Shown here one piece after another: positions 1 to 64,000 of a stretch of DNA of 64,000 nt. The DNA comes from Oscillospiraceae bacterium. Lineage in GTDB: Bacteria; Bacillota; Clostridia; Oscillospirales; Ruminococcaceae. Position 1 is the stretch's first letter, and each line of letters begins with the position of its first letter. Below the pieces are notes generated by a model. The model worked only from the letters and a program-made list of their open reading frames with translations, did no database searches and was not told the origin of the DNA. The stretch spans positions 1 to 64,000 of the forward strand of contig WQXO01000011.1 in assembly GCA_009784825.1 (NCBI GenBank), read 5' to 3'. A program made the position numbers and the translations under genes.

Positions 1-733
1 CATATATGAATTCATTATGATAAGCCCTGTTATCTATAATCCTGTCGGTTATAATAAATGCCCTGCCGTCTTGAACGTCTAACACCCGCCAGTCATACCC
101 GCCTAATTGAATTATATCGCCGACATTCACAGTAGCGGGTTCGTCGGGTTGGTTAATGTCGCCATACTCGTCATTCACTCCGCCGGGGCGACCGTGTAAC
201 CAAGAACCATCTTCCAAAATATGCATTCCGTAATAGATTAACTCACCGATTGTTGTGCCGGTTGTTTGAATGTTCTCATTACGTAATAATTTCCATTTAT
301 AGGTCTGCCCCGATATATTAACATGAAGAGTGTCGTACCCCTCAACCCAATACGTTCCTGCTTCATCATAACCGAAAGGATAATAATAAATGAGACTATA
401 CCCATTGTCGTCTCTCCATGTAGCATCATCGTTATGTATATATGTAACTATGCCGTTTCGGTGGAATGCGTAATTGTGAGGAGACGCTATGAAAACTAAA
501 AATATAACCTCATCCTCAACTTCGTACATATATTCCACACGATGGATGAACAGTAATGGGTCGGGTGCAGTAGTAGTCGGCGGTGAGGTTGTTTCTTCTG
601 TAGTAGTCGCTTCCTCCTCGGTGACTGCTTCATCTGCCGCAGTTGTTTCGTCGTCGGGTTCGCCGGTAGTGTCACAGGCTGTAAAAGCTAAGACAATCGA
701 CAAAGTAAGTATTAATGATAGCAGTTTTTTCAT
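1..733 (-). CDS. Putative lipoprotein with C-terminal DUF6273 domain, partial
   Basis: The frame opens at an ATG (731-733) behind a good GGAGG site and stays open to the window edge, so the C-terminus is missing. The first 20 residues form a lipoprotein signal (Lys-Lys, hydrophobic stretch, FTAC lipobox) and predict a membrane-anchored surface protein. A Thr/Glu/Pro-rich low-complexity linker follows, about residues 22-57. The last visible part reads GDIIQLGGYDWRVLDVQDG, the typical start of the uncharacterised DUF6273 domain. The gene begins 15 bp after the upstream efflux adaptor and is probably cotranscribed with it. Function is unknown; the call rests on the signal peptide and the domain-like motif. 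Confidence 0.75.
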   Translation of the reverse strand, partial: MKKLLSLILTLSIVLAFTACDTTGEPDDETTAADEAVTEEEATTTEETTSPPTTTAPDPLLFIHRVEYMYEVEDEVIFLVFIASPHNYAFHRNGIVTYIHNDDATWRDDNGYSLIYYYPFGYDEAGTYWVEGYDTLHVNISGQTYKWKLLRNENIQTTGTTIGELIYYGMHILEDGSWLHGRPGGVNDEYGDINQPDEPATVNVGDIIQLGGYDWRVLDVQDGRAFIITDRIIDNRAYHNEFIY

Positions 734-748
734 AGTTTCCTCCATAAT

Positions 749-1717
749 TTACAAATACACCACATCGCCCTCGGCTATCCCGTTAAGAATGATTGTGAAC
801 CCGTTGACCGATTCTCCAACAGAAACAGGTGTTCTCATTCGCTGACCGTTGCTGTAGATTATACAAAAGTTAGCATTACCGCTTCGTATAACAGCCCAAT
901 CGGGGACTGCCAAAACATCACGATAATCCGAAACCGTTACATAAACTGTCGCCCAACCCGCACCCAATGCACCGGGAGTTTCCTCGAAAATGCGGTCAAG
1001 CTCCCCCTCGTTCGGTTTAATCACCGTAATATACCGTGCTTGGGGGGAGGCGTGTGCGGGTGCAAGAGAGCTGTCATACGTCACTTTCCCCGTGTATGAG
1101 AAGCTGCCGAGTGATATATCAACGTCCATGCCGATTGCGAACAGGCTCAGGCTGTCCGAGGTGTATATAAATATTTCGTCATACCGTGCAATTAAACATA
1201 AAATCTCACCCTCATTTACATAGTCGCCGACATTTCGTTCGGTGGTTTGAACGATTACACAATCATAAGGTGCGACAATGGTATACCCGGCAATCCTGCT
1301 GTCGATTTTCTTCAATTCCTCAAGCTCGATTAAGTATCTTAACCTGTCTCGCTCCGACCCGCTTGACTGCCATAACGACAGTGCAGAATTAACTGTAGAC
1401 TGCCTGTTGGCACGTTCTAAATTAAGCTCGGAGGAGTCAATCACGGCAATAATCTCACCCTCACTGAACTCACGGCGGGCAGGGTTGAATTCTATGAGAT
1501 TGCCGGAGTTTCGGGTTATGATTGATAAGGCGAAAGGGCAGCCGAAATTAGCGGGGATTGCCTTGCGTGAGGTTAAGTCCATGATTTGGGCATTTGCAGT
1601 CCTTGATTGGATTACCTCGGCTTCATAAACGGGAATAACAATTTCACCGTCTGCAGTCTTAGAGCCGCAGGCGGTTAAAATTAATAAAGCTGTTAAAAGT
1701 AAAATAAGTTTTCTCAT
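749..1717 (-). CDS. Lipoprotein efflux adaptor (HlyD/MacA-type periplasmic adaptor family)
   Basis: The product is about 322 residues and starts at MRKLILLL, giving a lipoprotein signal ending LTAC. The reading frame is open further upstream, but that part is only heptamer-array sequence, so the internal ATG is preferred. The body has the order expected of a membrane fusion protein: a barrel-sandwich/lipoyl half (EGEIIAVIDSSEL), a short helical hairpin (about residues 105-140), a second lipoyl half (YTIVAPYDCVIVQ, GDYVNEGEILCLI) and a C-terminal barrel with VPDWAVI and GIAEGDVVYL. Such proteins link an ABC permease to export across the envelope. No ABC ATPase or permease is visible next to it; it may lie beyond the left edge. 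No clear ribosome binding site precedes the chosen start. Confidence 0.75.
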   Translation of the reverse strand: MRKLILLLTALLILTACGSKTADGEIVIPVYEAEVIQSRTANAQIMDLTSRKAIPANFGCPFALSIITRNSGNLIEFNPARREFSEGEIIAVIDSSELNLERANRQSTVNSALSLWQSSGSERDRLRYLIELEELKKIDSRIAGYTIVAPYDCVIVQTTERNVGDYVNEGEILCLIARYDEIFIYTSDSLSLFAIGMDVDISLGSFSYTGKVTYDSSLAPAHASPQARYITVIKPNEGELDRIFEETPGALGAGWATVYVTVSDYRDVLAVPDWAVIRSGNANFCIIYSNGQRMRTPVSVGESVNGFTIILNGIAEGDVVYL

Positions 1718-1721
1718 ATTA

Positions 1722-2924
1722 TTAATTATGCATTGTGAATTGTGCATTGTGAATTGCCTCCAAACACATTCTCCCGTTATGATAGGGGCATTTCCATTCA
1801 TCAACCGTCGGTTTTTCATAAGGGGTATTGTCCTCGTCTAACTCGGAATACCACTCACCGCCATCACGTTTGTCAACGACATGAGTCTTTATATATTCCC
1901 ACAACCCCTCAGCACGTTTTAAATAACGCTGCTCACCGTATAACCGATATGCGTCAAGGAAACCCACAAGTGCCTCCGCTTGAGCCCACCAGACCCGCTT
2001 TTTATTAATAACGCCGTTGTCACATTCATAATTCATTGCAAAACCGTCGAAAGAAACCTCGTCTATTCTTTCTGCTAAAGCACGGTTCATCTCACGAATA
2101 TTCCCGCATAATTCGGCGGGGAGTGCTTTTTCGGCAACGTCGATTGCCCGCCCGATTAACCATGCCGCCTCAATATCATGCCCGTAGGAATGGACATTTC
2201 CGAGGACGTTCATGCCTTTGTCGAAGAACACTTTCAACTGCTTATTCGGCTTGTCATAGATTTTATCATAAGTAAGATTAAGCATAAATTCGAGGCGTTC
2301 AGCAACACACTTATCATTATGTACACGGTAAAGCTCGGTATACGCCTCGATTAAATGCAGAACTGTGTTCATTGTTTTGTCAGCGTATATGCCGTTTTCG
2401 GAAAGCTCATCGTTCCTATGCTCCTCCCATTCACGGGTGCATGCCTCACGGTAAGAAACATCGTCGGTGAACTTTTCTTCAACAATGCCGAACATCTTCA
2501 TCGCCAATTCTAACGCACTATTGTCGCCGCTCGCGTCATAATAACTCGATAAAGCGTAAATGAAAAACGCATGGTTATACCCGTGCTTCATGGTGTTAAC
2601 GGGATTGCCGTCATAAGACATTAACCAATAAACCCCGCCGAATTCGTTGTCAACGCAGTGCTTTGTTAAAAAATCGAAGCAGTGCTTGGCTAATTCTAAG
2701 CAGGCAGGGTCTTTCAGCGTAAGGTAACAGTTCGAGTAAAACCACAGGATTCTCGAATGGAGAATTACACCTTTATCGGCTTTCTTATTAAGGTTAAGGT
2801 CATAATCCATATACCCGTAAAACCCGCCGTTTTCATAATCGGCAAGGTTATTCCAGAAGGGGATAATGTGATTAATCAGCTCGTTTTTAATTTCATTGTG
2901 AATTGTGAATTGTGAATTGTGCAT
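1722..2924 (-). CDS. Cellobiose 2-epimerase (AGE family)
   Basis: The 400-residue product closely resembles the N-acylglucosamine 2-epimerase family and especially cellobiose 2-epimerase, which converts cellobiose to glucosyl-mannose in the cytoplasm during beta-mannan or cellulose breakdown. Family hallmarks are visible: ENGGFYGY near the N-terminus, KGVILHSRILWFYS, LSENG, HSYGHDIEAAWL with His249, RVWWAQAEA, and KCPYHNGRMC with His382; these two histidines match the catalytic pair of the family. The first ten residues (MHNSQFTIHN) and last nine (HNAQFTMHN) are encoded by two heptamer arrays, which therefore supply the start and stop codons. The start overlaps the upstream gene's stop by one base (TAATG), so translation is probably coupled. 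Confidence 0.88.
   Translation of the reverse strand: MHNSQFTIHNEIKNELINHIIPFWNNLADYENGGFYGYMDYDLNLNKKADKGVILHSRILWFYSNCYLTLKDPACLELAKHCFDFLTKHCVDNEFGGVYWLMSYDGNPVNTMKHGYNHAFFIYALSSYYDASGDNSALELAMKMFGIVEEKFTDDVSYREACTREWEEHRNDELSENGIYADKTMNTVLHLIEAYTELYRVHNDKCVAERLEFMLNLTYDKIYDKPNKQLKVFFDKGMNVLGNVHSYGHDIEAAWLIGRAIDVAEKALPAELCGNIREMNRALAERIDEVSFDGFAMNYECDNGVINKKRVWWAQAEALVGFLDAYRLYGEQRYLKRAEGLWEYIKTHVVDKRDGGEWYSELDEDNTPYEKPTVDEWKCPYHNGRMCLEAIHNAQFTMHN
1723..1757. repeat. Heptamer array at the 3' end of the epimerase gene
   Basis: Five 7-bp units on the plus strand: TAATTAT, GCATTGT, GAATTGT, GCATTGT, GAATTGC. It encodes the last residues and stop codon of the epimerase and forms the leader of the next gene. 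Confidence 0.85.
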
Positions 2925-2927
2925 TAT
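2893..2927. repeat. Heptamer array at the 5' end of the epimerase gene
   Basis: Five 7-bp units: TCATTGT, GAATTGT, GAATTGT, GAATTGT, GCATTAT, in the same orientation as the array at 1723-1757. It supplies the epimerase start codon and first ten residues and the stop codon of the DUF1015 gene. Confidence 0.85.
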
Positions 2928-4213
2928 TTAAATATCCTGTTCATGACTAATCCCGTTGTCAGCTTCGGGTAGAAATAGGTGGATTTCTGCGGCATTTTCC
3001 CGCCTGTAAGAGCGACGTTGCGAATTTCGGAAACCCGTGTCGGGTTGAGTAGGAAGCAGCAGTTGGCTTTCTTTTCATCAACGGCAGTAACCGCCTCATA
3101 AATGCTTCTTGTATAAGTCAAATTAATCTGCTGTGCCATGTTCTCTTTATCAATCCCGAACAAGCGTTCTAAGATTAACGAATGCAGCACGCTTACATCG
3201 AGGTTACGCAGACAGTCATGTGCCTCAGGTAAAAGCGACGCCATGACACTGTTGTTCTTTAGGGACAGCACTGCATAGTTTCCATCGCCATTGTATAAAA
3301 CAAACGCGTTTTTTCCGGTTTTGCATACCGCAAGTGAACCCTTTAAGCTGTTTTCGAGAGTGAGATTATCGGTAATATCAAAATACTCGGCACATCTTGT
3401 TATAACCTCGTCATAGTTATAATGTGCCAAATCTCGCACAATTCTGTGGGTGGGCAGAACAGTCAATCCGGGGTTTTCGAGATTAACTAACATCATCGGT
3501 ACAAAAGCGGCACTGCCCATGTTCGATTTGTTTTCACGAACATATTGCAAATAATTCAATGCAGTTTCATAACGGTGGTGTCCGTCCGCTATAAAGATTT
3601 TCTTGTTGGTCATTTTCGCTGATATTCCCGCTATAACCGCATCGTCCCATACACGCCACAGCTTATGGGTAACGCTGTCGCTGTCGGTGAACATACCGTC
3701 GGGTTCACCCGTAGTCGCACCGTCGAGCAACGCTTGAACGCTGTTATCCTCATCAGAATACAGCGAGTAAATCTGGCTGAAGTTACAGCCGGTTGCAACC
3801 ATCAGGTTAAAGCGGTCTGTCTTGGCTTTAGAGAGCGTTTCCTCGTGCGGGAGTATAATCCCTTTATCGAAATCCTCTAACTTCACAAGGGCAATGAACC
3901 CCTTAACCGAGCGAGTGGCGTTTTCATATTCAAAAGAAAATTCATAAGCGTAGATATTCTCACCCCTGTCGTCGGCTAAAACACCGTTCATCAGCATTTT
4001 ATTGAGGCAGGAGCGTGCTTCCTTATAACCCTCCTCGCTTTCAACACCGACCGCCTGAGGAAGCTCAAGCCTTATAATGTTGTTTTCGTTGGTTTCGAGA
4101 AGTGCCATACGCTGTTCTTCATTGATAATGTCGTAGGGCGGGCAGCACAATTCTGCCAAATCTCCTGCAAACGCCGAATAACGCAACCCCTTAAACGCTT
4201 TAATTTCTGCCAT
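2924..4213 (-). CDS. DUF1015 family protein
   Basis: The product is about 429 residues starting at MAEIKAFKGLRYS, chosen because AAGGAG lies just upstream; a longer in-frame extension (12 more residues) is less likely. It matches the DUF1015 (COG4198) family: an N-terminal CCPPYDII segment and the conserved IADGHHRYETA motif near residue 212, which is the signature of the family. Biochemical function is unknown; distant links of this family to HTH/ParB-like folds are not something I can confirm here. It is transcribed from a promoter facing away from mutS2 and is coupled to the downstream epimerase gene. Confidence 0.85.
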   Translation of the reverse strand: MAEIKAFKGLRYSAFAGDLAELCCPPYDIINEEQRMALLETNENNIIRLELPQAVGVESEEGYKEARSCLNKMLMNGVLADDRGENIYAYEFSFEYENATRSVKGFIALVKLEDFDKGIILPHEETLSKAKTDRFNLMVATGCNFSQIYSLYSDEDNSVQALLDGATTGEPDGMFTDSDSVTHKLWRVWDDAVIAGISAKMTNKKIFIADGHHRYETALNYLQYVRENKSNMGSAAFVPMMLVNLENPGLTVLPTHRIVRDLAHYNYDEVITRCAEYFDITDNLTLENSLKGSLAVCKTGKNAFVLYNGDGNYAVLSLKNNSVMASLLPEAHDCLRNLDVSVLHSLILERLFGIDKENMAQQINLTYTRSIYEAVTAVDEKKANCCFLLNPTRVSEIRNVALTGGKMPQKSTYFYPKLTTGLVMNRIFK

Positions 4214-4254
4214 AATATGTCTCCTTTTTATGAGAATTAATTTAATCAAAGTAA

Positions 4255-4283
4255 ATTATAACATAAAAACATTGTCACGTCAA
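4255..4283 (-). promoter_or_regulatory. Sigma-A promoter for the DUF1015-epimerase operon
   Basis: Read on the minus strand: -35 TTGACG (4283-4278), 17 bp spacer, -10 TATAAT (4260-4255). The -35 box directly abuts the -35 box of the divergent mutS2 promoter. Confidence 0.7.
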
Positions 4284-4300
4284 TAATTTTATGCTATAAT
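4272..4300 (+). promoter_or_regulatory. Sigma-A promoter of mutS2, predicted leaderless
   Basis: TTGTCA (4272-4277), 17 bp, TATAAT (4295-4300). Only seven bases separate the -10 box from the ATG at 4308, so the expected transcription start falls at or next to the start codon. No Shine-Dalgarno sequence exists between them. Confidence 0.6.
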
Positions 4301-4307
4301 AAGCATT

Positions 4308-6683
4308 ATGAAAAAGGATTATGTTAAATTAGAATTAGATAAGGTCATGAAGCTGTTGTCTGACGAGGCATACAGTGCGGCTTGCCGTGAGAAAATTGCA
4401 GAAATTGAACCCTTATACGATGTTCGTAAAATTCGGGAGGGCGTTCAAAAAACCGCTGATGCGTTCCGATTGTCGGCGAAATTGGGGACACCGAGGTTCT
4501 CCGATATAAAAGACCCCGGTGAAGCGGCAAGGCGGGCAGAGCAGGGCGGTTCGCTTTCGTTGAGGGAGCTTCTTGATATAGCAAGCGTATTACGGGAAAT
4601 CAGTATTCTTATAAGCTGGCATAAACAATACGAGGAAGAAAACAGCCTGTCTTATTTATTCAGTCTATTAATCCCGAATAAACCGCTCCTTGAAAGAATC
4701 GAAACAGCGATAATCTCGGAAGAAGAGCTTTCCGATAACGCTTCTCCCGAATTATTCAGAATTCGTCGAAGCATTGAACGGCAGGGGGCACAAATTCGAG
4801 AACGCCTCGATAAGCTGATTAAAAACAAAGACACGCAGAAATTTCTTCAAGAAAGCCTTGTCACCATGAGGGACGGGCGTTTTGTAATCCCCGTGAAAAC
4901 CGAGCATAAGAACGAAATTCAAGGCTTAGTCCACGATACCTCCGGGAGCGGTGCAACGCTGTTTATAGAACCGTTAGGTGTGGTTGAAGCGAATAATGAA
5001 ATAAGGGTTCTCAAATCAAAGGAAAAGGACGAAATTGAACGAATAATCGCAGAATTATCGGCGGATGCAGGTGCATTTTCCGATGAACTGAGAAGCGGGT
5101 TTGAGTCGTGTATAAAATTAGAACTTTGCTTCGCTAAAGCTAACTTAGGTGCTAAAATGAAAGGGGTCATTCCCGAAATCACCGAACAACCTATACTTGA
5201 TTTACGCAATGCCCGCCACCCGCTGATTGCCAAAGACAAGGTAGTCCCGGTGTCGCTGACACTTGGGGAGGCGTTTACAACCCTTGTTGTGACAGGACCT
5301 AATACGGGGGGTAAAACCGTCGCAATTAAAACAGCGGGTCTGTTGGCGTTAATGACACGGTGCGGACTAATGCTGCCTGCTTCGGACGGAACAAAAATAG
5401 GCATGTTCGGAGAGATTTACGCTGATATAGGTGACGAGCAGAGCATTGAGCAGAGTTTGTCCACTTTTTCGTCACATATGAATAACATCATAGAAATACT
5501 GAAAACCGTTTCTAATAATTCATTGGTGTTGCTTGACGAATTGGGTTCGGGAACAGACCCGTCGGAGGGTGGTGCGTTGGCAGTGGCAATCTTGGATTAT
5601 TTAAAAGAGAAAGGCTGCTTGGTTATTGCGACAACGCATTATCAGGAGGTTAAGATGTTCGCCATAGAAACCGACGGGATTGAAAACGCCTCCTGCGAAT
5701 TCGATATTAATACCCTCCGCCCGACTTATAAGTTGATTATGGGGGCTCCGGGTAAATCTAACGCACTTGCAATCGCCAAGCGGCTTGGTTTAACCGATGA
5801 AGTCATTGATAAAGCACAGAATTTAGTAACCACCGAAAACAAGCGTTTCGACGAGATTATCGAAACATTAGAGGAAGCCCGACGTGAGGTGGACGCTTTA
5901 AAAGAGGAAGCCGCTCAAAATGAACGCCGCACTGCCGAATTAAATGAAGAAATCGAAAAAGAAAAACAACGCTTTGAGCATTTCCGTGAGAAAGAAATGG
6001 CAACAGCACGGCAGAGAGCGTTGTCGATTATTGAAAGTGTTCGCCATAGTGCAGACGAACTGCTTGATGAATTAGAGGACATGAAGCGGGATAAGGATAA
6101 AGCAGACTTCTCTGAAAAAGTGCGTGGTATGCGGTCAAGGGTCAATTCTAATCTAAATCATTTGCACGACGAAGCAAATCCTGTCGAACAATTGACAATT
6201 GACAATGGACGATTGACAATTGACAGACCTTTGAAGCAATACGATTCGGTATTGTTAGTTGATATTAATAAAAAAGGCAGTGTTATTTCACCGCCTGATT
6301 CTAAGGGTAACTGTATGGTGCAGGTTGGGATTATGAAAACCAAGACGAATGTTGCTAATCTTCGGTTAATTGAAGAAGAACGTGTCACGGTTACTCCCGC
6401 AAAAAGTAACGTAACAGTAACGAAAAATTCGTCTTCGAGAAGTGCGATGGAGGTGGATATTCGGGGAATGACCGCCGATGAGGGTGTAAGTGCCGCTGAC
6501 GCTTTCATTGATAACTGCTTAATGAGCCATTTAACCAGTGTTATGATTATCCACGGGAAAGGCACAGGGGTGTTAAGACAAGCAGTTCACGCTTATTTAA
6601 AGGGGCATAAGAGGGTGAAGGGCTTCCGCCTCGGTAAGTTCGGTGAAGGGGAGGACGGGGTCACAGTAGTGGAGTTGAAATGA
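4308..6683 (+). CDS. mutS2: Endonuclease MutS2
   Basis: At 791 residues this is full length for MutS2, a cytoplasmic homodimeric ATPase-nuclease that acts on branched DNA and on stalled, collided ribosomes. Visible parts: an N-terminal core and clamp region, Walker A GPNTGGKT at about residues 330-337, Walker B LLDELGSGTDPSEGGA near 410, a long charged coiled coil (about 510-610), a KOW-like segment, and a C-terminal Smr domain (MEVDIRGMTADEG, IIHGKGTGVLRQAV). An in-frame 35-bp heptamer array (6189-6223) adds about twelve residues (EQLTIDNGRLTID) between the coiled coil and the KOW/Smr region, a linker where an insert can be tolerated. The mRNA may be leaderless. Confidence 0.97.
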   Translation: MKKDYVKLELDKVMKLLSDEAYSAACREKIAEIEPLYDVRKIREGVQKTADAFRLSAKLGTPRFSDIKDPGEAARRAEQGGSLSLRELLDIASVLREISILISWHKQYEEENSLSYLFSLLIPNKPLLERIETAIISEEELSDNASPELFRIRRSIERQGAQIRERLDKLIKNKDTQKFLQESLVTMRDGRFVIPVKTEHKNEIQGLVHDTSGSGATLFIEPLGVVEANNEIRVLKSKEKDEIERIIAELSADAGAFSDELRSGFESCIKLELCFAKANLGAKMKGVIPEITEQPILDLRNARHPLIAKDKVVPVSLTLGEAFTTLVVTGPNTGGKTVAIKTAGLLALMTRCGLMLPASDGTKIGMFGEIYADIGDEQSIEQSLSTFSSHMNNIIEILKTVSNNSLVLLDELGSGTDPSEGGALAVAILDYLKEKGCLVIATTHYQEVKMFAIETDGIENASCEFDINTLRPTYKLIMGAPGKSNALAIAKRLGLTDEVIDKAQNLVTTENKRFDEIIETLEEARREVDALKEEAAQNERRTAELNEEIEKEKQRFEHFREKEMATARQRALSIIESVRHSADELLDELEDMKRDKDKADFSEKVRGMRSRVNSNLNHLHDEANPVEQLTIDNGRLTIDRPLKQYDSVLLVDINKKGSVISPPDSKGNCMVQVGIMKTKTNVANLRLIEEERVTVTPAKSNVTVTKNSSSRSAMEVDIRGMTADEGVSAADAFIDNCLMSHLTSVMIIHGKGTGVLRQAVHAYLKGHKRVKGFRLGKFGEGEDGVTVVELK
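6189..6223. repeat. Heptamer array, in frame inside mutS2
   Basis: Five 7-bp units of the form CAATTGA (CAATTGA, CAATTGA, CAATGGA, CGATTGA, CAATTGA), read in frame as part of the MutS2 linker. The same five-unit design recurs elsewhere in the window. Confidence 0.85.
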
Positions 6684-6697
6684 TTTTTATATAACGC

Positions 6698-6726
6698 TTG
6701 ACAAAACAAAGAAAATAATATATAAT
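6698..6726 (+). promoter_or_regulatory. Consensus sigma-A promoter of antitoxin RNA 1
   Basis: Perfect TTGACA (6698-6703), 17 bp, perfect TATAAT (6721-6726). It lies 15 bp after the mutS2 stop and drives a short RNA that ends at a strong terminator near 6821 without any credible reading frame. Confidence 0.8.
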
Positions 6727-6732
6727 GATAAA

Positions 6733-6821
6733 AAAGGCATACCGATAGACGGTCGCCCTCAATCCGTTAAGTTACAGAAATAACCGCTCGTTTTGGACTG
6801 CGGCGGTTATTTCCTTTTTTT
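6733..6821 (+). ncRNA. Antisense RNA of type I toxin-antitoxin locus 1
   Basis: The predicted transcript of about 90 nt starts downstream of the consensus promoter and ends at an intrinsic terminator: stem AAATAACCGC/GCGGTTATTT (6778-6787 and 6803-6812) followed by a run of T. It converges on and overlaps the 3' end of the toxin mRNA, whose stop codon lies in the same stem, so the two RNAs are complementary over the terminator. Near its 5' end it carries GGCATACC and CGGTCGCC, motifs also present in the toxin mRNA leader. The architecture is like Fst/TxpA type I loci, in which the short RNA blocks toxin translation. Assignment is inferred from layout. Confidence 0.65.
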
Positions 6822-6893
6822 ATTGTTATTCTGCGTTATGTTAATTACGTTGCAGACGACAAGTGCTAAAGTAAGAAACTCCAACCAAGTCAT
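6807..6893 (-). CDS. Small hydrophobic type I toxin (holin-like, Fst/TxpA class)
   Basis: This 28-residue frame begins MTWLEFLTLALVVC, forming one membrane-spanning segment, and ends with a basic tail (NNNKKRK). A strong GGGGGTGA site precedes the ATG, and an independent promoter (6980-6953) drives it. The sequence style, size and basic C-terminus match the small holin-like toxins of Firmicutes type I systems, which act at the membrane when not silenced by the convergent antisense RNA. The stop codon sits inside the shared bidirectional terminator stem. Its size puts it below the usual limit of gene finders. Confidence 0.72.
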   Translation of the reverse strand: MTWLEFLTLALVVCNVINITQNNNKKRK

Positions 6894-6952
6894 ATAACTC
6901 ACCCCCTTTCGAGGGAGGTATCGACCGCCTACCGCATGGTATGCCCAATATA

Positions 6953-6980
6953 ATTATATCATATTGTCAAAATTTGTCAA
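6953..6980 (-). promoter_or_regulatory. Promoter of toxin 1
   Basis: Minus strand TTGACA (6980-6975), 16 bp, TATAAT (6958-6953), about 60 bp upstream of the toxin start. The leader between them carries GGCATACC and GGCGGTCG, echoing the 5' end of the antisense RNA. Confidence 0.65.
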
Positions 6981-7009
6981 GGGGTGCATGCTGTTACAGC
7001 ATGCACCCC
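6981..7009 (-). terminator. Hairpin after smpB
   Basis: Perfect 13-bp inverted repeat (GGGGTGCATGCTG, TTA loop) starting eight bases beyond the smpB stop. There is no strong T run after it on the minus strand, and it abuts the -35 box of the toxin promoter. Confidence 0.55.
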
Positions 7010-7016
7010 CTATTAA

Positions 7017-7478
7017 TTACCTAAAATCATTTTTCATTGCCCTGTCTAATTTTCGTTTCATTTCCCTATCGGCGATACTGTCTCTCTTATCGTGCAGTTT
7101 CTTACCCTTGCACAAGCCGATTTGCACCTTAACCCTGCTCCCTTTGAAATACATCGACAACGGTATAAGTGTCAGCCCCTCCCGCTTAACTTGGTCATAC
7201 AGCTTACGAATTTCACGCTTATGCATAAGCAGTTTCTTGTCACGCATGGGGTCACGGTTGAATATATTACCCTTTTCATAAGGCGAAATGTGGACATGCC
7301 GTGCGAACATCTCCCCTTTTTCGACGGCAATCCACGAATCCTTTAAATTAACCCCGCCGGAACGAATGGACTTTACCTCCGTCCCGAACAGCTCAACGCC
7401 TGCTTCATGGCTTTCGAGGACATAGTATTCGTGGCGTGCGGCACGGTTTTCTGCGATTTTTTTAATGGTGTCGGGCAT
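7017..7478 (-). CDS. smpB: SsrA-binding protein SmpB
   Basis: The 153-residue product is the usual size for SmpB, the partner of tmRNA in rescuing ribosomes stalled on broken mRNA. Family features are plain: NRAARHEYYVLESHEAGVEL with GTEVKSIR, the central VHISPYEKGN, the RDPMRDKKLLMHKREI segment and the basic C-terminal tail (HDKRDSIADREMKRKLDRAM) that enters the ribosomal mRNA channel. An AAGGGAG site lies 7 bp before the ATG. The ssrA gene itself was not seen nearby. It is divergent from prfB, sharing an overlapping promoter region; both genes act in translation termination or rescue. Confidence 0.97.
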   Translation of the reverse strand: MPDTIKKIAENRAARHEYYVLESHEAGVELFGTEVKSIRSGGVNLKDSWIAVEKGEMFARHVHISPYEKGNIFNRDPMRDKKLLMHKREIRKLYDQVKREGLTLIPLSMYFKGSRVKVQIGLCKGKKLHDKRDSIADREMKRKLDRAMKNDFR

Positions 7479-7512
7479 AACTAACTCCCTTAATTCTCGG
7501 CTTTAGAAATAT

Positions 7513-7541
7513 AGTATAACATATATTTGCAATTAATGCAA
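7513..7541 (-). promoter_or_regulatory. smpB promoter, interlocked with prfB promoter
   Basis: Minus strand TTGCAT (7541-7536), 17 bp, TATACT (7518-7513). Its -35 box and that of prfB form the arms TTGCA and TGCAA of one 15-bp inverted repeat. Confidence 0.55.
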
Positions 7542-7555
7542 TTGTATGTTATAAT
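7527..7555 (+). promoter_or_regulatory. prfB promoter, interlocked with smpB promoter
   Basis: TTGCAA (7527-7532), 17 bp, TATAAT (7550-7555), followed by an AAAGGAAG ribosome binding site before the ATG at 7583. Confidence 0.6.
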
Positions 7556-7582
7556 TATTATCTGTGAAAGGAAGTTATAATC

Positions 7583-8695
7583 ATGTTACAATATGACGAA
7601 TTACGCCTTGAGTTTGAGGGGTTGAAACCACAGCTGAAAGATTTGGCACAGGCACTTAACCTCGATAACCTCAAAAAAGAACTTAATGACCTTGAAACTG
7701 CTTCTGCCGCCCCGGAATACTGGAACGACCCGGAAACCGCCCAAAAGTCCCAGCAACGCCTCGGCGAAATCAGGAATACCATAGAAGCGTATGATAAATT
7801 AGCCGAGAGCTTCGACGATGTTTTAACCATGCTTGAGCTTGCCTCGGAAGCCGGTGATGAATCTCTGCTTGGGGAAATCCAAGGCTTAGCTTCAAAAGCC
7901 CGAGCGAATTTAGAAACGCAGAAGTTAGTGACCCTGTTATCGGGGGAATACGACTCGAAAAACGCCATTTTAACATTTCATGCAGGGGCAGGCGGTACTG
8001 AAGCGATGGACTGGGCGTATATGCTTTACAGAATGTATAACCGTTGGGCAGAGCGTCACGATTTTAAGGTGGAATTGCTGGATTATTTAGACGGGGACGA
8101 GGCGGGTTTAAAAAGTGCGTCTTTGCTTATTCAAGGGACAAATGCCTACGGATTCCTAAAATCCGAGAACGGCGTTCACCGACTTGTGAGAATTTCACCG
8201 TTTGACGCTTCGGGGAGGCGGCATACCAGTTTCGCTTGCCTTGAGGTTATGCCGGAGCTTGACGATGATGTAGAAATCGACATTCGCCCCGACGACTTAG
8301 AAACCGAGTTTTACAGGGCAAGTGGGGCAGGAGGTCAAAAAGTTAACAAAACCAGCTCAGCCGTTCGGTTAATCCATAAACCCACGGGAATAGTCTGTTG
8401 CTGTCAGACTCAACGAAGCCAGAACCAGAACAGGGATTATGCACTTCGTATGCTTAAGTCAAAGCTGATTGAGATAAAGGAACGTGAGCATTTAGACAAA
8501 ATCTCCGATATAAAAGGAGAACAGCTACAGATTGCGTGGGGGGCACAGATACGCTCATATGTGTTTATGCCTTATACAATGGCGAAGGACCATCGCACCG
8601 GCTTTGAAATCGGGAACATCAACGCAGTTATGGATGGAGATATTGACGGGTTTATTAACGCTTATCTGAAAGCACGCAGTAGGGGGGAGATATAG
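7583..8695 (+). CDS. prfB: Peptide chain release factor 2
   Basis: The 370-residue product recognises UGA and UAA stop codons on the ribosome. The class is set by the SPF tripeptide ([12 protein letters not shown], near residue 205) and the catalytic GGQ motif ([14 protein letters not shown], near residue 250). The N-terminal helical domain and the C-terminal [10 protein letters not shown] segment are intact. In many bacteria prfB needs a programmed +1 frameshift at an in-frame UGA around codon 25; here the frame is continuous through that region, so this autoregulation is absent. Ribosome binding site AAAGGAAG. Confidence 0.97.
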
Positions 8696-8717
8696 TATCA
8701 GCAGCATTTATGAAAAA

Positions 8718-9668
8718 GTGAAAACAGCAATGCTTGCAATCCAGCGTTACCCGTGGGAGCAGGGAGTATGTGCCCAAGCTATGTATGAAGCAGGCGAGGT
8801 TAATGTATTTGTGGCAATGGCACATGACGCAGTTTTGCGGCAGGAGCAGGACGGCAGACTTGCCACAATCACACGAAATATCGCTGTGACAGACCCTGCC
8901 GCCAACGGTGAGGCGGTTTTGCGTGCTTATGAGTGTACGGGAGACAAGTTTTATAAAACTGCCGCTGATAAAATGCTTGGTTATTTAATGGAAAAAGCCC
9001 CTCGAACCACCGACGGCTTAATCTGTCATAACGATATATCGTTTGATGATAATTTCTCACCCATGCAAATATGGGTGGATTCATGTTATATGGCACCGCC
9101 CTTTTTAGCGGTGATGGAGGAGTTTTCCGAAGCGGAAAAACAGTTGGACGGGTACATAGATTGTTTAAAAGACAATGCTACCGGACTGCTGTTTCACATT
9201 TTCGATAAAGGAACCAACCGCTTCGTCCGTAAAAAGCTGTGGGCTACCGGCAACGGGTGGGCGTTAATGGGGATTGCACGTGTTATTTGTGAAGCACGGA
9301 ATAAATCAAACCGCCGACTTTGTCAAAAATACGAAAAGACAGCGGTTGAGTTATTGGATTCAATATTGAAATATCAACACGAAACCGGTATGTTCCATGA
9401 TATACTCGACGATGAAACCACGTTTTTGGACGGAACCTCGGCGATGATGACTGCGGCAGTTATTTACAGAGGTGTTTATGAGGGTTGGTTGAACCATGGG
9501 TATTTGAAAAATGCAGATTCAGTATATGAATATATACTGCAGAAAATCGATGAATTCGGGATAATCCGCGGTGTTTGCGGTTGCCCCCATTTTATGTCGG
9601 AGGGGACGTCAGCAGAAGCACAAGCAGCATATATTATGATGCACGCTTGGAGGAAGAGATTACAATAA
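8718..9668 (+). CDS. Glycoside hydrolase family 88/105 (unsaturated rhamnogalacturonyl hydrolase-like)
   Basis: The 316-residue product has the six-hairpin toroid pattern of GH88/GH105 enzymes, which remove unsaturated uronic acids from pectin or rhamnogalacturonan fragments. Motifs seen are QRYPWEQG near the N-terminus, QIWVDSCYMAPPFL with the family Asp, and the TGNGWALMGIARV segment. No signal peptide is visible, so it should act on imported oligosaccharides. The first canonical start is GTG 8718, but it has no ribosome binding site. The frame continues upstream as SSIYEKVKTAML, as family members do, and GGGGGGAGA lies seven bases before an ATC codon at 8697, so the true start may be that non-canonical codon. 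A terminator follows. Confidence 0.85.
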   Translation: MKTAMLAIQRYPWEQGVCAQAMYEAGEVNVFVAMAHDAVLRQEQDGRLATITRNIAVTDPAANGEAVLRAYECTGDKFYKTAADKMLGYLMEKAPRTTDGLICHNDISFDDNFSPMQIWVDSCYMAPPFLAVMEEFSEAEKQLDGYIDCLKDNATGLLFHIFDKGTNRFVRKKLWATGNGWALMGIARVICEARNKSNRRLCQKYEKTAVELLDSILKYQHETGMFHDILDDETTFLDGTSAMMTAAVIYRGVYEGWLNHGYLKNADSVYEYILQKIDEFGIIRGVCGCPHFMSEGTSAEAQAAYIMMHAWRKRLQ

Positions 9669-9671
9669 AAA

Positions 9672-9708
9672 ACGGGTGGTTTTAGATAAAAACCACCCGT
9701 CACTTTTT
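9672..9708. terminator. Bidirectional intrinsic terminator
   Basis: Stem ACGGGTGGTTTT/AAAACCACCCGT with a short loop and a T run on the plus strand (A run on the other side), between the glycoside hydrolase and the converging lipoprotein gene. Confidence 0.85.
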
Positions 9709-9728
9709 TATTAACTTGTTTACTCTTG

Positions 9729-10694
9729 TCAGAAAATAATCTCGGGAGCTAATTCAACTACTTTAAAACTAACCCCGTAAACGAAATTCTCTCTATCATA
9801 GTTATAATAGTTACCGGTTATACCCTCCTCAGACAGAACTCTTTCTACAGAATCCTCATCTTTGAAAATATGGAGCAATACTTCGCCGACATAATGCTTT
9901 TTCAATAAGGGGTATAGCTCCCTTGCTATATTCTCCACATCCTCGGGGAGAGTCCCCGGCGGGAGTAAAACGGTGACGGTATTGCTGTGGCGTGCTCTCT
10001 TACCGCCGATATAAAAATAATCCTCATCTATGAAAAAATGATTATAATCATCTGCCTGCTCGTAGTTTTCCTTTGCGACAAGCGGGTGTATTTTGTCAAG
10101 GTGGAGATAAAACGTGTTTACGTGATAATAGGGATAGTTTTCCGCAAAAGCCGCTTTTAAGTCCGCTGTCTGCTTTCTTGCCATCATGAAAGGTTCAAGA
10201 GCACACACAAATGATGCTATTCTGTCGTTATAATCCTCATGGTCACGCATACTTAATACGATAGATGTGTCGAAGTCATACCTCTCAGCCCATTTGTCTT
10301 CATCAAACCATTCTTTAAGAACAATGTGCATGATATAGCTGCTGTATAAAATCTGACCTTTACTGCCTTCTTGCTCACTAAAGCCCAAACTTGTAATATA
10401 GTATTCCTTACCTATAACGCTTTCAACATGTCCGAGCATTATGTTATAATTTTCGAGGGCGATTTGTGTATATGTTTCTTCTCTGCGAACAGTATCCGGG
10501 TCTCTACCCGGATAATACATCGCATCCAAATCCTCAAGGGTATACTCTGTCGGAATAATTTCAAACTCAACAGTGTCATCTTGTGAAACTGTTGAGTTAT
10601 CTAAAACACTTCTGATTATGGACATGCAGCCGGTTAAATTAATGGTGCATATTAAAGCTAATACAAGGAGAATTACGGATTTGTTGCTTTTCAT
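9729..10694 (-). CDS. Putative lipoprotein of unknown function
   Basis: The 321-residue product starts with a lipoprotein signal (MKSNKSVILLVLALICTI, lipobox LTGC at about residue 23). The rest is soluble, acidic and rich in Tyr and Asp/Glu, with no domain I recognise. Its ATG overlaps the stop of the upstream coiled-coil gene by four bases (ATGA), so the two are translationally coupled and probably work together. No enzyme motif is visible. Confidence 0.7.
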   Translation of the reverse strand: MKSNKSVILLVLALICTINLTGCMSIIRSVLDNSTVSQDDTVEFEIIPTEYTLEDLDAMYYPGRDPDTVRREETYTQIALENYNIMLGHVESVIGKEYYITSLGFSEQEGSKGQILYSSYIMHIVLKEWFDEDKWAERYDFDTSIVLSMRDHEDYNDRIASFVCALEPFMMARKQTADLKAAFAENYPYYHVNTFYLHLDKIHPLVAKENYEQADDYNHFFIDEDYFYIGGKRARHSNTVTVLLPPGTLPEDVENIARELYPLLKKHYVGEVLLHIFKDEDSVERVLSEEGITGNYYNYDRENFVYGVSFKVVELAPEIIF

Positions 10695-11413
10695 GCGGTA
10701 ACCAAATCATCCTCTATAATACTCTCTGCCGCCTTTGCCGCTTCCTCCAAAGCATCGTCCACCTTTGTGGCTTTATCGGCGTCTAATGCGGCTAATTTAT
10801 ACTTCTTGATAAGCGGCATAACATTCTCCCACGCTTCAAGCTCTGCAAGCGACACCATTTCCAGTGTTTGCTTAAGCGGGAAGTTATATGCACTTTCAAC
10901 CTTAGGAATACGCTTTTTCAAATCGGTGAGCGACAGGCTTAACTGGTTCAATTTCTTTTCCAGCTCAAGCTGGTCACGAACCATATCGTTTTTATCGCTG
11001 ACCAAATCGGTGAGCGGAGTTGATGTTTCGTTCAGCTTAGCCTGTAAGTATCTTGTGAATATCTCGGGATACATGGTCGCAAGAACCGTAGCACGGTCAA
11101 TAGAGGAATAGCTGTCGTCAAGAAGTGCCTGTAAAACAGGGGCACAGGTTCTCTCGAACGAGGACATGTTGTCTGTTATCCAGTCCTGCAGGTTCTTATA
11201 ATCCACTTCTTTCTCATATTTGGCAACGGAAGATTTCGCTTCTTCCTTAATTTTATCAACCTGTTCCTTTATCGCTTTTTCAAGAATAGGAATCTCTTTT
11301 TCTGCCGCCTTGCGTTCGATTTCGATATGCCGTTGTTTTTCTTCAAGTTCTCTTAATTCCTGCTCGTTTTTCAAAAGTGTTTCTGCAAAGATAAAGAAAG
11401 TCCGTAAGTCCAT
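10691..11413 (-). CDS. Coiled-coil protein of unknown function
   Basis: The 240-residue product is mostly helical. Residues about 10-75 (many Glu/Lys with heptad-like Leu/Ile) and about 148-172 look like coiled coils. There is no signal peptide or membrane segment, so it is probably cytoplasmic. A GGGAGG site precedes the ATG and a near-perfect promoter lies upstream (11483-11455). It forms a two-gene operon with the downstream lipoprotein, overlapping by ATGA. I do not recognise the family. Confidence 0.65.
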   Translation of the reverse strand: MDLRTFFIFAETLLKNEQELRELEEKQRHIEIERKAAEKEIPILEKAIKEQVDKIKEEAKSSVAKYEKEVDYKNLQDWITDNMSSFERTCAPVLQALLDDSYSSIDRATVLATMYPEIFTRYLQAKLNETSTPLTDLVSDKNDMVRDQLELEKKLNQLSLSLTDLKKRIPKVESAYNFPLKQTLEMVSLAELEAWENVMPLIKKYKLAALDADKATKVDDALEEAAKAAESIIEDDLVTA

Positions 11414-11454
11414 GGTCTACCTCCCGTTATATTATTCAATAAGCTGTTTTATTT

Positions 11455-11483
11455 ATTATAACATTGTGATTATTAATTGTCAA
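11455..11483 (-). promoter_or_regulatory. Promoter of the coiled-coil/lipoprotein operon
   Basis: Minus strand TTGACA (11483-11478), 17 bp, TATAAT (11460-11455), 42 bp before the ATG. Confidence 0.7.
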
Positions 11484-11502
11484 GTAAAAAGTCAATCATT
11501 CG

Positions 11503-12432
11503 TTACCCGCCCAATCTAATCATCTCGTCAATGCATTTTCTCGCCGCAATAATATCATATTCATCCATAACAATCTCATAGCCGGTTGTATTATCCCGAA
11601 TTGCGTTCAACACACATAAAACATCGTTCAGCGAGGTCATTCGCATATCCGGACAGGAGATTTTTTTCGACAAAGCGTGGAATGTTTTGTCGGGACACTC
11701 ATACTGTAAATGCTCACGAATTGTCAATTCTGTCCCGATTATGAACTCCGAGGCGGAGGAGTTCTTGGCAAATTCCATAATTCCTGTTGTTGAACCGACA
11801 TAATCCGCCGCCTCAACAATCGACGGGTCACATTCAGGATGAACCAATACAAGTGCTAACGGGTGCGACGATTTAATCGCCCGCAAATCGTCAAGCGTTA
11901 CGATATTATGAACGGGACACCCACCCCGCAAAAGCATTACATCTTTATTAACACGCTTTTTAACATAGTCGCCGAGGTTGCTGTCGGGTATGAACAGGAT
12001 TTTTTGAGCGTCCATTTTTTCGACAATTTTCACCGCAGTGGAGCTTGTTACACAAACATCGCAAAGCTTTTTAAGCTCGGCAGTGGTGTTGATATAAGCT
12101 ACCACCGCACGTTCGGGTTCTTTCTTTTTAAGCTGGCGAATTTCATCGGGTGAAAACTGCTCCGCCATAGGACAGCCTGCATTCGGATTAGGCAGAAAAA
12201 CCCGCTTTTGAGGGGACAACAGCTTAGCCGTTTCCGCCATGAACCGCACCCCGCATACAATGATGTTGAGTGCATCGGCACTTTGTACGTCAACGCTTAA
12301 TTGATATGAATCTCCGGTGAAATCCGCAATCTCGATAATTTCCCGGGACATGTAGCTGTGTGCTAAGATAACAGCGTTTAGTTGTGTTTTTAAAGCGGTT
12401 ATTTCCATTTGAAGGTCATTTATAGTTTTCAT
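11503..12432 (-). CDS. nadA: Quinolinate synthase NadA
   Basis: The 309-residue product condenses iminoaspartate with dihydroxyacetone phosphate to quinolinate in NAD synthesis, using a [4Fe-4S] cluster. The three expected cysteine ligands are visible at C60 (IIVCGVRFMAETAK), C172 (GGCPVHN) and C260 (SCPDMRMTSL). The segments ILAHSYM and YINTTAELK, typical of the substrate site, are present. Its ATG overlaps the rimI stop by four bases. nadB and nadC, the usual partners, are not in the window. Confidence 0.95.
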   Translation of the reverse strand: MKTINDLQMEITALKTQLNAVILAHSYMSREIIEIADFTGDSYQLSVDVQSADALNIIVCGVRFMAETAKLLSPQKRVFLPNPNAGCPMAEQFSPDEIRQLKKKEPERAVVAYINTTAELKKLCDVCVTSSTAVKIVEKMDAQKILFIPDSNLGDYVKKRVNKDVMLLRGGCPVHNIVTLDDLRAIKSSHPLALVLVHPECDPSIVEAADYVGSTTGIMEFAKNSSASEFIIGTELTIREHLQYECPDKTFHALSKKISCPDMRMTSLNDVLCVLNAIRDNTTGYEIVMDEYDIIAARKCIDEMIRLGG

Positions 12433-12845
12433 AATTCAAGCCTCATAATTATGGCGTCATCGTCGCCGTAATACCGTTCACGGAATCCCCTTTTAACAAA
12501 TGAGCATTTCTCGTAAAGCTTAATGGCGGCTGTGTTTGACGAGCGAACCTCAAGATATATTGAACCGGTGTCATCCGTTTCACGGCACTTTTCAATGAAC
12601 GCCGTCATTAATTTATATGCAACCCCCGCCCTTTGAAATTCGGGAAGCACAGCAATTCTCAATATCTCATAATCCCCCGAAAGGCTTGTCCCGAGCAGGA
12701 AACCGACTGTTTCACCCTCAATTTCCTCTGAGAGGAATATTGCATCGGGGTTGCTTGTACCCGCAATAATCGCAGTTAAGCTCCACGGAACATCGAAACA
12801 GGCAGCCTCAATCGTGCGAATGGCGTTTATAACATCATTTTTCAT
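12429..12845 (-). CDS. rimI: Ribosomal protein S18-alanine N-acetyltransferase RimI
   Basis: The 138-residue product is a GNAT acetyltransferase of the RimI type. It shows ACFDVPWSL near the N-terminus, the acetyl-CoA binding stretch (RIAVLPEFQRAGVAYKLM) and the C-terminal SNTAAIKLYEKCSF and RERYYGDDDAIIM segments characteristic of RimI. RimI acetylates the N-terminus of protein S18 and often sits near genes for the tRNA t6A pathway, none of which is here. It overlaps its neighbours on both sides, so it belongs to a compact operon. Confidence 0.88.
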   Translation of the reverse strand: MKNDVINAIRTIEAACFDVPWSLTAIIAGTSNPDAIFLSEEIEGETVGFLLGTSLSGDYEILRIAVLPEFQRAGVAYKLMTAFIEKCRETDDTGSIYLEVRSSNTAAIKLYEKCSFVKRGFRERYYGDDDAIIMRLEL

Positions 12846-13257
12846 TGGTTACGAACCTTTCATAAAAGTGTACAAGTGTATCTCTGCAATTCCGGTATGA
12901 ACCTATCCCCTTTGAAAAAGGGTCATCTACATTAAGTACTGTGATTTTATCTGCAATGTCAATAGCGTTGTAATACGAGCATAGTGTGATTTTCTGGCGT
13001 TGGTTCATAACGTGGATTGCGTCGAATTCCGTAATATCACAGCTGTTTATTGAAACGGGATTATGGGGCAGGCTGTTTATCGATATTTCAGAAAGAACTC
13101 TCGCCACATTTTCATCGGGTTGTCCCCCAACTAATGCAATTCCGGCACTTTTAAAGGAATAGTCGGCACCGTTTACCCATGCGGTATAATTAGCGATTTC
13201 CATCGCCATAACACTGCGTGTCTTGTTCGCTGTACACACGATTAGAATGTTCTTCAT
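12835..13257 (-). CDS. Low molecular weight protein-tyrosine phosphatase family
   Basis: The 140-residue product starts with the phosphatase P-loop CTANKTRS (C8, R14, S15), the CX5R(S/T) signature of the low molecular weight tyrosine/arginine phosphatase fold. The general-acid region DDPFSKG occurs near the C-terminus. It may act on phosphotyrosine, like YwlE-type phosphoarginine phosphatases, or as an arsenate reductase-like enzyme; the sequence alone does not decide. It overlaps rimI by 11 bases. Confidence 0.82.
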   Translation of the reverse strand: MKNILIVCTANKTRSVMAMEIANYTAWVNGADYSFKSAGIALVGGQPDENVARVLSEISINSLPHNPVSINSCDITEFDAIHVMNQRQKITLCSYYNAIDIADKITVLNVDDPFSKGIGSYRNCRDTLVHFYERFVTNEK

Positions 13258-13281
13258 AAACCCTCCCGACTGCCCTTGAAT

Positions 13282-15369
13282 TTAATGCGTTTCATACCAT
13301 GACTTACCGGTTTTTACATCGACAACAAGCTCAATACCTAATTCCCTACCGGCTTCAATCATTTCTTCTTTTACAATAACTGCGGCTGTTTCAGACACGG
13401 CGGAGGGAGCTTCAATGATTAACTCGTCGTGTACTTGTAAAATCAGCTTGGCTTCGGGTAACTCTGCCTGCAATCGATTATATACCCGTATCATTGCAAT
13501 TTTTATAATATCCGCCGCTGTTCCTTGAATAGGCGTGTTTTTGACAATTCGTTCACCGGCAGCGAGAATAATCTTGTTTGACGATGTGATTTCCGGAACA
13601 TATCTCACCCGTCCGAGCAGTGTCTTAACATAACCATTACTTTTAGCTTCGGTAACGGTTCTTTCGAGATAATCACGAACCCCGCTGTATTTTTCCAAAT
13701 ATCGGTTTATATAATAGTTCGCCTCGCCTACCGAAACGTCGATTTCTTTCGATAAAGAAAATGCACCCATACCGTATACAATCCCGAAATTGACAGCCTT
13801 TGCGGCAGTTCGCATATCACGTGTAACCGTTTTTTCGGACACGCCGAACACCTGTGACGCCGTTATGGTGTGAATGTCGTTGCCGTTACGGAACGCTTCA
13901 AGCATTACCTCATCACCGGAGATAAAAGCGAGGACCCTAAGCTCAATCTGGGAGTAGTCAGCATCGACTAACAGATTTCCTTTTTCTGCAATGAAGAACC
14001 TCCGCATAACCCGCCCTCGCTCAGTTCTGACGGGGATATTCTGGATATTCGGTTCAATGGAGGAAAGCCGACCTGTTTGCGTTTCGTTCTTAAACGTGGT
14101 GTGGACTCTGCCTTTGTCGGAAACGGCTTTAAGCAACCCTTGAACATAGGTTGAGTTTAGCTTAGATAACGCACGGAACTCGGTAATCAGCGGGATAATC
14201 TCATGCTTGTCGCTAAGACTTTCCAAAACATCAGAATTGGTGGAATATCCTGTCTTTGTCTTCTTTGAACCGGGCAGACCCAACTTATCGAATAATATTT
14301 CCCCAAGCTGCTTAGGTGAGCTTATATTAAAAGTCTCCCCCGCTAATGCATAAATCTGCTTTTCCGCCTCAATAATCCCCGCCTGCAATTCCTCACCATA
14401 GTCGGATATGCCGGCTTTGTCTACTTTAATTCCGGTTTTCTCCATATCCCGCAGAATCGGCTCAAGCAATGCCTCAATTTCGATAATTCGAGGGGAATCG
14501 GCGATTTGCGGAGTTTCGATTGCAACCGGTTCAACGCCGATTTTCTTCATGAACGAAGCCATTTCAAGCTCTGTAAGCAGCCTCGCTAATTCAACTGGAT
14601 AACCGTCGGTGATTTTATAATCATCAAGATTTAATGAAACAGGTGCGTCGAGTGCAATTGTGCCGAGCTTGCGGCTTAAAAACGCCATATCCTTATCTTT
14701 AATCAGCTTCGCCTTAACAGAGGCAGTAGTATCAATATTATCGAGATTGTTATAAATATATTCAATGCTACCGAATTTTTGAATAAGCGTAAAAGCCGTC
14801 TTCTCGCCAATTCCGGTAACACCGGGGATTTCATCGGAGCTGTCCCCCATTAATGCCTTAACCTCAAGCATTTGAACGGGTTCAATCCCGTATACCTCAC
14901 GGATTTTTTCCGGAGTGTAGGTGATTTCTTCTTTTGTGGAGGCTAATCTCACAGAAACTTGTTCACTGATTAACTGGAAAGCGTCACGGTCACCCGTAGC
15001 GATAACACTGCTTGTCAATTGAGAAAGCGTGCCGATTATATCGTCAGCCTCCCACCCCTCAGACTCAACACGGGTTATCCCCATATAATCGAGAATTTCC
15101 TTAATATACGGCAACTGTACGGCTAATTCATCGGGCATACCCTTACGTTTGGACTTATAACCGGTGTACATTTCGTGGCGGAATGTTGGGGCACGCATAT
15201 CGAATGCCACAGCTATATAATCGGGTTGAACCGTGTTACGTAACCGCAAAAGTGCATTGAGAAAGCCTGTCACCGCATTAGTATACACACCGTTTTTGTT
15301 GGAAAGCAGGCGAATGGCATAAAACGAGCGGTTTATTAAAGAATTGCCGTCGATTAATAAAAATTTCAT
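13282..15369 (-). CDS. polA: DNA polymerase I lacking the 3'-5' exonuclease domain
   Basis: The start at MKFLLIDGN is favoured by AGAAGG upstream; a GTG 27 bases earlier is less likely. Residues 1 to about 285 are the 5'-3' exonuclease (LLIDGNSLINRSFYA, WEADDIIGT, TGDRDAFQL, GDSSDEIPGVTGIGEKT). The polymerase follows directly from about 295, with motif A VDADYSQIELR, motif B around RTAAKAVNFGIVYG and motif C LQVHDELIIE. The roughly 170-residue 3'-5' exonuclease-like module that normally separates them is absent, making this 695 residues against about 880 for Firmicutes PolA. It should still serve gap filling and Okazaki fragment maturation, but without proofreading. Confidence 0.95.
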   Translation of the reverse strand: MKFLLIDGNSLINRSFYAIRLLSNKNGVYTNAVTGFLNALLRLRNTVQPDYIAVAFDMRAPTFRHEMYTGYKSKRKGMPDELAVQLPYIKEILDYMGITRVESEGWEADDIIGTLSQLTSSVIATGDRDAFQLISEQVSVRLASTKEEITYTPEKIREVYGIEPVQMLEVKALMGDSSDEIPGVTGIGEKTAFTLIQKFGSIEYIYNNLDNIDTTASVKAKLIKDKDMAFLSRKLGTIALDAPVSLNLDDYKITDGYPVELARLLTELEMASFMKKIGVEPVAIETPQIADSPRIIEIEALLEPILRDMEKTGIKVDKAGISDYGEELQAGIIEAEKQIYALAGETFNISSPKQLGEILFDKLGLPGSKKTKTGYSTNSDVLESLSDKHEIIPLITEFRALSKLNSTYVQGLLKAVSDKGRVHTTFKNETQTGRLSSIEPNIQNIPVRTERGRVMRRFFIAEKGNLLVDADYSQIELRVLAFISGDEVMLEAFRNGNDIHTITASQVFGVSEKTVTRDMRTAAKAVNFGIVYGMGAFSLSKEIDVSVGEANYYINRYLEKYSGVRDYLERTVTEAKSNGYVKTLLGRVRYVPEITSSNKIILAAGERIVKNTPIQGTAADIIKIAMIRVYNRLQAELPEAKLILQVHDELIIEAPSAVSETAAVIVKEEMIEAGRELGIELVVDVKTGKSWYETH

Positions 15370-15392
15370 GAATACCTTCTTTACAATTGCGG

Positions 15393-17567
15393 TCACTTTT
15401 TAAATATACTCTTGAAAAACCGAATAATTGCCCATTCTTTTTTGATGTTCTCGGGTTCGTTCCGGTCTGACCGAACGCTCATATACGCTCTCTCATAGAA
15501 ATAAATCTGCGAATCAAGCATAGCATTGTCACCCCGTTTAACAATCGTATACTTCCCGTTGGGGTTTTGAATCCTCGATTTGATATTATCGTTCATCATG
15601 GTGTTGAAATCGTCGATTATGTGATTTTTTAAGGCAACGTCCCTTATAGGGGCGGCAACCTCGACACGACGTTCGGTATTGCGTGTCATAAAGTCTGCCG
15701 AGGAGATATACACACGAGCTTTTTCACCTTTCCCGAAGATGTAGATTCGGCTGTGTTCCAAAAACCGCCCGACTATGGAATGAACCCGCACGTTATCGGT
15801 ATAACCCTCCACCCCCGCAATCAGACAGCAGATTCCCCTAATTAACAATTCAACCGTGACACCGTTCCTGCTCGCCTCGACTAACTTTTCGATAATGTCC
15901 CTGTCGGTTAAGGAGTTCAGCTTTAAACCGATATACCCGTGATTTCCCCGTGTGATTTCTATATCAATCATCTCTACAACTCGTGATTTTAAGCAACGGG
16001 GTGCAACCCATAAAAGATTGGTGGATTCCACGGTTTCCCCCCGTGAAAGGGTGTTAAACACGACAGAAGCATCTGTCCCAATATCCTTGTTAGCGGTCAG
16101 CAGTGTTAAGTCGGTGTAAAGCCGGTTGGTCTTTTCGTTATAATTTCCCGTGCCGATTTGGGTGAAATAACAGATTGAGGAATTCTCTGCTGTTCCCGTC
16201 CTTTTAGTAATCAACAACAGCTTCGAGTGGACTTTCAAATCCTCCAACCCGTATATTACCTCTGCACCCGCCTCCTCTAACCTCTTCGACCAGTTGATGT
16301 TGTTCTCCTCGTCAAAGCGTGCCCGCAGCTCCAACAAAGCTAAAACATACTTGCCGTTTTCTGCGGCACGAATTAATGCGTTGATAATCTTGCTGTCAGA
16401 AGCAAGGCGGTAAAGTGTAATTTTTATAGAGTGAACGTCGGGGTCGTCTGCCGCTTCTTCTAATAAGCGAATGAACGGCTTGACACTTTCATAAGGAAAT
16501 GTAAGCAGAATATCATTTTCGGACACCTGCTGCATAATTGATTTTTTTTCGTTGACAGCGGGTGAATTCTGCGGTGTGAGCGGAGGAAAAAACAATTCAA
16601 GCGTTTCATTGGGGAAATGGTTCTTTATCTGTGCCTCAAGCCCGAACACAAACTGCATATCGAGCGGTGCAGACTGGGTATAAATATAGTCCTCGCCTAA
16701 ATCAAGATTAAGCTGCTTGACAATATTCATGTGATTTTCTTTATCGGATGAATCAAATTCAATCCTCACAGGGGCAGACTTTCTGCGTTTTTTCAGAAGC
16801 TCCTCCATTACCCCCCTAAAGTCAAGGTCATGGTCGAAAAGTGCTTCATCAACAGTAATGTCGGCGTTTCGTGTTAAACGGAATATACTGCGGTCGGTTA
16901 TTTCATAATTTCCGAAAACTGTGTGGATATACCGCATAATCAAGTGTTCGATTAACATAAACCGAACCCTGCCGTCAAGCGGAGGAAGCCACACTATGCG
17001 GTTGAACACACCCGGAGTGGTGGCAGGGAGAATGCCGATTGCCTGCTTTTGCGAATCGCCTGATTTTAAACCGGCGGCAACATAAATCTCTCTGTTTCTG
17101 AGAAAAGGAACGGGGTGCTTTTTATCAATTACCGATGGAGTGAGCAGGGGGAATACTTCTTTTTTGAAATAGCTTTCGAGATATTTTTCGTCCTGTGCAG
17201 AAAGCCGCTCGGTATAATTAACCTTAACCAACCCGAATTGGTTAAGCTGTTTACCTATTTCTTTATACGCTTTATCTCTAATGGGGACAAGTTCCTTCAC
17301 CGATTTTGAAATAAGCTTAAGCTGTTCGCTTGCAGTCAGGTTAGTTTTGTTATCGGTGGCGTCTTTTTTCAGTTTCCTGCGTTCTCTTAAATACCCCACT
17401 CTTATCATAAAGAATTCATCGAGGTTATTGCTGAAAATATATACGAATTTTAGCCGCTCGAATAAAGGAACAGAAAGATTTCCCGCCTCCTCAAGGACAC
17501 GTTTGTTGAACTTCAGCCATGATAATTCACGATTATCGAGATACGGTTTTTTAAATTCAAGCTCCAT
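15393..17567 (-). CDS. ppk1: Polyphosphate kinase 1
   Basis: The 724-residue product makes polyphosphate from ATP and is full length for PPK1. Visible features: N-terminal LDNRELSWLKFNKRVLEEA, the FSNNLDEFFMIRVGYL segment, the autophosphorylated His region (LEDLKVHSKLLLITKR), a second conserved His (FLEHSRIYIFG) and the phospholipase D-like C-terminal halves (SSADFMTRNTERRVEVAAPI). The stop overlaps the alternative polA start. It sits in the long minus-strand run between polA and the HipA-like gene. Confidence 0.96.
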   Translation of the reverse strand: MELEFKKPYLDNRELSWLKFNKRVLEEAGNLSVPLFERLKFVYIFSNNLDEFFMIRVGYLRERRKLKKDATDNKTNLTASEQLKLISKSVKELVPIRDKAYKEIGKQLNQFGLVKVNYTERLSAQDEKYLESYFKKEVFPLLTPSVIDKKHPVPFLRNREIYVAAGLKSGDSQKQAIGILPATTPGVFNRIVWLPPLDGRVRFMLIEHLIMRYIHTVFGNYEITDRSIFRLTRNADITVDEALFDHDLDFRGVMEELLKKRRKSAPVRIEFDSSDKENHMNIVKQLNLDLGEDYIYTQSAPLDMQFVFGLEAQIKNHFPNETLELFFPPLTPQNSPAVNEKKSIMQQVSENDILLTFPYESVKPFIRLLEEAADDPDVHSIKITLYRLASDSKIINALIRAAENGKYVLALLELRARFDEENNINWSKRLEEAGAEVIYGLEDLKVHSKLLLITKRTGTAENSSICYFTQIGTGNYNEKTNRLYTDLTLLTANKDIGTDASVVFNTLSRGETVESTNLLWVAPRCLKSRVVEMIDIEITRGNHGYIGLKLNSLTDRDIIEKLVEASRNGVTVELLIRGICCLIAGVEGYTDNVRVHSIVGRFLEHSRIYIFGKGEKARVYISSADFMTRNTERRVEVAAPIRDVALKNHIIDDFNTMMNDNIKSRIQNPNGKYTIVKRGDNAMLDSQIYFYERAYMSVRSDRNEPENIKKEWAIIRFFKSIFKK

Positions 17568-17571
17568 ATTT

Positions 17572-18641
17572 TTATCCCGTCAGTTTATTTAATACATAAT
17601 CGCAGGTTTCTTCCCAGAAAGGCACGCCAAACTCATTTATAATCGGCTGCCATTTTTCTAAATATAATATGGCTGTTTCTTTATATAAATCGTTTTCAAT
17701 AATACCGTTAATGATTTTTTTAGCGGTGATTAACCTCGGAGGAACAGTTCTTGCCACGTTAAAATCGTATAACGGGGCAGGGCGGACTGCACCTGTTACC
17801 GGGTCTTTGAAATAACCCCAGTTAAATTTGTTGTTGTTCCTGTCATAATTGCAGATGATTAAATCAAACACTAATGTTCTGACAACAAAGTCGACTGCTG
17901 TTTTTTCATCGAATATCTTTTTATATATTCCCACCATCTCATGCGGATTATGCCCCTTGTCGGGGAACAGCGATTCTTCGCCCAATAATGTATCCGATGT
18001 CATAAGCATATTAAACGGGTTAGTCATATTACAGATGTATATTTTTGCTCGGTCAATGCTCATGTCCGGCATGAATTTCTTGGAGTGGACAGTGGCAGCG
18101 ATTTTAAAAATTAATCCCTCACTGTTTTGTTCCGAATTCTTGATAACATCGGTATACGCGGAGCAAACCGGAATCCCTAACTTATCCGCTAACGACAAGG
18201 AAAGCATTTCCACATAAACTTGGTTTTCGGGCATGTATTTCCAAAAACCGGTTTGGTTATATAAGTTTGCCCATTCCTTAGGAACCGAGCCGCCTAAAAC
18301 ACGGTCAGGGGCGGCAGGGACTTCACGCTTATAATCCCAGTTGCTCCCACTTAAAAAATCGTTCTTATAAGGTGTTATATTGTCAAAATTATTGACATAG
18401 TCGTTATCGTGTTTAACCCAGTAACAGTCAGACAGGGAAAGTCGCCTGCGGTTGATTCGCTTGTCGATATAATCGGCAAGAAGCACTGTCCCCTCGGCGA
18501 CACGGTTGGTCTGGATAAAACTGCGGGACTTAAGCCAGCTTTCGATATACTTAGCGTCTAACACAGGCATAAGCGACGCATTGATAATTTGGTGCGATGT
18601 TAAATGAAAAACCGGCTGGTTGGCACACATTAAAACTGCCA

Positions 18642-18642
<1 letters not shown>
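17572..18642 (-). CDS. HipA-like kinase-fold protein
   Basis: The 356-residue product resembles HipA-type serine/threonine kinases found singly in Clostridia. It has a RRRLSLSDCYWVKHDND segment, a catalytic-loop-like DLIICNYDRNNNKFNWGYF and a metal-binding APLYDFN in place of DFG. No HipB-like DNA-binding antitoxin is next to it: the gene starts with a one-base overlap (TAATG) on pyrG and is followed by ppk1. It is therefore more likely a regulatory kinase within a housekeeping operon than a toxin. Substrate unknown. Confidence 0.65.
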
Positions 18643-21065
<2,423 letters not shown>

Positions 21066-21069
<4 letters not shown>

Positions 21070-21413
21070 ATCAATTCAATCCCGTAACCGAATATGTTAA
21101 GCGGCTCATTCTTAAAAGGAGGCGGAAGCAAAGGACAGACAACAGCTTCATTAAACGAACCGTATTCAAATGACCCGTATTCAAACGAACCATACTGAAA
21201 TGACTCGAAGCTGAACGAGCTTATATCAAACGAGCCAAAATTAAACGAACTAATATCGAATGACCCGAAGCTGAACGAGCTTATATCAAACGAGCCATAC
21301 TGAAATGACCCGAAGCTGAACGAACTCGGATTATATGAGCCTAAAGTAAATGAACTTATACTAAATTGGCTTTTATACCACAATTCAATATAATTCCGCC
21401 AATAATTGTCCAA
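21066..21413 (-). CDS. Small Ser-Phe pentad-repeat protein
   Basis: The start is uncertain: GTG at 21425 sits on top of the AGGAGG ribosome binding site, so TTG at 21413 with 11-bp spacing is preferred (115 residues). Counted from the GTG, an aromatic residue occurs every fifth position from 21 to 91, fifteen times without a break, nearly always preceded by Ser (units such as SFSFG, SFDIS, SFQYG, SFEYG). The small-residue-then-Phe spacing fits a pentapeptide-repeat beta-helix, though the usual Asn/Asp-Leu is missing. An N-terminal WRNYIELWYK segment and a C-terminal CPLLPPPF...FGYGIELI tail flank the repeat. Coupled by ATGA to a glycosyltransferase-like gene. Function unknown. Confidence 0.6.
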
Positions 21414-21435
21414 GGGTTTCCCCACCTCCTTTTAC

Positions 21436-22476
21436 TTAATTAATAAGTGATGACATTTTTTTATACCTTGCGGCTTCGTTTTCGTTGCCGTCTGCCCGAA
21501 AAATCGCACAATTAAACAAAAACAACAGCTTTAATAAATCTGCCGGATATGCTTCAAATAAATCGGCGACCTCATTAAATTCCGCATTAACTATTTCTGT
21601 GTGGTTTTCTATGATATAACAGGCTTCCTTTATGTCGGCTTTGTCACAGCCCAAGCGTGTCATAATCCGCTCGGTATAAATGCGGGAACGCTCGATAAAC
21701 CCGTGATAATGTGCAATTTCATCAGCGTCCTTTGAATAACAGTCCGGCTTGCCGAATTTATGGAAAAACAATGCATATCTCAAAACTAAAATCGGCGATG
21801 AATTATTTATACTTTTGAAAGTATGTGCCGATAACGCTTCATCGAATTTGAGCATATTAAGCTCGGGTATTGCGGCTGTTATGACCGTTTCATATTCCCC
21901 GAGAACCGTACCTGCTTTTTTTCCCATGAGAATTCGCTCAAAATCCTCCCTAAGCAATTCCGGCGGAATGGTGCGAACTGTGTCACAACGGTTCAGTATA
22001 GCTTCTTTAGCGGTTTCGTGCATTTCATATTCCCCCTCAGAATACCAACCGAGAGCGGGTAGAATATCATGCGGGTTAATGTTGTCCGTGTCAATGAATT
22101 TTATTAGATTTTCCTCGATATGCTTCATTCCGCTGAACGGGTCAATGAAGCCTTTTTCGGGATTATATGCAACCGAATCAAAGGTAAACGCACAGTTTTT
22201 CAATTCGGCGGGAATGTCCTTGTTTGATTTCACGGTGACAGCAACACCGAGAACACGAATGAGGAGCTGGTTTTTGTCTAAGTTATCCTCGTTCACGGTA
22301 TACCCCTCAAAAATTGAACGAATTCTGCTCATTTCAGCAGACACAACCACATCAAAATCAAGTAGAGTCTGCCCTTTTATGAGAAGTCTTACACATTCAC
22401 CGTAAATGTACGCTGTGTAACCGTATTCACCGAGCTTTTCGGTAACTTCGAGAACTTGTTTAGGTAATTCAATCAT
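21436..22476 (-). CDS. Degenerate CCA-adding/poly(A) polymerase-family protein with HD-like region
   Basis: The 346-residue product (start MIELPKQVLEV; overlaps ttcA by 8 bp) has the layout of a class II tRNA nucleotidyltransferase, but key motifs are changed. The GGxVRD signature reads GECVRLL and only the DFD carboxylate pair remains. The RRD of the next motif is absent before FTFDSVAYNPEKGFIDPF. The EDxxRxxR helix is replaced by INPHDILPALGW. The downstream HD region reads FHKFGKPDCYS rather than HDxxK. It is probably a non-canonical or inactive relative. An intact cca gene would be expected elsewhere in the genome. Confidence 0.7.
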   Translation of the reverse strand: MIELPKQVLEVTEKLGEYGYTAYIYGECVRLLIKGQTLLDFDVVVSAEMSRIRSIFEGYTVNEDNLDKNQLLIRVLGVAVTVKSNKDIPAELKNCAFTFDSVAYNPEKGFIDPFSGMKHIEENLIKFIDTDNINPHDILPALGWYSEGEYEMHETAKEAILNRCDTVRTIPPELLREDFERILMGKKAGTVLGEYETVITAAIPELNMLKFDEALSAHTFKSINNSSPILVLRYALFFHKFGKPDCYSKDADEIAHYHGFIERSRIYTERIMTRLGCDKADIKEACYIIENHTEIVNAEFNEVADLFEAYPADLLKLLFLFNCAIFRADGNENEAARYKKMSSLIN

Positions 22477-23194
22477 GTTTAAAACTCCAACCGTCAACAT
22501 TACTTTTACGCAGTGCGGTGAATATTCTGTGCTTGAAGCCTTTATCCTCACGTTCCTTTTGCATTAGAAATTCCTTGATTTCCTGCCTGTATGTCGACTT
22601 ATCGACAGGGCAGGGCGACGGGACGATTTCAAACCCGTTGCGTTTGACACAGCTAATAACGGCACTTTCCGGTGCGAACACGAGCGGACGGATTAACGTG
22701 AGGTCTTTGCGTGACAGATAACTCTTCGGGGAAAAACAGCCCACTCTCCCCTCCTTAAACAGGTTCATCATAAATGTTTCAATGACATCGTCATAACTGT
22801 GGGCTAAAGCGATTTTGTTGCAGTTCGCCGCTAACGCCGCATCATGCAACGCACCTCTCCTGATTTTAGAACACAGCGAGCACGGGTTCTTCTCCCTGCG
22901 TATATCGAAAACTATCTCATATATATCGGTTCGTATAAGCGTAAAAGGTACGTCTAAACTATTACAGAACCGCTCAACGCTTGAAAAATCGCCGTCCTTA
23001 TTAAAAAACCGAGGGTCAAGAGTTATTGCGTGCAGGTCATAATTAAATTCGGAAAATCTACGCATATTCGCTAAGGCGGCAAGCATAACAAGGCTGTCCT
23101 TGCCTCCGGAAACCCCGACAGCTATTTTATCACCATTTTCTATTAAATCGAACTCCTGAACCGCCCGCCTTACATAACCTAATATTTTCTGCAA
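22469..23194 (-). CDS. ttcA: tRNA 2-thiocytidine synthetase TtcA-like PP-loop protein
   Basis: The 241-residue product is an N-type ATP pyrophosphatase with the PP-loop GVSGGKDSLVML near residue 30, the central cysteine pair of TtcA (NPCSLCSKIRRGAL) that holds a [4Fe-4S] cluster, and ALAHSYDDVIETFMMNL. TtcA thiolates cytidine 32 of some tRNAs. It starts with TTG immediately after the upstream permease stop (TAATTG) behind a GGGAGAAG site, so translation is coupled. Its tRNA role fits the adjoining nucleotidyltransferase relative. Confidence 0.85.
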   Translation of the reverse strand: MQKILGYVRRAVQEFDLIENGDKIAVGVSGGKDSLVMLAALANMRRFSEFNYDLHAITLDPRFFNKDGDFSSVERFCNSLDVPFTLIRTDIYEIVFDIRREKNPCSLCSKIRRGALHDAALAANCNKIALAHSYDDVIETFMMNLFKEGRVGCFSPKSYLSRKDLTLIRPLVFAPESAVISCVKRNGFEIVPSPCPVDKSTYRQEIKEFLMQKEREDKGFKHRIFTALRKSNVDGWSFKHD

Positions 23195-25984
23195 TTAATC
23201 TTCTCCCAATTTCAAAGCTTTATTAATGCTGGTTTTTCTGATAATTGAACCGATTATCGCAAATCCTGCACCCAGCATAATCGCAATAATTACATACAGT
23301 TTTACATAATCCGCCCTTGCCGCCGCCACATAAAACGGCGGAATCTGCTCATTAACAGCGTACATATTCTGGAATAACGGCACGAACAGCTCACTCGCCG
23401 CTCCGCCGATTAAAAACGCCGCCGCAATTGATATTCCCGACACAAGTAATTGCTCATAACCGAGCGTGGCAATTATTTCACGAAAAGACATTCCCATCGC
23501 CCTAAGCACGCCGAATTGCAAAGTCCGCCCTTTTATCGACAGTATCCAGTAAATCAAAAACCCGATAACCGTCATAATCATAATTACAGTGAACCCGAGA
23601 GTCAACGCACCGTTCACACTTTGTAAGCGTGGGTCGGTCTTTTCTGCAATCAGCATTTGTGATGAATCGTTTATATCCCGTATAGGAAGTCGATTTGCTT
23701 TAATATCATCGTATAACTCACGAGAGGACGCCCCCGGTTGAGTTTTCAGCCATATTTCATAAGGCTCAAGCTCGGTTTGTGCCCGCACAAAGTTATAGTT
23801 CATGATTGCGAAATGCTTTAAACTGCCGCTTCGGTCGGTTTCTAATGGGGAAATCCCGGGCCACCAGTCAACCACTGCGATTACCGTTGCAGAAATTGCA
23901 TTATCCTTGCCCCATTTTAAGAATAACGAATCACCTAATTCCAACCCCATATTTTCACTCATGGAACGTGATATGATTATCCCCGAGCGGAAATCCACCA
24001 ATGCATTACAATAGTTGTACCAGTGAACCGGCAGTAAATCATCTCTGAACCACGCTGTCTGTGCGAATTTATCGGGTTCAACCGCCATAAGCGTAATTGT
24101 GTTGCCCCGTGCAGTTTCGTTAATGCTCGCCCGAACTGTTTCGTTGCGGAGAACCTTCGTAGCCGTTTGAACCCCTGCAAGGTTCTCGTACCGTGAAAAA
24201 TCGGTCTCCTGATAGGTCAGCGAAGCCTCGTTACTGCTTTCAAGCCAGTATTCCCTTAATGTAACGTCTGCACCATTGCTGTAATAGAGCATGTCACGCT
24301 TGTTATTATTAATAGTACGGGCAGTGTTCGCCGAGAATATTCCGAGAGAAAACGTAATCACCAGGAACAACATGAGAAAGCGTTCGCCGCCGTTTCTTTT
24401 AACAGAGGTCATCGCTATATACTGTGACGGGTTCCAAAACCGCCGCCCCAATCGGTAAACCACCGATAATGCCAAGGGGTATAACCTCAAGAACAACAAC
24501 CCTGCCCCCATTATGAAACACGACGAGAACACAAACAGCAGAGGGTCAATTTCCCCTGTGGGCGTAAAACGATTTTCCTCAATGGATTTTTCTATAAGAT
24601 ATACGTAGACGTATATAAACGCTATCCCTGCCGCTATTAAAATAAAATCGACCGCCGTCTTTTCCCATAACGGAATTTTCACAGCCTTAGAGCGGCTTTG
24701 CTTATACTGGACGATTGACAGCCGTGCCGCAGGAATTACGGGAAGCATTGTCGCCATAAAGAATATAACCACCGCAACAGCCGCATACGCTAATGAAACA
24801 GGCGTAATTTTCGCAGAAAGTCCGTGCCGGTTAACGAATTCCAAAAAACCGTCGGACACGCCTAAAAAGCGGCATAACGCCAATCCGACAAGCGGGGCAC
24901 AAATGAACGAAATCCCCCCTAATATTCCCGCTTGTCCCGCATATATTGCGAAAACCTGCCTGCTTGACGCACCTCGACTTTTCAAAAGTGCGATTTCGTT
25001 GCGTTCCCGCTCGACGTTCAAGCGTGACACCATAAACAGGTAGAACCCTAACATAATCATTACCGGAATTTGCAACGCCCACAGAATACGGGTGAGGCTC
25101 TCCGCACGCTCAACATAGTCAAGCAGAATACGGTTGGCGTTCATACTGAACTTGAACCCCATTTCGGGAAAATAGCGTGAATCCTCGGTAATCGAATTAG
25201 TAACTGCACTTATGCGGTTCATATCAAGCTTTTGATAGTCCAATCCGTAATGCACATATATCTCTGATACGCACACGGTACTGTCTGTCATAAGGTTTAA
25301 GAACAGGTTGTAATCTATAACAAGGGCATTTATATAAGTATCCAATTTTTCTGCCCAATAGATTGAATTGGGGTCATTGGGTTCAAAAACCCCGGTTATG
25401 CGGACTTTGAAAGGACGTCTGAACGTATCGGACGGGCTTATGTCATAAACCTCGCCTATACTAATCCCGAGTGTCTTAAGTGCCGTATCGGTGACTACCG
25501 CTTCGATTATCCCGTCCTCACCTATTTTATTAGAATACATTTGCCCGTCAGCGATGTTGATGTTCTTTTGAAAATCGGTCATACCCGTCAGCTTTATTCT
25601 GTCAACCGAACCGCTGCTCCCTGCCACAACCGAACCTTTCAGAATAAACAGCATACTGTCCCGAATTACAGTCTTCTGCGAATTAACGGGAATTCCGACC
25701 CTCCTGACCCGTTCGTTTGCTAAGGCGGGTAGCTCCTCGGCTAATGATAACGCCGTTTCGGGTGATGTGCCTGTTCTCAGCTCGGTCCACACGTTATATT
25801 CACCGGGGAAGTTACCGGTATTAAGCTGATACTCCTGCATGTCCTTAACTAACATTCGCTGTAAGGAGGCGTCCATATATATAGGAACAGCACTCATCAT
25901 ACCCGCCGCCATAATAAATCCGGCTAACAGGCATAATACCATCCATTTAGTGCTGATAATTTTCCTCAACAGAACAATAAACAT
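23195..25984 (-). CDS. FtsX/MacB-type ABC transporter permease
   Basis: The 929-residue product has an N-terminal membrane anchor (about residues 12-33), a large extracytoplasmic domain (about 35-290), three membrane segments with the cytoplasmic coupling motif RNEIALLKSRGAS, further segments around 440-510, a second extracellular domain and a C-terminal FtsX core (LQFGVLRAMGMSFREI). This duplicated FtsX arrangement is typical of permeases in MacAB-like or lipoprotein-handling ABC systems. The adaptor lies directly upstream, but no ATPase gene accompanies them, so the ATPase must be encoded elsewhere. Confidence 0.85.
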   Translation of the reverse strand: MFIVLLRKIISTKWMVLCLLAGFIMAAGMMSAVPIYMDASLQRMLVKDMQEYQLNTGNFPGEYNVWTELRTGTSPETALSLAEELPALANERVRRVGIPVNSQKTVIRDSMLFILKGSVVAGSSGSVDRIKLTGMTDFQKNINIADGQMYSNKIGEDGIIEAVVTDTALKTLGISIGEVYDISPSDTFRRPFKVRITGVFEPNDPNSIYWAEKLDTYINALVIDYNLFLNLMTDSTVCVSEIYVHYGLDYQKLDMNRISAVTNSITEDSRYFPEMGFKFSMNANRILLDYVERAESLTRILWALQIPVMIMLGFYLFMVSRLNVERERNEIALLKSRGASSRQVFAIYAGQAGILGGISFICAPLVGLALCRFLGVSDGFLEFVNRHGLSAKITPVSLAYAAVAVVIFFMATMLPVIPAARLSIVQYKQSRSKAVKIPLWEKTAVDFILIAAGIAFIYVYVYLIEKSIEENRFTPTGEIDPLLFVFSSCFIMGAGLLFLRLYPLALSVVYRLGRRFWNPSQYIAMTSVKRNGGERFLMLFLVITFSLGIFSANTARTINNNKRDMLYYSNGADVTLREYWLESSNEASLTYQETDFSRYENLAGVQTATKVLRNETVRASINETARGNTITLMAVEPDKFAQTAWFRDDLLPVHWYNYCNALVDFRSGIIISRSMSENMGLELGDSLFLKWGKDNAISATVIAVVDWWPGISPLETDRSGSLKHFAIMNYNFVRAQTELEPYEIWLKTQPGASSRELYDDIKANRLPIRDINDSSQMLIAEKTDPRLQSVNGALTLGFTVIMIMTVIGFLIYWILSIKGRTLQFGVLRAMGMSFREIIATLGYEQLLVSGISIAAAFLIGGAASELFVPLFQNMYAVNEQIPPFYVAAARADYVKLYVIIAIMLGAGFAIIGSIIRKTSINKALKLGED

Positions 25985-25994
25985 TATCTTTTAC

Positions 25995-26029
25995 TCATTA
26001 TTCATTATTAATTGTTAATTATTAATTAC
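25995..26029. repeat. Heptamer array between adaptor and permease genes
   Basis: Five 7-bp units: TCATTAT, TCATTAT, TAATTGT, TAATTAT, TAATTAC. The stop codon of the adaptor gene (26028-26026) lies within the array. Confidence 0.8.
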
Positions 26030-26991
26030 TTTACGACTACCTGCTGACCTTCTTCTAATCCGCTTATAATCTCTATTTCCGTAGCGTTGGAAATGCCGGT
26101 AACCACATCGACATCAACCTTAACCCCGTTATCGTATATTTGGACATACGTTCTGTCGCCCAAGGTTTTCACAAGGTTTTTGGGAATAATCACGGCGTTT
26201 TCGCTCCTCCCGCGGATTAGAATAATGTCGGCATGCTTACCCATTTCGGCAAACCCCGGAACATCAGCGGTGAAATCCGCCCACAAAGCATTAACATCGT
26301 CTGCTCCCTCTGCCCGTGCAACCTGCGGAGTTCGGGTGATGACGCCCGCATAAGTCACGCTGTTTACTAATATGTCCACTATATCGCCGTGTGTATAAGA
26401 AATAGTGTCGGTGGCTTCGGCAGTTATCCGCAAGTCATCAGGGTCGATAATCCTCACTAAAACCCGATGAGGATTAATTTCCTCCCCCGGGCTTAATCGT
26501 TCCACAAATGCAACTTGCCCCGTCATAGGGGCATAAATGCGTGAACCGTCCATTCTCGCCTGTAACTGCTCATAGGTGTTTTGTGCAAGCTCCATATTAA
26601 GCCTCGCCTCCTGTGTGCCGGAGGTGTTATAGGTAAGCCGCATAAGCTCAGCGGTGAGGCGGGCGGTTTCTAAATCGAATTCTAATTCACCTACATCTAA
26701 CTCGGCAATCAGCTGACCCTCTTGAACAAAATCACCCGGAAACACATAAATGGCCTTTAAGTTTCCGGTATAATCGGTGAAAAAGCAGTCGGCGAAGGTT
26801 TTCGAGGTGACATAACCGGTTGTGACAACACGGCTGATGATTTCCCCTCTGCGAGCGGTATACGTGACATATGTAACCTCGTCCTGCTTAATTACGGGAG
26901 GGTCGAGAAGCGGTTCCTCTTCAGGGAAGAAGAAACACGAGGTCATCAAAAGTGTGAATATCATTGATAAAATAAGGATTGTTTTTTTCAT
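26026..26991 (-). CDS. Lipoprotein efflux adaptor (MacA/HlyD family)
   Basis: The 321-residue product begins with a lipoprotein signal (lipobox MTSC at about residue 19). It has the membrane fusion protein order: beta segment with RRGEIISRVVTTGYV, lipoyl half GDFVQEGQLIAELDVGELE, a short helical hairpin (about 105-150), second lipoyl half IYAPMTGQVAFVERLSPGEEI, then beta-barrel and membrane-proximal domains (VIIPKNLVKTLGDRTYVQI, ISGLEEGQQVVV). It partners the adjoining FtsX-type permease. A promoter lies only seven bases before the ATG, so the mRNA may be leaderless; no Shine-Dalgarno site is seen. Confidence 0.85.
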   Translation of the reverse strand: MKKTILILSMIFTLLMTSCFFFPEEEPLLDPPVIKQDEVTYVTYTARRGEIISRVVTTGYVTSKTFADCFFTDYTGNLKAIYVFPGDFVQEGQLIAELDVGELEFDLETARLTAELMRLTYNTSGTQEARLNMELAQNTYEQLQARMDGSRIYAPMTGQVAFVERLSPGEEINPHRVLVRIIDPDDLRITAEATDTISYTHGDIVDILVNSVTYAGVITRTPQVARAEGADDVNALWADFTADVPGFAEMGKHADIILIRGRSENAVIIPKNLVKTLGDRTYVQIYDNGVKVDVDVVTGISNATEIEIISGLEEGQQVVVK

Positions 26992-26998
26992 ATAACAG

Positions 26999-27027
26999 AT
27001 TATATCACTTTTTTACATTATTTTCAA
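26999..27027 (-). promoter_or_regulatory. Promoter of the adaptor-permease operon, predicted leaderless
   Basis: Minus strand TTGAAA (27027-27022), 17 bp, TATAAT (27004-26999). Seven bases (CTGTTAT) separate the -10 box from the ATG. Confidence 0.55.
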
Positions 27028-27076
27028 TAGATTTATATAAATTTTATAATATACGGAAAATATTTTGAAATTCCGC

Positions 27077-27103
27077 TAAAGTTTCCTTATTTATTGCCGA
27101 TAT
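27077..27103 (+). promoter_or_regulatory. Sigma-D (sigma-28) flagellar promoter of the flagellin gene
   Basis: TAAA (27077-27080), 15 bp, GCCGATAT (27096-27103) matches the motility sigma factor consensus TAAA-N15-GCCGATAA almost exactly and lies about 140 bp before the flagellin start. Confidence 0.85.
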
Positions 27104-27192
27104 AATGTTCGTAAGGGTCAAGAGACCTTTGAAGTTTGGCCAAAACTTCCAAAAGGTGTAAGGAATTACCCCTTACGCCAAAAAATTTAAAC

Positions 27193-27234
27193 ACTTTCGG
27201 GAAGGAATCCGAAAGTCAAAGAAATTCAAGGAGG
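27193..27234 (+). promoter_or_regulatory. Flagellin leader hairpin and SD, candidate CsrA sites
   Basis: An 8-bp stem (ACTTTCGG, 27193-27200; CCGAAAGT, 27209-27216) presents GAAGGAAT in its loop. A second AAGGAGG (27228-27234) is the ribosome binding site. Two GGA sites, one in a hairpin loop and one at the SD, is the arrangement by which CsrA represses hag translation in Bacillus. Two more hairpins precede it (about 27131-27149 and 27158-27176). No csrA gene is in the window, so this is inference. Confidence 0.45.
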
Positions 27235-27242
27235 ATATTATC

Positions 27243-28883
27243 ATGGCAGGTATGATTATTCAACACAACCTTAATGCGATTAACGCCAACAATAAGTTGA
27301 ACGCTAACGTATTAGGCACACGGAAATCGACTGAAAAGTTAGCATCCGGCTTCCGCATTAACCGTGCGGCTGACGACGCAGCAGGTCTTGCAATTTCCGA
27401 GAAAATGCGTGCACAAATCCGTGGCTTAAGCCAGGCAATCCGCAACGCAAACGACGGCATCAGCCTTATCCAAACAGCAGAAGGTGCTTTGGATGAAACC
27501 CACGCAATGCTTAAGAGATTAAAAGAACTCGCAGTTCAAGCAGGTAACGACACTTATTCAGACGAAGAGCGTGCTTACATGCAGATGGAAATCGAAGACA
27601 TCAAAGAAGAAATCGACAGAATTGCAAAAGCAACAGACTTCAACGGCATCAAGTTACTTGACGGTTCTCTCGGCGGCGGCGGCTCAATCAACCAGTTCGG
27701 TGCACGTTATGGTATCATCGAAACTAATACCGGTATTCTTTACGGTTCATCCGTAACATCTAACAAAGCCGGCATCACAGTTTCCTTTAACGCAGGTGCT
27801 TCCGGTAAAGGCGGCGAATTCGCAAAATGGAACGCTGACGGTACAGAATTGACCATCTCGCTTTTCGCTAACACACCTTACACCCAGTCACAAATCGATG
27901 CGTTGATTAAAGACGCTTCCTACGCTAAAGAAGATTTCCAAGACAATGCTCCGGCAACAGTTTCGGTAAAATTAGCTTCCGGCGTTCTGATGATGGATGA
28001 CACAGGTGAATCATTCCGTCCCACTGAAGCAGGCTACAGAGCAGACTCCGGCTGGACAGATTTAGATGCTTTGTTGCTCAGAGGCAATGACCCCGCAGAA
28101 TTCTTCGCTAACACAATTAAGTTCACATCCAACAGCTACGGTGCAGACACTCGTACATTCGAAATCCTGACCTCTGTAGGTCCGGGTAAAGAATGGGTAG
28201 CAGTAGGCACAGCAGACACCGACCCGTACACCAAAGACGGTACTTTTATACTCCACCTTTCAACAGGTAAAGACTATACCGCACAGGACATCCAGAATAT
28301 CCTTCGTGAGTATGGCTATGACTACACTGTTGAACTGCAAGACCCCGGTCAGCAAGGTCCGAACGGCGACATCAAAATGAGACTGTTCGTTGCTGAAACT
28401 GTTGCAGGTAATGGCGTTAGCATCAATATCGGTGCAGGCGTATCCGGTGAAGGTCTTGGTAAAGAATTCGTTGCTGGCGGCGGTCAAGGTTTAACCTTCC
28501 AAATCGGTGCTAACAACGCAGTTGAGCAGAGAGTTACACTTAACATCAACGCTATGGACTCCGGCTCAATCGGTATCTCCAACTTTGACGTAAGCTCTGT
28601 TGAAAATGCTCGTATGGCTCTCGATGCAGTAAACGGTGCAATCACAGCAGTATCTTCTCAAAGAGCGGCACTCGGTGCTATGCAGAACAGACTTGAGCAC
28701 ACAGTAAACAGCTTGACAGTTACAACTGAAAACATCAACGCTGCTGAAGCTCAAATCCGTGACACCGATATGGCAACCGAAATGGTTGAATACACCAAGT
28801 ACAGCATTCTCCAGCAAGCAGCTCAGGCTATGCTCGCACAAGCGAACCAAGCTCCTCAAGCTATTCTGCAATTACTCAGATAG
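27243..28883 (+). CDS. fliC: Flagellin
   Basis: The 546-residue product is the filament subunit. The N-terminal D0/D1 region ([49 protein letters not shown]) and C-terminal D1/D0 region ([19 protein letters not shown]-like turn, [29 protein letters not shown], ending LQLLR) are canonical. The variable central part, about residues 145-440, is the surface-exposed D2/D3 portion. A sigma-D promoter, a structured leader and a strong terminator frame it as a single-gene unit. No chaperone, cap or hook genes are nearby, unlike most flagellar clusters. Confidence 0.97.
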
Positions 28884-28926
28884 TCTGTATAGGTTTTCTA
28901 ACCAAATCGCAATACTAATAAGAATT

Positions 28927-28954
28927 CTCCCCCTTGTTAAAAGGGGGAGTTTTT
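28927..28954 (+). terminator. Flagellin terminator
   Basis: Stem CTCCCCCTT/AAGGGGGAG with a short loop and TTTTT, 44 bp after the flagellin stop. Confidence 0.9.
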
Positions 28955-28968
28955 GTGGGGGAAAAGGG

Positions 28969-28997
28969 TTGACAAAGTGAAAAGAGTGTGATATAAT
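28969..28997 (+). promoter_or_regulatory. Promoter of antitoxin RNA 2
   Basis: TTGACA (28969-28974), 17 bp, TATAAT (28992-28997), both perfect consensus, followed by a leader resembling antitoxin RNA 1. Confidence 0.75.
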
Positions 28998-29002
28998 GGG
29001 AA

Positions 29003-29090
29003 ATAGAAAAGGCAGACCAAGTGACGGTCGCCCTCAGGTTCGCAACAAAATATAGCCGCTAACTTTGGACGGTTGGGCGGCTATTTATGT
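29003..29090 (+). ncRNA. Antisense RNA of type I toxin-antitoxin locus 2
   Basis: The predicted short transcript matches RNA 1 at its 5' end (AAGGCAGACC...GACGGTCGCCCTCA here; AAGGCATACC...GACGGTCGCCCTCA there) and shares a TTTGGAC loop. It ends at the stem ATAGCCGC/GCGGCTAT (29052-29059 and 29077-29084) with a weak T-rich tail. It converges with a toxin-like frame on the minus strand. The assignment rests on similarity to locus 1. Confidence 0.6.
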
Positions 29091-29174
29091 TTTATAGAGT
29101 CTATCATGGACAACAGTAGTTGCAGGTTTTCACATAACATATAAAATAATCAGAATTGTTTCCGATATTTCCAT
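29081..29174 (-). pseudogene. Frameshifted type I toxin remnant
   Basis: Behind AAAGGAGGTG and an independent promoter, the frame starts MEISETILIILYVM and then meets TGA (codons end at 29130). One base later the frame is open again and would continue as CENLQLLLSMIDSIKHK to a TAG at 29081, giving a hydrophobic start with a basic tail like toxin 1. This looks like a single-base frameshift that disabled the toxin. Alternatively a 14-residue peptide is the real product, or the base is a sequencing error. Confidence 0.5.
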
Positions 29175-29233
29175 AGACATCACCTCCTTTACAGGAGGAA
29201 CGACCGCCACCGTATTATGTCTGTCTTGCAGAT

Positions 29234-29263
29234 ATTATAGCATGTTTTGTGTTAATATGTCAA
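29234..29263 (-). promoter_or_regulatory. Promoter of toxin remnant 2
   Basis: Minus strand TTGACA (29263-29258), 18 bp, TATAAT (29239-29234). The following leader contains AGACAGAC and GGCGGTCG, paralleling toxin 1. Confidence 0.6.
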
Positions 29264-29285
29264 GTGAGATGGTTTTGTGGGGAAT

Positions 29286-29355
29286 GTAGGGGCGAACTGT
29301 GTTCGCCCGTCGGTAACGGCGGTGGGTTTGTCGGGCGAACGCAGTTCGCCCCTAC
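29286..29355. repeat. Long intergenic inverted repeat
   Basis: Arms of 24 bp (29286-29309 and 29332-29355) starting GTAGGGGCGAAC pair with one mismatch around a G-rich loop. It resembles the scattered palindromic repeats carried by many gut bacterial genomes. No reading frame. Confidence 0.75.
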
Positions 29356-29368
29356 GATGGGTGCTACC

Positions 29369-29400
29369 ATAAAAAAAGTGGGCTACCTCGAGGTAGCCCC
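29369..29400 (-). terminator. Terminator of mazF
   Basis: Perfect palindromic stem GGGCTACC-TCGA-GGTAGCCC (29379-29398); on the minus strand it is followed by a run of seven T. Confidence 0.8.
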
Positions 29401-29408
29401 TTAATTAT

Positions 29409-29756
29409 TTACTCATTTAACCCGAAACTCACCGACAAAGCGTTGTCCACCTTACTCATGGAAGCTAAGTCAAGCTCACCCATACGTTCCTTTAACCGCT
29501 TTTTATCAAGGGTGCGAACCTGTTCGAGCAGCACCACAGAATCCTTCGCAAGTCCGCAGTTTAGTGCGGTCAGCGAAATGTGGGTGGGCAGGCGTGACTT
29601 TTCCTTTTGACTGGTAATGGCAGCGGCAATTACAGTAGGGCTGTGCTTGTTTCCTATATCGTTTTGAACTATTAAAACGGGTCGCATACCGCCTTGCTCC
29701 GAGCCAATGACGGGGCTTAAATCCGCATAATAGATTTCACCGCGTTTGATGTACAT
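29409..29756 (-). CDS. mazF: MazF/EndoA-type mRNA interferase
   Basis: The 115-residue product starts at [23 protein letters not shown] with an AAAGGA site; an in-frame upstream extension is unlikely. This N-terminal motif, [12 protein letters not shown], the [11 protein letters not shown] strand and [15 protein letters not shown] are typical of the PemK/MazF family, which cuts mRNA at short motifs. In Bacillus the gene follows its antitoxin; here no antitoxin reading frame precedes it and the neighbour mscL diverges. It is therefore an orphan or chromosomal EndoA-like RNase whose inhibitor lies elsewhere. Confidence 0.9.
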
Positions 29757-29921
29757 ATTAATTTTCCTTTCTTTGAATATTTTGGAACTCTTTCCGATAA
29801 TTATTCTTAACACAATCACCGGAAATATTCAAATAAATGAAATGCGTTTAATACATTTTATTATCTTTGTTGACAAATGTTACGAATTGTTATAAAATTA
29901 ATTATATTGTAGGAGGTAAGA

Positions 29922-30449
29922 ATGCCTAAAAAGAAGAAAAAACAACCGCCCGATGTCGTTCTCGAGGCGGGAAAAAAAGCAGGGAGAAAGGCGTGGAACG
30001 TGTTCGGTGAGTTCAAGGAGTTCATCTCACGGGGTAACGTCACGGATATGGCGGTCGGTATTATCGTAGGAACGGCGTTCACAGCGATTGTAACATCGTT
30101 AGTGGCAGACGTAATCACCCCATTAATCGGAATAATCATGGGCGGGATTGACTTTACCGAGCTGAGTGTCACATTCAAGAGCTTCATTTTCCCCGAACAT
30201 AACGTGGTGCTGAATTACGGGAACTTTATTCAATCAATTGTGAGGTTCTTCATAATAGCGGTGTGCGTGTTCTTCATGGTTAAAGCGATGAACGCATTCC
30301 GCAGGAAACGCCCTGCCGAAGAACCGAAAGAACCGAAAATCGACGAAAAAATCGCCCTCTTAACCGAAATCCGTGATTTATTAAAGGAACGCAACGGTGA
30401 TGAGGTTATTCCGCACTCCGACCCGTCAGAAAATAAATCGAGCGATTAA
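29922..30449 (+). CDS. mscL: Large-conductance mechanosensitive channel MscL
   Basis: The 175-residue product has the MscL core: FKEFISRGNVTDMAVGIIVGTAFTAIVTSLV (first membrane helix, seen around residues 31-61), a periplasmic loop, and the second helix (FIQSIVRFFIIAVCVFFMVKAM), then a C-terminal amphipathic helix (LLTEIRDLLKER). A Lys/Pro-rich N-terminal extension of about 25 residues is longer than in E. coli. It opens under membrane tension to release solutes. Ribosome binding site TAGGAGGT. Its last 44 bases overlap the 3' end of the convergent DUF6062 gene. Confidence 0.95.
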   Translation: MPKKKKKQPPDVVLEAGKKAGRKAWNVFGEFKEFISRGNVTDMAVGIIVGTAFTAIVTSLVADVITPLIGIIMGGIDFTELSVTFKSFIFPEHNVVLNYGNFIQSIVRFFIIAVCVFFMVKAMNAFRRKRPAEEPKEPKIDEKIALLTEIRDLLKERNGDEVIPHSDPSENKSSD

Positions 30450-31098
30450 CCGAGCTACGGACATGCTCCATGTCGGCGTCACGAAGCTTACCGGCGTTGC
30501 GATAGTCGAAGCTGTCGCAGAACTCGTCCACGTCGGAGTTGAGCTGCCGTGCATAATTGCCCACAAGCTCATCGAGTGCGGCGACGAACAAGGCTTTATC
30601 GGCTTTGTTTAAACTTTCCGCTTTCCCTCGAAGCCACGCATAATGCGGCATACATATGAATTCCTGCGTCTTAAAAATCGTCTGAAACCGCTTATCATCG
30701 CGGAACATTACAAAAAAAGTCTTTGTCATGTGGTTCATGCCCCATTCGGTTTTAGAGCAAACGAAGCAGGTTTCGCCGGCTTTTTCCGCCTTTTCGGTTT
30801 TCTTGTCCTTAACGAATATCGCTTTCTTCCCGAAGACATCTCCCCTCATTCTCTCAAGGTAGGAATTGAGCATCAGTCCTAAGGAAAGGCGGTTGTTCTG
30901 CTTTAATAATTGCAGAAAGTGCGTGTGGCAGAACCCCAGCAAATTAGTTTCTATGCGGACGTCGGGTTCCATCATTGCCGCCCCCATTATGTATTCGCAG
31001 ATGTGTTCTTCAACGGTATCTCTCATTCGGCAGAAAGGGCAACCCTCTCTCGGCTCGAATACTTCGTTTACGGGTATGGTTAATAAGCTTTCTCTCAT
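30406..31098 (-). CDS. DUF6062 family protein
   Basis: The 230-residue product matches the uncharacterised DUF6062 family seen in Clostridia. It has CPFCRMRD near the N-terminus, GAAMMEPDVRIETNLLGFCHTHF, CFVC in the middle and CMPHYAWL. The paired Cys/His sites suggest metal binding. There is no signal peptide. It is convergent with mscL and overlaps its coding end by 44 bases, which is unusual for two conserved genes. Confidence 0.75.
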   Translation of the reverse strand: MRESLLTIPVNEVFEPREGCPFCRMRDTVEEHICEYIMGAAMMEPDVRIETNLLGFCHTHFLQLLKQNNRLSLGLMLNSYLERMRGDVFGKKAIFVKDKKTEKAEKAGETCFVCSKTEWGMNHMTKTFFVMFRDDKRFQTIFKTQEFICMPHYAWLRGKAESLNKADKALFVAALDELVGNYARQLNSDVDEFCDSFDYRNAGKLRDADMEHVRSSVNRSIYFLTGRSAE

Positions 31099-31159
31099 TT
31101 TGCACCTCCATAGTATAGTATTATTCTAATACATTTTTAAAAAATAATCAAGAGGAAAT

Positions 31160-31888
31160 ATGGAATACTTTATAAAGCTCGAAAACATCGACCTCGAAAC
31201 CACGTTTAACTGCGGGCAATGCTTTCGCCGTCCCTTTAACGTCAGTCAGGCGGAAAACGGCATAATCCTGCATAATATTAAGAAAGCCGACATTCCTTAC
31301 TGGGAGAATTATTTTTGTACAGACGAGGATTATACCGAGTTAATCAAGCGATTTTCACAGGACAAAATTATGAAAGTCGCCTGCGAGTATGCCCCGGGAA
31401 TACGGGTTCTCAGGCAAGACCCATTTGAAGCATTAATCAGCTTTATCATATCGCAGAACAACAATATCAAGCGAATTTCGGGAATAATAGCGAAAATGTG
31501 TGAATGCTTCGGGGAGAATAACGCATTTCCGACAGCGGAGGTTTTGGCAGAGGCAGACCTGTCGCTGTTAAAAACCGGCTACAGGACACGTTATATCACG
31601 GATGCGGCAAGGAAAGTCCACACAGGAGAAATAAAACTTGACGAAATCCATAATATGCCTTATAATGAAGCAAGACATGAATTAATGAAAATCGTCGGCG
31701 TTGGGGAAAAAGTCGCAGACTGTGTGCTTTTGTTCGGGTTCCACAAAACAGAAGCGTTCCCTCGTGACGTATGGATAAAACGTGTAATGTCGGAATACTA
31801 TCCCAACGGATTACCCGATTGCATAAAAGGTTATGAGGGGATTGCTCAGCAGTTTTTGTTCCATTATATAAGAAATAACAACAATTAG
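31160..31888 (+). CDS. ogg: 8-oxoguanine DNA glycosylase (OGG, HhH-GPD family)
   Basis: The 242-residue product has the OGG1-type layout: N-terminal TBP-like domain with FNCGQCFR, then the helix-hairpin-helix glycosylase with LISFIISQNNNIKRI and the active site VGVGEKVADCVLLFGF, which contains the catalytic Lys, followed by FPRDVWIKR with the conserved Asp. It excises oxidised guanine opposite C and nicks the strand. Ribosome binding site AGAGGAAAT. Together with ung just downstream it forms a small base-excision repair group. Confidence 0.93.
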   Translation: MEYFIKLENIDLETTFNCGQCFRRPFNVSQAENGIILHNIKKADIPYWENYFCTDEDYTELIKRFSQDKIMKVACEYAPGIRVLRQDPFEALISFIISQNNNIKRISGIIAKMCECFGENNAFPTAEVLAEADLSLLKTGYRTRYITDAARKVHTGEIKLDEIHNMPYNEARHELMKIVGVGEKVADCVLLFGFHKTEAFPRDVWIKRVMSEYYPNGLPDCIKGYEGIAQQFLFHYIRNNNN

Positions 31889-31902
31889 GGAGAACTAACT
31901 AT

Positions 31903-32391
31903 ATGTATTGTACTGCCTGCGGGTATTTTATTAAATGCGGCTGTAAATTCTGCGGAAACTGCGGCGAAATCGTGCGGGAAAGCCCATTATCGGAAAACCC
32001 CGATGTATTAGACGATGTTCTTATCGAAACTCAAACACCCGAATTACCCGAACCGTCGGAATTGCCTGAATTGCCCGAATTACCCATGCCTGTCGAACCA
32101 CCCCCTTTACTGCCGCCACCCCCGCCTCCTCCGGTATTGCATGCCCCCCTACCCCCTCCTATGCCTCCGATGTATTTCGCACCGCCGCCTCCCCCGATGA
32201 GGTTCAACCCGCCTAAAAAAGAAAAGGTGGTTTTCGGGAAAGGTGCGTTTGCGTTCTGCTTGTCGATTATTGCGGTATTATCCATTATCGGCGGAGTATT
32301 TATTGGCTTGTATGTCAACGAACGCAGTAAAAACAATTCAAGAATAACAGACGAAAGAGGAACGGTGAGTTATTATAGTCAAAATAGGTAA
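31903..32391 (+). CDS. Zinc-ribbon, proline-rich single-pass membrane protein
   Basis: The 162-residue product begins with a short zinc ribbon (C3, C6, C17, C20 in MYCTACGY...CKFCGNCG), continues with a Pro/Glu/Leu-rich linker (about 40-110) that includes polyproline runs, and has one membrane helix near residues 115-137 (AFAFCLSIIAVLSIIGGVFIG) with a short tail. The pattern is common in small Firmicutes membrane proteins; function unknown. It lies between ogg and ung in one run of genes. Confidence 0.75.
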   Translation: MYCTACGYFIKCGCKFCGNCGEIVRESPLSENPDVLDDVLIETQTPELPEPSELPELPELPMPVEPPPLLPPPPPPPVLHAPLPPPMPPMYFAPPPPPMRFNPPKKEKVVFGKGAFAFCLSIIAVLSIIGGVFIGLYVNERSKNNSRITDERGTVSYYSQNR

Positions 32392-32425
32392 TGAGTGGGA
32401 CGAGCTTCTTAAGGAAGAATGGGAG

Positions 32426-33046
32426 ATGCCGTACTATAAACAACTGAGGCAGTTTTTAAAACAGGAATACAACAGTTATACAGTTTATCCCGACATGAAC
32501 GATATATTCAACGCTTTAAAATATACCTCTTTTTCCGATGTCAAGGCAGTTATTTTAGGACAAGACCCATACCACGAACCCGGGCAGGCACACGGACTGT
32601 GTTTCTCGGTTAAAAAAGGGGTTCAACCCCCTCCGTCATTGCTTAATATATTCAAGGAGCTGTACAATGATTTAGGGATAGAACCGCCAAATCACGGAGA
32701 GCTTACCCAATGGGCACAGCAGGGCGTGCTTTTGCTGAACACATCGCTTACGGTAAGGCGAGGTGTTGCCAACAGCCACAGGAACGTCGGGTGGGAGGTT
32801 TTGACCGATAAGGTTATCAGCCTGCTTAACGAGCGAGAGAAGCCGTTAGTATTTATCCTCTGGGGCGGGAACGCCAAGGCAAAAACCCCGTTACTTACTA
32901 ATCGAAATAATCTTGTGCTGACGAGTACGCACCCCAGCCCGCTTTCCGCAAACAGAGGCGGTTATTTCGGGAATCGGCATTTTTCTAAAACAAACATGTT
33001 CCTTAGGGAACACGGAATAAATGAAATAGACTGGAGACTGTTATGA
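32426..33046 (+). CDS. ung: Uracil-DNA glycosylase
   Basis: The family 1 enzyme shows the water-activating motif GQDPYHEPGQAHGLCFS, NTSLTVRRG and the HPSPLSANRG loop, and removes uracil from DNA. From ATG 32426 it has 206 residues, but the conserved N-terminus WDELLKEEWEMPYY lies upstream in the same frame, which is open back to a TGA at 32366 and holds no ATG, GTG or TTG. The likely starts are ATT 32372 or ATA 32375, inside the end of the previous gene. Either a non-canonical start or an unseen frameshift is used; internal start at 32426 is also possible (AAGGAAG upstream). Confidence 0.95.
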   Translation: MPYYKQLRQFLKQEYNSYTVYPDMNDIFNALKYTSFSDVKAVILGQDPYHEPGQAHGLCFSVKKGVQPPPSLLNIFKELYNDLGIEPPNHGELTQWAQQGVLLLNTSLTVRRGVANSHRNVGWEVLTDKVISLLNEREKPLVFILWGGNAKAKTPLLTNRNNLVLTSTHPSPLSANRGGYFGNRHFSKTNMFLREHGINEIDWRLL

Positions 33047-33369
33047 GCGAAAAATTTGAAAAGGTATTCGGCGAGTTAAAGGAAAAGACCAAAAACTTCG
33101 ATGCGAGCAGTTACGGCGACTTTCTTGCTGTTCAAATCACATTAAAAGACCTCAATGAGGTATTCTTCATCGAGGTTAAGGAAGGTAAGCTGACGATTGA
33201 ACCCCACGAGTATAACGACAGGCAGGCGAATATAATAATCTCTGCCGACAATTTCGTGAAGATGATGAATGGCAAGCTCAATTCGGTTATTGCGTTCACC
33301 ACAGGGAAACTCAAAATCGAGGGCGAGGTTAAAAAAGCACAGGAATTATCGAAGATTTTCGGGAGATAA
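33043..33369 (+). CDS. SCP-2 sterol-transfer family protein
   Basis: The 108-residue product has the SCP-2 fold pattern (FLAVQITLKDLNEVFFIEVKEGKLTIEP, then NIIISADNFVKMMNGKLNSVIAFTTGKLKIEG). The family binds lipophilic ligands. Its start overlaps the ung stop by four bases (ATGA). Role in this organism is unknown. Confidence 0.8.
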   Translation: MSEKFEKVFGELKEKTKNFDASSYGDFLAVQITLKDLNEVFFIEVKEGKLTIEPHEYNDRQANIIISADNFVKMMNGKLNSVIAFTTGKLKIEGEVKKAQELSKIFGR

Positions 33370-33377
33370 ATAATTAA

Positions 33378-33403
33378 GGGGCGATGACCACATCGCCCCT
33401 TTC
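33378..33403 (+). terminator. Intrinsic terminator after the ogg-ung-SCP2 run
   Basis: Stem GGGGCGATG/CATCGCCCC with ACCA loop, then TTT. The same stem, with another loop, recurs at 37499-37520. Confidence 0.8.
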
Positions 33404-33411
33404 ACATTTAC

Positions 33412-34110
33412 CTAAAAGAAGTTAAACAAACTAAAATCAGTCGGCATCGGAATTGTTGCCATATAAATCGTTGCGATTAACCATGCCACCCCGGAAATTA
33501 TCACAACTGCCATTTTATAGTTCGGCTTTTTGAACGTGCCTATTATACCGAGCATAAACAGCACTACAGAATAAATAACCGTTACAAGCCCGAATGCGTC
33601 CGAGTGTGAACCCTCTTCAGAGCCTATTTCCAATAACTCGTCTGCTTCGTTGAGGATTTCCCTTGCAACTTCAAAATAAGTGTTCTCGAATTCCTCGTTG
33701 TCGAACGGCGAAACAGCGTATCCGAGAGCGGCACTTTCATCAAAAGCCCAGAAGATTGCGTCTACCAAATCTTCGTGAAGCAGGTCTAACAGCTCATCTA
33801 TTTTCCAGTTAATTTTGTCGATTTCGTCTGTGTCGCCCTTGCTTTCAGCGAACGCCAAGTCAATGTATAATGCGTTAATCTGGTTAAACATCATAAAATC
33901 CTGCATTTTTAACTGTGAGGCTTCGTTCCATTCAGAATTACCCTCAGCGGTTAAGTTATTGCTTTTTGTGAAGTTTGAGGTTTGATTACCCGCATGTAAT
34001 GAGCCAATCCATGTTGCCCATGCAATCAAAATAGCAGTTACACCGAGAAGAATTACAGTAATCAACTCTAAACATACCTCACGGCTCATTTTTGTTTTTT
34101 TGTCAGACAT
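33412..34110 (-). CDS. Membrane protein of unknown function
   Basis: The start MSDKKTKMSREV is chosen for its AAGGAG site, giving 232 residues. One membrane helix follows the N-terminus (VCLELITVILLGVTAILIAW) and two lie near the C-terminus (about 175-195 and 200-220). The middle is an acidic helical domain preceded by GNQTSNFTKSNNLTAEGNSEWNE. It resembles an uncharacterised Clostridia family; no function can be assigned. Confidence 0.7.
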   Translation of the reverse strand: MSDKKTKMSREVCLELITVILLGVTAILIAWATWIGSLHAGNQTSNFTKSNNLTAEGNSEWNEASQLKMQDFMMFNQINALYIDLAFAESKGDTDEIDKINWKIDELLDLLHEDLVDAIFWAFDESAALGYAVSPFDNEEFENTYFEVAREILNEADELLEIGSEEGSHSDAFGLVTVIYSVVLFMLGIIGTFKKPNYKMAVVIISGVAWLIATIYMATIPMPTDFSLFNFF

Positions 34111-34236
34111 AATTAAATGCTCCTTAGTTTGTGTGTTAATTTTGATAATTATATAATGTTTAACGGGATTTGTCAATGTATTTTGGGTATCAGTATCACA
34201 GATGTAAAATATTTATTAGAAAACCTCGAAAATGAC

Positions 34237-34266
34237 TTGAAATGTTATATATATTTGTGATATAAT
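34237..34266 (+). promoter_or_regulatory. Promoter of the DUF342 gene
   Basis: TTGAAA (34237-34242), 18 bp, TATAAT (34261-34266), with an AAGGAG site before the ATG at 34309. Confidence 0.6.
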
Positions 34267-34308
34267 ACAAACAACAGGTTAAATCTCACTCAGTAAGGAG
34301 CGGTAACT

Positions 34309-35760
34309 ATGGAAAATGATAACACAAATGCAGGTGCAAACCCGTTTAATTCTGCCGAAGCCGCACAAGAACCGATAGACGGAGTTGTACAGGCACAAAT
34401 ATCAGAGGACTTGATGTCGGCGTATGTGGCTATATCACGTCCGCTTAACGGCGGAATTGAAGTCACCGTGCAAGATATTCTGTCAGAGCTTGAACTGCTC
34501 GGTGTCAAGGTGGAGCTTAATCGTGAAGCCATTGACTCACTTGTCAATCTCCATCAATATAACGAACGTGTCTGTGTTGCACGGGGGAAAGCCCCCATAA
34601 ACGGCACAGACGGTGATATTTTTTATAAATACGCTCAAACCAGTGCCTTGCAGCCCAAGGAAAACGAAAAAGGCGTCATGGACTATAAAGACCTCGGTTT
34701 GGTGCAGAATATTCTTGCGGGGACTTTGATTGCCGAGCTTGTAGATGAAACCGAGGGGGAGGACGGGTTTGACGTTCTTGGTATTTTACATAAGCCTATG
34801 CCGGGTAAGCCTGCAAAGTATCTCGTGGGAAAAGGAACAGTGTTAAGCGAGGATAAGCTGCGAATAACCGCTGAAATTGATGGGAATTTGCGGTGGCACA
34901 GAGACCATTTTACCGTGGAATCAACATTAGTCATTGCGGAGGACGTTGGTGCAACTACGGGAAATATCGACTTTATCGGTGATGTTCTTGTAAAAGGCAT
35001 GGTTCAAGAGAACTTTTCGGTGGTTTCTAAAAAGAATATTCTTATTAACGGCAGTGCCACTAATGCGAAAATCGTGGCAGAGGGTAATATCGAAATTAAA
35101 ATGGGCAGCATTAACTCCGAGGTTTCCGCACAAGGTGATGTGAAAATCGGGTTCTGCGAAAGCTCAAAGATTGATTGTGTCGGCGATTTATCATCGAGCA
35201 GCTTTGTTGCTTGCGATGTTTTCTGTCAGGGTGTAGCCTCCGCAACCTCGGGAAAAGGAATAATAGTAGGCGGGAAAATGACCTGCCTTAAAGGTATAAT
35301 CGTAAATACCGCCGGTTCAGAATCCTATACCAAAACAAAGATGATTCTCGGTAACGGTGCAATTCTGTCCGAGGAAAAGTTAGCACTCGAGAAGGAAGAG
35401 GCAGACTTAACCGAGCAAATCGGGAAATTAGTCCAACTATCCGATATGCTCAAGGACCACAAGAAAAAAACAGGCTCGCTCCCTCCCGACCGTGAGGATA
35501 TGCTGTCTAAGGCAATTCGAACCAAGTTTAAGTATTCCAACGACATTAAGCTGATTCAAAAAAGGATAGAGGAGATTGATGTCAGCCTGTTAAGTGCATA
35601 TAACCTGCAAATCGAGGTTCGTAAATCGGTTTGGCCCGGTGTGGCAGTCAAAATTGGTACAACTCAAATAAAAATCGAACACCGCAGTGACCGTTGCCGG
35701 ATTTACGTGAACGACGCAGGTGACATTGATGTTAAACCGATTACAGGCCCAACCGGCTAA
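34309..35760 (+). CDS. DUF342 (FapA-like) beta-helix protein
   Basis: The 483-residue product has the DUF342/FapA arrangement: N-terminal domain (about 35-200, ending with GFDVLGILHKPMPGKPAKYLVGKGT), then a stacked beta region rich in Gly/Val (VLVKGMVQENFSVVSKKNILINGSATNAKIVAEGNIEIKMG in the sequence, about 225-330), a coiled coil (about 350-440) and a C-terminal strand domain. Family members are linked to flagellar assembly or polymer-forming structures. It could serve motility alongside the flagellin, but no flagellar genes adjoin it. Its stop overlaps the next start by one base. Confidence 0.82.
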   Translation: MENDNTNAGANPFNSAEAAQEPIDGVVQAQISEDLMSAYVAISRPLNGGIEVTVQDILSELELLGVKVELNREAIDSLVNLHQYNERVCVARGKAPINGTDGDIFYKYAQTSALQPKENEKGVMDYKDLGLVQNILAGTLIAELVDETEGEDGFDVLGILHKPMPGKPAKYLVGKGTVLSEDKLRITAEIDGNLRWHRDHFTVESTLVIAEDVGATTGNIDFIGDVLVKGMVQENFSVVSKKNILINGSATNAKIVAEGNIEIKMGSINSEVSAQGDVKIGFCESSKIDCVGDLSSSSFVACDVFCQGVASATSGKGIIVGGKMTCLKGIIVNTAGSESYTKTKMILGNGAILSEEKLALEKEEADLTEQIGKLVQLSDMLKDHKKKTGSLPPDREDMLSKAIRTKFKYSNDIKLIQKRIEEIDVSLLSAYNLQIEVRKSVWPGVAVKIGTTQIKIEHRSDRCRIYVNDAGDIDVKPITGPTG

Positions 35761-36947
35761 TGAACACACCTATACATAGTTTTTTAAGTGAATATGCCTC
35801 TTCGGAATTTGAACGCTGTCATATGCCCGGTCACGCCGGATTGCATAACCCGTTCGACATTACCGAGATAGAGGGTGCAGTTGATATAATTAGTGAAAGC
35901 GAACGTAACGCCGCCGAATTATTCGGGGCGAAGCGGACGCTTTTCTCGTGTTCGGGAAGTACGCTTGCCATATTCGCAATGCTCACGCCGTTTGCGAATA
36001 AAAGAATTATTGCAATGAGATATTCCCACCGAAGTCTTATAGACGTTGCAATTCTGCTGAATATCGAAATTGACTGGGTCTATCCCGATGAAGAAATAAG
36101 TGACAGAATATTTCCCGAAACAGCCGGAGTATTCGTAACAAGTATAGATTATTACGGGAGAACCTGCGATATTCCAAAAATCGCAGAAATGTGTAAAAAA
36201 TATAATGTACCGCTGTTAGTCGATAACGCTCACGGGGCTTATTTGGTGTTCACCGACAATCACCCCATAAAACTCGGTGCGGCGATGACCGCCGATTCTG
36301 CCCATAAGACACTGCCGGCACTCACATCAGCGGCTTATTTACATATCGCAGATGAGTCTTATATTGAGCAAGCAAAATCGGGACTTGCCCTGTTTTCGAC
36401 AAGCAGTCCCTCGTATCTTATTCTGAACAGCCTTGATTTATGTAACGCTCATATATTAAATGAAAAAAAACGTGCTTTAACTGCGTTTGAAGCGGTTAGG
36501 CAGTTGAAATCACGATTAAGCGGCGATTTTTCTGTGGCGGACAGTGATATGCTACGGGTTACTGTTGACGTAAACGCTTACGGATACAGCGGTTATGACT
36601 TTTCGACTGAGCTTCGTAAACGGGGTGTTATTTGCGAAATGAGCGACAGCCAATATGTTATCCTGTTGTTTTCTACAATTACCGAGTATAAAAACACCGA
36701 ACGGGTTCTCATGGCTATGAATGATATTCCTCGGAGAACGCCCATTATCCCCTCACCGCAGGTCGTGGTAAAACCTCGTGTTGTCATGTCACCGAGACAA
36801 GCGTATTTCTCACCGACGGATACAGTCACTATAAATGGCGAAACCCTGCAAATATGCAGGGAGGTTAATGTTTCGATACCGCCGTGTGTCCCGACAATTG
36901 TCCCCGGCGAAACGACGAACAATGTACAATGTACAATTGACAATTGA
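35760..36947 (+). CDS. PLP-dependent Orn/Lys/Arg decarboxylase-family protein
   Basis: The 395-residue product has the fold-type I PLP core of the amino-acid decarboxylase group: CHMPGH near the N-terminus, CSGSTLAIFAML, VTSIDYYGRTCDI, LLVDNAHGAY with the ring-contacting Asp, and SAHKTLPALTSAA with the PLP-binding Lys. It is shorter than classical decarboxylases and closer to the small YaaO-like type; substrate is not evident. The C-terminal residues NNVQCTIDN and the stop are encoded by a heptamer array. Confidence 0.82.
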   Translation: MNTPIHSFLSEYASSEFERCHMPGHAGLHNPFDITEIEGAVDIISESERNAAELFGAKRTLFSCSGSTLAIFAMLTPFANKRIIAMRYSHRSLIDVAILLNIEIDWVYPDEEISDRIFPETAGVFVTSIDYYGRTCDIPKIAEMCKKYNVPLLVDNAHGAYLVFTDNHPIKLGAAMTADSAHKTLPALTSAAYLHIADESYIEQAKSGLALFSTSSPSYLILNSLDLCNAHILNEKKRALTAFEAVRQLKSRLSGDFSVADSDMLRVTVDVNAYGYSGYDFSTELRKRGVICEMSDSQYVILLFSTITEYKNTERVLMAMNDIPRRTPIIPSPQVVVKPRVVMSPRQAYFSPTDTVTINGETLQICREVNVSIPPCVPTIVPGETTNNVQCTIDN

Positions 36948-36954
36948 CAATTAC
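36920..36954. repeat. Heptamer array at a convergent gene junction
   Basis: Five 7-bp units: CAATGTA, CAATGTA, CAATTGA, CAATTGA, CAATTAC. The stop codons of both convergent genes (36945-36947 plus, 36953-36951 minus) fall inside it. Confidence 0.85.
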
Positions 36955-37475
36955 AGTTGGTTTATTAGTGTTGATATAATATCGGATTTGCTTTTGTCCA
37001 TCGTTAATGCGGTTTTGAGGTTTTTCACATATCCGGATGAATCGTTGTCACCCAAGCACTTTTGTGCCTCATACATAAAATAACCGAAACGGTGTGACTG
37101 CGGCAAAACCCGAATATCGTCCTCATTAAGCAACGCAGGGTTATAAATGTTCGACACGTATATTATTAAGAGTGTGATATAATTGTGATAAAGTGTTGTT
37201 TTTTCTTTATCGTTTAACTGCTTTGCGTGAGGCAGAGCGGCTTCCAATGCAGATGTTGCCCAAAAAAGCTCTTTTATGCTTTCTGTGAAGCGTTCAGGGT
37301 CAATAAAACCGAGCATGGCTTTGGCATAATCGGGATTTTCGGTTGAAAGATGCCACATCTGTGCCGTGATTTCCTCAAAGTTCATTTTATTAATATATTC
37401 TGAAACATCACCGTTATTTTTAACGGCTTGATAGACCAATGCGTTCAGTTCATTGAGATTAACTTGTTCTTTCAT
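36951..37475 (-). CDS. Hypothetical protein
   Basis: The 174-residue product is predicted to be helical, acidic and soluble, with no signal peptide, membrane segment or domain I recognise. A GAGGATAA site precedes the ATG. Its stop lies inside a heptamer array shared with the convergent decarboxylase-like gene. It follows the HPr-like gene and may be cotranscribed if the hairpin between them does not stop transcription. Confidence 0.6.
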   Translation of the reverse strand: MKEQVNLNELNALVYQAVKNNGDVSEYINKMNFEEITAQMWHLSTENPDYAKAMLGFIDPERFTESIKELFWATSALEAALPHAKQLNDKEKTTLYHNYITLLIIYVSNIYNPALLNEDDIRVLPQSHRFGYFMYEAQKCLGDNDSSGYVKNLKTALTMDKSKSDIISTLINQL

Positions 37476-37498
37476 AATTAATTATCCTCGTAAAGTAA

Positions 37499-37520
37499 GG
37501 GGCGATGTCTTCATCGCCCC
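37499..37520 (-). terminator. Hairpin after the HPr-like gene
   Basis: Stem GGGGCGATG/CATCGCCCC with TCTT loop, 20 bp beyond the HPr-like stop on the minus strand; only a weak T run follows. Same stem as at 33378-33399. Confidence 0.55.
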
Positions 37521-37539
37521 CCACACATCTTTTTTCTGA

Positions 37540-37767
37540 TTAAACGATGAACGGTGCGAGGTCGTTGATTAAATCTCCGCAGTCGTTTGAATGTACTTTC
37601 AAAACCAAGTCATTAGTCAAGTCCAAACTGAACAAGCCCATGATAGATTTTGCGTCAACCGCATATCTTCCCGAAATAAGGTCAACATCATATTCATACA
37701 TCATAACGGTGCTCACAAACGCTTTTACATCGTTAATTGTTGCGATTTTTACTTTTTTTTCTGTCAT
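37540..37767 (-). CDS. HPr-like domain protein without the phosphorylated His
   Basis: The 75-residue product starts at MTEKKVKIATINDVKAFV behind AAAGGAGG. The centre, RYAVDAKSIMGLFSLDLTNDLVLKV, matches the regulatory-Ser region of HPr phosphocarriers (KSIMGLxSL). The usual LHARPA motif with the phosphorylated His is absent; this position reads FVSTVMMY. It is therefore probably not a PTS phosphocarrier but a Crh-like or otherwise regulatory relative. Confidence 0.72.
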   Translation of the reverse strand: MTEKKVKIATINDVKAFVSTVMMYEYDVDLISGRYAVDAKSIMGLFSLDLTNDLVLKVHSNDCGDLINDLAPFIV

Positions 37768-37793
37768 AATTATCGCCTCCTTTTCATGATTAA

Positions 37794-37821
37794 ATAATAA
37801 CACAGAATAAAAAAATGTCAA
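37794..37821 (-). promoter_or_regulatory. Promoter of the HPr-like gene
   Basis: Minus strand TTGACA (37821-37816), 16 bp, TATTAT (37799-37794). Confidence 0.55.
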
Positions 37822-37828
37822 GAGTGTG

Positions 37829-37857
37829 TTGCAAAATTCTCAATATTAAAGTATAAT
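37829..37857 (+). promoter_or_regulatory. Promoter of mtaB-purL
   Basis: TTGCAA (37829-37834), 17 bp, TATAAT (37852-37857). Confidence 0.55.
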
Positions 37858-37913
37858 GTTTATGTAATTTCTTTATATTTGGTCAATATATACAAAAATG
37901 TAGGTTGCGATTT

Positions 37914-39095
37914 ATGAATTACGCTATAACTACTTTCGGATGCAAGGTTAATCAATATGAAAGCTCGGGTTTGTCGGAGCTTATGAACCGGCGGGGCTTT
38001 TTCGTCACGGACAAGCCGGAGGAGACGGATATTCATATTATCAACTCCTGCACTGTTACCGGGAACAGCGACAGAAAGGTTCGACAGCTTGTTTCCCGAA
38101 TTAGAAAAAACAATCCCCATACACTAATAATCTTATGCGGGTGTTTCCCAAAAGCGTTCCCCGAAAAAGCGGAATTAATTGGGGCAGACGTGGTTTTCCC
38201 CGGGATATGGAAGGGTGAGGATTTGCCTTTCTCACCCCAATTGAACCGTACAAGGGCTTTCCTAAAAATCGAGGACGGCTGCAACCATAGCTGTGCTTAC
38301 TGCATTATCCCCAAAGCACGTGGTCGTGTAAGAAGTCGCCCCCTCCCCGAAATAATCGCAGAGGCGGAGCAGTTGGTTCGTCACGGGCATAAAGAAATCG
38401 TGATAACCGGAATTAACTTAGCGGCATACGGCACAGACACGGGTTCATCATTAGTTCAAGCGGTGGAGGCTGTTTGTAATATTCCCGATATACAACGGGT
38501 ACGCCTGTCCTCGTTAGAACCGGATTTGATTACTGAACCCGACATTCTGCGATTATCGAAGCTGTCGAAGCTGTGTCCGCATTTCCACTTATCATTGCAA
38601 AGCGGGAGCGACACGGTTCTTAAACGAATGAACAGGAACTATAACACTGAGTATTACAGAAATATAGTAAAACTATTCCGTGAACATTTCCCGAATTGTG
38701 CGATTACTACCGATATAATCGTCGGTTTTCCCGGAGAAACTGAACAAGAATTCGCCGAAACTCTGGCGTTCGCCGAGGAAATGCAGTTTGCAAAAATCCA
38801 CAGCTTCGCCTTTTCTAAAAGAGAGGGGACAGCGGCGGCAGAAATGCCTGAACAAGTTTCTAACACAATCAAACGTGAGCGGGTGGCAAGACTGTGCGGG
38901 TTAGCCGAACGATTGCGAAGTCGGCATTTCACGGGATTAGTCGGAACGGTTCAAGAGGTTCTTCTCGAAAGTGAAAACACAGGGCATACACGGGATTACA
39001 CTCCTGTGAAAATCAGCGGAAAATTTAATAAAAACGACATTATAAAAGTAAAAATAGTTAAAGCAACAAAAGAATATTGTAAAGGAGAAATTTAA
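37914..39095 (+). CDS. mtaB: tRNA t6A37 methylthiotransferase MtaB
   Basis: The product (about 393 residues from MNYAITTFGCKVNQYES; a TTG three codons earlier is possible) adds a methylthio group to t6A at position 37 of tRNAs. It shows the N-terminal UPF0004 cysteines (TFGCKVN, NSCTVTG, LCGCF), the radical SAM cluster motif CNHSCAYCIIPKARG, and a C-terminal TRAM domain (VQEVLLESENTGHTRDYTPVKI). Its last codons carry the AAAGGAG site of purL, whose ATG lies one base after the stop. Confidence 0.95.
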   Translation: MNYAITTFGCKVNQYESSGLSELMNRRGFFVTDKPEETDIHIINSCTVTGNSDRKVRQLVSRIRKNNPHTLIILCGCFPKAFPEKAELIGADVVFPGIWKGEDLPFSPQLNRTRAFLKIEDGCNHSCAYCIIPKARGRVRSRPLPEIIAEAEQLVRHGHKEIVITGINLAAYGTDTGSSLVQAVEAVCNIPDIQRVRLSSLEPDLITEPDILRLSKLSKLCPHFHLSLQSGSDTVLKRMNRNYNTEYYRNIVKLFREHFPNCAITTDIIVGFPGETEQEFAETLAFAEEMQFAKIHSFAFSKREGTAAAEMPEQVSNTIKRERVARLCGLAERLRSRHFTGLVGTVQEVLLESENTGHTRDYTPVKISGKFNKNDIIKVKIVKATKEYCKGEI

Positions 39096-39096
39096 C

Positions 39097-42000
39097 ATGG
39101 CTGTTTATCGCATTTTTTCAGAGAAAAAACAAGAGTTAAATTCAGAAACTAAGGTCTTGCAAGAGGAATTATTAACGGCACTCGGTATATACGCAACTCA
39201 AATCCGCATTATTAATCGCTTTGACGTTGAGGGGATAACCGAAGAGCAGTTCAAAAAAGCAATCCCCGTTATATTTTCCGACAAAAATTCGGACGAGGTG
39301 TATGACCAATTACCCGAATTTGATACAGCTCATGTATGTGCGATTGAGTTTTTACCGGGGCAATACGATGTACGCACCGACAACGCTTCACAAGGGTTAA
39401 ACACACTTTTCGGGATTGATATGCCTGTTGTAAAATACGCTAAGATATATACATTCAGCGGCATAACCGATGAGGAATTCACCCGAATTAAAAAATACAT
39501 GATTAACCCCATAGAAACCCGTGAGTGTTCTCTTATCGGCGGTGACACCTCTGCCGCCCCGAATAATCCCGAAAAAATCACCCCGTTAAACGGGTTTAAT
39601 GAATTATCTGATTCGGGATTGTCTGCTTTTCTGAAAGAACACGGATTAGCGATGGACATTGATGATATTACGTTCTGTCAGAACTATTTCAAAACAGAGA
39701 ACCGTCAACCCACAATCACCGAAATCCGCATAATTGACACCTATTGGTCTGACCACTGCCGCCACACCACATTCGGCACGGTGATTGACTCTGCGGACAT
39801 TCAAGCAGATTACATACAAGAAACGTATAACGACTACTTAAAAGACAAGGCGGCTTTGGGGCGTTCGGAGAAACCGATTACGCTTATGGACATTGCGACT
39901 ACGCCTATGCGTAGGGGGAAAAGTGACGGAACACTCATAAACCTTGACGAAAGCGATGAAATAAACGCCTGCACGGTTAAGGTTAAAGTCGATGTAAATA
40001 ATCAAGAGCAGGACTGGTTGTTACTGTTCAAGAACGAAACCCACAACCACCCCACCGAAATTGAACCGTTCGGGGGAGCGGCAACCTGCTTAGGCGGTGG
40101 AATTCGTGACCCGCTGTCAGGGCGTTCGTGGGTGTATCAAGCAATGCGGATTACGGGGGCGAGTGACCCGCTTCTCCCTGTAGAAAAGACCATAAAAGGC
40201 AAGCTGCCTCCTCGGAAAATCACAAAAACAGCGGCGGCGGGTTATTCTTCTTACGGTAATCAGGTAGGCTTAGCTTCGGGTTTATTATGTGAATTATACC
40301 ACCCCGGCTACATGGCTAAAAGAATGGAGTTGGGTGCATTAGTCGGTGCGGTAAAAGCGGAGAATGTTGTTCGTATTACCCCTACCCCCGGTGATGCGGT
40401 AATCCTCTTAGGCGGACGGACAGGGAGGGACGGTTGCGGAGGAGCGACAGGCTCATCTCGTGAACAGGACGCCGACAGCTTAGCGACATTAGGTGCAGAG
40501 GTTCAAAAAGGCACACCGATGATTGGGCGAAAGCTGCAACGCTTGTTCCGCAATCCCGAAGTGTCAAGGTTAATTAAAAAATGCAACGACTTCGGGGCGG
40601 GAGGGGTTTCTGTTGCCATAGGTGAGCTTGCCGACGGGTTAGACATAGATTTAAACGCAGTTCCTGTTAAATATGCGGGTTTAAGCGGAACGGAAATAGC
40701 AGTTTCAGAATCGCAGGAACGCATGGCAGTCGTAATCGACAAAAGCGATGTTGAAAGGTTTATTTCATTAGCAGACAGGGAAAATCTCGAAGCGAGTGTA
40801 GTTGCTCATGTCACCGAGGAAAAACGCATGAAGATGACCTTCAACGACGAGGTAATCTGCGATTTATCAAGGGAATTTCTTAATTCAAACGGTGCAGTAA
40901 AGCACACTACCGTGTCTGTGCCTGTCCCCGAGGTCAGCTATGAGCAGGATTTCAACACCTTAGAAAACATGGCAGGTGACTTAAACATCTGCTCACAGAA
41001 AGGTATTTCCTCCCGATTTGATTCAACAGTAGGTGCTAATACGGTTCTAATGCCGTTCAGCGGGAAAACGCAATCCACACCGGTTCAAGCTATGGCGGCG
41101 AAATTCCCTGTACTTGACGGCGAAACTAACACAGCCTCAATTATGTCGTGGGGGGGCAATCCGTATATTATGTGTCAGTCACCCTATCACGGAGCGGCAC
41201 TGTCAGTTTTAGAATCAGTCGCAAGGGTAGTGGCGTCTGGCGGGAGTTATAAGGACTGTTACCTCTCATTCCAAGAATACTTCGAGGCGACGAAAAACAA
41301 TCCCGCTCGCTGGGGGAAACCGTTTTCGGCGTTATTAGGTGCGTATAAGGCACAAATCGGATTAGGTTTAGCGTCAATCGGAGGAAAGGATTCAATGTCT
41401 GGCAGTTACGAGGATATTGACGTTCCCCCCGCATTATTCTCATTTGCGGTGACAACTCAAAAAGCCGACAGAATTATCTCGGCAGAGTTCAAAAAATCCG
41501 GTAGACTTTTGCAATATATCGCCCCGAATTATGATAAAAACAATATGCCGATATGGCAGAGCGTTAAGCGGGTGTTCGAGATTATCGAGCGTGAAATCGC
41601 CTCCGGTAATGCCGCTTCTGTATGGGCTTTAGGAACAGGCGGAATAGGCGAAGCGGTGTTTAAGATGTCACTCGGTAATCAAGTAGGTGCGGAGTTGGTC
41701 AGCGTCCACCCGAACGAGCTGTATACGCAGTGTTACGGTGCGTTTGTGATTGAAGCTGTTACTGAAATTCCGGAAGCACGCAAAATCGGTAAAACCATTG
41801 AAGAATTCGTAATCGACTACCGCCCTGACGGCTGGCCGTGGAAAAAGTTCGACTTAACCGAATTAAAAAAGGTTTCCGATGAAAAATTAGAACCGATATT
41901 CAAGAACACATTCCCGATTAACGACGTGCCAATTATTGAATACAACTCCCAAAAAACAACTGTCAACTATCAACTATCAACTGTCAATTGTCTAATCCCC

Positions 42001-42711
42001 GCATTTCCGGGGTCAAACGGGGAGTATGACATGGCACAAGCGTTCAACCGTGCAGGAGGTAAGACGAACATATTCGTGGTGCGGAATCTTACAGGCACGG
42101 CAGTGCGTGAGTCGGTTGCAGAATTCGTGAAGCAGGTTAATCAATCGCAAATTATCGCATTACCCGGCGGTTTTTCTTCAGAGGACAATCCCGGCGGTTC
42201 GGGGAATTACACTACAGCGTTTTTAAGCAACCCCGAAATTATGCAGGCGATTAACGAATTATTAAAGCGGGATGGGTTAATCCTCGGAATAGGTAATGGG
42301 TTCAGTGCGTTACAAAAATTAGGATTGCTTGCGGGAACACTGACATTCAACGAAATCGGGCGGCAGGTGTCACAAATGGCGAACGTCCGAGTCTGCTCGG
42401 TTAAGTCTCCGTGGCTGAACAAGTGTAAAGTCGGTGAGGTTTATAATATCCCTGTTTCAAGTGCTGAGGGCAGGTTCACCGCCGATGAAACGGTTATTCA
42501 AGGATTAATCGAAAACGGGCAAGTCGCAGGGCAGTTCACCGAATGTAACCCCTTCGGCTCGGCATACGCAATCGAGAGTATTTCCTCGCAAGACGGTAGA
42601 ATTCTCGGAATGATGGGCCACCCCGAGAGGTATTCACCCGGTTGTTTCAAAAATGTGGACGGGAATAAAGATATGCCGCTGTTTGAAGCCGGCGTGGAAT
42701 GGTTTAAATAA
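39097..42711 (+). CDS. purL: Phosphoribosylformylglycinamidine synthase, glutaminase Cys replaced
   Basis: The 1204-residue single-chain enzyme makes FGAM in purine synthesis. Synthetase landmarks are HCRHTTFGT, NETHNHPTEIEPFGGAATCLGGGIRDPLSGR (in the sequence near residue 310), GASDPLLPVEKT and the second AIRS half with SMSGSYEDI. The C-terminal glutaminase begins after a 35-bp heptamer array (41957-41991) that encodes TTVNYQLSTVNC in the linker. The nucleophile elbow, normally GICNGF, reads GIGNGF: Gly1066 (GGT, 42292-42294) replaces the catalytic Cys, although GHPERY is kept. It may therefore depend on free ammonia. Confidence 0.96.
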   Translation: MAVYRIFSEKKQELNSETKVLQEELLTALGIYATQIRIINRFDVEGITEEQFKKAIPVIFSDKNSDEVYDQLPEFDTAHVCAIEFLPGQYDVRTDNASQGLNTLFGIDMPVVKYAKIYTFSGITDEEFTRIKKYMINPIETRECSLIGGDTSAAPNNPEKITPLNGFNELSDSGLSAFLKEHGLAMDIDDITFCQNYFKTENRQPTITEIRIIDTYWSDHCRHTTFGTVIDSADIQADYIQETYNDYLKDKAALGRSEKPITLMDIATTPMRRGKSDGTLINLDESDEINACTVKVKVDVNNQEQDWLLLFKNETHNHPTEIEPFGGAATCLGGGIRDPLSGRSWVYQAMRITGASDPLLPVEKTIKGKLPPRKITKTAAAGYSSYGNQVGLASGLLCELYHPGYMAKRMELGALVGAVKAENVVRITPTPGDAVILLGGRTGRDGCGGATGSSREQDADSLATLGAEVQKGTPMIGRKLQRLFRNPEVSRLIKKCNDFGAGGVSVAIGELADGLDIDLNAVPVKYAGLSGTEIAVSESQERMAVVIDKSDVERFISLADRENLEASVVAHVTEEKRMKMTFNDEVICDLSREFLNSNGAVKHTTVSVPVPEVSYEQDFNTLENMAGDLNICSQKGISSRFDSTVGANTVLMPFSGKTQSTPVQAMAAKFPVLDGETNTASIMSWGGNPYIMCQSPYHGAALSVLESVARVVASGGSYKDCYLSFQEYFEATKNNPARWGKPFSALLGAYKAQIGLGLASIGGKDSMSGSYEDIDVPPALFSFAVTTQKADRIISAEFKKSGRLLQYIAPNYDKNNMPIWQSVKRVFEIIEREIASGNAASVWALGTGGIGEAVFKMSLGNQVGAELVSVHPNELYTQCYGAFVIEAVTEIPEARKIGKTIEEFVIDYRPDGWPWKKFDLTELKKVSDEKLEPIFKNTFPINDVPIIEYNSQKTTVNYQLSTVNCLIPAFPGSNGEYDMAQAFNRAGGKTNIFVVRNLTGTAVRESVAEFVKQVNQSQIIALPGGFSSEDNPGGSGNYTTAFLSNPEIMQAINELLKRDGLILGIGNGFSALQKLGLLAGTLTFNEIGRQVSQMANVRVCSVKSPWLNKCKVGEVYNIPVSSAEGRFTADETVIQGLIENGQVAGQFTECNPFGSAYAIESISSQDGRILGMMGHPERYSPGCFKNVDGNKDMPLFEAGVEWFK
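41957..41991. repeat. Heptamer array, in frame inside purL
   Basis: Five 7-bp units: CAACTGT, CAACTAT, CAACTAT, CAACTGT, CAATTGT. It is translated in the linker between the synthetase and glutaminase domains. Confidence 0.85.
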
Positions 42712-42720
42712 ATAAAAAAT

Positions 42721-42758
42721 CGAGGGTTCGTAAAAATACGAACCCTCGTCGTTTTTTT
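42721..42758. terminator. Bidirectional terminator between purL and metK
   Basis: Perfect 12-bp stem CGAGGGTTCGTA/TACGAACCCTCG with AAAA loop, T run on the plus side and A-rich flank on the other. Confidence 0.9.
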
Positions 42759-42767
42759 ATTCGTTTT

Positions 42768-43940
42768 CTATCTGATACACGCCTTTAAATCATCAACCTT
42801 GTCTGTTTTCTCCCAAGTGACCCCCAAATCCTCACGCCCCATATGCCCGTAAGCCGCTAACTGACGATAAATCGGTTTACGCAAATCAAGCATTTCAATA
42901 ATTGCGGCAGGGCGTAAGTCGAACACCTTTTCCACTGCCAATCCGATTGTTACATCGGGGACTGTTCCCGTCCCGAAAGTGTCTATAAGCACCGACACGG
43001 GCTGTGCAACTCCGATAGCATAGGCAATCTGAACCTCGCACTTTTTCGCTAAACCGGCTGCTACGATGTTTTTCGCAACGTATCTCGCCGCATAAGCCGC
43101 ACTTCTGTCAACCTTAGTGGGGTCTTTCCCCGAGAACGCACCGCCCCCGTGTCTGGAATACCCGCCATAGGTATCTACAATAATTTTCCGTCCGGTCAAT
43201 CCGGAATCGCCCTGCGGCCCGCCTATGACGAACCTGCCCGTCGGATTGACGTAATACTTGGTGTTTTTATCAATTAATTCCGCAGGAATAGTGGTTTTGA
43301 TAATCTTTTCAATTACCTCCTCACGGATTTGCTCAAGAGTAGCCTCCTGTTTATGCTGGGAGGAGATTACCACTGCGTCAACACGTGCGGGTTTGCCGTC
43401 GATATATTCAACAGTGACCTGCGATTTACCGTCGGGTAACAAGAAAGGCAGTTCACCGCTTTTGCGTGATTCGGTGAGGCGTTTCGCCAATTTATGTGCT
43501 AATGAAATAGGCATAGGCATAAGCTCGGGCGTTTCGTCACAAGCGAACCCGAACATCATTCCTTGGTCACCTGCACCGGTATCACGAGAGTTCTGCTCCC
43601 TACCCTCTAACGCATTATTAACCCCCATAGCAATATCGGGGGACTGCTCGTCAATCGAGGTTAATACTGCACAGGTGTTGCAATCGAACCCGTAAACAGC
43701 GTTGTCATAGCCTATATCCTTTATGACATCTCTCACTAAATGGGGAATATCAACATAATGCCCTGTCGTGATTTCTCCCATAACAAGAACCATTCCTGTT
43801 GTGGTGCAGGTTTCACACGCAACCCGTGCAGTTGGCTCTTCCTTGAGAAGTGCGTCTAATACCGCATCGGAAATCTGGTCACAAATCTTGTCGGGATGCC
43901 CCTCTGTAACGCTTTCGGAGGTAAATAATACTTTTGCCAT
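42768..43940 (-). CDS. metK: S-adenosylmethionine synthetase
   Basis: The 390-residue product makes SAM from methionine and ATP. Signature motifs: [17 protein letters not shown] at the N-terminus, [12 protein letters not shown], the [18 protein letters not shown] loop with the catalytic Lys/Asp, and the [10 protein letters not shown]-like C-terminus. The start at MAKVLFTSE has AAGGA upstream; a nine-codon in-frame extension is less likely. A promoter lies at 44005-43977, and the 5' region shows no SAM riboswitch. Confidence 0.97.
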
Positions 43941-43976
43941 TTTTATGTAATCCTTTCTTGTTTTCAATATACAAGT

Positions 43977-44005
43977 ATTGTAACATATATTGCATTATTA
44001 GTCAA
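43977..44005 (-). promoter_or_regulatory. metK promoter
   Basis: Minus strand TTGACT (44005-44000), 17 bp, TACAAT (43982-43977). Confidence 0.65.
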
Positions 44006-44040
44006 GTAAGCTCTTGTAAAATTAAATTTATATAATTATC

Positions 44041-44069
44041 TTGACAATTGTAAACAGGCGTTATATAAT
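44041..44069 (+). promoter_or_regulatory. Promoter of degV and the glycolytic run
   Basis: TTGACA (44041-44046), 17 bp, TATAAT (44064-44069), with an AAAGGA site before the degV ATG. Confidence 0.75.
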
Positions 44070-44106
44070 AATATAATAGATTAATTCAGAGAAAGGACTT
44101 TTTGGC

Positions 44107-45003
44107 ATGGCAGTAAAACGGCGAGTGAAGATTATAACTGACTCAGGGTGCGATTTACCTGAGGGTTGGGAGAAGACATACGGCATTGACATTATGAGCT
44201 TTGAAATCGACCTTGACGATATTACTTATCGGGAACGCATAGACGTCACATCTAAGGAGTTCTATGCATTAATGAACAATTCCTCATCTATTCCTACCAC
44301 CAATCAGATTTTGGTTGAGCGGTTTGAGGCAAAGTTCCGCCAGTGCTTGTCCGACGGCGAGCGTGAGGTTCTGATGATTTTAATTAACTCAAAGGGTTCG
44401 CAGACATACTCAAACGCACTTGCGGCAAGGAAAAATCTCGAAGACAACGGCGAATTGGGTAGTATGAAGGTTCATATCATCGACAGCAGGACTTATTCGG
44501 TAGGGTATGGGTTTGCAATAGTGGAAGCTGTAAAAAAGTTAGACGCAGGTCAAAGTATGGATTTGGTTCTTGATTATCTTGATGACTGGTTCTCCTGTGC
44601 AGAGGTGTATATATTACCGTTGAGTCTGAGACATATGAAAAAATCGGGCAGAATTACAGCCGCCGCCGCATTTTTAGGGGAGCTGATGGGTTTAAAACCT
44701 GTTATCTCGCTTATTGACGGGGTCAGCGAGGTTCTAAAGAAAGTGCGGGGAGAAAATGCATTATTGGACGAGGCGACTAAAATTATCAAAGCTTCGGCAA
44801 CTCCGGAAACTCCGTGGTTAGCAGTATGTGCGGACGAACCTGAATTTTATGAAAGATTTGTTAAGCGTATGACGAAAGAGCTGGGTCGCCCTCCCGCAAT
44901 TGAAGCATATATAGGCGGCGTTGTAGGCTGTAACACAGGTCCCAAGGTGGCGGCAGTGGTTATTAAAGGCAAACACCGCGGACAGATGAAGGTTGATAAT
45001 TGA
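44107..45003 (+). CDS. DegV family fatty-acid-binding protein
   Basis: The 298-residue product shows DegV features: IITDSGCDLPEGWEKTYGI, SSSIPTTNQ at the lipid headgroup site, ILINSKGSQTYSNA, and MKKSGRITAAAAFLGELMGLKPVI. Such proteins (FakB-like) carry fatty acids to a kinase for phospholipid synthesis. The C-terminal VDN and the stop fall in a partly decayed heptamer array. It may be the first gene of the run leading into pgk. Confidence 0.9.
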   Translation: MAVKRRVKIITDSGCDLPEGWEKTYGIDIMSFEIDLDDITYRERIDVTSKEFYALMNNSSSIPTTNQILVERFEAKFRQCLSDGEREVLMILINSKGSQTYSNALAARKNLEDNGELGSMKVHIIDSRTYSVGYGFAIVEAVKKLDAGQSMDLVLDYLDDWFSCAEVYILPLSLRHMKKSGRITAAAAFLGELMGLKPVISLIDGVSEVLKKVRGENALLDEATKIIKASATPETPWLAVCADEPEFYERFVKRMTKELGRPPAIEAYIGGVVGCNTGPKVAAVVIKGKHRGQMKVDN

Positions 45004-45019
45004 TAGTTTACAGTTAAAT
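44992..45019. repeat. Decayed heptamer array at the degV end
   Basis: Four related 7-bp units (GTTGATA, ATTGATA, GTTTACA, GTTAAAT) that include the degV stop codon; weaker than the other arrays. Confidence 0.5.
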
Positions 45020-45044
45020 AAAACAGAAAAAGGAGACTTTGAAA

Positions 45045-46259
45045 ATGGCATTACACAAAAAGAACGTGGAGAATTTACAGGTCAGCGGCAAAAGAGTATT
45101 GGTTCGGTGCGACTTTAACGTACCCATGAAAGACGGCAGTATCACTAACGATAACAGAATTGTTGCCGCATTGCCGACGATTAAGAAACTAATCGAAAAC
45201 AGAGCAAAGGTAATCCTCTGCTCACATTTAGGAAAAGTAAAAACCGAGGAAGATAAAGCAAGGCTCACTTTAGCGGCAGTAGCGGTAAGGCTTTCCGAAC
45301 TGCTCGGCAAAGATGTTGCATTTGCTAAGGACGCAGAGGTTGTCGGTGCGAATGCCCGTTCAGCAGTTGAAAAAATGAACAACGGCGATGTAATTCTGCT
45401 TGAGAATACCCGCTTCCGCCCCGAGGAAACCAAAAACGGTGAAGCGTTCAGCAGGGACTTAGCGTCAATCGCCGACGTTTTCGTGAACGACGCATTCGGC
45501 TCGGCACACAGGGCTCACTGTTCTACCGTAGGCGTTACCGAGTTTATAGGTGGCGAAACCGCTGTGGGTTATCTCATGAATAAAGAAATCGAATTCTTAG
45601 GCAACGCTGTGGAAAGTCCCGAACGTCCGTTCGTGGCTATTCTCGGCGGTGCTAAGGTTGCGGATAAGCTTAATGTAATCGCTAATCTTTTAGAAAAATG
45701 TGACACGCTTATTATCGGCGGCGGAATGGCATATACCTTTGCAAAAGCACAGGGGCATGAAGTAGGTAAGTCACTTGTAGACAACGAAAAGCTTGACTAT
45801 TGCCGTGAAATGATTGCAAAAGCAGAAAAGTTAAATAAAAAGCTGCTTCTTCCCGTGGACACAGCGGTATACGGTTCATTCCCCGACCCGATTGACGCTG
45901 AAATAGCTGTTAATTACGTTGACATGGACAAAATACCCGCTGACGTTCTCGGACTCGATATAGGCAAGAAAACCTGTGAAATATTCGCAGAGGCGGTTAA
46001 AACCGCAAAAACCGTTGTTTGGAACGGGCCAATGGGCGTGTTTGAGAACCCGGTTCTCGCACAAGGTACAATTGCAGTTGCCAAGGCACTCGCAGAAGCT
46101 GATGCAACCACAGTTATCGGCGGCGGTGACTCTGCGGCGGCAGTGGTGCAGTTAGGGTTCGCCGATAAGATGTCGCACATTTCCACAGGCGGCGGTGCAT
46201 CGTTAGAGTATCTCGAGGGCAAGGGTTTACCCGGCATAGAAGCAATTCAAGAGACTTAA
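45045..46259 (+). CDS. pgk: Phosphoglycerate kinase
   Basis: The 404-residue product transfers phosphate from 1,3-bisphosphoglycerate to ADP in glycolysis. Motifs: [10 protein letters not shown] at the N-terminus, [42 protein letters not shown], and the C-terminal [13 protein letters not shown] nucleotide site. Start ATG 45045 follows AAAGGAG. It leads the pgk-tpiA-gpmI group; gap and eno, often adjacent, are not in the window. Confidence 0.97.
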
Positions 46260-46296
46260 CTTGTATTTTTACTGCCATACTGCGTCAAAAATGCTC

Positions 46297-46326
46297 GGAA
46301 TACACGCGGTATTCCTGTGCTTTTTT
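46297..46326 (+). terminator. Hairpin with T run between pgk and tpiA
   Basis: Stem GGAATAC/GTATTCC (46297-46303, 46309-46315) followed by TGTGCTTTTTT. It is modest and may partly attenuate transcription into tpiA. Confidence 0.5.
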
Positions 46327-46382
46327 CCTTGTCTTGCAATAAAAATCCTGCGTTAAATTTACTATATAACATGGAGAATACA

Positions 46383-47150
46383 ATGAATAAACAACTTAGA
46401 AAAGTAGTAATCGCCGGGAACTGGAAAATGAACAAAACCCGCCCCGAAGCGATTGAATTAATTAACCAAATCAAACCTCTCGCTGATAATGTTTCATGTG
46501 AAATTGTTGTCTGCGTGCCTTATACCGCCTTGGAAACAGCAATACAAGCGGTTAAGGGGACTAATATCAAGGTCGGTGCCCAGAACGTGCATTTCGAGAA
46601 ATCGGGAGCGTTCACAGGGGAAATTTCCGCAGATATGCTCAAAGAATTAGGCGTTGATTATGTAATCATCGGTCACAGCGAACGCCGCCAGTATTTCGGG
46701 GAAACCGACACAACAGTGAACAAACGTACCAAAGCGGCGTTACAAGCAGGGTTAATCCCGATTATGTGCGTGGGTGAGTTACTTGAGGAGCGTGAGGCAG
46801 ATATAACCGAAGAAGTTGTTTCCCGCCAGATTAAATTGGATATGGCAGGATTTACAGCAGATGAGGTTAAAAAGACAGTAATCGCTTACGAGCCGGTATG
46901 GGCTATAGGCACAGGTAAAACCGCCACTAACGAACAAGCGGGCGAGGCATGCGGACTTATTCGTAATGTTATCGCAAAGCTGCACGGGAAAGACGTGGCA
47001 GACGCTGTAACAATCCAGTATGGCGGTTCGATGAACGCACAAAACGCCGCAGACTTGCTTAAACAGGAGGATGTGGACGGCGGGTTAATCGGCGGTGCAT
47101 CGCTCAAAGCGGAAGACTTCGGAATAATCATAAAGGCGGCGAATACATGA
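46383..47150 (+). CDS. tpiA: Triosephosphate isomerase
   Basis: The 255-residue product interconverts dihydroxyacetone phosphate and glyceraldehyde 3-phosphate. Catalytic elements: NWKMNK, GHSERRQYFGE with the His, AYEPVWAIGTGKTA with the Glu and loop 6, and YGGSMNAQNAADL with GGLIGGASL near the end. Start ATG 46383 has GGAG upstream; a longer in-frame start is unlikely. Its stop overlaps gpmI by four bases. Confidence 0.97.
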   Translation: MNKQLRKVVIAGNWKMNKTRPEAIELINQIKPLADNVSCEIVVCVPYTALETAIQAVKGTNIKVGAQNVHFEKSGAFTGEISADMLKELGVDYVIIGHSERRQYFGETDTTVNKRTKAALQAGLIPIMCVGELLEEREADITEEVVSRQIKLDMAGFTADEVKKTVIAYEPVWAIGTGKTATNEQAGEACGLIRNVIAKLHGKDVADAVTIQYGGSMNAQNAADLLKQEDVDGGLIGGASLKAEDFGIIIKAANT

Positions 47151-48706
47151 AACCTATCTTATTAATCGTAATGGACGGTATCGGTTACAGTACAACCGGA
47201 GTAGGCGATGCGGTTACGCTCGCAAACACACCTACACTTGATAAATTAATGAAAGAGTGTCCGACAACTCGCTTAAAAGCACACGGCACAGCGGTGGGAC
47301 TGCCATCCGACGATGACATGGGTAATTCCGAGGTAGGGCATAACGCATTAGGGTGCGGGCAGGTGTATTCGCAAGGTGCGAAGTTAGTCAATGAAGCTAT
47401 TGAAAGCGGGAAAATGTTCGAGGGTGAGGTCTGGAAAGAAGTAATCAACAATGTCAAGACCAATGATAGTGTACTGCACTTTTTAGGATTACTCTCAGAC
47501 GGTAACGTCCACTCTAACATAGCACACTTGTTCGACATGCTCAAGCGTGCTAAGGCAGACGGTGCAAAACAAGCAAGGGTTCATATATTATTAGACGGGC
47601 GTGATGTTCCGGCGACAAGTGCATTGGAATATGTCGAACAACTCGAAAACGTCCTCGCCGATTTAAATGATGATACCTTCGACGGGAAAATCGCTTCCGG
47701 CGGCGGCAGAATGAAGATAACTATGGACAGATACCAAGCCGATTGGGCAATGGTAGAGCGTGGCTGGTTGACCCATGTAAGGGGTGAGGGCAGGACTTTC
47801 GGTTCAGCGAAAGAGGCGATTGAGGTTCTGCGTAGCGAGAATGACGGAATTATCGACCAAGACCTACCGCCTTTCGTAATTGATAACACAGGAATTGTTG
47901 ACAACGACAGTGTAATCCTGTTTAATTTCAGAGGTGACAGGGCTATCGAAATCTCTATGGCTTTTGATAATGAGCGGTTTATGTACTTCGACAGAGGTAT
48001 GAAACCCGATGTGGTATACGCCGGTATGTTACAGTACGACGGTGACTTAGCTTTACCGAAGCGTTACTTAGTCAACCCGCCCGAAATCACGAATACCTTG
48101 TCAGAATTATTAGTCAAGAATAATATTAGGCAATACGCTGTTTCCGAAACACAAAAATTCGGACACGTAACATATTTCTGGAACGGGAACAAAAGCGGTA
48201 AATTCTCCGATGAATTGGAAACCTATAAAGAAATCCCATCAGACAAGGTCAGCTTTGACGAACGCCCGTGGATGAAGTCTGCCGATATTACCGATGATTT
48301 AATCGAGGTTCTGCGAAGCGGGAAATATGATTTTATCCGCTGTAACTTCCCGAACGGCGACATGGTAGGGCATACAGGAAGCCTCGAAGCGACTATCGTA
48401 GGGGTTGAGGCGGTGGACTTAGCATTAACAAGGCTTATAAAAGTCTGCGATGAATGTGATGTTACGCTTATTGTAACCGCAGACCACGGTAACGCCGATG
48501 AAATGCTCGAGAAAGACAAGAAAGGCAACTTGGCACTGAGAACCGCACATTCATTGAACCCCGTGCCTTTTATAATCAAAGATACCCAAAAGAGTTACGA
48601 GTTGAAACAAGGCGATAATTTCGGACTTGCCAATGTCGCACCCACAATTGCAGAGCTATTCGGGATTGATAAACCCGACTGCTGGGAAGAAAGCTTGTTA
48701 AAATAA
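47147..48706 (+). CDS. gpmI: 2,3-bisphosphoglycerate-independent phosphoglycerate mutase
   Basis: The 519-residue product isomerises 3- and 2-phosphoglycerate with two Mn ions. It shows LLIVMDGIGYS, DDDMGNSEVGHNALG with the phosphorylated Ser, HILLDGRDVPATSA, FNFRGDRAIEIS and the C-terminal metal site (NFPNGDMVGHTGS, VTADHGNADEM, RTAHSLNPVPF). Translationally coupled to tpiA by ATGA. The gap to the next operon is only 31 bp with no terminator, so transcription may read into the SNF2-like gene. Confidence 0.97.
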   Translation: MKPILLIVMDGIGYSTTGVGDAVTLANTPTLDKLMKECPTTRLKAHGTAVGLPSDDDMGNSEVGHNALGCGQVYSQGAKLVNEAIESGKMFEGEVWKEVINNVKTNDSVLHFLGLLSDGNVHSNIAHLFDMLKRAKADGAKQARVHILLDGRDVPATSALEYVEQLENVLADLNDDTFDGKIASGGGRMKITMDRYQADWAMVERGWLTHVRGEGRTFGSAKEAIEVLRSENDGIIDQDLPPFVIDNTGIVDNDSVILFNFRGDRAIEISMAFDNERFMYFDRGMKPDVVYAGMLQYDGDLALPKRYLVNPPEITNTLSELLVKNNIRQYAVSETQKFGHVTYFWNGNKSGKFSDELETYKEIPSDKVSFDERPWMKSADITDDLIEVLRSGKYDFIRCNFPNGDMVGHTGSLEATIVGVEAVDLALTRLIKVCDECDVTLIVTADHGNADEMLEKDKKGNLALRTAHSLNPVPFIIKDTQKSYELKQGDNFGLANVAPTIAELFGIDKPDCWEESLLK

Positions 48707-48737
48707 ACATTATATCTTTCAGGAGGAATAAAAGAAT

Positions 48738-50675
48738 ATGAACGATTTAAAATGGATTACCTGTCAAGGGCTGAACATGAACCCGTATAACCTGTCAGTT
48801 CCCGAAAGGGTGCAGAGCTTCGGGTATGCTTTGGTGTTTGATGAATTCGGCGGAGGTAAGACAGCAAAGGCACAGCTGTGTATTCACGACGTTATAACCG
48901 CTGAAAGTAAGCCGAATATCCTGATTATTTGTCCGGAATCGCTTACCCAAAGCTGGTATTCCACCTTGCTTTCAGAACTCGGTGTAGATTTTAAGCTGAT
49001 TTCCGGCTTAGGTAACACCGTATCGTTCTATTCTGAGGATATATCTAATTTATACATTATTAATGAAGAGCAGTTGGATTCTGCGGGAGCAGGCGGCATA
49101 ATCGGCGATAAGAAGTTCGTGTGGGATTTAATGATTATCGACGCCAGCCTTTCGGTAGCGGGTGCAGATTGGGAGCTGTATTCCAAAAACTGCGAGAACA
49201 AGGCAAAAGGTTTATTAGTTTTTGCTTCGTCACCGTTCCCCTATGATAAAGACCAAACCGACGAGGTCAGAAAAATGGTTAAGGGGTTCTTATACAATGA
49301 CGCACAAAAAGAGCTTGTTGATGATTTAGTAATCGACGAGAGCATTATCATGTTTAACAAGAATGTGCCGGTTATGCGGTATTACAACACCGTTCGGGGC
49401 AAGCGGAATGTCGTTATGCTGGAATACGATATTGACAAGAAAATCGCAACCCCGGGTAACAGAATTGTTGATATTCAAGCGGGCGTGCCGATTTACACCT
49501 ACGGCGGCAACTTCTTTGAGGAATATAACCATAAGTTAAAAAGCACATATTTAAGACCTTATTATAATGAGGATGACATAAACGCATTAAGAGATGTGGA
49601 CACTAAATTGGGTGTATTCCTCGATAAATTAAGCGAGGTTCTTAAGAAAACCGGCAATAACATAGTTATTTACTTTACCTGCCAGAACACGCTGAACTAT
49701 ATATCAAAGGTAATTACATCAGTTTATCCGGACATTCCCGTAAGAACACAAACAGGAAGTGCGGTAGACGGTGAGTTCCTTAATCGCTTCTTCAGCGGTG
49801 AGGACAGTTCTGACGCCCGTGTAATCCTCGCTACCGACGCAATCGGCGAACGCTATCACGCACTCAAAAAAGCGACACATATTATAAATTATGAATACCC
49901 CGGAAACCCCGCAGAATTAGAACGCCGTTTCTTCCGAAGCGGAATGGAAAGCTCCACCCCCGAGGAATTCATCATGTTCAGCGATTATAACGCCATGTTT
50001 GACGGCAGAATTCTTGTAAAGGTCATGATGGCAGGGCTGTACAAGTGCTTCAAAAAGCAGATTCCTACACAGAATGTGTTGTTCTGGGTTCCCGAAGCAG
50101 AGAAATATCTCGCAGAGGTGTTGACCGACTTGAAGTTCTATTCCGAAAACGCAAAAGGTGCGGCGGCAGACTTCGCCCCGAAGTTCCGTGCGGAATATAA
50201 CATTCACGATGCGGCACAAGCCAAAACCCCGGAAAAAGCCGCCTCCTGTGCAAAGTATATGTTAGGGCGACTTGTCGGACTGTTTGACATAAACGACATT
50301 ATGGACTCTGACGACGTTAAGAAACCGGCATTGTTAAAGGCGACTAAGCAGTGTGTAGAATCAATTCGTGACGGGTACATTTATTATGATGACGAAATGA
50401 AAACACGCTTAATCAAAAACGAGAACAACCTTGACGCAATCGCACGGGAATACGAGAACAATAAGTTTATAGCAGGGCTGAAATCCTCAGAGGAAGCATT
50501 AACAGCCATGACTAAGGAAGAAAAATATCCGTTTATCAGAAACGAAATCGAGCAGCTCCCCGACAGTATGAAAACTCCCGTGCTGTATAACATATGGAAG
50601 TATTACAGGTTCAAAAAGGGGATAAAGAAACCGCTCAGAGAGTTCATGGATATGTATAACAAGGGGGTGATTTAA
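48738..50675 (+). CDS. Degenerate SNF2-like helicase/ATPase, unrecognised family
   Basis: The 645-residue product has the two-lobe shape of an SF2/SNF2 protein with changed motifs. Motif I is VFDEFGGGKTAKA at about residues 33-45 (SNF2 usually DEMGLGKT). The DEAH position reads IIDAS at 133-137, losing the catalytic Glu. Motif III-like VFASSPF is at 161-167. Lobe two has GNNIVIYFTCQNTLNYI, motif V VILATDAIGERYH (362-374) and a motif VI-like ELERRFFRSG (393-402) instead of QRxGR. A helical C-terminal region of about 170 residues follows. ATP binding looks possible, hydrolysis uncertain. Strong AGGAGG site; its stop abuts the GHKL gene start. Confidence 0.7.
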   Translation: MNDLKWITCQGLNMNPYNLSVPERVQSFGYALVFDEFGGGKTAKAQLCIHDVITAESKPNILIICPESLTQSWYSTLLSELGVDFKLISGLGNTVSFYSEDISNLYIINEEQLDSAGAGGIIGDKKFVWDLMIIDASLSVAGADWELYSKNCENKAKGLLVFASSPFPYDKDQTDEVRKMVKGFLYNDAQKELVDDLVIDESIIMFNKNVPVMRYYNTVRGKRNVVMLEYDIDKKIATPGNRIVDIQAGVPIYTYGGNFFEEYNHKLKSTYLRPYYNEDDINALRDVDTKLGVFLDKLSEVLKKTGNNIVIYFTCQNTLNYISKVITSVYPDIPVRTQTGSAVDGEFLNRFFSGEDSSDARVILATDAIGERYHALKKATHIINYEYPGNPAELERRFFRSGMESSTPEEFIMFSDYNAMFDGRILVKVMMAGLYKCFKKQIPTQNVLFWVPEAEKYLAEVLTDLKFYSENAKGAAADFAPKFRAEYNIHDAAQAKTPEKAASCAKYMLGRLVGLFDINDIMDSDDVKKPALLKATKQCVESIRDGYIYYDDEMKTRLIKNENNLDAIAREYENNKFIAGLKSSEEALTAMTKEEKYPFIRNEIEQLPDSMKTPVLYNIWKYYRFKKGIKKPLREFMDMYNKGVI

Positions 50676-53600
50676 TTGGCAAAATTAGTGGAAAAACCGG
50701 TAAAAGAACTTATAGGTGACTTTTATCAAGCCCATGCCAATGGCGATACCGAGGGTATGAAGTCCCCTCTCGGCAAATTGCAGAACATGATATTCACGGG
50801 TGAGCTTAACAGTGAACCGTTCATCGAGTATTATAATGAGATGTACAGCGGCAGAACTGCCTATAACGCCTTAATCAGCGTGACGGATTATCCGTTCGAG
50901 AGTATATTCCGTGAGCTTTTACAGAACGCTTTCGACTGTTATTACGCCACTAAGGACGTTAAGATAATGGTGAATTTCCGTGACAACGACGAAATATCGC
51001 TGTCATATAACGAAATCGGCTTCACCATGGAGCAATTCCTGTATTATTTGGCGTTCGGGCGGAACTCGGGCGACAGGAGCAAGGAGGGTCGCTTCGGTGT
51101 CGGTGCTAAGAGTGTGTTCATGAACGTGGAATGGCTTTCCATGCGTTCCAACAACTTTAGCTTTAAAATCCAAAACCAAGGCGGCACACTTAATATTCTT
51201 GAGCTTAACCTGTTAGGGTCATTGTTCAAAGGCACAGAAATCATTGTAAAGGTTTCAAGCGAGCAATATGCGAGAATCAAGAACAACTTTATGACCTTAG
51301 CAGACCAAAAAGGGCAGTTTATTAACCTTGTGGAGCTTTGCTTCGCTTTCAACCGCAAGAAAGTTATGAACCTCCCTGAAGCTAATATTGAAGAACCCGA
51401 ACGGACATTCAATATCGCAATCATGGAAAAAGGTAAGATTATCACCTTATACAAGATTATTAATAATCAAAAAGAAGATTCCGAAATGCGGACAATCCGG
51501 TTCATGCAGAACAACAAAAGCGTGGTTGACTTTATCGCACACGAGCAGGACGGGTTCAGCTATCTTATTCCTTTTGCAGTGGCAAATGCCAAGCGTGCGA
51601 GTATCGTAAAGGTATTCTTACAAAAGTATAACTTCTTTTCAACCTATGAGCTTACCGGTTTGATGAAAGCCGATTCAAAGGAAAAGTTCATTGACGAAAA
51701 GCTGTCAGCGTTCTTCATAAGCGTGTCAAACGATTATATCACATCGTTCAGAACGGGTATTAAAGCCGATTCAGAACATGTGGTAATCCAGAAAGTTGAA
51801 AAAGGCTTAAAAACGCTTATATCGGTATACAGGGAATACTTTGTTCTTGATATGCACCCACTGCCGGAAATCGAGAACAGGTGGCTTCTCCGCCCGAAAT
51901 CCTACGCTTTTGAGTTTATCAAAAACTTTATCCTAACCTCCCGCATTACCGAAAATCTAAAGAACAGCTTTCAGGAAAGCATATCCATTCAATTCCCGAA
52001 CGAGCCTGCACCTGTCAGCTATCCTGATTTAAAAGCCTCTGCGTTTTCCGTCACCAAAGGCGGCGTTTCCGAGGAGGAACACGGCAAGGGTGTCGCCTAT
52101 AAGCAGTATATCTTAGGTGAACGGGATAAGACGTTAGAGCAGCTCACACAATACCCCGAAAAAACGCTTTACCTCGCTTACGAGTGGGAGAATAAAGACG
52201 GTGCGGCAGGCAGAGAATTCTATTACGAATTCACTCGCAACAGCGGGAATTATATAATCGAATCAAGGGTCAAACCCGGATTAGCCGATTATAACCTGCA
52301 TGTCCACTTTAAGAGTGTGGTTGGTCTGCTGTTAGATAAGTTTGTGGGTAAGGACAATCTCATTGAAAATGAGGATGCGTTAGAGGGTGCGTTGTCGTTC
52401 TTTGATGAGGCGTTCAACGAGGATTATAAAATCCACATGCGTTACTATCAGTTGTATATTTCCCACCACGATGAACAGCACACCATTGATATTTCCAAGA
52501 TGAAAGTCGTGAATATCAAAAATGCAATGGAAACACTTATGAGCCGCCGTCACAGGTTCGACACCAACCAAGCGTATAACGAAACCGTGAAAATGGCACT
52601 CAACGTGTTTACACAGGGTAAAGACACTATTGCTTTCCTTAAAGAATTGAAAGCACAGGGCGGTCAAGTAACTCTCGCATTAGACATTAATAAAAAGTAT
52701 CGTTTCTCTGCATACGGAAGCCAGTTCCTAATCCCGGGGAAAACCACCAACGCCCAAATGCTCGAAATCATCGGCGACGTTGGAATGTTAATCGGGGCAG
52801 GCATGCTTAACGGGCGTAAGTTCGACTTCCCGTATTCGCCTGTACGGTATTCCTTCGACAAAGAAAAGGTTTATAATGTTCTGAAAAGCGAAACAGTCAC
52901 GCTTGAGGTTGTCGGCGAAACCTTGTCTAAGCTGTTTATGTGCGACTTAAAAATCGACAGAATTGCACTAATCGGCGAAGATGAGAAAATCTTAGACATC
53001 ATCGACCCGTGTTCCGCAGTCCCCGATAAATACAAAAAAGAAGTCGATAAGTTGGTTATCCTCAAAGAGGACTATTCCAAGGCAGAGGTTGCCGATATTG
53101 TGGAATACCTCATTACCGGCAAAAACGAGGGCAGCTTGGCGAAATCGTTCGTGCGTAATATCGTCCCGAACATCGTTCTTCCCGACCAAATGCCTTATTA
53201 TAACCGTGCATTGCCGAGCATTAACCAACAGGAATTCGGGTATCTGCGTGCCGAGTGCAAGAAGTTAGTGGAAATCCACGACCAAAAAGCGTATAAGAAC
53301 TACTTCGCTAAGGACGTTGACTCGAAATTATTCGGTTACGGCGGTTGTTGTCCCGTATGCGGTGTAGAGGCTCAAACGCTTGACAGCTTCACGGTTAAGG
53401 AATTCGAGAACGAGATTATCTCACACGATAACAAGGAACAGATATTCAAGTTCACGCTTTATATGTGTGCTAATGACTTTCATGCGGCAGGCGGCTGGGT
53501 CATTGAAGACATCAGCATCGGCGGTATGAACCCGTTCTTGTGGTTAGAGGAGATTATCAACGCTGAGGTGATTGCGTCAGAATTCCTGCATTGCAGTATC

Positions 53601-53822
53601 CGCATGACCTCGCAGGTTTCTTATGACATTCCTGCTAACGATAATGCGATTGTGCGTGATAAGGTGGTTACTACGCCGCCGAGGATTATCGATTTCGTAT
53701 TAACTCCGCTTATGGCGGCTAAGTGGGTGGAGGATAATATCGCAGAGAAAGCCCCCGATGAAAATAAATCTGTCGAAACAGCAAAAGAAGCACAAAATGA
53801 AGAAAAAGTGAATTCTAAGTAA
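50676..53822 (+). CDS. Large GHKL-ATPase protein with C-terminal zinc site, unrecognised family
   Basis: The 1048-residue product starts with TTG directly after the upstream stop (TAATTG), behind GGGGGTGA. An Hsp90/GHKL-type ATPase occupies about residues 55-350: N box FRELLQNAFD (E80, N84, D87), a G1-like NEIGFT at 112-117 and a G2 box GRFGVGAKSVF at 138-148. The long middle part matches nothing I know. C-terminal C892, C895, C931 and H936 (CPVCG...CANDFH) could bind zinc; the last 35 residues are a charged tail. The pair with the SNF2-like protein suggests a nucleic-acid-linked machine, perhaps defence or repair; that is inference. A terminator follows. Confidence 0.7.
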   Translation: MAKLVEKPVKELIGDFYQAHANGDTEGMKSPLGKLQNMIFTGELNSEPFIEYYNEMYSGRTAYNALISVTDYPFESIFRELLQNAFDCYYATKDVKIMVNFRDNDEISLSYNEIGFTMEQFLYYLAFGRNSGDRSKEGRFGVGAKSVFMNVEWLSMRSNNFSFKIQNQGGTLNILELNLLGSLFKGTEIIVKVSSEQYARIKNNFMTLADQKGQFINLVELCFAFNRKKVMNLPEANIEEPERTFNIAIMEKGKIITLYKIINNQKEDSEMRTIRFMQNNKSVVDFIAHEQDGFSYLIPFAVANAKRASIVKVFLQKYNFFSTYELTGLMKADSKEKFIDEKLSAFFISVSNDYITSFRTGIKADSEHVVIQKVEKGLKTLISVYREYFVLDMHPLPEIENRWLLRPKSYAFEFIKNFILTSRITENLKNSFQESISIQFPNEPAPVSYPDLKASAFSVTKGGVSEEEHGKGVAYKQYILGERDKTLEQLTQYPEKTLYLAYEWENKDGAAGREFYYEFTRNSGNYIIESRVKPGLADYNLHVHFKSVVGLLLDKFVGKDNLIENEDALEGALSFFDEAFNEDYKIHMRYYQLYISHHDEQHTIDISKMKVVNIKNAMETLMSRRHRFDTNQAYNETVKMALNVFTQGKDTIAFLKELKAQGGQVTLALDINKKYRFSAYGSQFLIPGKTTNAQMLEIIGDVGMLIGAGMLNGRKFDFPYSPVRYSFDKEKVYNVLKSETVTLEVVGETLSKLFMCDLKIDRIALIGEDEKILDIIDPCSAVPDKYKKEVDKLVILKEDYSKAEVADIVEYLITGKNEGSLAKSFVRNIVPNIVLPDQMPYYNRALPSINQQEFGYLRAECKKLVEIHDQKAYKNYFAKDVDSKLFGYGGCCPVCGVEAQTLDSFTVKEFENEIISHDNKEQIFKFTLYMCANDFHAAGGWVIEDISIGGMNPFLWLEEIINAEVIASEFLHCSIRMTSQVSYDIPANDNAIVRDKVVTTPPRIIDFVLTPLMAAKWVEDNIAEKAPDENKSVETAKEAQNEEKVNSK

Positions 53823-53866
53823 ACACACTATGTAGTGGTTGAGAGATTTTAAATTACAATATAGTG

Positions 53867-53894
53867 AATTCCCCCTAAATAGGGGGAATTTTTT
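53867..53894 (+). terminator. Terminator after the SNF2-like/GHKL operon
   Basis: Stem AATTCCCCC/GGGGGAATT (53867-53875, 53882-53890) with TTTTTT, separating the operon from the dcw cluster. Confidence 0.9.
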
Positions 53895-53941
53895 GTGAAA
53901 CTTGCACAAAAACCAGTCACTTTTTTTTACTATTAAAAGGC

Positions 53942-53970
53942 TTGTATTTTTTCAAATAGTATAATATAAT
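53942..53970 (+). promoter_or_regulatory. Promoter of the mraZ dcw operon
   Basis: TTGTAT (53942-53947), 17 bp, TATAAT (53965-53970; a second overlapping TATAAT at 53960-53965). Confidence 0.6.
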
Positions 53971-54008
53971 AGTGGTTACAAAGTGGTAACAAAGTGGTAG
54001 GCATGTGG
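53971..54008 (+). promoter_or_regulatory. MraZ operator: four GTGG boxes at 11-bp period
   Basis: GTGG occurs at 53972, 53983, 53994 and 54005, each exactly 11 bp apart, the middle ones as AAAGTGGT. This matches the tandem MraZ boxes by which the transcription factor controls its own operon. The boxes overlap the predicted transcription start. Confidence 0.75.
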
Positions 54009-54042
54009 AAAACTATGTTGAAAATGTTTAAATGAGGTTGTT

Positions 54043-54450
54043 ATGACGTATAAGTCAACTCTCGACGACAAAGGTCGCATGAACATTCCCGCAAAGCTCC
54101 GTGAGGAGTTCGGCGAGAGCTTTCGTGTTGCCAAAACAATCGGACAACCTTGTTTAACCCTGTATACCGATAACAAATGGAATACTATTATTGAAAAAAT
54201 AGACAAGCTGTCTTTCATAAAAGCGGCGAAATTTGAGCGTTTCTTAGTCGGCAGCTCAGACGTGATTGAACCGGACAAGCAGGGCAGGGCGTTAATTCCC
54301 GCCTCGTTAAGGGAATATGCCGGATTAAAAACAGAAATAGTTATCGTGGGCATGACCGGTCAAGCGGAAATATGGAGCAAGAAAGACTATGACGACCATG
54401 AGAAGAAAGACAATATGTCCGAGCTTGAAGCCATTTCCGAGGAGTTCTAA
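54043..54450 (+). CDS. mraZ: Transcriptional regulator MraZ
   Basis: The 135-residue product has the duplicated AbrB-like MraZ fold with two DxxxR signatures, DDKGRMNIPAKLR (residues 8-20) and DKQGRALIPASLR (near 77-89). MraZ represses the dcw operon by binding tandem boxes, and four such boxes lie just upstream. It is the first gene of the division cluster. Confidence 0.95.
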   Translation: MTYKSTLDDKGRMNIPAKLREEFGESFRVAKTIGQPCLTLYTDNKWNTIIEKIDKLSFIKAAKFERFLVGSSDVIEPDKQGRALIPASLREYAGLKTEIVIVGMTGQAEIWSKKDYDDHEKKDNMSELEAISEEF

Positions 54451-54498
54451 CCGAGAACCTCGGTACATATGCCGGCTACGCCGGAGGTTGGAGCAATA

Positions 54499-55401
54499 AT
54501 GGACTTCTTACATAAATCTGTACTACTTGAGGAAACAATCGCTTCTCTTAATATAACCCCGGGCGGGTTATATATAGACTGTACCGTTGGAGGCGGCGGG
54601 CATAGCTTAAGAATAGCACAGCTCGGCGGCAGATTAATCTGCTTCGACAGGGACAAACAAGCGATTGAAACGGCACAGACTAAATTGCAAGACTACCCTG
54701 TGACATTTATAAACGATAATTTCAGTAACATGGGCGACTATGATATAAATGAAGTCGATGGGATTTTAATGGACTTAGGCGTATCATCGTATCAGCTTGA
54801 CAATGCCGAACGAGGGTTCTCGTTCCACGAAGATGCACCATTAGACATGCGTATGGGCGATGAAGGTATTTCCGCCTACGATATAGTGAATGATACTCCC
54901 GAAGACGAGCTGATTGATATATTATTCAAATACGGTGACGAGAAATACGCATTCGGAATAGTCCGAGGAATTGTTAAAGCACGGGAGCTTATGCCAATCA
55001 GAACAACAGGTCAGCTTGCCGAAATAATCAGATGTAATGTACCTTTGTCGGTTCGCAATGCCAAGAACCCCTGCAGAAAAACCTTTCAAGCAATCCGAAT
55101 TGCAGTAAACGATGAACTGGGTTCATTAACAAAAGGGTTGACCGCTGCAACAGAAATCCTTAAATCTGGCGGCAGATTGTCAGTAATCACGTTTCATTCA
55201 ATTGAAGACAGATTGGTCAAGCAGTATTTCCATAAATTAGCAGAGGGGTGCATCTGCCCCAAGCATTTACCGATATGTGTCTGTAAAAGAGTGTCTGAGG
55301 TGATGCACATTACTCGAAAGCCGATTATTCCGTCAGAGAGCGAGTTGGATGAAAACCGAAGAGCGAGAAGTGCAAAACTGCGTGTAATAGAAAAGAGGTA
55401 A
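54499..55401 (+). CDS. rsmH: 16S rRNA (cytosine1402-N4)-methyltransferase RsmH
   Basis: The 300-residue product starts at MDFLHKSVLLEETIASL (GGTTGGAG upstream; ten extra in-frame codons are unlikely). It methylates C1402 of 16S rRNA. Motifs: DCTVGGGGHS (SAM site), ICFDRDKQAIE, ILMDLGVSSYQLDNAERGFSF, PLDMRMG, RKTFQAIRIAVNDELG and VITFHSIEDRLVKQYF. It follows mraZ as usual in dcw clusters. Confidence 0.97.
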   Translation: MDFLHKSVLLEETIASLNITPGGLYIDCTVGGGGHSLRIAQLGGRLICFDRDKQAIETAQTKLQDYPVTFINDNFSNMGDYDINEVDGILMDLGVSSYQLDNAERGFSFHEDAPLDMRMGDEGISAYDIVNDTPEDELIDILFKYGDEKYAFGIVRGIVKARELMPIRTTGQLAEIIRCNVPLSVRNAKNPCRKTFQAIRIAVNDELGSLTKGLTAATEILKSGGRLSVITFHSIEDRLVKQYFHKLAEGCICPKHLPICVCKRVSEVMHITRKPIIPSESELDENRRARSAKLRVIEKR

Positions 55402-55403
55402 AA

Positions 55404-55895
55404 ATGTATATTTACGGCAACACCACCAGCATGGCATATGACCTTTCCACATTCGATATGGAGGAAATCGCCGAAAAGAAGAAATCACGCCCCCAATTAA
55501 GGGTGGTTCCCCTTTCTAATGCAAGGCACGGAAGCTGGTTCATGCTGTTGATTATGCTCGCTTGCATAGTAGCGACGGCGGCTGTCGTAATATTCGGTAA
55601 AGTTCAATTAAATGAAATAAACGCCGCAAATAGTGTGGCTACCGTTCAATTAGAGGAAGCCAACAAAGAAAACGCACGCCTGCAAGCCAAGTTGGACAGC
55701 ATGGTCACTCCTGCAAAAATCGAGGAATATGCACAAAATGAATTGGGTTTAAGCAGGGTTCAGCGTTCGCAGGAGTATCATTTAAGTGCGAATACCGAAA
55801 GAATTATCGAAGTGGCACAGGTTGAAGAGACCGATATGTTCTCAACGATTAACAGTTGGTTTAACGGTATTTTGGAATATTTAGGCTTTGTATAA
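55404..55895 (+). CDS. ftsL: Cell division protein FtsL-like
   Basis: The 163-residue product is a bitopic protein: about 40 cytoplasmic residues, one membrane helix (WFMLLIMLACIVATAAVVIFG, roughly 46-66) and a short extracellular coiled coil (EEANKENARLQAKLDSMV) ending with PAKIEEYAQNELGLSR, a FtsL/DivIC pattern. Position between rsmH and the penicillin-binding protein gene supports FtsL, which bridges the divisome and septal wall synthases. The last 35 residues have no obvious counterpart in the family. Confidence 0.85.
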   Translation: MYIYGNTTSMAYDLSTFDMEEIAEKKKSRPQLRVVPLSNARHGSWFMLLIMLACIVATAAVVIFGKVQLNEINAANSVATVQLEEANKENARLQAKLDSMVTPAKIEEYAQNELGLSRVQRSQEYHLSANTERIIEVAQVEETDMFSTINSWFNGILEYLGFV

Positions 55896-55946
55896 AATAT
55901 ATTTAAAGGGACAAGAATGAACATGTTATAGCGTGAAGGTTGATGT

Positions 55947-58223
55947 ATGAAACAAATATCACAAGCTCCCGGGAGGGTGATGAAAGTAAAACTATATGCG
56001 GTAGTATTCACCGCATTTGTTGTGTTTACGGCATATATCGGTTCAAATTTATTTGAAACAGCCGTGTTAAAATCGGAATACTATCGTGCTAAAGCCAACA
56101 ATCAACAATTAGACAGCTTTGAAATCAACGCCAACAGAGGTACTATATACGACAGAAACGGCAAAATCTTAGCCAAAAGCACAACCGTGTGGACGGTTAT
56201 TCTCTCACCCTATGATATAGCAGACAACGAGGACGATGCTGAGGAAATCTGCAAAATGCTTTCAGAAATCCTCGAAGTTGATTATGACAGGCTGATTAAA
56301 ATATGTGAAAACCCCCACAACCGTTACGAGATTATTAAAAAGCGGGTTGACAAGGAAACCCACGACGAAATCAACCGAATTAAAGCAGAAAAAGGCATAG
56401 GCTATCACTCGGTATACTTAGTGGAAGACACCATGCGGACTTATCCCAACAACAGCCTTGCTTCTAACTTAATCGGCTTCACCAGCTATGACCATGTCGG
56501 GATTTATGGTGTAGAAGCATATTATGATGACTATCTCCAAGGCAGAAACGGCAGATTAGTCATGCTGACAGACGGCAGAGGCAGGAGCATGGCACGGGGC
56601 TATGAGGAGCGTTATAACGCAGTTGACGGCAACAACGTCTACATGACGATTGACACGGTTTTACAGCATTATCTTGAGAAAAACCTTGAAACCATTATCA
56701 CCCAGCACAATGTCGCAAACAGGGCAACGGGAATTATGATGGACCCCAACACAGGAGCAATCCTTGCAATGGCGACAACAATGGGTTATGACCTTAACTA
56801 CCCCGCACGTTTGAGTCCGCAGGATATGCTCATGTTAGAACTCACACGCCAAAACCTAATCGCCGATAATATATTGTCAGAAGCGGATATTGAAAAGGAA
56901 ATCGACAAGTTAGAGGCTGTGTTATGGGAAATCCAGTGGAGGAACAAAGCCATCTCCGAGTTATATTTCCCCGGCTCGGTGTTTAAGGTAATCACCTTAG
57001 CCGCCGCCCTTGAGGAAAAGAAAGCCGATTATAACAGCCACTTTTACTGCTCGGGCGGAGTAACCATAGCAGACACCGACATTAACTGCTGGCAAAGCGG
57101 CGGACACGGCTCACTTAACTTAATCCAAGCAATAACAAAATCCTGCAACCCCGCATTCATTGACATAGGCAACAGATTAGGAGCGGCACGGTTCAGCGAT
57201 TATTTTGAAGCGTTCGGCTTCACCCAAAGAACAGGCATAGACCTCCCCGGTGAAACCTACCCGATATACATGGACAGGAACAAGATGGGCCCCGTAGAAT
57301 TGGCTACATCATCGTTCGGACAGACCAACAAAATCACGGCACTGCAGATGATTACTGCGTATGCGGCATGTGTCAACGGCGGATACCTTGTGACACCGCA
57401 CGTAGTCGGCAAAATAGTGGACAATGAGGGGAACGTCGTAATGACCAATGAAACACAGGTCAAACGGCAGGTTCTCAGTAATGAAACCTCTCAGCAAATG
57501 AAATATATTCTTGAAGAGGTGGTTAAGGCGAACGGCGGTTCAAATGCATACATTTCCGGTTATAAAATCGGCGGAAAAAGCGGAACCAGCCAAAAAATCG
57601 ACGACTATTCCGATGAGGAAATGCGTTATGTAGCGTCGTTTTGTGCGTTCGCACCGGCGGATAATCCGCAGGTAATCATGTTAGTTATAGTAGACGAGCC
57701 AAATCCCGGCGGCGAGCCGTATTACGGTAGTCTTGTAGCTGCTCCGGTAGTTTCTGCGGTGTTTAAGGAATGCTTCAGCTACTTAGAAATCTACCCGCAG
57801 TATACCGCAGAGGAACAGGCGGCAATGGACAGAATAGTCCCGTATATCATAGGAATGTCGCCCATAGACGCTACAACAAGGCTTAATACAGAGGGGCTGG
57901 AAACACATTTTATCGGCAACGGCACAAAGGTGTTGAAAACAGTTCCGGCGGCAGGACAGACCATTGCAAGAGGCGGAACGGTAACGGTTTATCTTGAGGA
58001 ACAGGAAAGCATAACCGCACAAGTCCCGAATGTATACGGGTTGACGGTTCAGGAGGCTAATCAAAGGATTGTAGATGCGGGGCTTAATATAAGGCTTTCC
58101 GGCGGTGCAGTGAATAATGAAAATGCAGTAGCCTCACTCATGAGTATACAGCCCGGTACAGAGGTAGCAATAGGAACAGTCATAGAAGTGACATTCACGG
58201 TAAACGATGAAGTGACAGAGTAA
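55947..58223 (+). CDS. Class B penicillin-binding protein with two PASTA domains
   Basis: The 758-residue product is a septal transpeptidase of the PBP2x/SpoVD type. It has a membrane anchor (about 13-35), a dimerisation domain starting RGTIYDRNGKILA, the transpeptidase with active Ser344 in PGSVFKVI, SCN in KSCNPAF and KSGT in GGKSGTSQK, and two C-terminal PASTA repeats (VPYIIGMSPIDA and VPNVYGLTVQEA). It partners FtsW to build septal peptidoglycan. Whether it is the vegetative or the sporulation version cannot be told from this window. Confidence 0.95.
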   Translation: MKQISQAPGRVMKVKLYAVVFTAFVVFTAYIGSNLFETAVLKSEYYRAKANNQQLDSFEINANRGTIYDRNGKILAKSTTVWTVILSPYDIADNEDDAEEICKMLSEILEVDYDRLIKICENPHNRYEIIKKRVDKETHDEINRIKAEKGIGYHSVYLVEDTMRTYPNNSLASNLIGFTSYDHVGIYGVEAYYDDYLQGRNGRLVMLTDGRGRSMARGYEERYNAVDGNNVYMTIDTVLQHYLEKNLETIITQHNVANRATGIMMDPNTGAILAMATTMGYDLNYPARLSPQDMLMLELTRQNLIADNILSEADIEKEIDKLEAVLWEIQWRNKAISELYFPGSVFKVITLAAALEEKKADYNSHFYCSGGVTIADTDINCWQSGGHGSLNLIQAITKSCNPAFIDIGNRLGAARFSDYFEAFGFTQRTGIDLPGETYPIYMDRNKMGPVELATSSFGQTNKITALQMITAYAACVNGGYLVTPHVVGKIVDNEGNVVMTNETQVKRQVLSNETSQQMKYILEEVVKANGGSNAYISGYKIGGKSGTSQKIDDYSDEEMRYVASFCAFAPADNPQVIMLVIVDEPNPGGEPYYGSLVAAPVVSAVFKECFSYLEIYPQYTAEEQAAMDRIVPYIIGMSPIDATTRLNTEGLETHFIGNGTKVLKTVPAAGQTIARGGTVTVYLEEQESITAQVPNVYGLTVQEANQRIVDAGLNIRLSGGAVNNENAVASLMSIQPGTEVAIGTVIEVTFTVNDEVTE

Positions 58224-58226
58224 CTT

Positions 58227-59636
58227 ATGAAATTATACGATTATGAAGTAACCGGCGTAACCGACGACACCCGCAATGTACAAGAGGGGTGGGCGTTCGT
58301 GGCAATAAAGGGCGAAAGCTTTGACGGGCATAACGCCGCACGGGATATGCTTTCAAAGGGTGCGGCAATGGTAATAACTGAGCGGGATTTGGGGCTCGAA
58401 CGGCAGGTAATCGTTGAAAATACCCGCCTTGCATACGCACAAGCCATGTCTGCTTTTTACAATTACCCTACTTCTAAGCTAAAGCTAATCGCAGTCACAG
58501 GAACAAACGGAAAAAGCACAGTTGCCTCACTTATAAAAAGTATATTAGACAGCTTAGGGCATAAAACCGGCTTCATAGGGACGATTAACTACGACACCTG
58601 CGGGAAGGTATATAATTCGGTATTGTCCACTCCAAGGCAGAATGAGCTGTATTCACTGTTTGCAGAAATGGTTCAAAACAACGCAGAATACTGTGTAATG
58701 GAGGCGTCGTCGCAGGCATTAGCACAGTACAGAATAGCGGGTGAACGGTTCGAGGTGGGTGTATTCACTAACCTAACGCAAGACCACCTCGATTATCACA
58801 AAACAATGGAAGCCTACTACCAAGCGAAAAAGTCACTGTTTGATATGTGTGAGAATGCATTAATCTGCATTGACAATAAATACGGTAAAAGACTTGCAAA
58901 TGAACTCATAATCACCCCGCAAAACAATAACGTATTCACCTACAGCATAAACGAATTAGCCGGCTTTTACGGCGTTAATATAAAGACCGGTGGCGGCGGT
59001 GTTTCATACCGGTTAATGGACACATTAACCGAACAATCGTTTCCGATGAACTTCAAAATGCCGGGAATGTTTAATGTTGCGAATTCAATTGCCTCCGTCG
59101 CCGTGTGCAGTTTACTTGGCTTTGACACAGGAGAATGTGTCCGTGCATTAGAAAAGTGCGGGGGTGTTCGGGGAAGAAGCGAGGTTATATATAACGGCAA
59201 ATTCACGGTAATATGCGACTATGCCCACACAGAGGACGCACTTGTAAAAATTTTAACAAGTGCAAGAGAATACGCCGAAAACAGAATAATCTGCCTTTTC
59301 GGAGCGGCGGGAGAACGTGATAGTGAAAAACGCCCGATAATGGGTGCGTCAGCGGCAAGATTAGCAGATTATCTGATAATCACATCAGACAATCCGAGAT
59401 TTGAAGACCCTGCCGCCATAATATCACAGGTGGAGGAAGGCTGTAAAAAGCTGATGACCCCGTATAAGACATTTGTGGACAGGAAAGAGGCGATTGAGTT
59501 CGCCTTGTCTGAAGCACAAGAGGGTGACATAGTCTTACTGTGCGGAAAAGGACATGAGGTGTGTCAGGTAATCGGTGACGAAGAGCAACCGTTCGATGAA
59601 CGTGAAATCGTAAAACAATTAATAATTAATAATTAA
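58227..59636 (+). CDS. murE: UDP-MurNAc-tripeptide synthetase MurE (meso-diaminopimelate type)
   Basis: The 469-residue ligase adds the third stem amino acid. It has DDTRNVQEGWAFVAIKG, the ATP loop VTGTNGKSTVASL, FTNLTQDHLDYHKTM, and the amino-acid selecting loop SDNPRFEDP, where DNPR marks meso-diaminopimelate. The C-terminal LIINN and the stop codon come from a heptamer array (59617-59651). murF, which usually follows murE, is absent; a composite repeat fills the gap to mraY. Confidence 0.96.
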   Translation: MKLYDYEVTGVTDDTRNVQEGWAFVAIKGESFDGHNAARDMLSKGAAMVITERDLGLERQVIVENTRLAYAQAMSAFYNYPTSKLKLIAVTGTNGKSTVASLIKSILDSLGHKTGFIGTINYDTCGKVYNSVLSTPRQNELYSLFAEMVQNNAEYCVMEASSQALAQYRIAGERFEVGVFTNLTQDHLDYHKTMEAYYQAKKSLFDMCENALICIDNKYGKRLANELIITPQNNNVFTYSINELAGFYGVNIKTGGGGVSYRLMDTLTEQSFPMNFKMPGMFNVANSIASVAVCSLLGFDTGECVRALEKCGGVRGRSEVIYNGKFTVICDYAHTEDALVKILTSAREYAENRIICLFGAAGERDSEKRPIMGASAARLADYLIITSDNPRFEDPAAIISQVEEGCKKLMTPYKTFVDRKEAIEFALSEAQEGDIVLLCGKGHEVCQVIGDEEQPFDEREIVKQLIINN

Positions 59637-59651
59637 AAATTAATAATTATG
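59617..59651. repeat. Heptamer array at the murE end (left arm of composite repeat)
   Basis: Five 7-bp units AATTAAT, AATTAAT, AATTAAA, AATTAAT, AATTATG. It includes the murE stop codon. An opposing array lies at 59706-59740, with hairpins in the spacer. Confidence 0.85.
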
Positions 59652-59705
59652 GTATTTGCGTCCGCAAAGATTTTATCTATAATCAGTCGCCGCAGGCGAC
59701 ACAAC
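59652..59705. repeat. Hairpin-bearing spacer of composite repeat 1
   Basis: The spacer between the two arrays holds TTTGCG/CGCAAA and a perfect GTCGCC-GCA-GGCGAC hairpin (59686-59700), followed by ACAAC and the right array. The same order (hairpin, ACAAC, array) recurs before murG. Confidence 0.7.
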
Positions 59706-59740
59706 CATTATTCATTATTAACTATTTCATTATTAATTAC
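59706..59740. repeat. Heptamer array upstream of mraY (right arm)
   Basis: Five units: CATTATT, CATTATT, AACTATT, TCATTAT, TAATTAC, inverted relative to the left arm. It ends five bases before the GGAGG site of mraY. Confidence 0.8.
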
Positions 59741-59757
59741 AATCGGAGGTACGACGA

Positions 59758-60792
59758 TTGAACATTTGGACATACGCAGTGACTGCGGCAATCGCCCTAA
59801 TCATAACAGCCGCAATGGGTTTCCCGTTTATCCCGATACTACGCCGCTTAAAATTCGGGCAGACGATTTTAGATATAGGTCCCGCATGGCATAAGGAAAA
59901 AAAGCAGGGAACACCGACAATGGGCGGAATAATGTTCATCATCGGAATAACCGTTGCGTTTATTATAGGCATGTTTATGCTGTGGAAAAATGATAGTATT
60001 AACCTTGAACAAAGCGGTTACATGAACTTCTTTAATGCTGTCTCCGGCTTTGTAATGGCACTATGCTTCGCACTCATGGGTTTCCTTGACGATTGGATAA
60101 AAGTCCGCAAAAAACGCAATGAGGGACTTTCGGTTAATCAAAAGCTGTTAATGCAGGCGTTGATTGTAGCGGCGTTTTTCACCTCCCGCGTAATTGCGGG
60201 TGACACAAGAACAGTTATAAACTTCCCGCTAATCGGTCAATTGGATTTCTGGTACTTCTATTATATAATAATGGGTTTAGGCATAATCTACATTGTCAAC
60301 GCCGTGAACATTACCGACGGAGTAGACGGCTTGTGCAGCTCGGTAACATTGATTTACTGTGCGACGTTTATGTTCATATGTAACTTTTTAAAACTCAACG
60401 AATTGGGATTAATCGCAGTGGCAACGGCAGGGGGCTGTATCGGCTTCCTCATATGGAACTTCCACCCTGCAAAGGTGTTCATGGGGGACACGGGGTCACT
60501 TTTCTTGGGCGGAATTGTCTGTGCTGTGGGAATAGGCTCGGGATACGAGGTCGTCATGGTTATAGCGGCGGCAGTGTTCATTTGGGAGGCATTGACAGTT
60601 CTGATACAAACAACATATTTCAAAGCAACGGGAGGTAAACGGCTGTTTAAAATGACTCCCATACACCACAGCTTTGAAATGAAAGGCTGGAATGAAATAA
60701 AGATAGTGCTTGTCTTTTCATTAATAGCCGCCGTGTTCGGCACGGCGGCAACCCTCCTCATAATCGCCGACTTAGGCTTTAGAATAATATAG
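59758..60792 (+). CDS. mraY: Phospho-MurNAc-pentapeptide transferase MraY
   Basis: The 344-residue integral membrane protein with about ten helices makes lipid I. Signatures: GTPTMGGIMF, the Asp-rich LMGFLDDWIKVRKKRNEGLS, NAVNITDGVDGL, FMGDTGSLFLGG and TPIHHSFEMKGW. It starts with TTG behind GGAGG. murE precedes it across a composite repeat and ftsW follows after 7 bp. Confidence 0.97.
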   Translation: MNIWTYAVTAAIALIITAAMGFPFIPILRRLKFGQTILDIGPAWHKEKKQGTPTMGGIMFIIGITVAFIIGMFMLWKNDSINLEQSGYMNFFNAVSGFVMALCFALMGFLDDWIKVRKKRNEGLSVNQKLLMQALIVAAFFTSRVIAGDTRTVINFPLIGQLDFWYFYYIIMGLGIIYIVNAVNITDGVDGLCSSVTLIYCATFMFICNFLKLNELGLIAVATAGGCIGFLIWNFHPAKVFMGDTGSLFLGGIVCAVGIGSGYEVVMVIAAAVFIWEALTVLIQTTYFKATGGKRLFKMTPIHHSFEMKGWNEIKIVLVFSLIAAVFGTAATLLIIADLGFRII

Positions 60793-60799
60793 GTGAAAA

Positions 60800-62014
60800 A
60801 TGGATAATGTAAGGCGAATACCCAATCGTAGGGGTGAATTACGTTCCCCCGCTAAAAAACCAATACAAAAACCCGCTACCCCTGCCGTCCCTAAAACAAA
60901 GGAACGGCTGGCTAAGTTTGATATTCCCTTTTTCACAATCACCGCTGTATTGCTTGCGTTCGGGGTAATAATGATGTATTCCGCAAGCTATGCATTTGCA
61001 TTCCGTGAACATGGTGACGGTAACTTCTTTTTCAGACGGCAGTTACTGTGGATTGCCATAGGTCTGGGTGCAATGATATTCATGTCGTTTGTTGACTATC
61101 GAATTCTGCTTAATAAAAAAATCGTGTCCCTCATTGCAATAGTATCACTCGGCTTAATGGTTGCAGTTCGTTTAATGGGAACAACACAGGGCGGTGCGGA
61201 ACGCTGGCTGAGCTTGTTTGGGATTACGTTCCAGCCCTCAGAAATTCTGAAATTCGCAGTAATTGTGGTGTTCGCCTACTTCGCACATAAACGAGCCGAT
61301 GTAATTACACAATTCTTCAAGGGATTTATGCCGTTTGCAGTGTTCCTCGGTGTTGCCTGCGGACTGACGGTGCTTCAACCGCACTTATCCGGAACTATTA
61401 TTATTTTCGGAATAGGACTCACGATGATGATAGTGAGTGGTTGCCGTTTCTGGCATGTATTACTGATGTTTGCGATGGTCATTGTGTCTGCAGTGGTGGT
61501 TCTTAATATAATGGAGGCACAGGGGTATACATATTTCGACGACCGTATACTAAGCTGGCGAGACCCCGAAGCCGATGTACAAAACAAAACCTTCCAAACC
61601 TATCAGTCGCTTGTCACCATAGGCTCGGGAGGGTGGTTCGGCTCCGGATTAGGTAACTCCATTCAAAAATCCGGCTACCTCCCCGCAACACAAAACGACT
61701 TCATTTTCTCGATAGTCTGTGAGGAATTGGGGTTCGTCGGTGCAACACTTGTAATTCTTCTATTCTTGATTTTCGTATTCAGAGGCTTCTATATATCAAG
61801 CAACGCTCGTGACCGTTTCGGAATGATGCTCGGTGTCGGAATAACCGTTCAAATCGGTATACAGGCATTATTGAATATCGCCGTTGCCACAAACAGCGTC
61901 CCGAACACGGGAATACTTCTGCCGTTTTTCAGCTACGGCGGAACAGCACTGACAATGCAGTTGGCACAAATCGGAATATTATTGAACATATCACGAAAGG
62001 CGGCGATAAAATAA
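60800..62014 (+). CDS. ftsW: Septal peptidoglycan polymerase FtsW
   Basis: The 404-residue SEDS-family membrane protein has about ten helices after a basic cytoplasmic N-terminus. Landmarks: FGVIMMYSASYAFAF, AERWLSLFGITFQPSEILKF, QPHLSGTIIIF, YQSLVTIGSGGWFGSGLGNSIQK, PATQNDFIFSIVCEELGF and the LPFFSYGGTALTM end. It polymerises lipid II at the septum with its class B PBP partner. The stop codon falls in a heptamer array. Confidence 0.96.
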   Translation: MDNVRRIPNRRGELRSPAKKPIQKPATPAVPKTKERLAKFDIPFFTITAVLLAFGVIMMYSASYAFAFREHGDGNFFFRRQLLWIAIGLGAMIFMSFVDYRILLNKKIVSLIAIVSLGLMVAVRLMGTTQGGAERWLSLFGITFQPSEILKFAVIVVFAYFAHKRADVITQFFKGFMPFAVFLGVACGLTVLQPHLSGTIIIFGIGLTMMIVSGCRFWHVLLMFAMVIVSAVVVLNIMEAQGYTYFDDRILSWRDPEADVQNKTFQTYQSLVTIGSGGWFGSGLGNSIQKSGYLPATQNDFIFSIVCEELGFVGATLVILLFLIFVFRGFYISSNARDRFGMMLGVGITVQIGIQALLNIAVATNSVPNTGILLPFFSYGGTALTMQLAQIGILLNISRKAAIK

Positions 62015-62047
62015 TTAATAATTAACAATGAATAATTAATAATGAGA
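62013..62047. repeat. Heptamer array at the ftsW end (left arm of composite repeat 2)
   Basis: Five units AATTAAT, AATTAAC, AATGAAT, AATTAAT, AATGAGA; it overlaps the ftsW stop. Confidence 0.8.
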
Positions 62048-62077
62048 ATATTTAAATCCGTTGCGAAGCAACACAAC
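62048..62077. repeat. Hairpin-bearing spacer of composite repeat 2
   Basis: Contains GTTGC-GAA-GCAAC (62060-62072) followed by ACAAC and the right array, the same order as composite repeat 1 with a different stem sequence. Confidence 0.7.
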
Positions 62078-62112
62078 CATTATTAATTATTAATTATTAA
62101 CTATTCATTAAT
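62078..62112. repeat. Heptamer array upstream of murG (right arm)
   Basis: Five units CATTATT, AATTATT, AATTATT, AACTATT, CATTAAT, inverted relative to the left arm, eight bases before the GGAGG site of murG. Confidence 0.85.
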
Positions 62113-62130
62113 AAAAGCCGGAGGTTTTTT

Positions 62131-63255
62131 ATGAGAGTTCTTCTTGCGGCAGGCGGAACTGCGGGACACATCAACCCCGCATTGGCAATCGCCGATAAAA
62201 TAATTGAGGTTTTCCCCGAAAGCGACGTTCTCTTCACGGGAACGCCCACAGGCTTGGAGGCGAAGTTGGTCACCCGTGCAGGATATGCGTTTGCCCCGAT
62301 TAAAACAGCAGGGTTTCAAAGGAAAATCACCCCTAAGAACATCGGCAGAAACGCTAAGGCGGCATACTATTTTGTAACAGCTTCAAAGGCGGCGAAAAAA
62401 CTGATTGAGGGCTTTAGACCCGACATAGTCATAGGAACAGGCGGTTATGTAACTGCACCGGTTCTCAGAACTGCCGCAAAAATGGGAATAAAAACAGTCA
62501 CTCACGAAAGCAACTCCCTCCCCGGAATAGCCACCAAAATGCTGTCTAAAACCGCTGACAGGGTGTTTTTAGGAAGTGAGGACGCACTCAAACACCTGTC
62601 CTGCCCCGATAAGTGTTTGGTCACGGGTAATCCGCTGAGGAGCATGTTAAATGCCCAAAAGCCCGCTACAAAGCAAGAAGCCCGAGAGGCTTTGAATTTA
62701 CCGGACGGGATGACAATTCTGTCATTCGGTGGGAGCTTGGGTGCAAATAAAATTACCGAGGCGGTAATAGGACTGTTAAAATGGGAGAATGAGAATGGTA
62801 ACATTAATCATATTCACGCTTACGGCGGCAACGGTAAGGCTGTTTTTGAAAAACTACTCGCTCAAAACGAAGTAGAGTGTAACCTGAAAAGGACTATATT
62901 CACCGAGTACATTCACAATATGTATACCTGTATGGTTGCGGCAGATTTAGTAATATCACGCTCAGGTTCGATGACCCAAACCGAGTTAAAAGCGTTCGGA
63001 CGGGCTTCAATCCAAATCCCGTGGTCGGGAGCGGCAGAAAACCACCAATACTTTAACGCACTGACAATGAAAGAGGCGGGTGCGGCACTTATAATACAAG
63101 ACAGCGACATCAACGCCGAAACACTTACTCAAACAGTGGAAAAGCTGTATAACGACAGGATTCGTTTAGCGACAATGGAAACCAACGCCGCAAAGTTAGC
63201 CTCACCGAATGCGGCAGGAATAATTTTAAGCGAAATCATTGATTTATTGAAATAA
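62131..63255 (+). CDS. murG: UDP-GlcNAc lipid I GlcNAc transferase MurG
   Basis: The 374-residue GT-B glycosyltransferase converts lipid I to lipid II at the membrane face. It shows the Gly-rich AAGGTAGHINPALA, IGTGGYVTAPVL, THESNSLPG, TGNPLR, SFGGSLGANKI and the donor site SRSGSMTQTELKAFGRASIQIPW with AAENHQYFNA. GGAGG lies before the ATG. murD and murC, common neighbours, are not between ftsW and murA here. Confidence 0.96.
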   Translation: MRVLLAAGGTAGHINPALAIADKIIEVFPESDVLFTGTPTGLEAKLVTRAGYAFAPIKTAGFQRKITPKNIGRNAKAAYYFVTASKAAKKLIEGFRPDIVIGTGGYVTAPVLRTAAKMGIKTVTHESNSLPGIATKMLSKTADRVFLGSEDALKHLSCPDKCLVTGNPLRSMLNAQKPATKQEAREALNLPDGMTILSFGGSLGANKITEAVIGLLKWENENGNINHIHAYGGNGKAVFEKLLAQNEVECNLKRTIFTEYIHNMYTCMVAADLVISRSGSMTQTELKAFGRASIQIPWSGAAENHQYFNALTMKEAGAALIIQDSDINAETLTQTVEKLYNDRIRLATMETNAAKLASPNAAGIILSEIIDLLK

Positions 63256-63323
63256 CCGCCATTATCACAAAACGCACCAAAAGCATATCATAAAGAATAA
63301 TTGTTTATTTATGAGGTGCGTGT

Positions 63324-64000
63324 ATGGCGGAACAAAAACTAATTATAGAAGGCGGCAGACGGTTAGAGGGAGAAATAGCCGTTCAAGGGGCGAAAAACTC
63401 GGTGCTTCCCCTGCTTGCCGCTGCTGTTTTATGCAAGGGTACTGCAGTTTTACATAATTGTCCGAGGTTAAGCGATGCAGACGCTGCATTAAGAATACTA
63501 AACTGCCTTGACTGTAAGTGCTCTCGTGAAATGTCCACAGTCACAGTCAATGCCGAACGCATGACCAGTAACGAGGTCTCCACCCAATTAATGCGGGAAA
63601 TGCGTTCATCAATATTCTTCCTCGGAGCAATATTAGGCAGAACAGGCTACTGTAAATGGTCAATGCCCGGCGGCTGTGAATTAGGGCCTCGCCCCATTGA
63701 TTTGCACTTGGGTGCATTAATGAAAATGGGCGTTGATATTAAAGAGGAACACGGTTTCATGCACTGTACAACTCCCAAAGGAATACATGGTGCGAAAATC
63801 TCATTAGCGTTCCCGTCCGTCGGAGCAACCGAGAATATCATTCTTGCGGCAGTAACAGCGAAAGGCGAAACCGAAATACATAATGCGGCGAGAGAGCCGG
63901 AAATAGTTGACCTGTCGAACTTCCTTAATAAATGCGGTGCAAGGATAAAAGGTGCAGGGAGCGGTGCAATCGTCATCGAGGGTGTGAAAGAACTTACAGG
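63324..64000 (+). CDS. murA: UDP-GlcNAc enolpyruvyl transferase MurA, partial
   Basis: The first 225 residues are visible; the rest is beyond the right edge. MurA starts peptidoglycan synthesis by adding enolpyruvate to UDP-GlcNAc. Visible motifs: GGRRLEGEIAVQGAKNSVLPLL with the conserved Lys-Asn, MREMRSSIFFLGAI, and the fosfomycin-target loop PGGCELGPRPIDLH with Cys118. GAGGTG precedes the ATG. Confidence 0.95.
   Translation, partial: MAEQKLIIEGGRRLEGEIAVQGAKNSVLPLLAAAVLCKGTAVLHNCPRLSDADAALRILNCLDCKCSREMSTVTVNAERMTSNEVSTQLMREMRSSIFFLGAILGRTGYCKWSMPGGCELGPRPIDLHLGALMKMGVDIKEEHGFMHCTTPKGIHGAKISLAFPSVGATENIILAAVTAKGETEIHNAAREPEIVDLSNFLNKCGARIKGAGSGAIVIEGVKELT

Follow-up and report, generated by a model that had tools for sequence, protein, structure and literature searches.

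A vertically inherited core gene pair encoding a predicted SNF2/RapA-type pseudo-helicase and a predicted sacsin/Hsp90-type GHKL protein

What would a bacterium do with a SNF2-like protein and a very large GHKL protein encoded by two genes that touch one another? The question is raised by P1 and P2, two genes on a 64,000-nucleotide stretch of DNA (the window, by which we mean the whole stretch analysed; Table 1), which a sequence-only reading had taken for a two-component unit belonging to no named family. Both halves of that description held up in our analysis. No curated Pfam or NCBIfam family reaches its cut-off for P1 or P2, matches in PADLOC and PHROGs, which are databases without cut-offs, are partial only, and a literature search of open-access PMC found no paper on the pair. 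Motif counts across 38 homologues, in turn, suggest that the GHKL protein P2 keeps a conserved nucleotide site and that the SNF2-like P1 is an ATPase-dead subunit.

Table 1. Coordinates of the gene pair, its predicted features and a remote pair in another genome
Feature	Position	Strand	Description
P1	48738-50675	+	645 aa, ATG start; predicted SNF2/RapA-type pseudo-helicase
P1 SNF2-like part	P1 residues about 32-140		profile match
P1 Helicase_C-like part	P1 residues about 296-402		profile match
Coupling junction	50648-50678	+	extended Shine-Dalgarno of P2 within last P1 codons (GGG GTG ATT TAA)
P2	50676-53822	+	1048 aa, TTG start; predicted sacsin/Hsp90-type GHKL protein
P2 GHKL (Bergerat) domain	50895-51275	+	residues about 74-200
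P2 putative S5/middle-domain stretch	51396-51770	+	residues 241-365, with R359 (LSAFFISVPNxxITxxRTGI)
P2 metal-site candidate	53349-53477	+	C892, C895, C931, D/H934; treble-clef-like by eye
Terminator-like hairpin, then T run	53869-53887	+	downstream of P2; terminator scan
G992 remote pair	L204:8785-12366 (SNF2) and L204:12368-17149 (double GHKL)		PADLOC: DrmD-like + TmtA-like

The pairing itself is consistent. The reported open reading frames were confirmed. In the window the P2 start codon immediately follows the P1 stop, an intergenic gap of 0 nt, and this coupling is kept in homologues, with a gap of -1, 0 or +1 nt in 30 of 37 pairs measured and, judged by eye, the P2 Shine-Dalgarno inside the last P1 codons in most of these 30. 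The homologues also occur together, side by side in 40 first-round loci wherever the contig extends far enough; two exceptions found later, G989 and G1006, have no P1 next to P2. Both proteins are acidic (median pI 5.4 for P1 and 5.1 for P2). The proposal that the pair has its own terminator stands for the hairpin downstream of P2, but with 8 terminator-like sites in the scan where 7.2 would be expected, only the strong GC stem and T run support it. An independent transcription unit found no support: P1 starts 31 nt downstream of gpmI and a consensus scan gave no promoter-like site beginning at 48128-48737 on the + strand, so in the window genome a pgk-tpiA-gpmI transcript may extend to include the pair as its last part. 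Rfam yielded no match at gathering scores.

Motif conservation was counted in alignments A1 and A2, 38 rows each, whose rows were picked as near-full-length copies (aligned length >900 for P2, >500 for P1), so that "invariant" in what follows partly mirrors that choice; one row (L027) is a near-copy of another (L039, from genome G014). Eleven P2 and eight P1 copies fetched later stand outside the 38-row counts, one of each (L196) duplicating L022. A search with the P1 profile finds RapA chains (best E 1.5e-07), and residues about 430-645 have no Pfam match. Residues 35-42 of the window protein do form the Walker-A-like DEFGGGKT, which had been read as intact-looking; however, it is not conserved, GxGK[TS] being found in only 7 of 38 homologues, the window among them, with K41 in 31/38 and a T or S right after it (position 42) in 13/38, and as a sign of activity it finds no support. 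The reported loss of the DEAH Glu was correct: the window has DA in motif II (IIDAS), and across the alignment the Asp occurs in 38/38 and the Glu in 3/38 (L047, L048 and L049, from two other genera). An intact Walker A and the motif II Glu coincide in none of the 38, and the eight later copies keep GxGK[TS] in two and the Glu in none. Motif VI, by contrast, had been called altered and is largely preserved, with R397 in 38/38 and R400 in 32/38, so that ERRFFRSG corresponds to the GRxxRxG part of the motif. From these motifs we conclude that P1 is a predicted SNF2/RapA-type pseudo-helicase with a dead ATPase. That P1 might still work, if weakly, as a translocase in some lineages, that of the window for one, the pair acting as an active DNA-tracking ATPase machine, is very improbable: the window copy retains GGGKT as well as the Asp of motif II and the two arginines of motif VI, and three homologues of two other genera have the motif II Glu, but the Glu is absent from 35 of 38 homologues, an intact Walker A from 31, no copy has both, and copies with decayed motifs are under purifying selection.

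P2 presents the opposite picture, a helicase partner having decayed and a GHKL site having been kept. The Hsp90/GHKL boxes previously recognised in the window protein (ELLQNAFD and GRFGVGAKSVF) were confirmed, with key residues E80, N84, Y111-N112-E113-x-G115-F116, G138-R-F-G-x-G143-x-K145-S146 and G186-T187, and among the 38 near-full-length homologues both E80 and N84 of the N box and G138, G141 and G143 of the phosphate loop GxxGxG are invariant. Further copies, reduced ones included, hold E80 in 10/11, N84 in 9/11, G115 in 8/11 and R359 in 9/11. The adenine-reading Asp of the G1 box (DxGxG) is absent, its place being taken by Y111 in 38/38, and the profile alignment sets DNGxG[ML] against YNEIGF of P2. 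A rewiring of the adenine site unique to P2 was considered and dropped, since the Asp is also absent, by eye, from four of four other sacsin-like proteins, and a Tyr occupies its position in both domains of a double-GHKL protein of genome G992 (discussed below); the absence therefore seems a trait of the wider group and not a private loss. The Bergerat motifs of sacsin-type GHKL proteins (NCBIfam NF047352, Pfam SACS) and of bacterial Hsp90 align with P2, and hhalign pairs it with a bacterial Hsp90-type family at a probability of 94, which together suggest that P2 is an Hsp90/sacsin-type GHKL protein, although its NF047352 score is 30.3 bits against a cut-off of 50 and the remainder of the protein has no reliable match. 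Searches of P2 against PDB (profile, at E 10) and PHROGs gave no match, and the AlphaFold model, built on a 3-row alignment, has a mean pLDDT of 31.

Beyond the GHKL domain, R359 is present in 38/38 homologues and is a putative catalytic Arg, equated by eye with the catalytic-loop Arg of Hsp90; hhalign of the stretch 241-365 alone found no match. The C-terminal cluster C892/C895/C931/H936 survives in part: each of the three Cys occurs in 38/38 homologues (and C892 in 11/11, C931 in 11/11 and C895 in 10/11 of the further copies), but H936 fails as a zinc ligand, being His in 1/38. Position 934, Asp in 32/38 and His in 6/38, is the likelier fourth ligand of the putative metal site.

The kinship with Hsp90 and sacsin invites a reading in protein quality control, in which P2 would be a client remodeller and P1 a pseudo-enzyme adaptor with no nucleic-acid role. 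It fits the type of the GHKL domain and the acidity of both proteins, and as all 24 carriers tested (and 17 of 23 non-carriers) also have an HtpG-type HSP90, P2 would be a specialised chaperone in addition to it; on the same count, P2 as a replacement for HtpG was rejected. We nevertheless regard this reading as quite unlikely, given that the usual partner is SNF2/RapA-derived and that annotated recurrent neighbour clusters include no chaperone gene.

The closest likenesses to P1 and P2 lie among defence components. P1 of the window matches the HmaA SNF2 helicase (PADLOC, E 1.5e-16), DISARM DrmD (E 3.1e-14 and 2.7e-13) and, partially, PHROG 23807 of unknown function (E 4.9e-13). It differs from DrmD in scoring 49.1 bits against a cut-off of 610 and, as from RapA, in lacking the conserved ATPase site; in a scan for drmA, drmB and drmC covering a subset of ten window genes, nine were named otherwise and one had no match. 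TmtA of PADLOC, which we take to be Tiamat, has one profile that matches the GHKL domain in 30 of 38 P2 members (best E across TmtA profiles 1.7e-12), but these profiles span 1302-1782 positions and the match in the window P2 covers only residues 77-147 or 78-169 of 1048, far from the full-length match that would mark Tiamat; P2, moreover, is core and paired with P1. The TmtA profile found three matches in 391 genomes of the class, none of which matches the P2 profile or adjoins a SNF2 motif VI. Restriction systems provide known cases of an SF2 helicase paired with a GHKL protein, and such modules come mainly from patchy restriction or defence loci (Iyer 2008, PMC2292703). The MORC/paraMORC proteins of restriction-modification operons resemble P1-P2 in having a GHKL domain, with an S5 domain that in P2 is putative, beside an SF2 helicase, of the SWI2/SNF2 type in one class. 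P1-P2 differs in that its helicase is predicted to be dead, its distribution is not patchy, the MORC S5 motif GhXhhpXXRhl occurs in 0/38 P2 homologues (residues 230-420), and no DNA methylase or nuclease lies in annotated recurrent neighbour clusters.

An anti-phage system fixed in the clade, with P2 sensing infection or binding phage DNA or protein, P1 serving as sensor scaffold and arrest or DNA silencing as the outcome, would agree with these resemblances of both halves, with the pairs of restriction systems (PMC2292703) and with the DrmD-like and TmtA-like remote relative in G992. We consider it unlikely, because the pair is core, vertical and under purifying selection, no defence-type gene occurs among annotated recurrent neighbour clusters (in line with the earlier argument against a classical defence island), and a search of 72,556 plasmid records gave no match. 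That the pair is phage-borne was likewise rejected: the sole phage record matched, MT835670, is bacterial chromosome, sharing 98.5% identity with genome G014 across 15,848 bases, and pattern-based scans of viral contigs found no P2 relative.

The distribution of the pair is that of core genes, not the patchy, horizontal spread of mobile defence. Of the 71 genomes of the genus, 69 carry P2, a few only part of it, and these include all 41 with a completeness of 90% or more and a contamination of 5% or less; when 197 genomes of the family were sampled, 3 of 125 genera had it, and among 398 genomes of the phylum it was found solely in the window's own. On a PurL tree of 52 genomes, which carries long-branch and composition warnings, one change on one branch (SH-aLRT 100) separates 27 carriers from 25 others; the rows comprise 27 of 30 carriers, leaving out G003, G004 and G017 for their fragmentary sequences, and 25 of 28 non-carriers, leaving out G075 and G241, which have no PurL, and G105, which is fragmentary. 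The P1, P2 and PurL trees have 20, 20 and 19 of 24 splits in common against a shuffled maximum of 2, but pairwise distances correlate only moderately with those of PurL (Spearman 0.47 for P1 and 0.53 for P2). Values of dN/dS, rough in that dS exceeds 0.8 in 10 of the 11 pairs (of 13) with usable dS, are 0.04-0.19 for P1 and 0.02-0.13 for P2. The carriers thus form one clade in which the pair is inherited vertically as core chromosomal genes, usually in single copy. Across 41 loci it adjoins mraZ-rsmH in 19, lies elsewhere in 18 and meets a contig end in 4. An ancestral gpmI-mraZ neighbourhood found no support, no gpmI being labelled upstream in 15 outgroup loci, a rough check (G073 left out) with mraZ labelled in only 9 and rsmH in 14. 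Some genomes have reduced copies: P2 of G989 is about the C-terminal half only (496 aa), that of G987 lacks the GHKL core, and in G986 and G1007 a P1 of about 438 aa goes with a P2 that has Ser in place of G115, so that a GHKL motor is not indispensable everywhere.

We tentatively favor, as quite possibly correct, a domesticated machine of SNF2 and sacsin/Hsp90-like GHKL proteins, acquired once, with its helicase ATPase lost and now vertical and core. We infer that a SNF2-helicase and GHKL module would have entered the clade ancestor once, after which the helicase partner would have lost its ATPase and the pair become core chromosomal genes. P2 would be the motor: when its GHKL domain binds nucleotide, a dimeric clamp would close by way of the neighbouring S5-like domain, and R359 would aid the hydrolysis that reopens it. 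P1 would be a dead SNF2/RapA-like scaffold docking the clamp on DNA or the transcription machinery, a nucleic-acid link suggested by its SNF2/RapA relationship, though the acidity of both proteins counts against it, and the C-terminal metal site of P2 may be an additional contact. The likeliest role would be chromosome or transcription-complex maintenance over phage killing. More doubtful is the fuller version, in which a defence-type module was captured once, its helicase became a pseudo-enzyme, and the core pair, often at the division cluster, is perhaps a bacterial counterpart of MORC-type clamps. If true, this would be a bacterial case in which immunity-type machinery has taken on a core role in the cell, and it would give a small and genetically clean system for probing GHKL protein action, relevant to sacsin-like and MORC-like proteins.

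One genome of the genus, G992, encodes a 1193-aa SNF2 helicase followed 1 nt later by a 1593-aa double-GHKL protein. Gene order, 1-nt coupling, a SNF2 protein preceding a sacsin-like GHKL protein and the YNExGF box, carried by both GHKL domains, are as in P1-P2, but the helicase is longer with intact motifs (DSVGVGKT and QRIGRIDRRGQ), there are two GHKL domains, and only a single genome was found to have the pair. The double-GHKL protein matches two plasmid records and one phage record, each at no more than 25% coverage, and no viral contig. With one remote pair on a possibly foreign contig of a draft genome, the direction of change is unrooted. The P2 profile matches the double-GHKL protein (E 1.2e-27); hhalign of P1 with the SNF2 helicase gives a probability of 94 for the C-terminal half and 12 for the N-terminal half, a link attributable to general helicase similarity, and the pair as a whole hints at the ancestry of P1-P2.

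The sequence-only reading of this window had described two abutting genes as an operon of their own, and both reading frames were found as it gave them, P1 (a SNF2/RapA-type pseudo-helicase) meeting P2 (a sacsin/Hsp90-type GHKL protein) with zero gap, at G+C contents of 0.437 and 0.439 that equal the window level (0.444). A separate operon was not borne out, as P1 begins 31 nt past the end of gpmI and a consensus scan found no promoter-like site on the plus strand whose start falls within 48128-48737; the proposed terminator is plausible, given a hairpin and T run. Downstream, the stretch 55404-55892 was unmatched in the NCBIfam scan. Across genomes the gap is -1, 0 or +1 nt in 30 of 37 measured pairs and 11-84 nt in the remaining seven, and the Shine-Dalgarno sequence of P2 consists of the last P1 codons, typically GGG GTG ATC/T and stop, which would explain the conserved -GVI at the P1 C terminus.

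Features of the P1-P2 locus, the remote pair in G992 and loci with a reduced pair
Feature	Position	Strand	Description	Basis
P1	48738-50675	+	645 aa	reading frame
P2	50676-53822	+	1048 aa, TTG start	reading frame
Genes upstream of P1-P2			DegV-family protein, phosphoglycerate kinase, triosephosphate isomerase, GpmI	NCBIfam
Genes downstream of P1-P2			MraZ, RsmH, SpoVD-type PBP, MurE	NCBIfam
Hairpin and T run	53869-53887		3' of P2	
SNF2 helicase, G992	L204:8785-12366		1193 aa, DSVGVGKT, QRIGRIDRRGQ	
Double-GHKL protein, G992	L204:12368-17149		1593 aa, 1 nt after SNF2 gene	
Loci with reduced pair	L186, L189, L187, L188, L185			

Judged by its motifs, P1 as a family is an ATPase-dead SNF2 relative, despite the GGGKT still present in the window copy, because among 38 aligned homologues of nearly full length (as many were aligned for P2) GxGK[TS] is intact in seven and the motif II Glu in three, all from two other genera, and never both together. 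The intact-looking Walker A reported earlier thus holds for the window copy and not as a family trait, while the loss of the motif II Glu is upheld. The motif II Asp and R397 are kept in all 38 sequences and R400 in 32. Pfam matches to Helicase_C and SNF2-rel_dom both fell under their cut-offs, PADLOC matched HmaA and DrmD, and the NCBIfam DrmD model, whose cut-off is 610 bits, scored 49.1; among solved structures P1 matched RapA (best E 2.3e-05 as a single sequence, 1.5e-07 as a profile).

P2 matched HATPase_c_3 under its cut-off (Pfam, E 0.0027), the NCBIfam sacsin N-terminal model at E 4.2e-07 (30.3 bits; cut-off 50) and, over residues 77-147 or 78-169, PADLOC profiles for TmtA, which we take to be Tiamat. 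Over 38 homologues, one TmtA profile matched 30, HATPase_c_3 16 and SACS 12; no PDB chain matched the P2 profile at E 10, and the predicted structure (pLDDT 31) supports no reading. Residues E80, N84, Y111, N112, E113, G115, F116, G138-G141, G143, K145, S146 and R359 are invariant in all 38, and T187 is T in 37. Profile-profile alignment (hhalign) gave a probability of 94 against six Hsp90-type proteins from the same and related genomes and 29 against 20 HtpG sequences, with YNEIGF opposite DNGxG[ML], and therefore Tyr takes the place of the adenine-reading Asp in P2. This seems to be a feature of the group and not a private loss, since Tyr also stands there in both GHKL domains of a 1593-aa protein of G992, a genus member, and His, Thr or Gly, by eye, in four other sacsin-like proteins. 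As for the previously proposed C892/C895/C931/H936 zinc cluster, the three Cys are invariant (38/38) and H936 fails, being H in a single homologue; position 934 is D in 32 and H in six.

From this anatomy we propose that P2 is a clamp driven by nucleotide and that P1 is the dead subunit that docks it, with chromosome or transcription maintenance as the likeliest role. A role as a chaperone is a live rival, to be weighed with the Hsp90-type similarity of P2 and with the HSP90 found alongside P2 in 24/24 carriers tested. A role in defence is also a live rival. The earlier statement that helicase and GHKL pairs occur in restriction contexts is documented, since Iyer and colleagues describe SF2-helicase and GHKL pairs in restriction systems and propose DNA looping (PMC2292703). 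Two further papers propose inactive SNF2 domains of BREX PglZ as sensors (PMC12839542) and report that E27A in the GHKL ATPase domain of the Shedu protein VcSduA abolishes defence (PMC12137116). A Pfam scan of ten recurrent neighbour clusters of P1-P2 found no defence-type nuclease or DNA methylase.

G992 (draft, 90% complete, 1% contamination) also encodes a remote pair that is a candidate DrmD-like plus TmtA-like system: its SNF2 helicase matches DrmD profiles at E 3.4e-118 (truncated to 1111 aa by the limits of the retrieved sequence) and its partner TmtA profiles at E 1.2e-83, with Pfam SNF2 and Helicase_C in the former and SACS in the latter. The P2 profile finds the partner at E 1.2e-27, and hhalign gave 97 for P2 against each of its GHKL domains and, for P1, 94 against the C-terminal and 12 against the N-terminal half of the helicase. 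Common descent of the two pairs is likely because gene order, tight coupling and the YNExGF box are shared. Reduction of P1-P2 from a G992-like pair we only infer, given the one example, a contig that is possibly foreign and a P1 match reflecting general helicase similarity. TmtA-profile matches elsewhere in the class (3/391 genomes) are of different make-up. Other families of this class include sacsin-like proteins of about 1600 aa (L201:7765-12534, L203:2928-7772) with a GHKL domain (G1 box HNG) and a GPPGTGKT P-loop.

Reduced copies speak against the GHKL motor being essential to all lineages, and they hint that P2 is best retained in its C-terminal half. G989 retains only about residues 551-1020 of P2 (496 aa), with no P1 within 3.1 kb upstream; G987 has P1 and a 905-aa P2 without the GHKL core; P1 is about 438 aa in G986 and G1007; in G1006 no P1 adjoins P2, whose C895 and D/H934 are altered. 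A further 11 P2 copies, some of them reduced, retain E80 in 10 cases, N84 in nine, G115 in eight, R359 in nine, C892 and C931 in all 11 and C895 in 10.

In the first sample P2 occurred in 35/36 genomes of the genus (g1) and 0/24 others, and P1 likewise in 35/36 (in pieces in G017). Wider samples gave 6/197 genomes (3/125 genera) for the family, 16/394 (2/168) for the order and, for the phylum, 1/398, the window's own. In a larger set of genus genomes 69/71 carry P2, some as a partial match, and 41/41 of good quality; completeness is 76% and 86% for the two without a match, of which G016 shows P1 at the edge of a contig. Plasmid records held no match to P2, and pattern scans of viral contigs no relative. 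The sole phage record with P2 (MT835670.1, L027, 1-22331; GenBank 'Bacteriophage sp.', marked UNVERIFIED) proved to be bacterial chromosome, 98.5% identical to that of G014 across 15,848 bases, P1-P2 included, and a phage-borne pair was rejected.

In a PurL tree of 52 genomes, built quickly and flagged for long branches and composition, 27/27 carriers lie on one side of a branch (SH-aLRT 100; one change, reached in 0/500 label shuffles), a pattern that a single origin of the pair in these carriers may explain. For those 27 genomes the P1, P2 and PurL trees have 20, 20 and 19 of 24 splits in common (shuffled maximum 2). Pairwise distances of P1 and P2 agree closely (Spearman 0.87) and moderately with PurL (0.47 and 0.53), and both proteins evolve faster (mean p-distance 0.65 and 0.51, PurL 0.26). 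Values of dN/dS (0.04-0.19 for P1, 0.02-0.13 for P2) indicate purifying selection in the 11/13 pairs with usable dS, two involving the window being saturated, and are rough because dS exceeds 0.8 in 10 of the 11. The window's PurL (39097-42708) is on the longest end branch of the 27-genome tree, which suggests a fast-evolving lineage.

Among 41 loci (the window and 40 others, near-copies counted), P2 lies upstream of mraZ/rsmH in 19, two with small intervening ORFs, elsewhere in 18 and at a contig edge in four. This dcw position is shared by g1 and g123 (L049) and so may be ancestral; g118 (L047, L048) lacks it. Upstream, one group has gpmI and another a divergent block (HD, bactofilin-like and polysaccharide-deacetylase genes) near rnpA, yidC and khpB. 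In G014, a stretch of about 150 bases with no Rfam match occurs twice (L039:11807-11956 and 16302-16451), one copy directly downstream of P2, and the second overlaps an ORF call of 95 aa.
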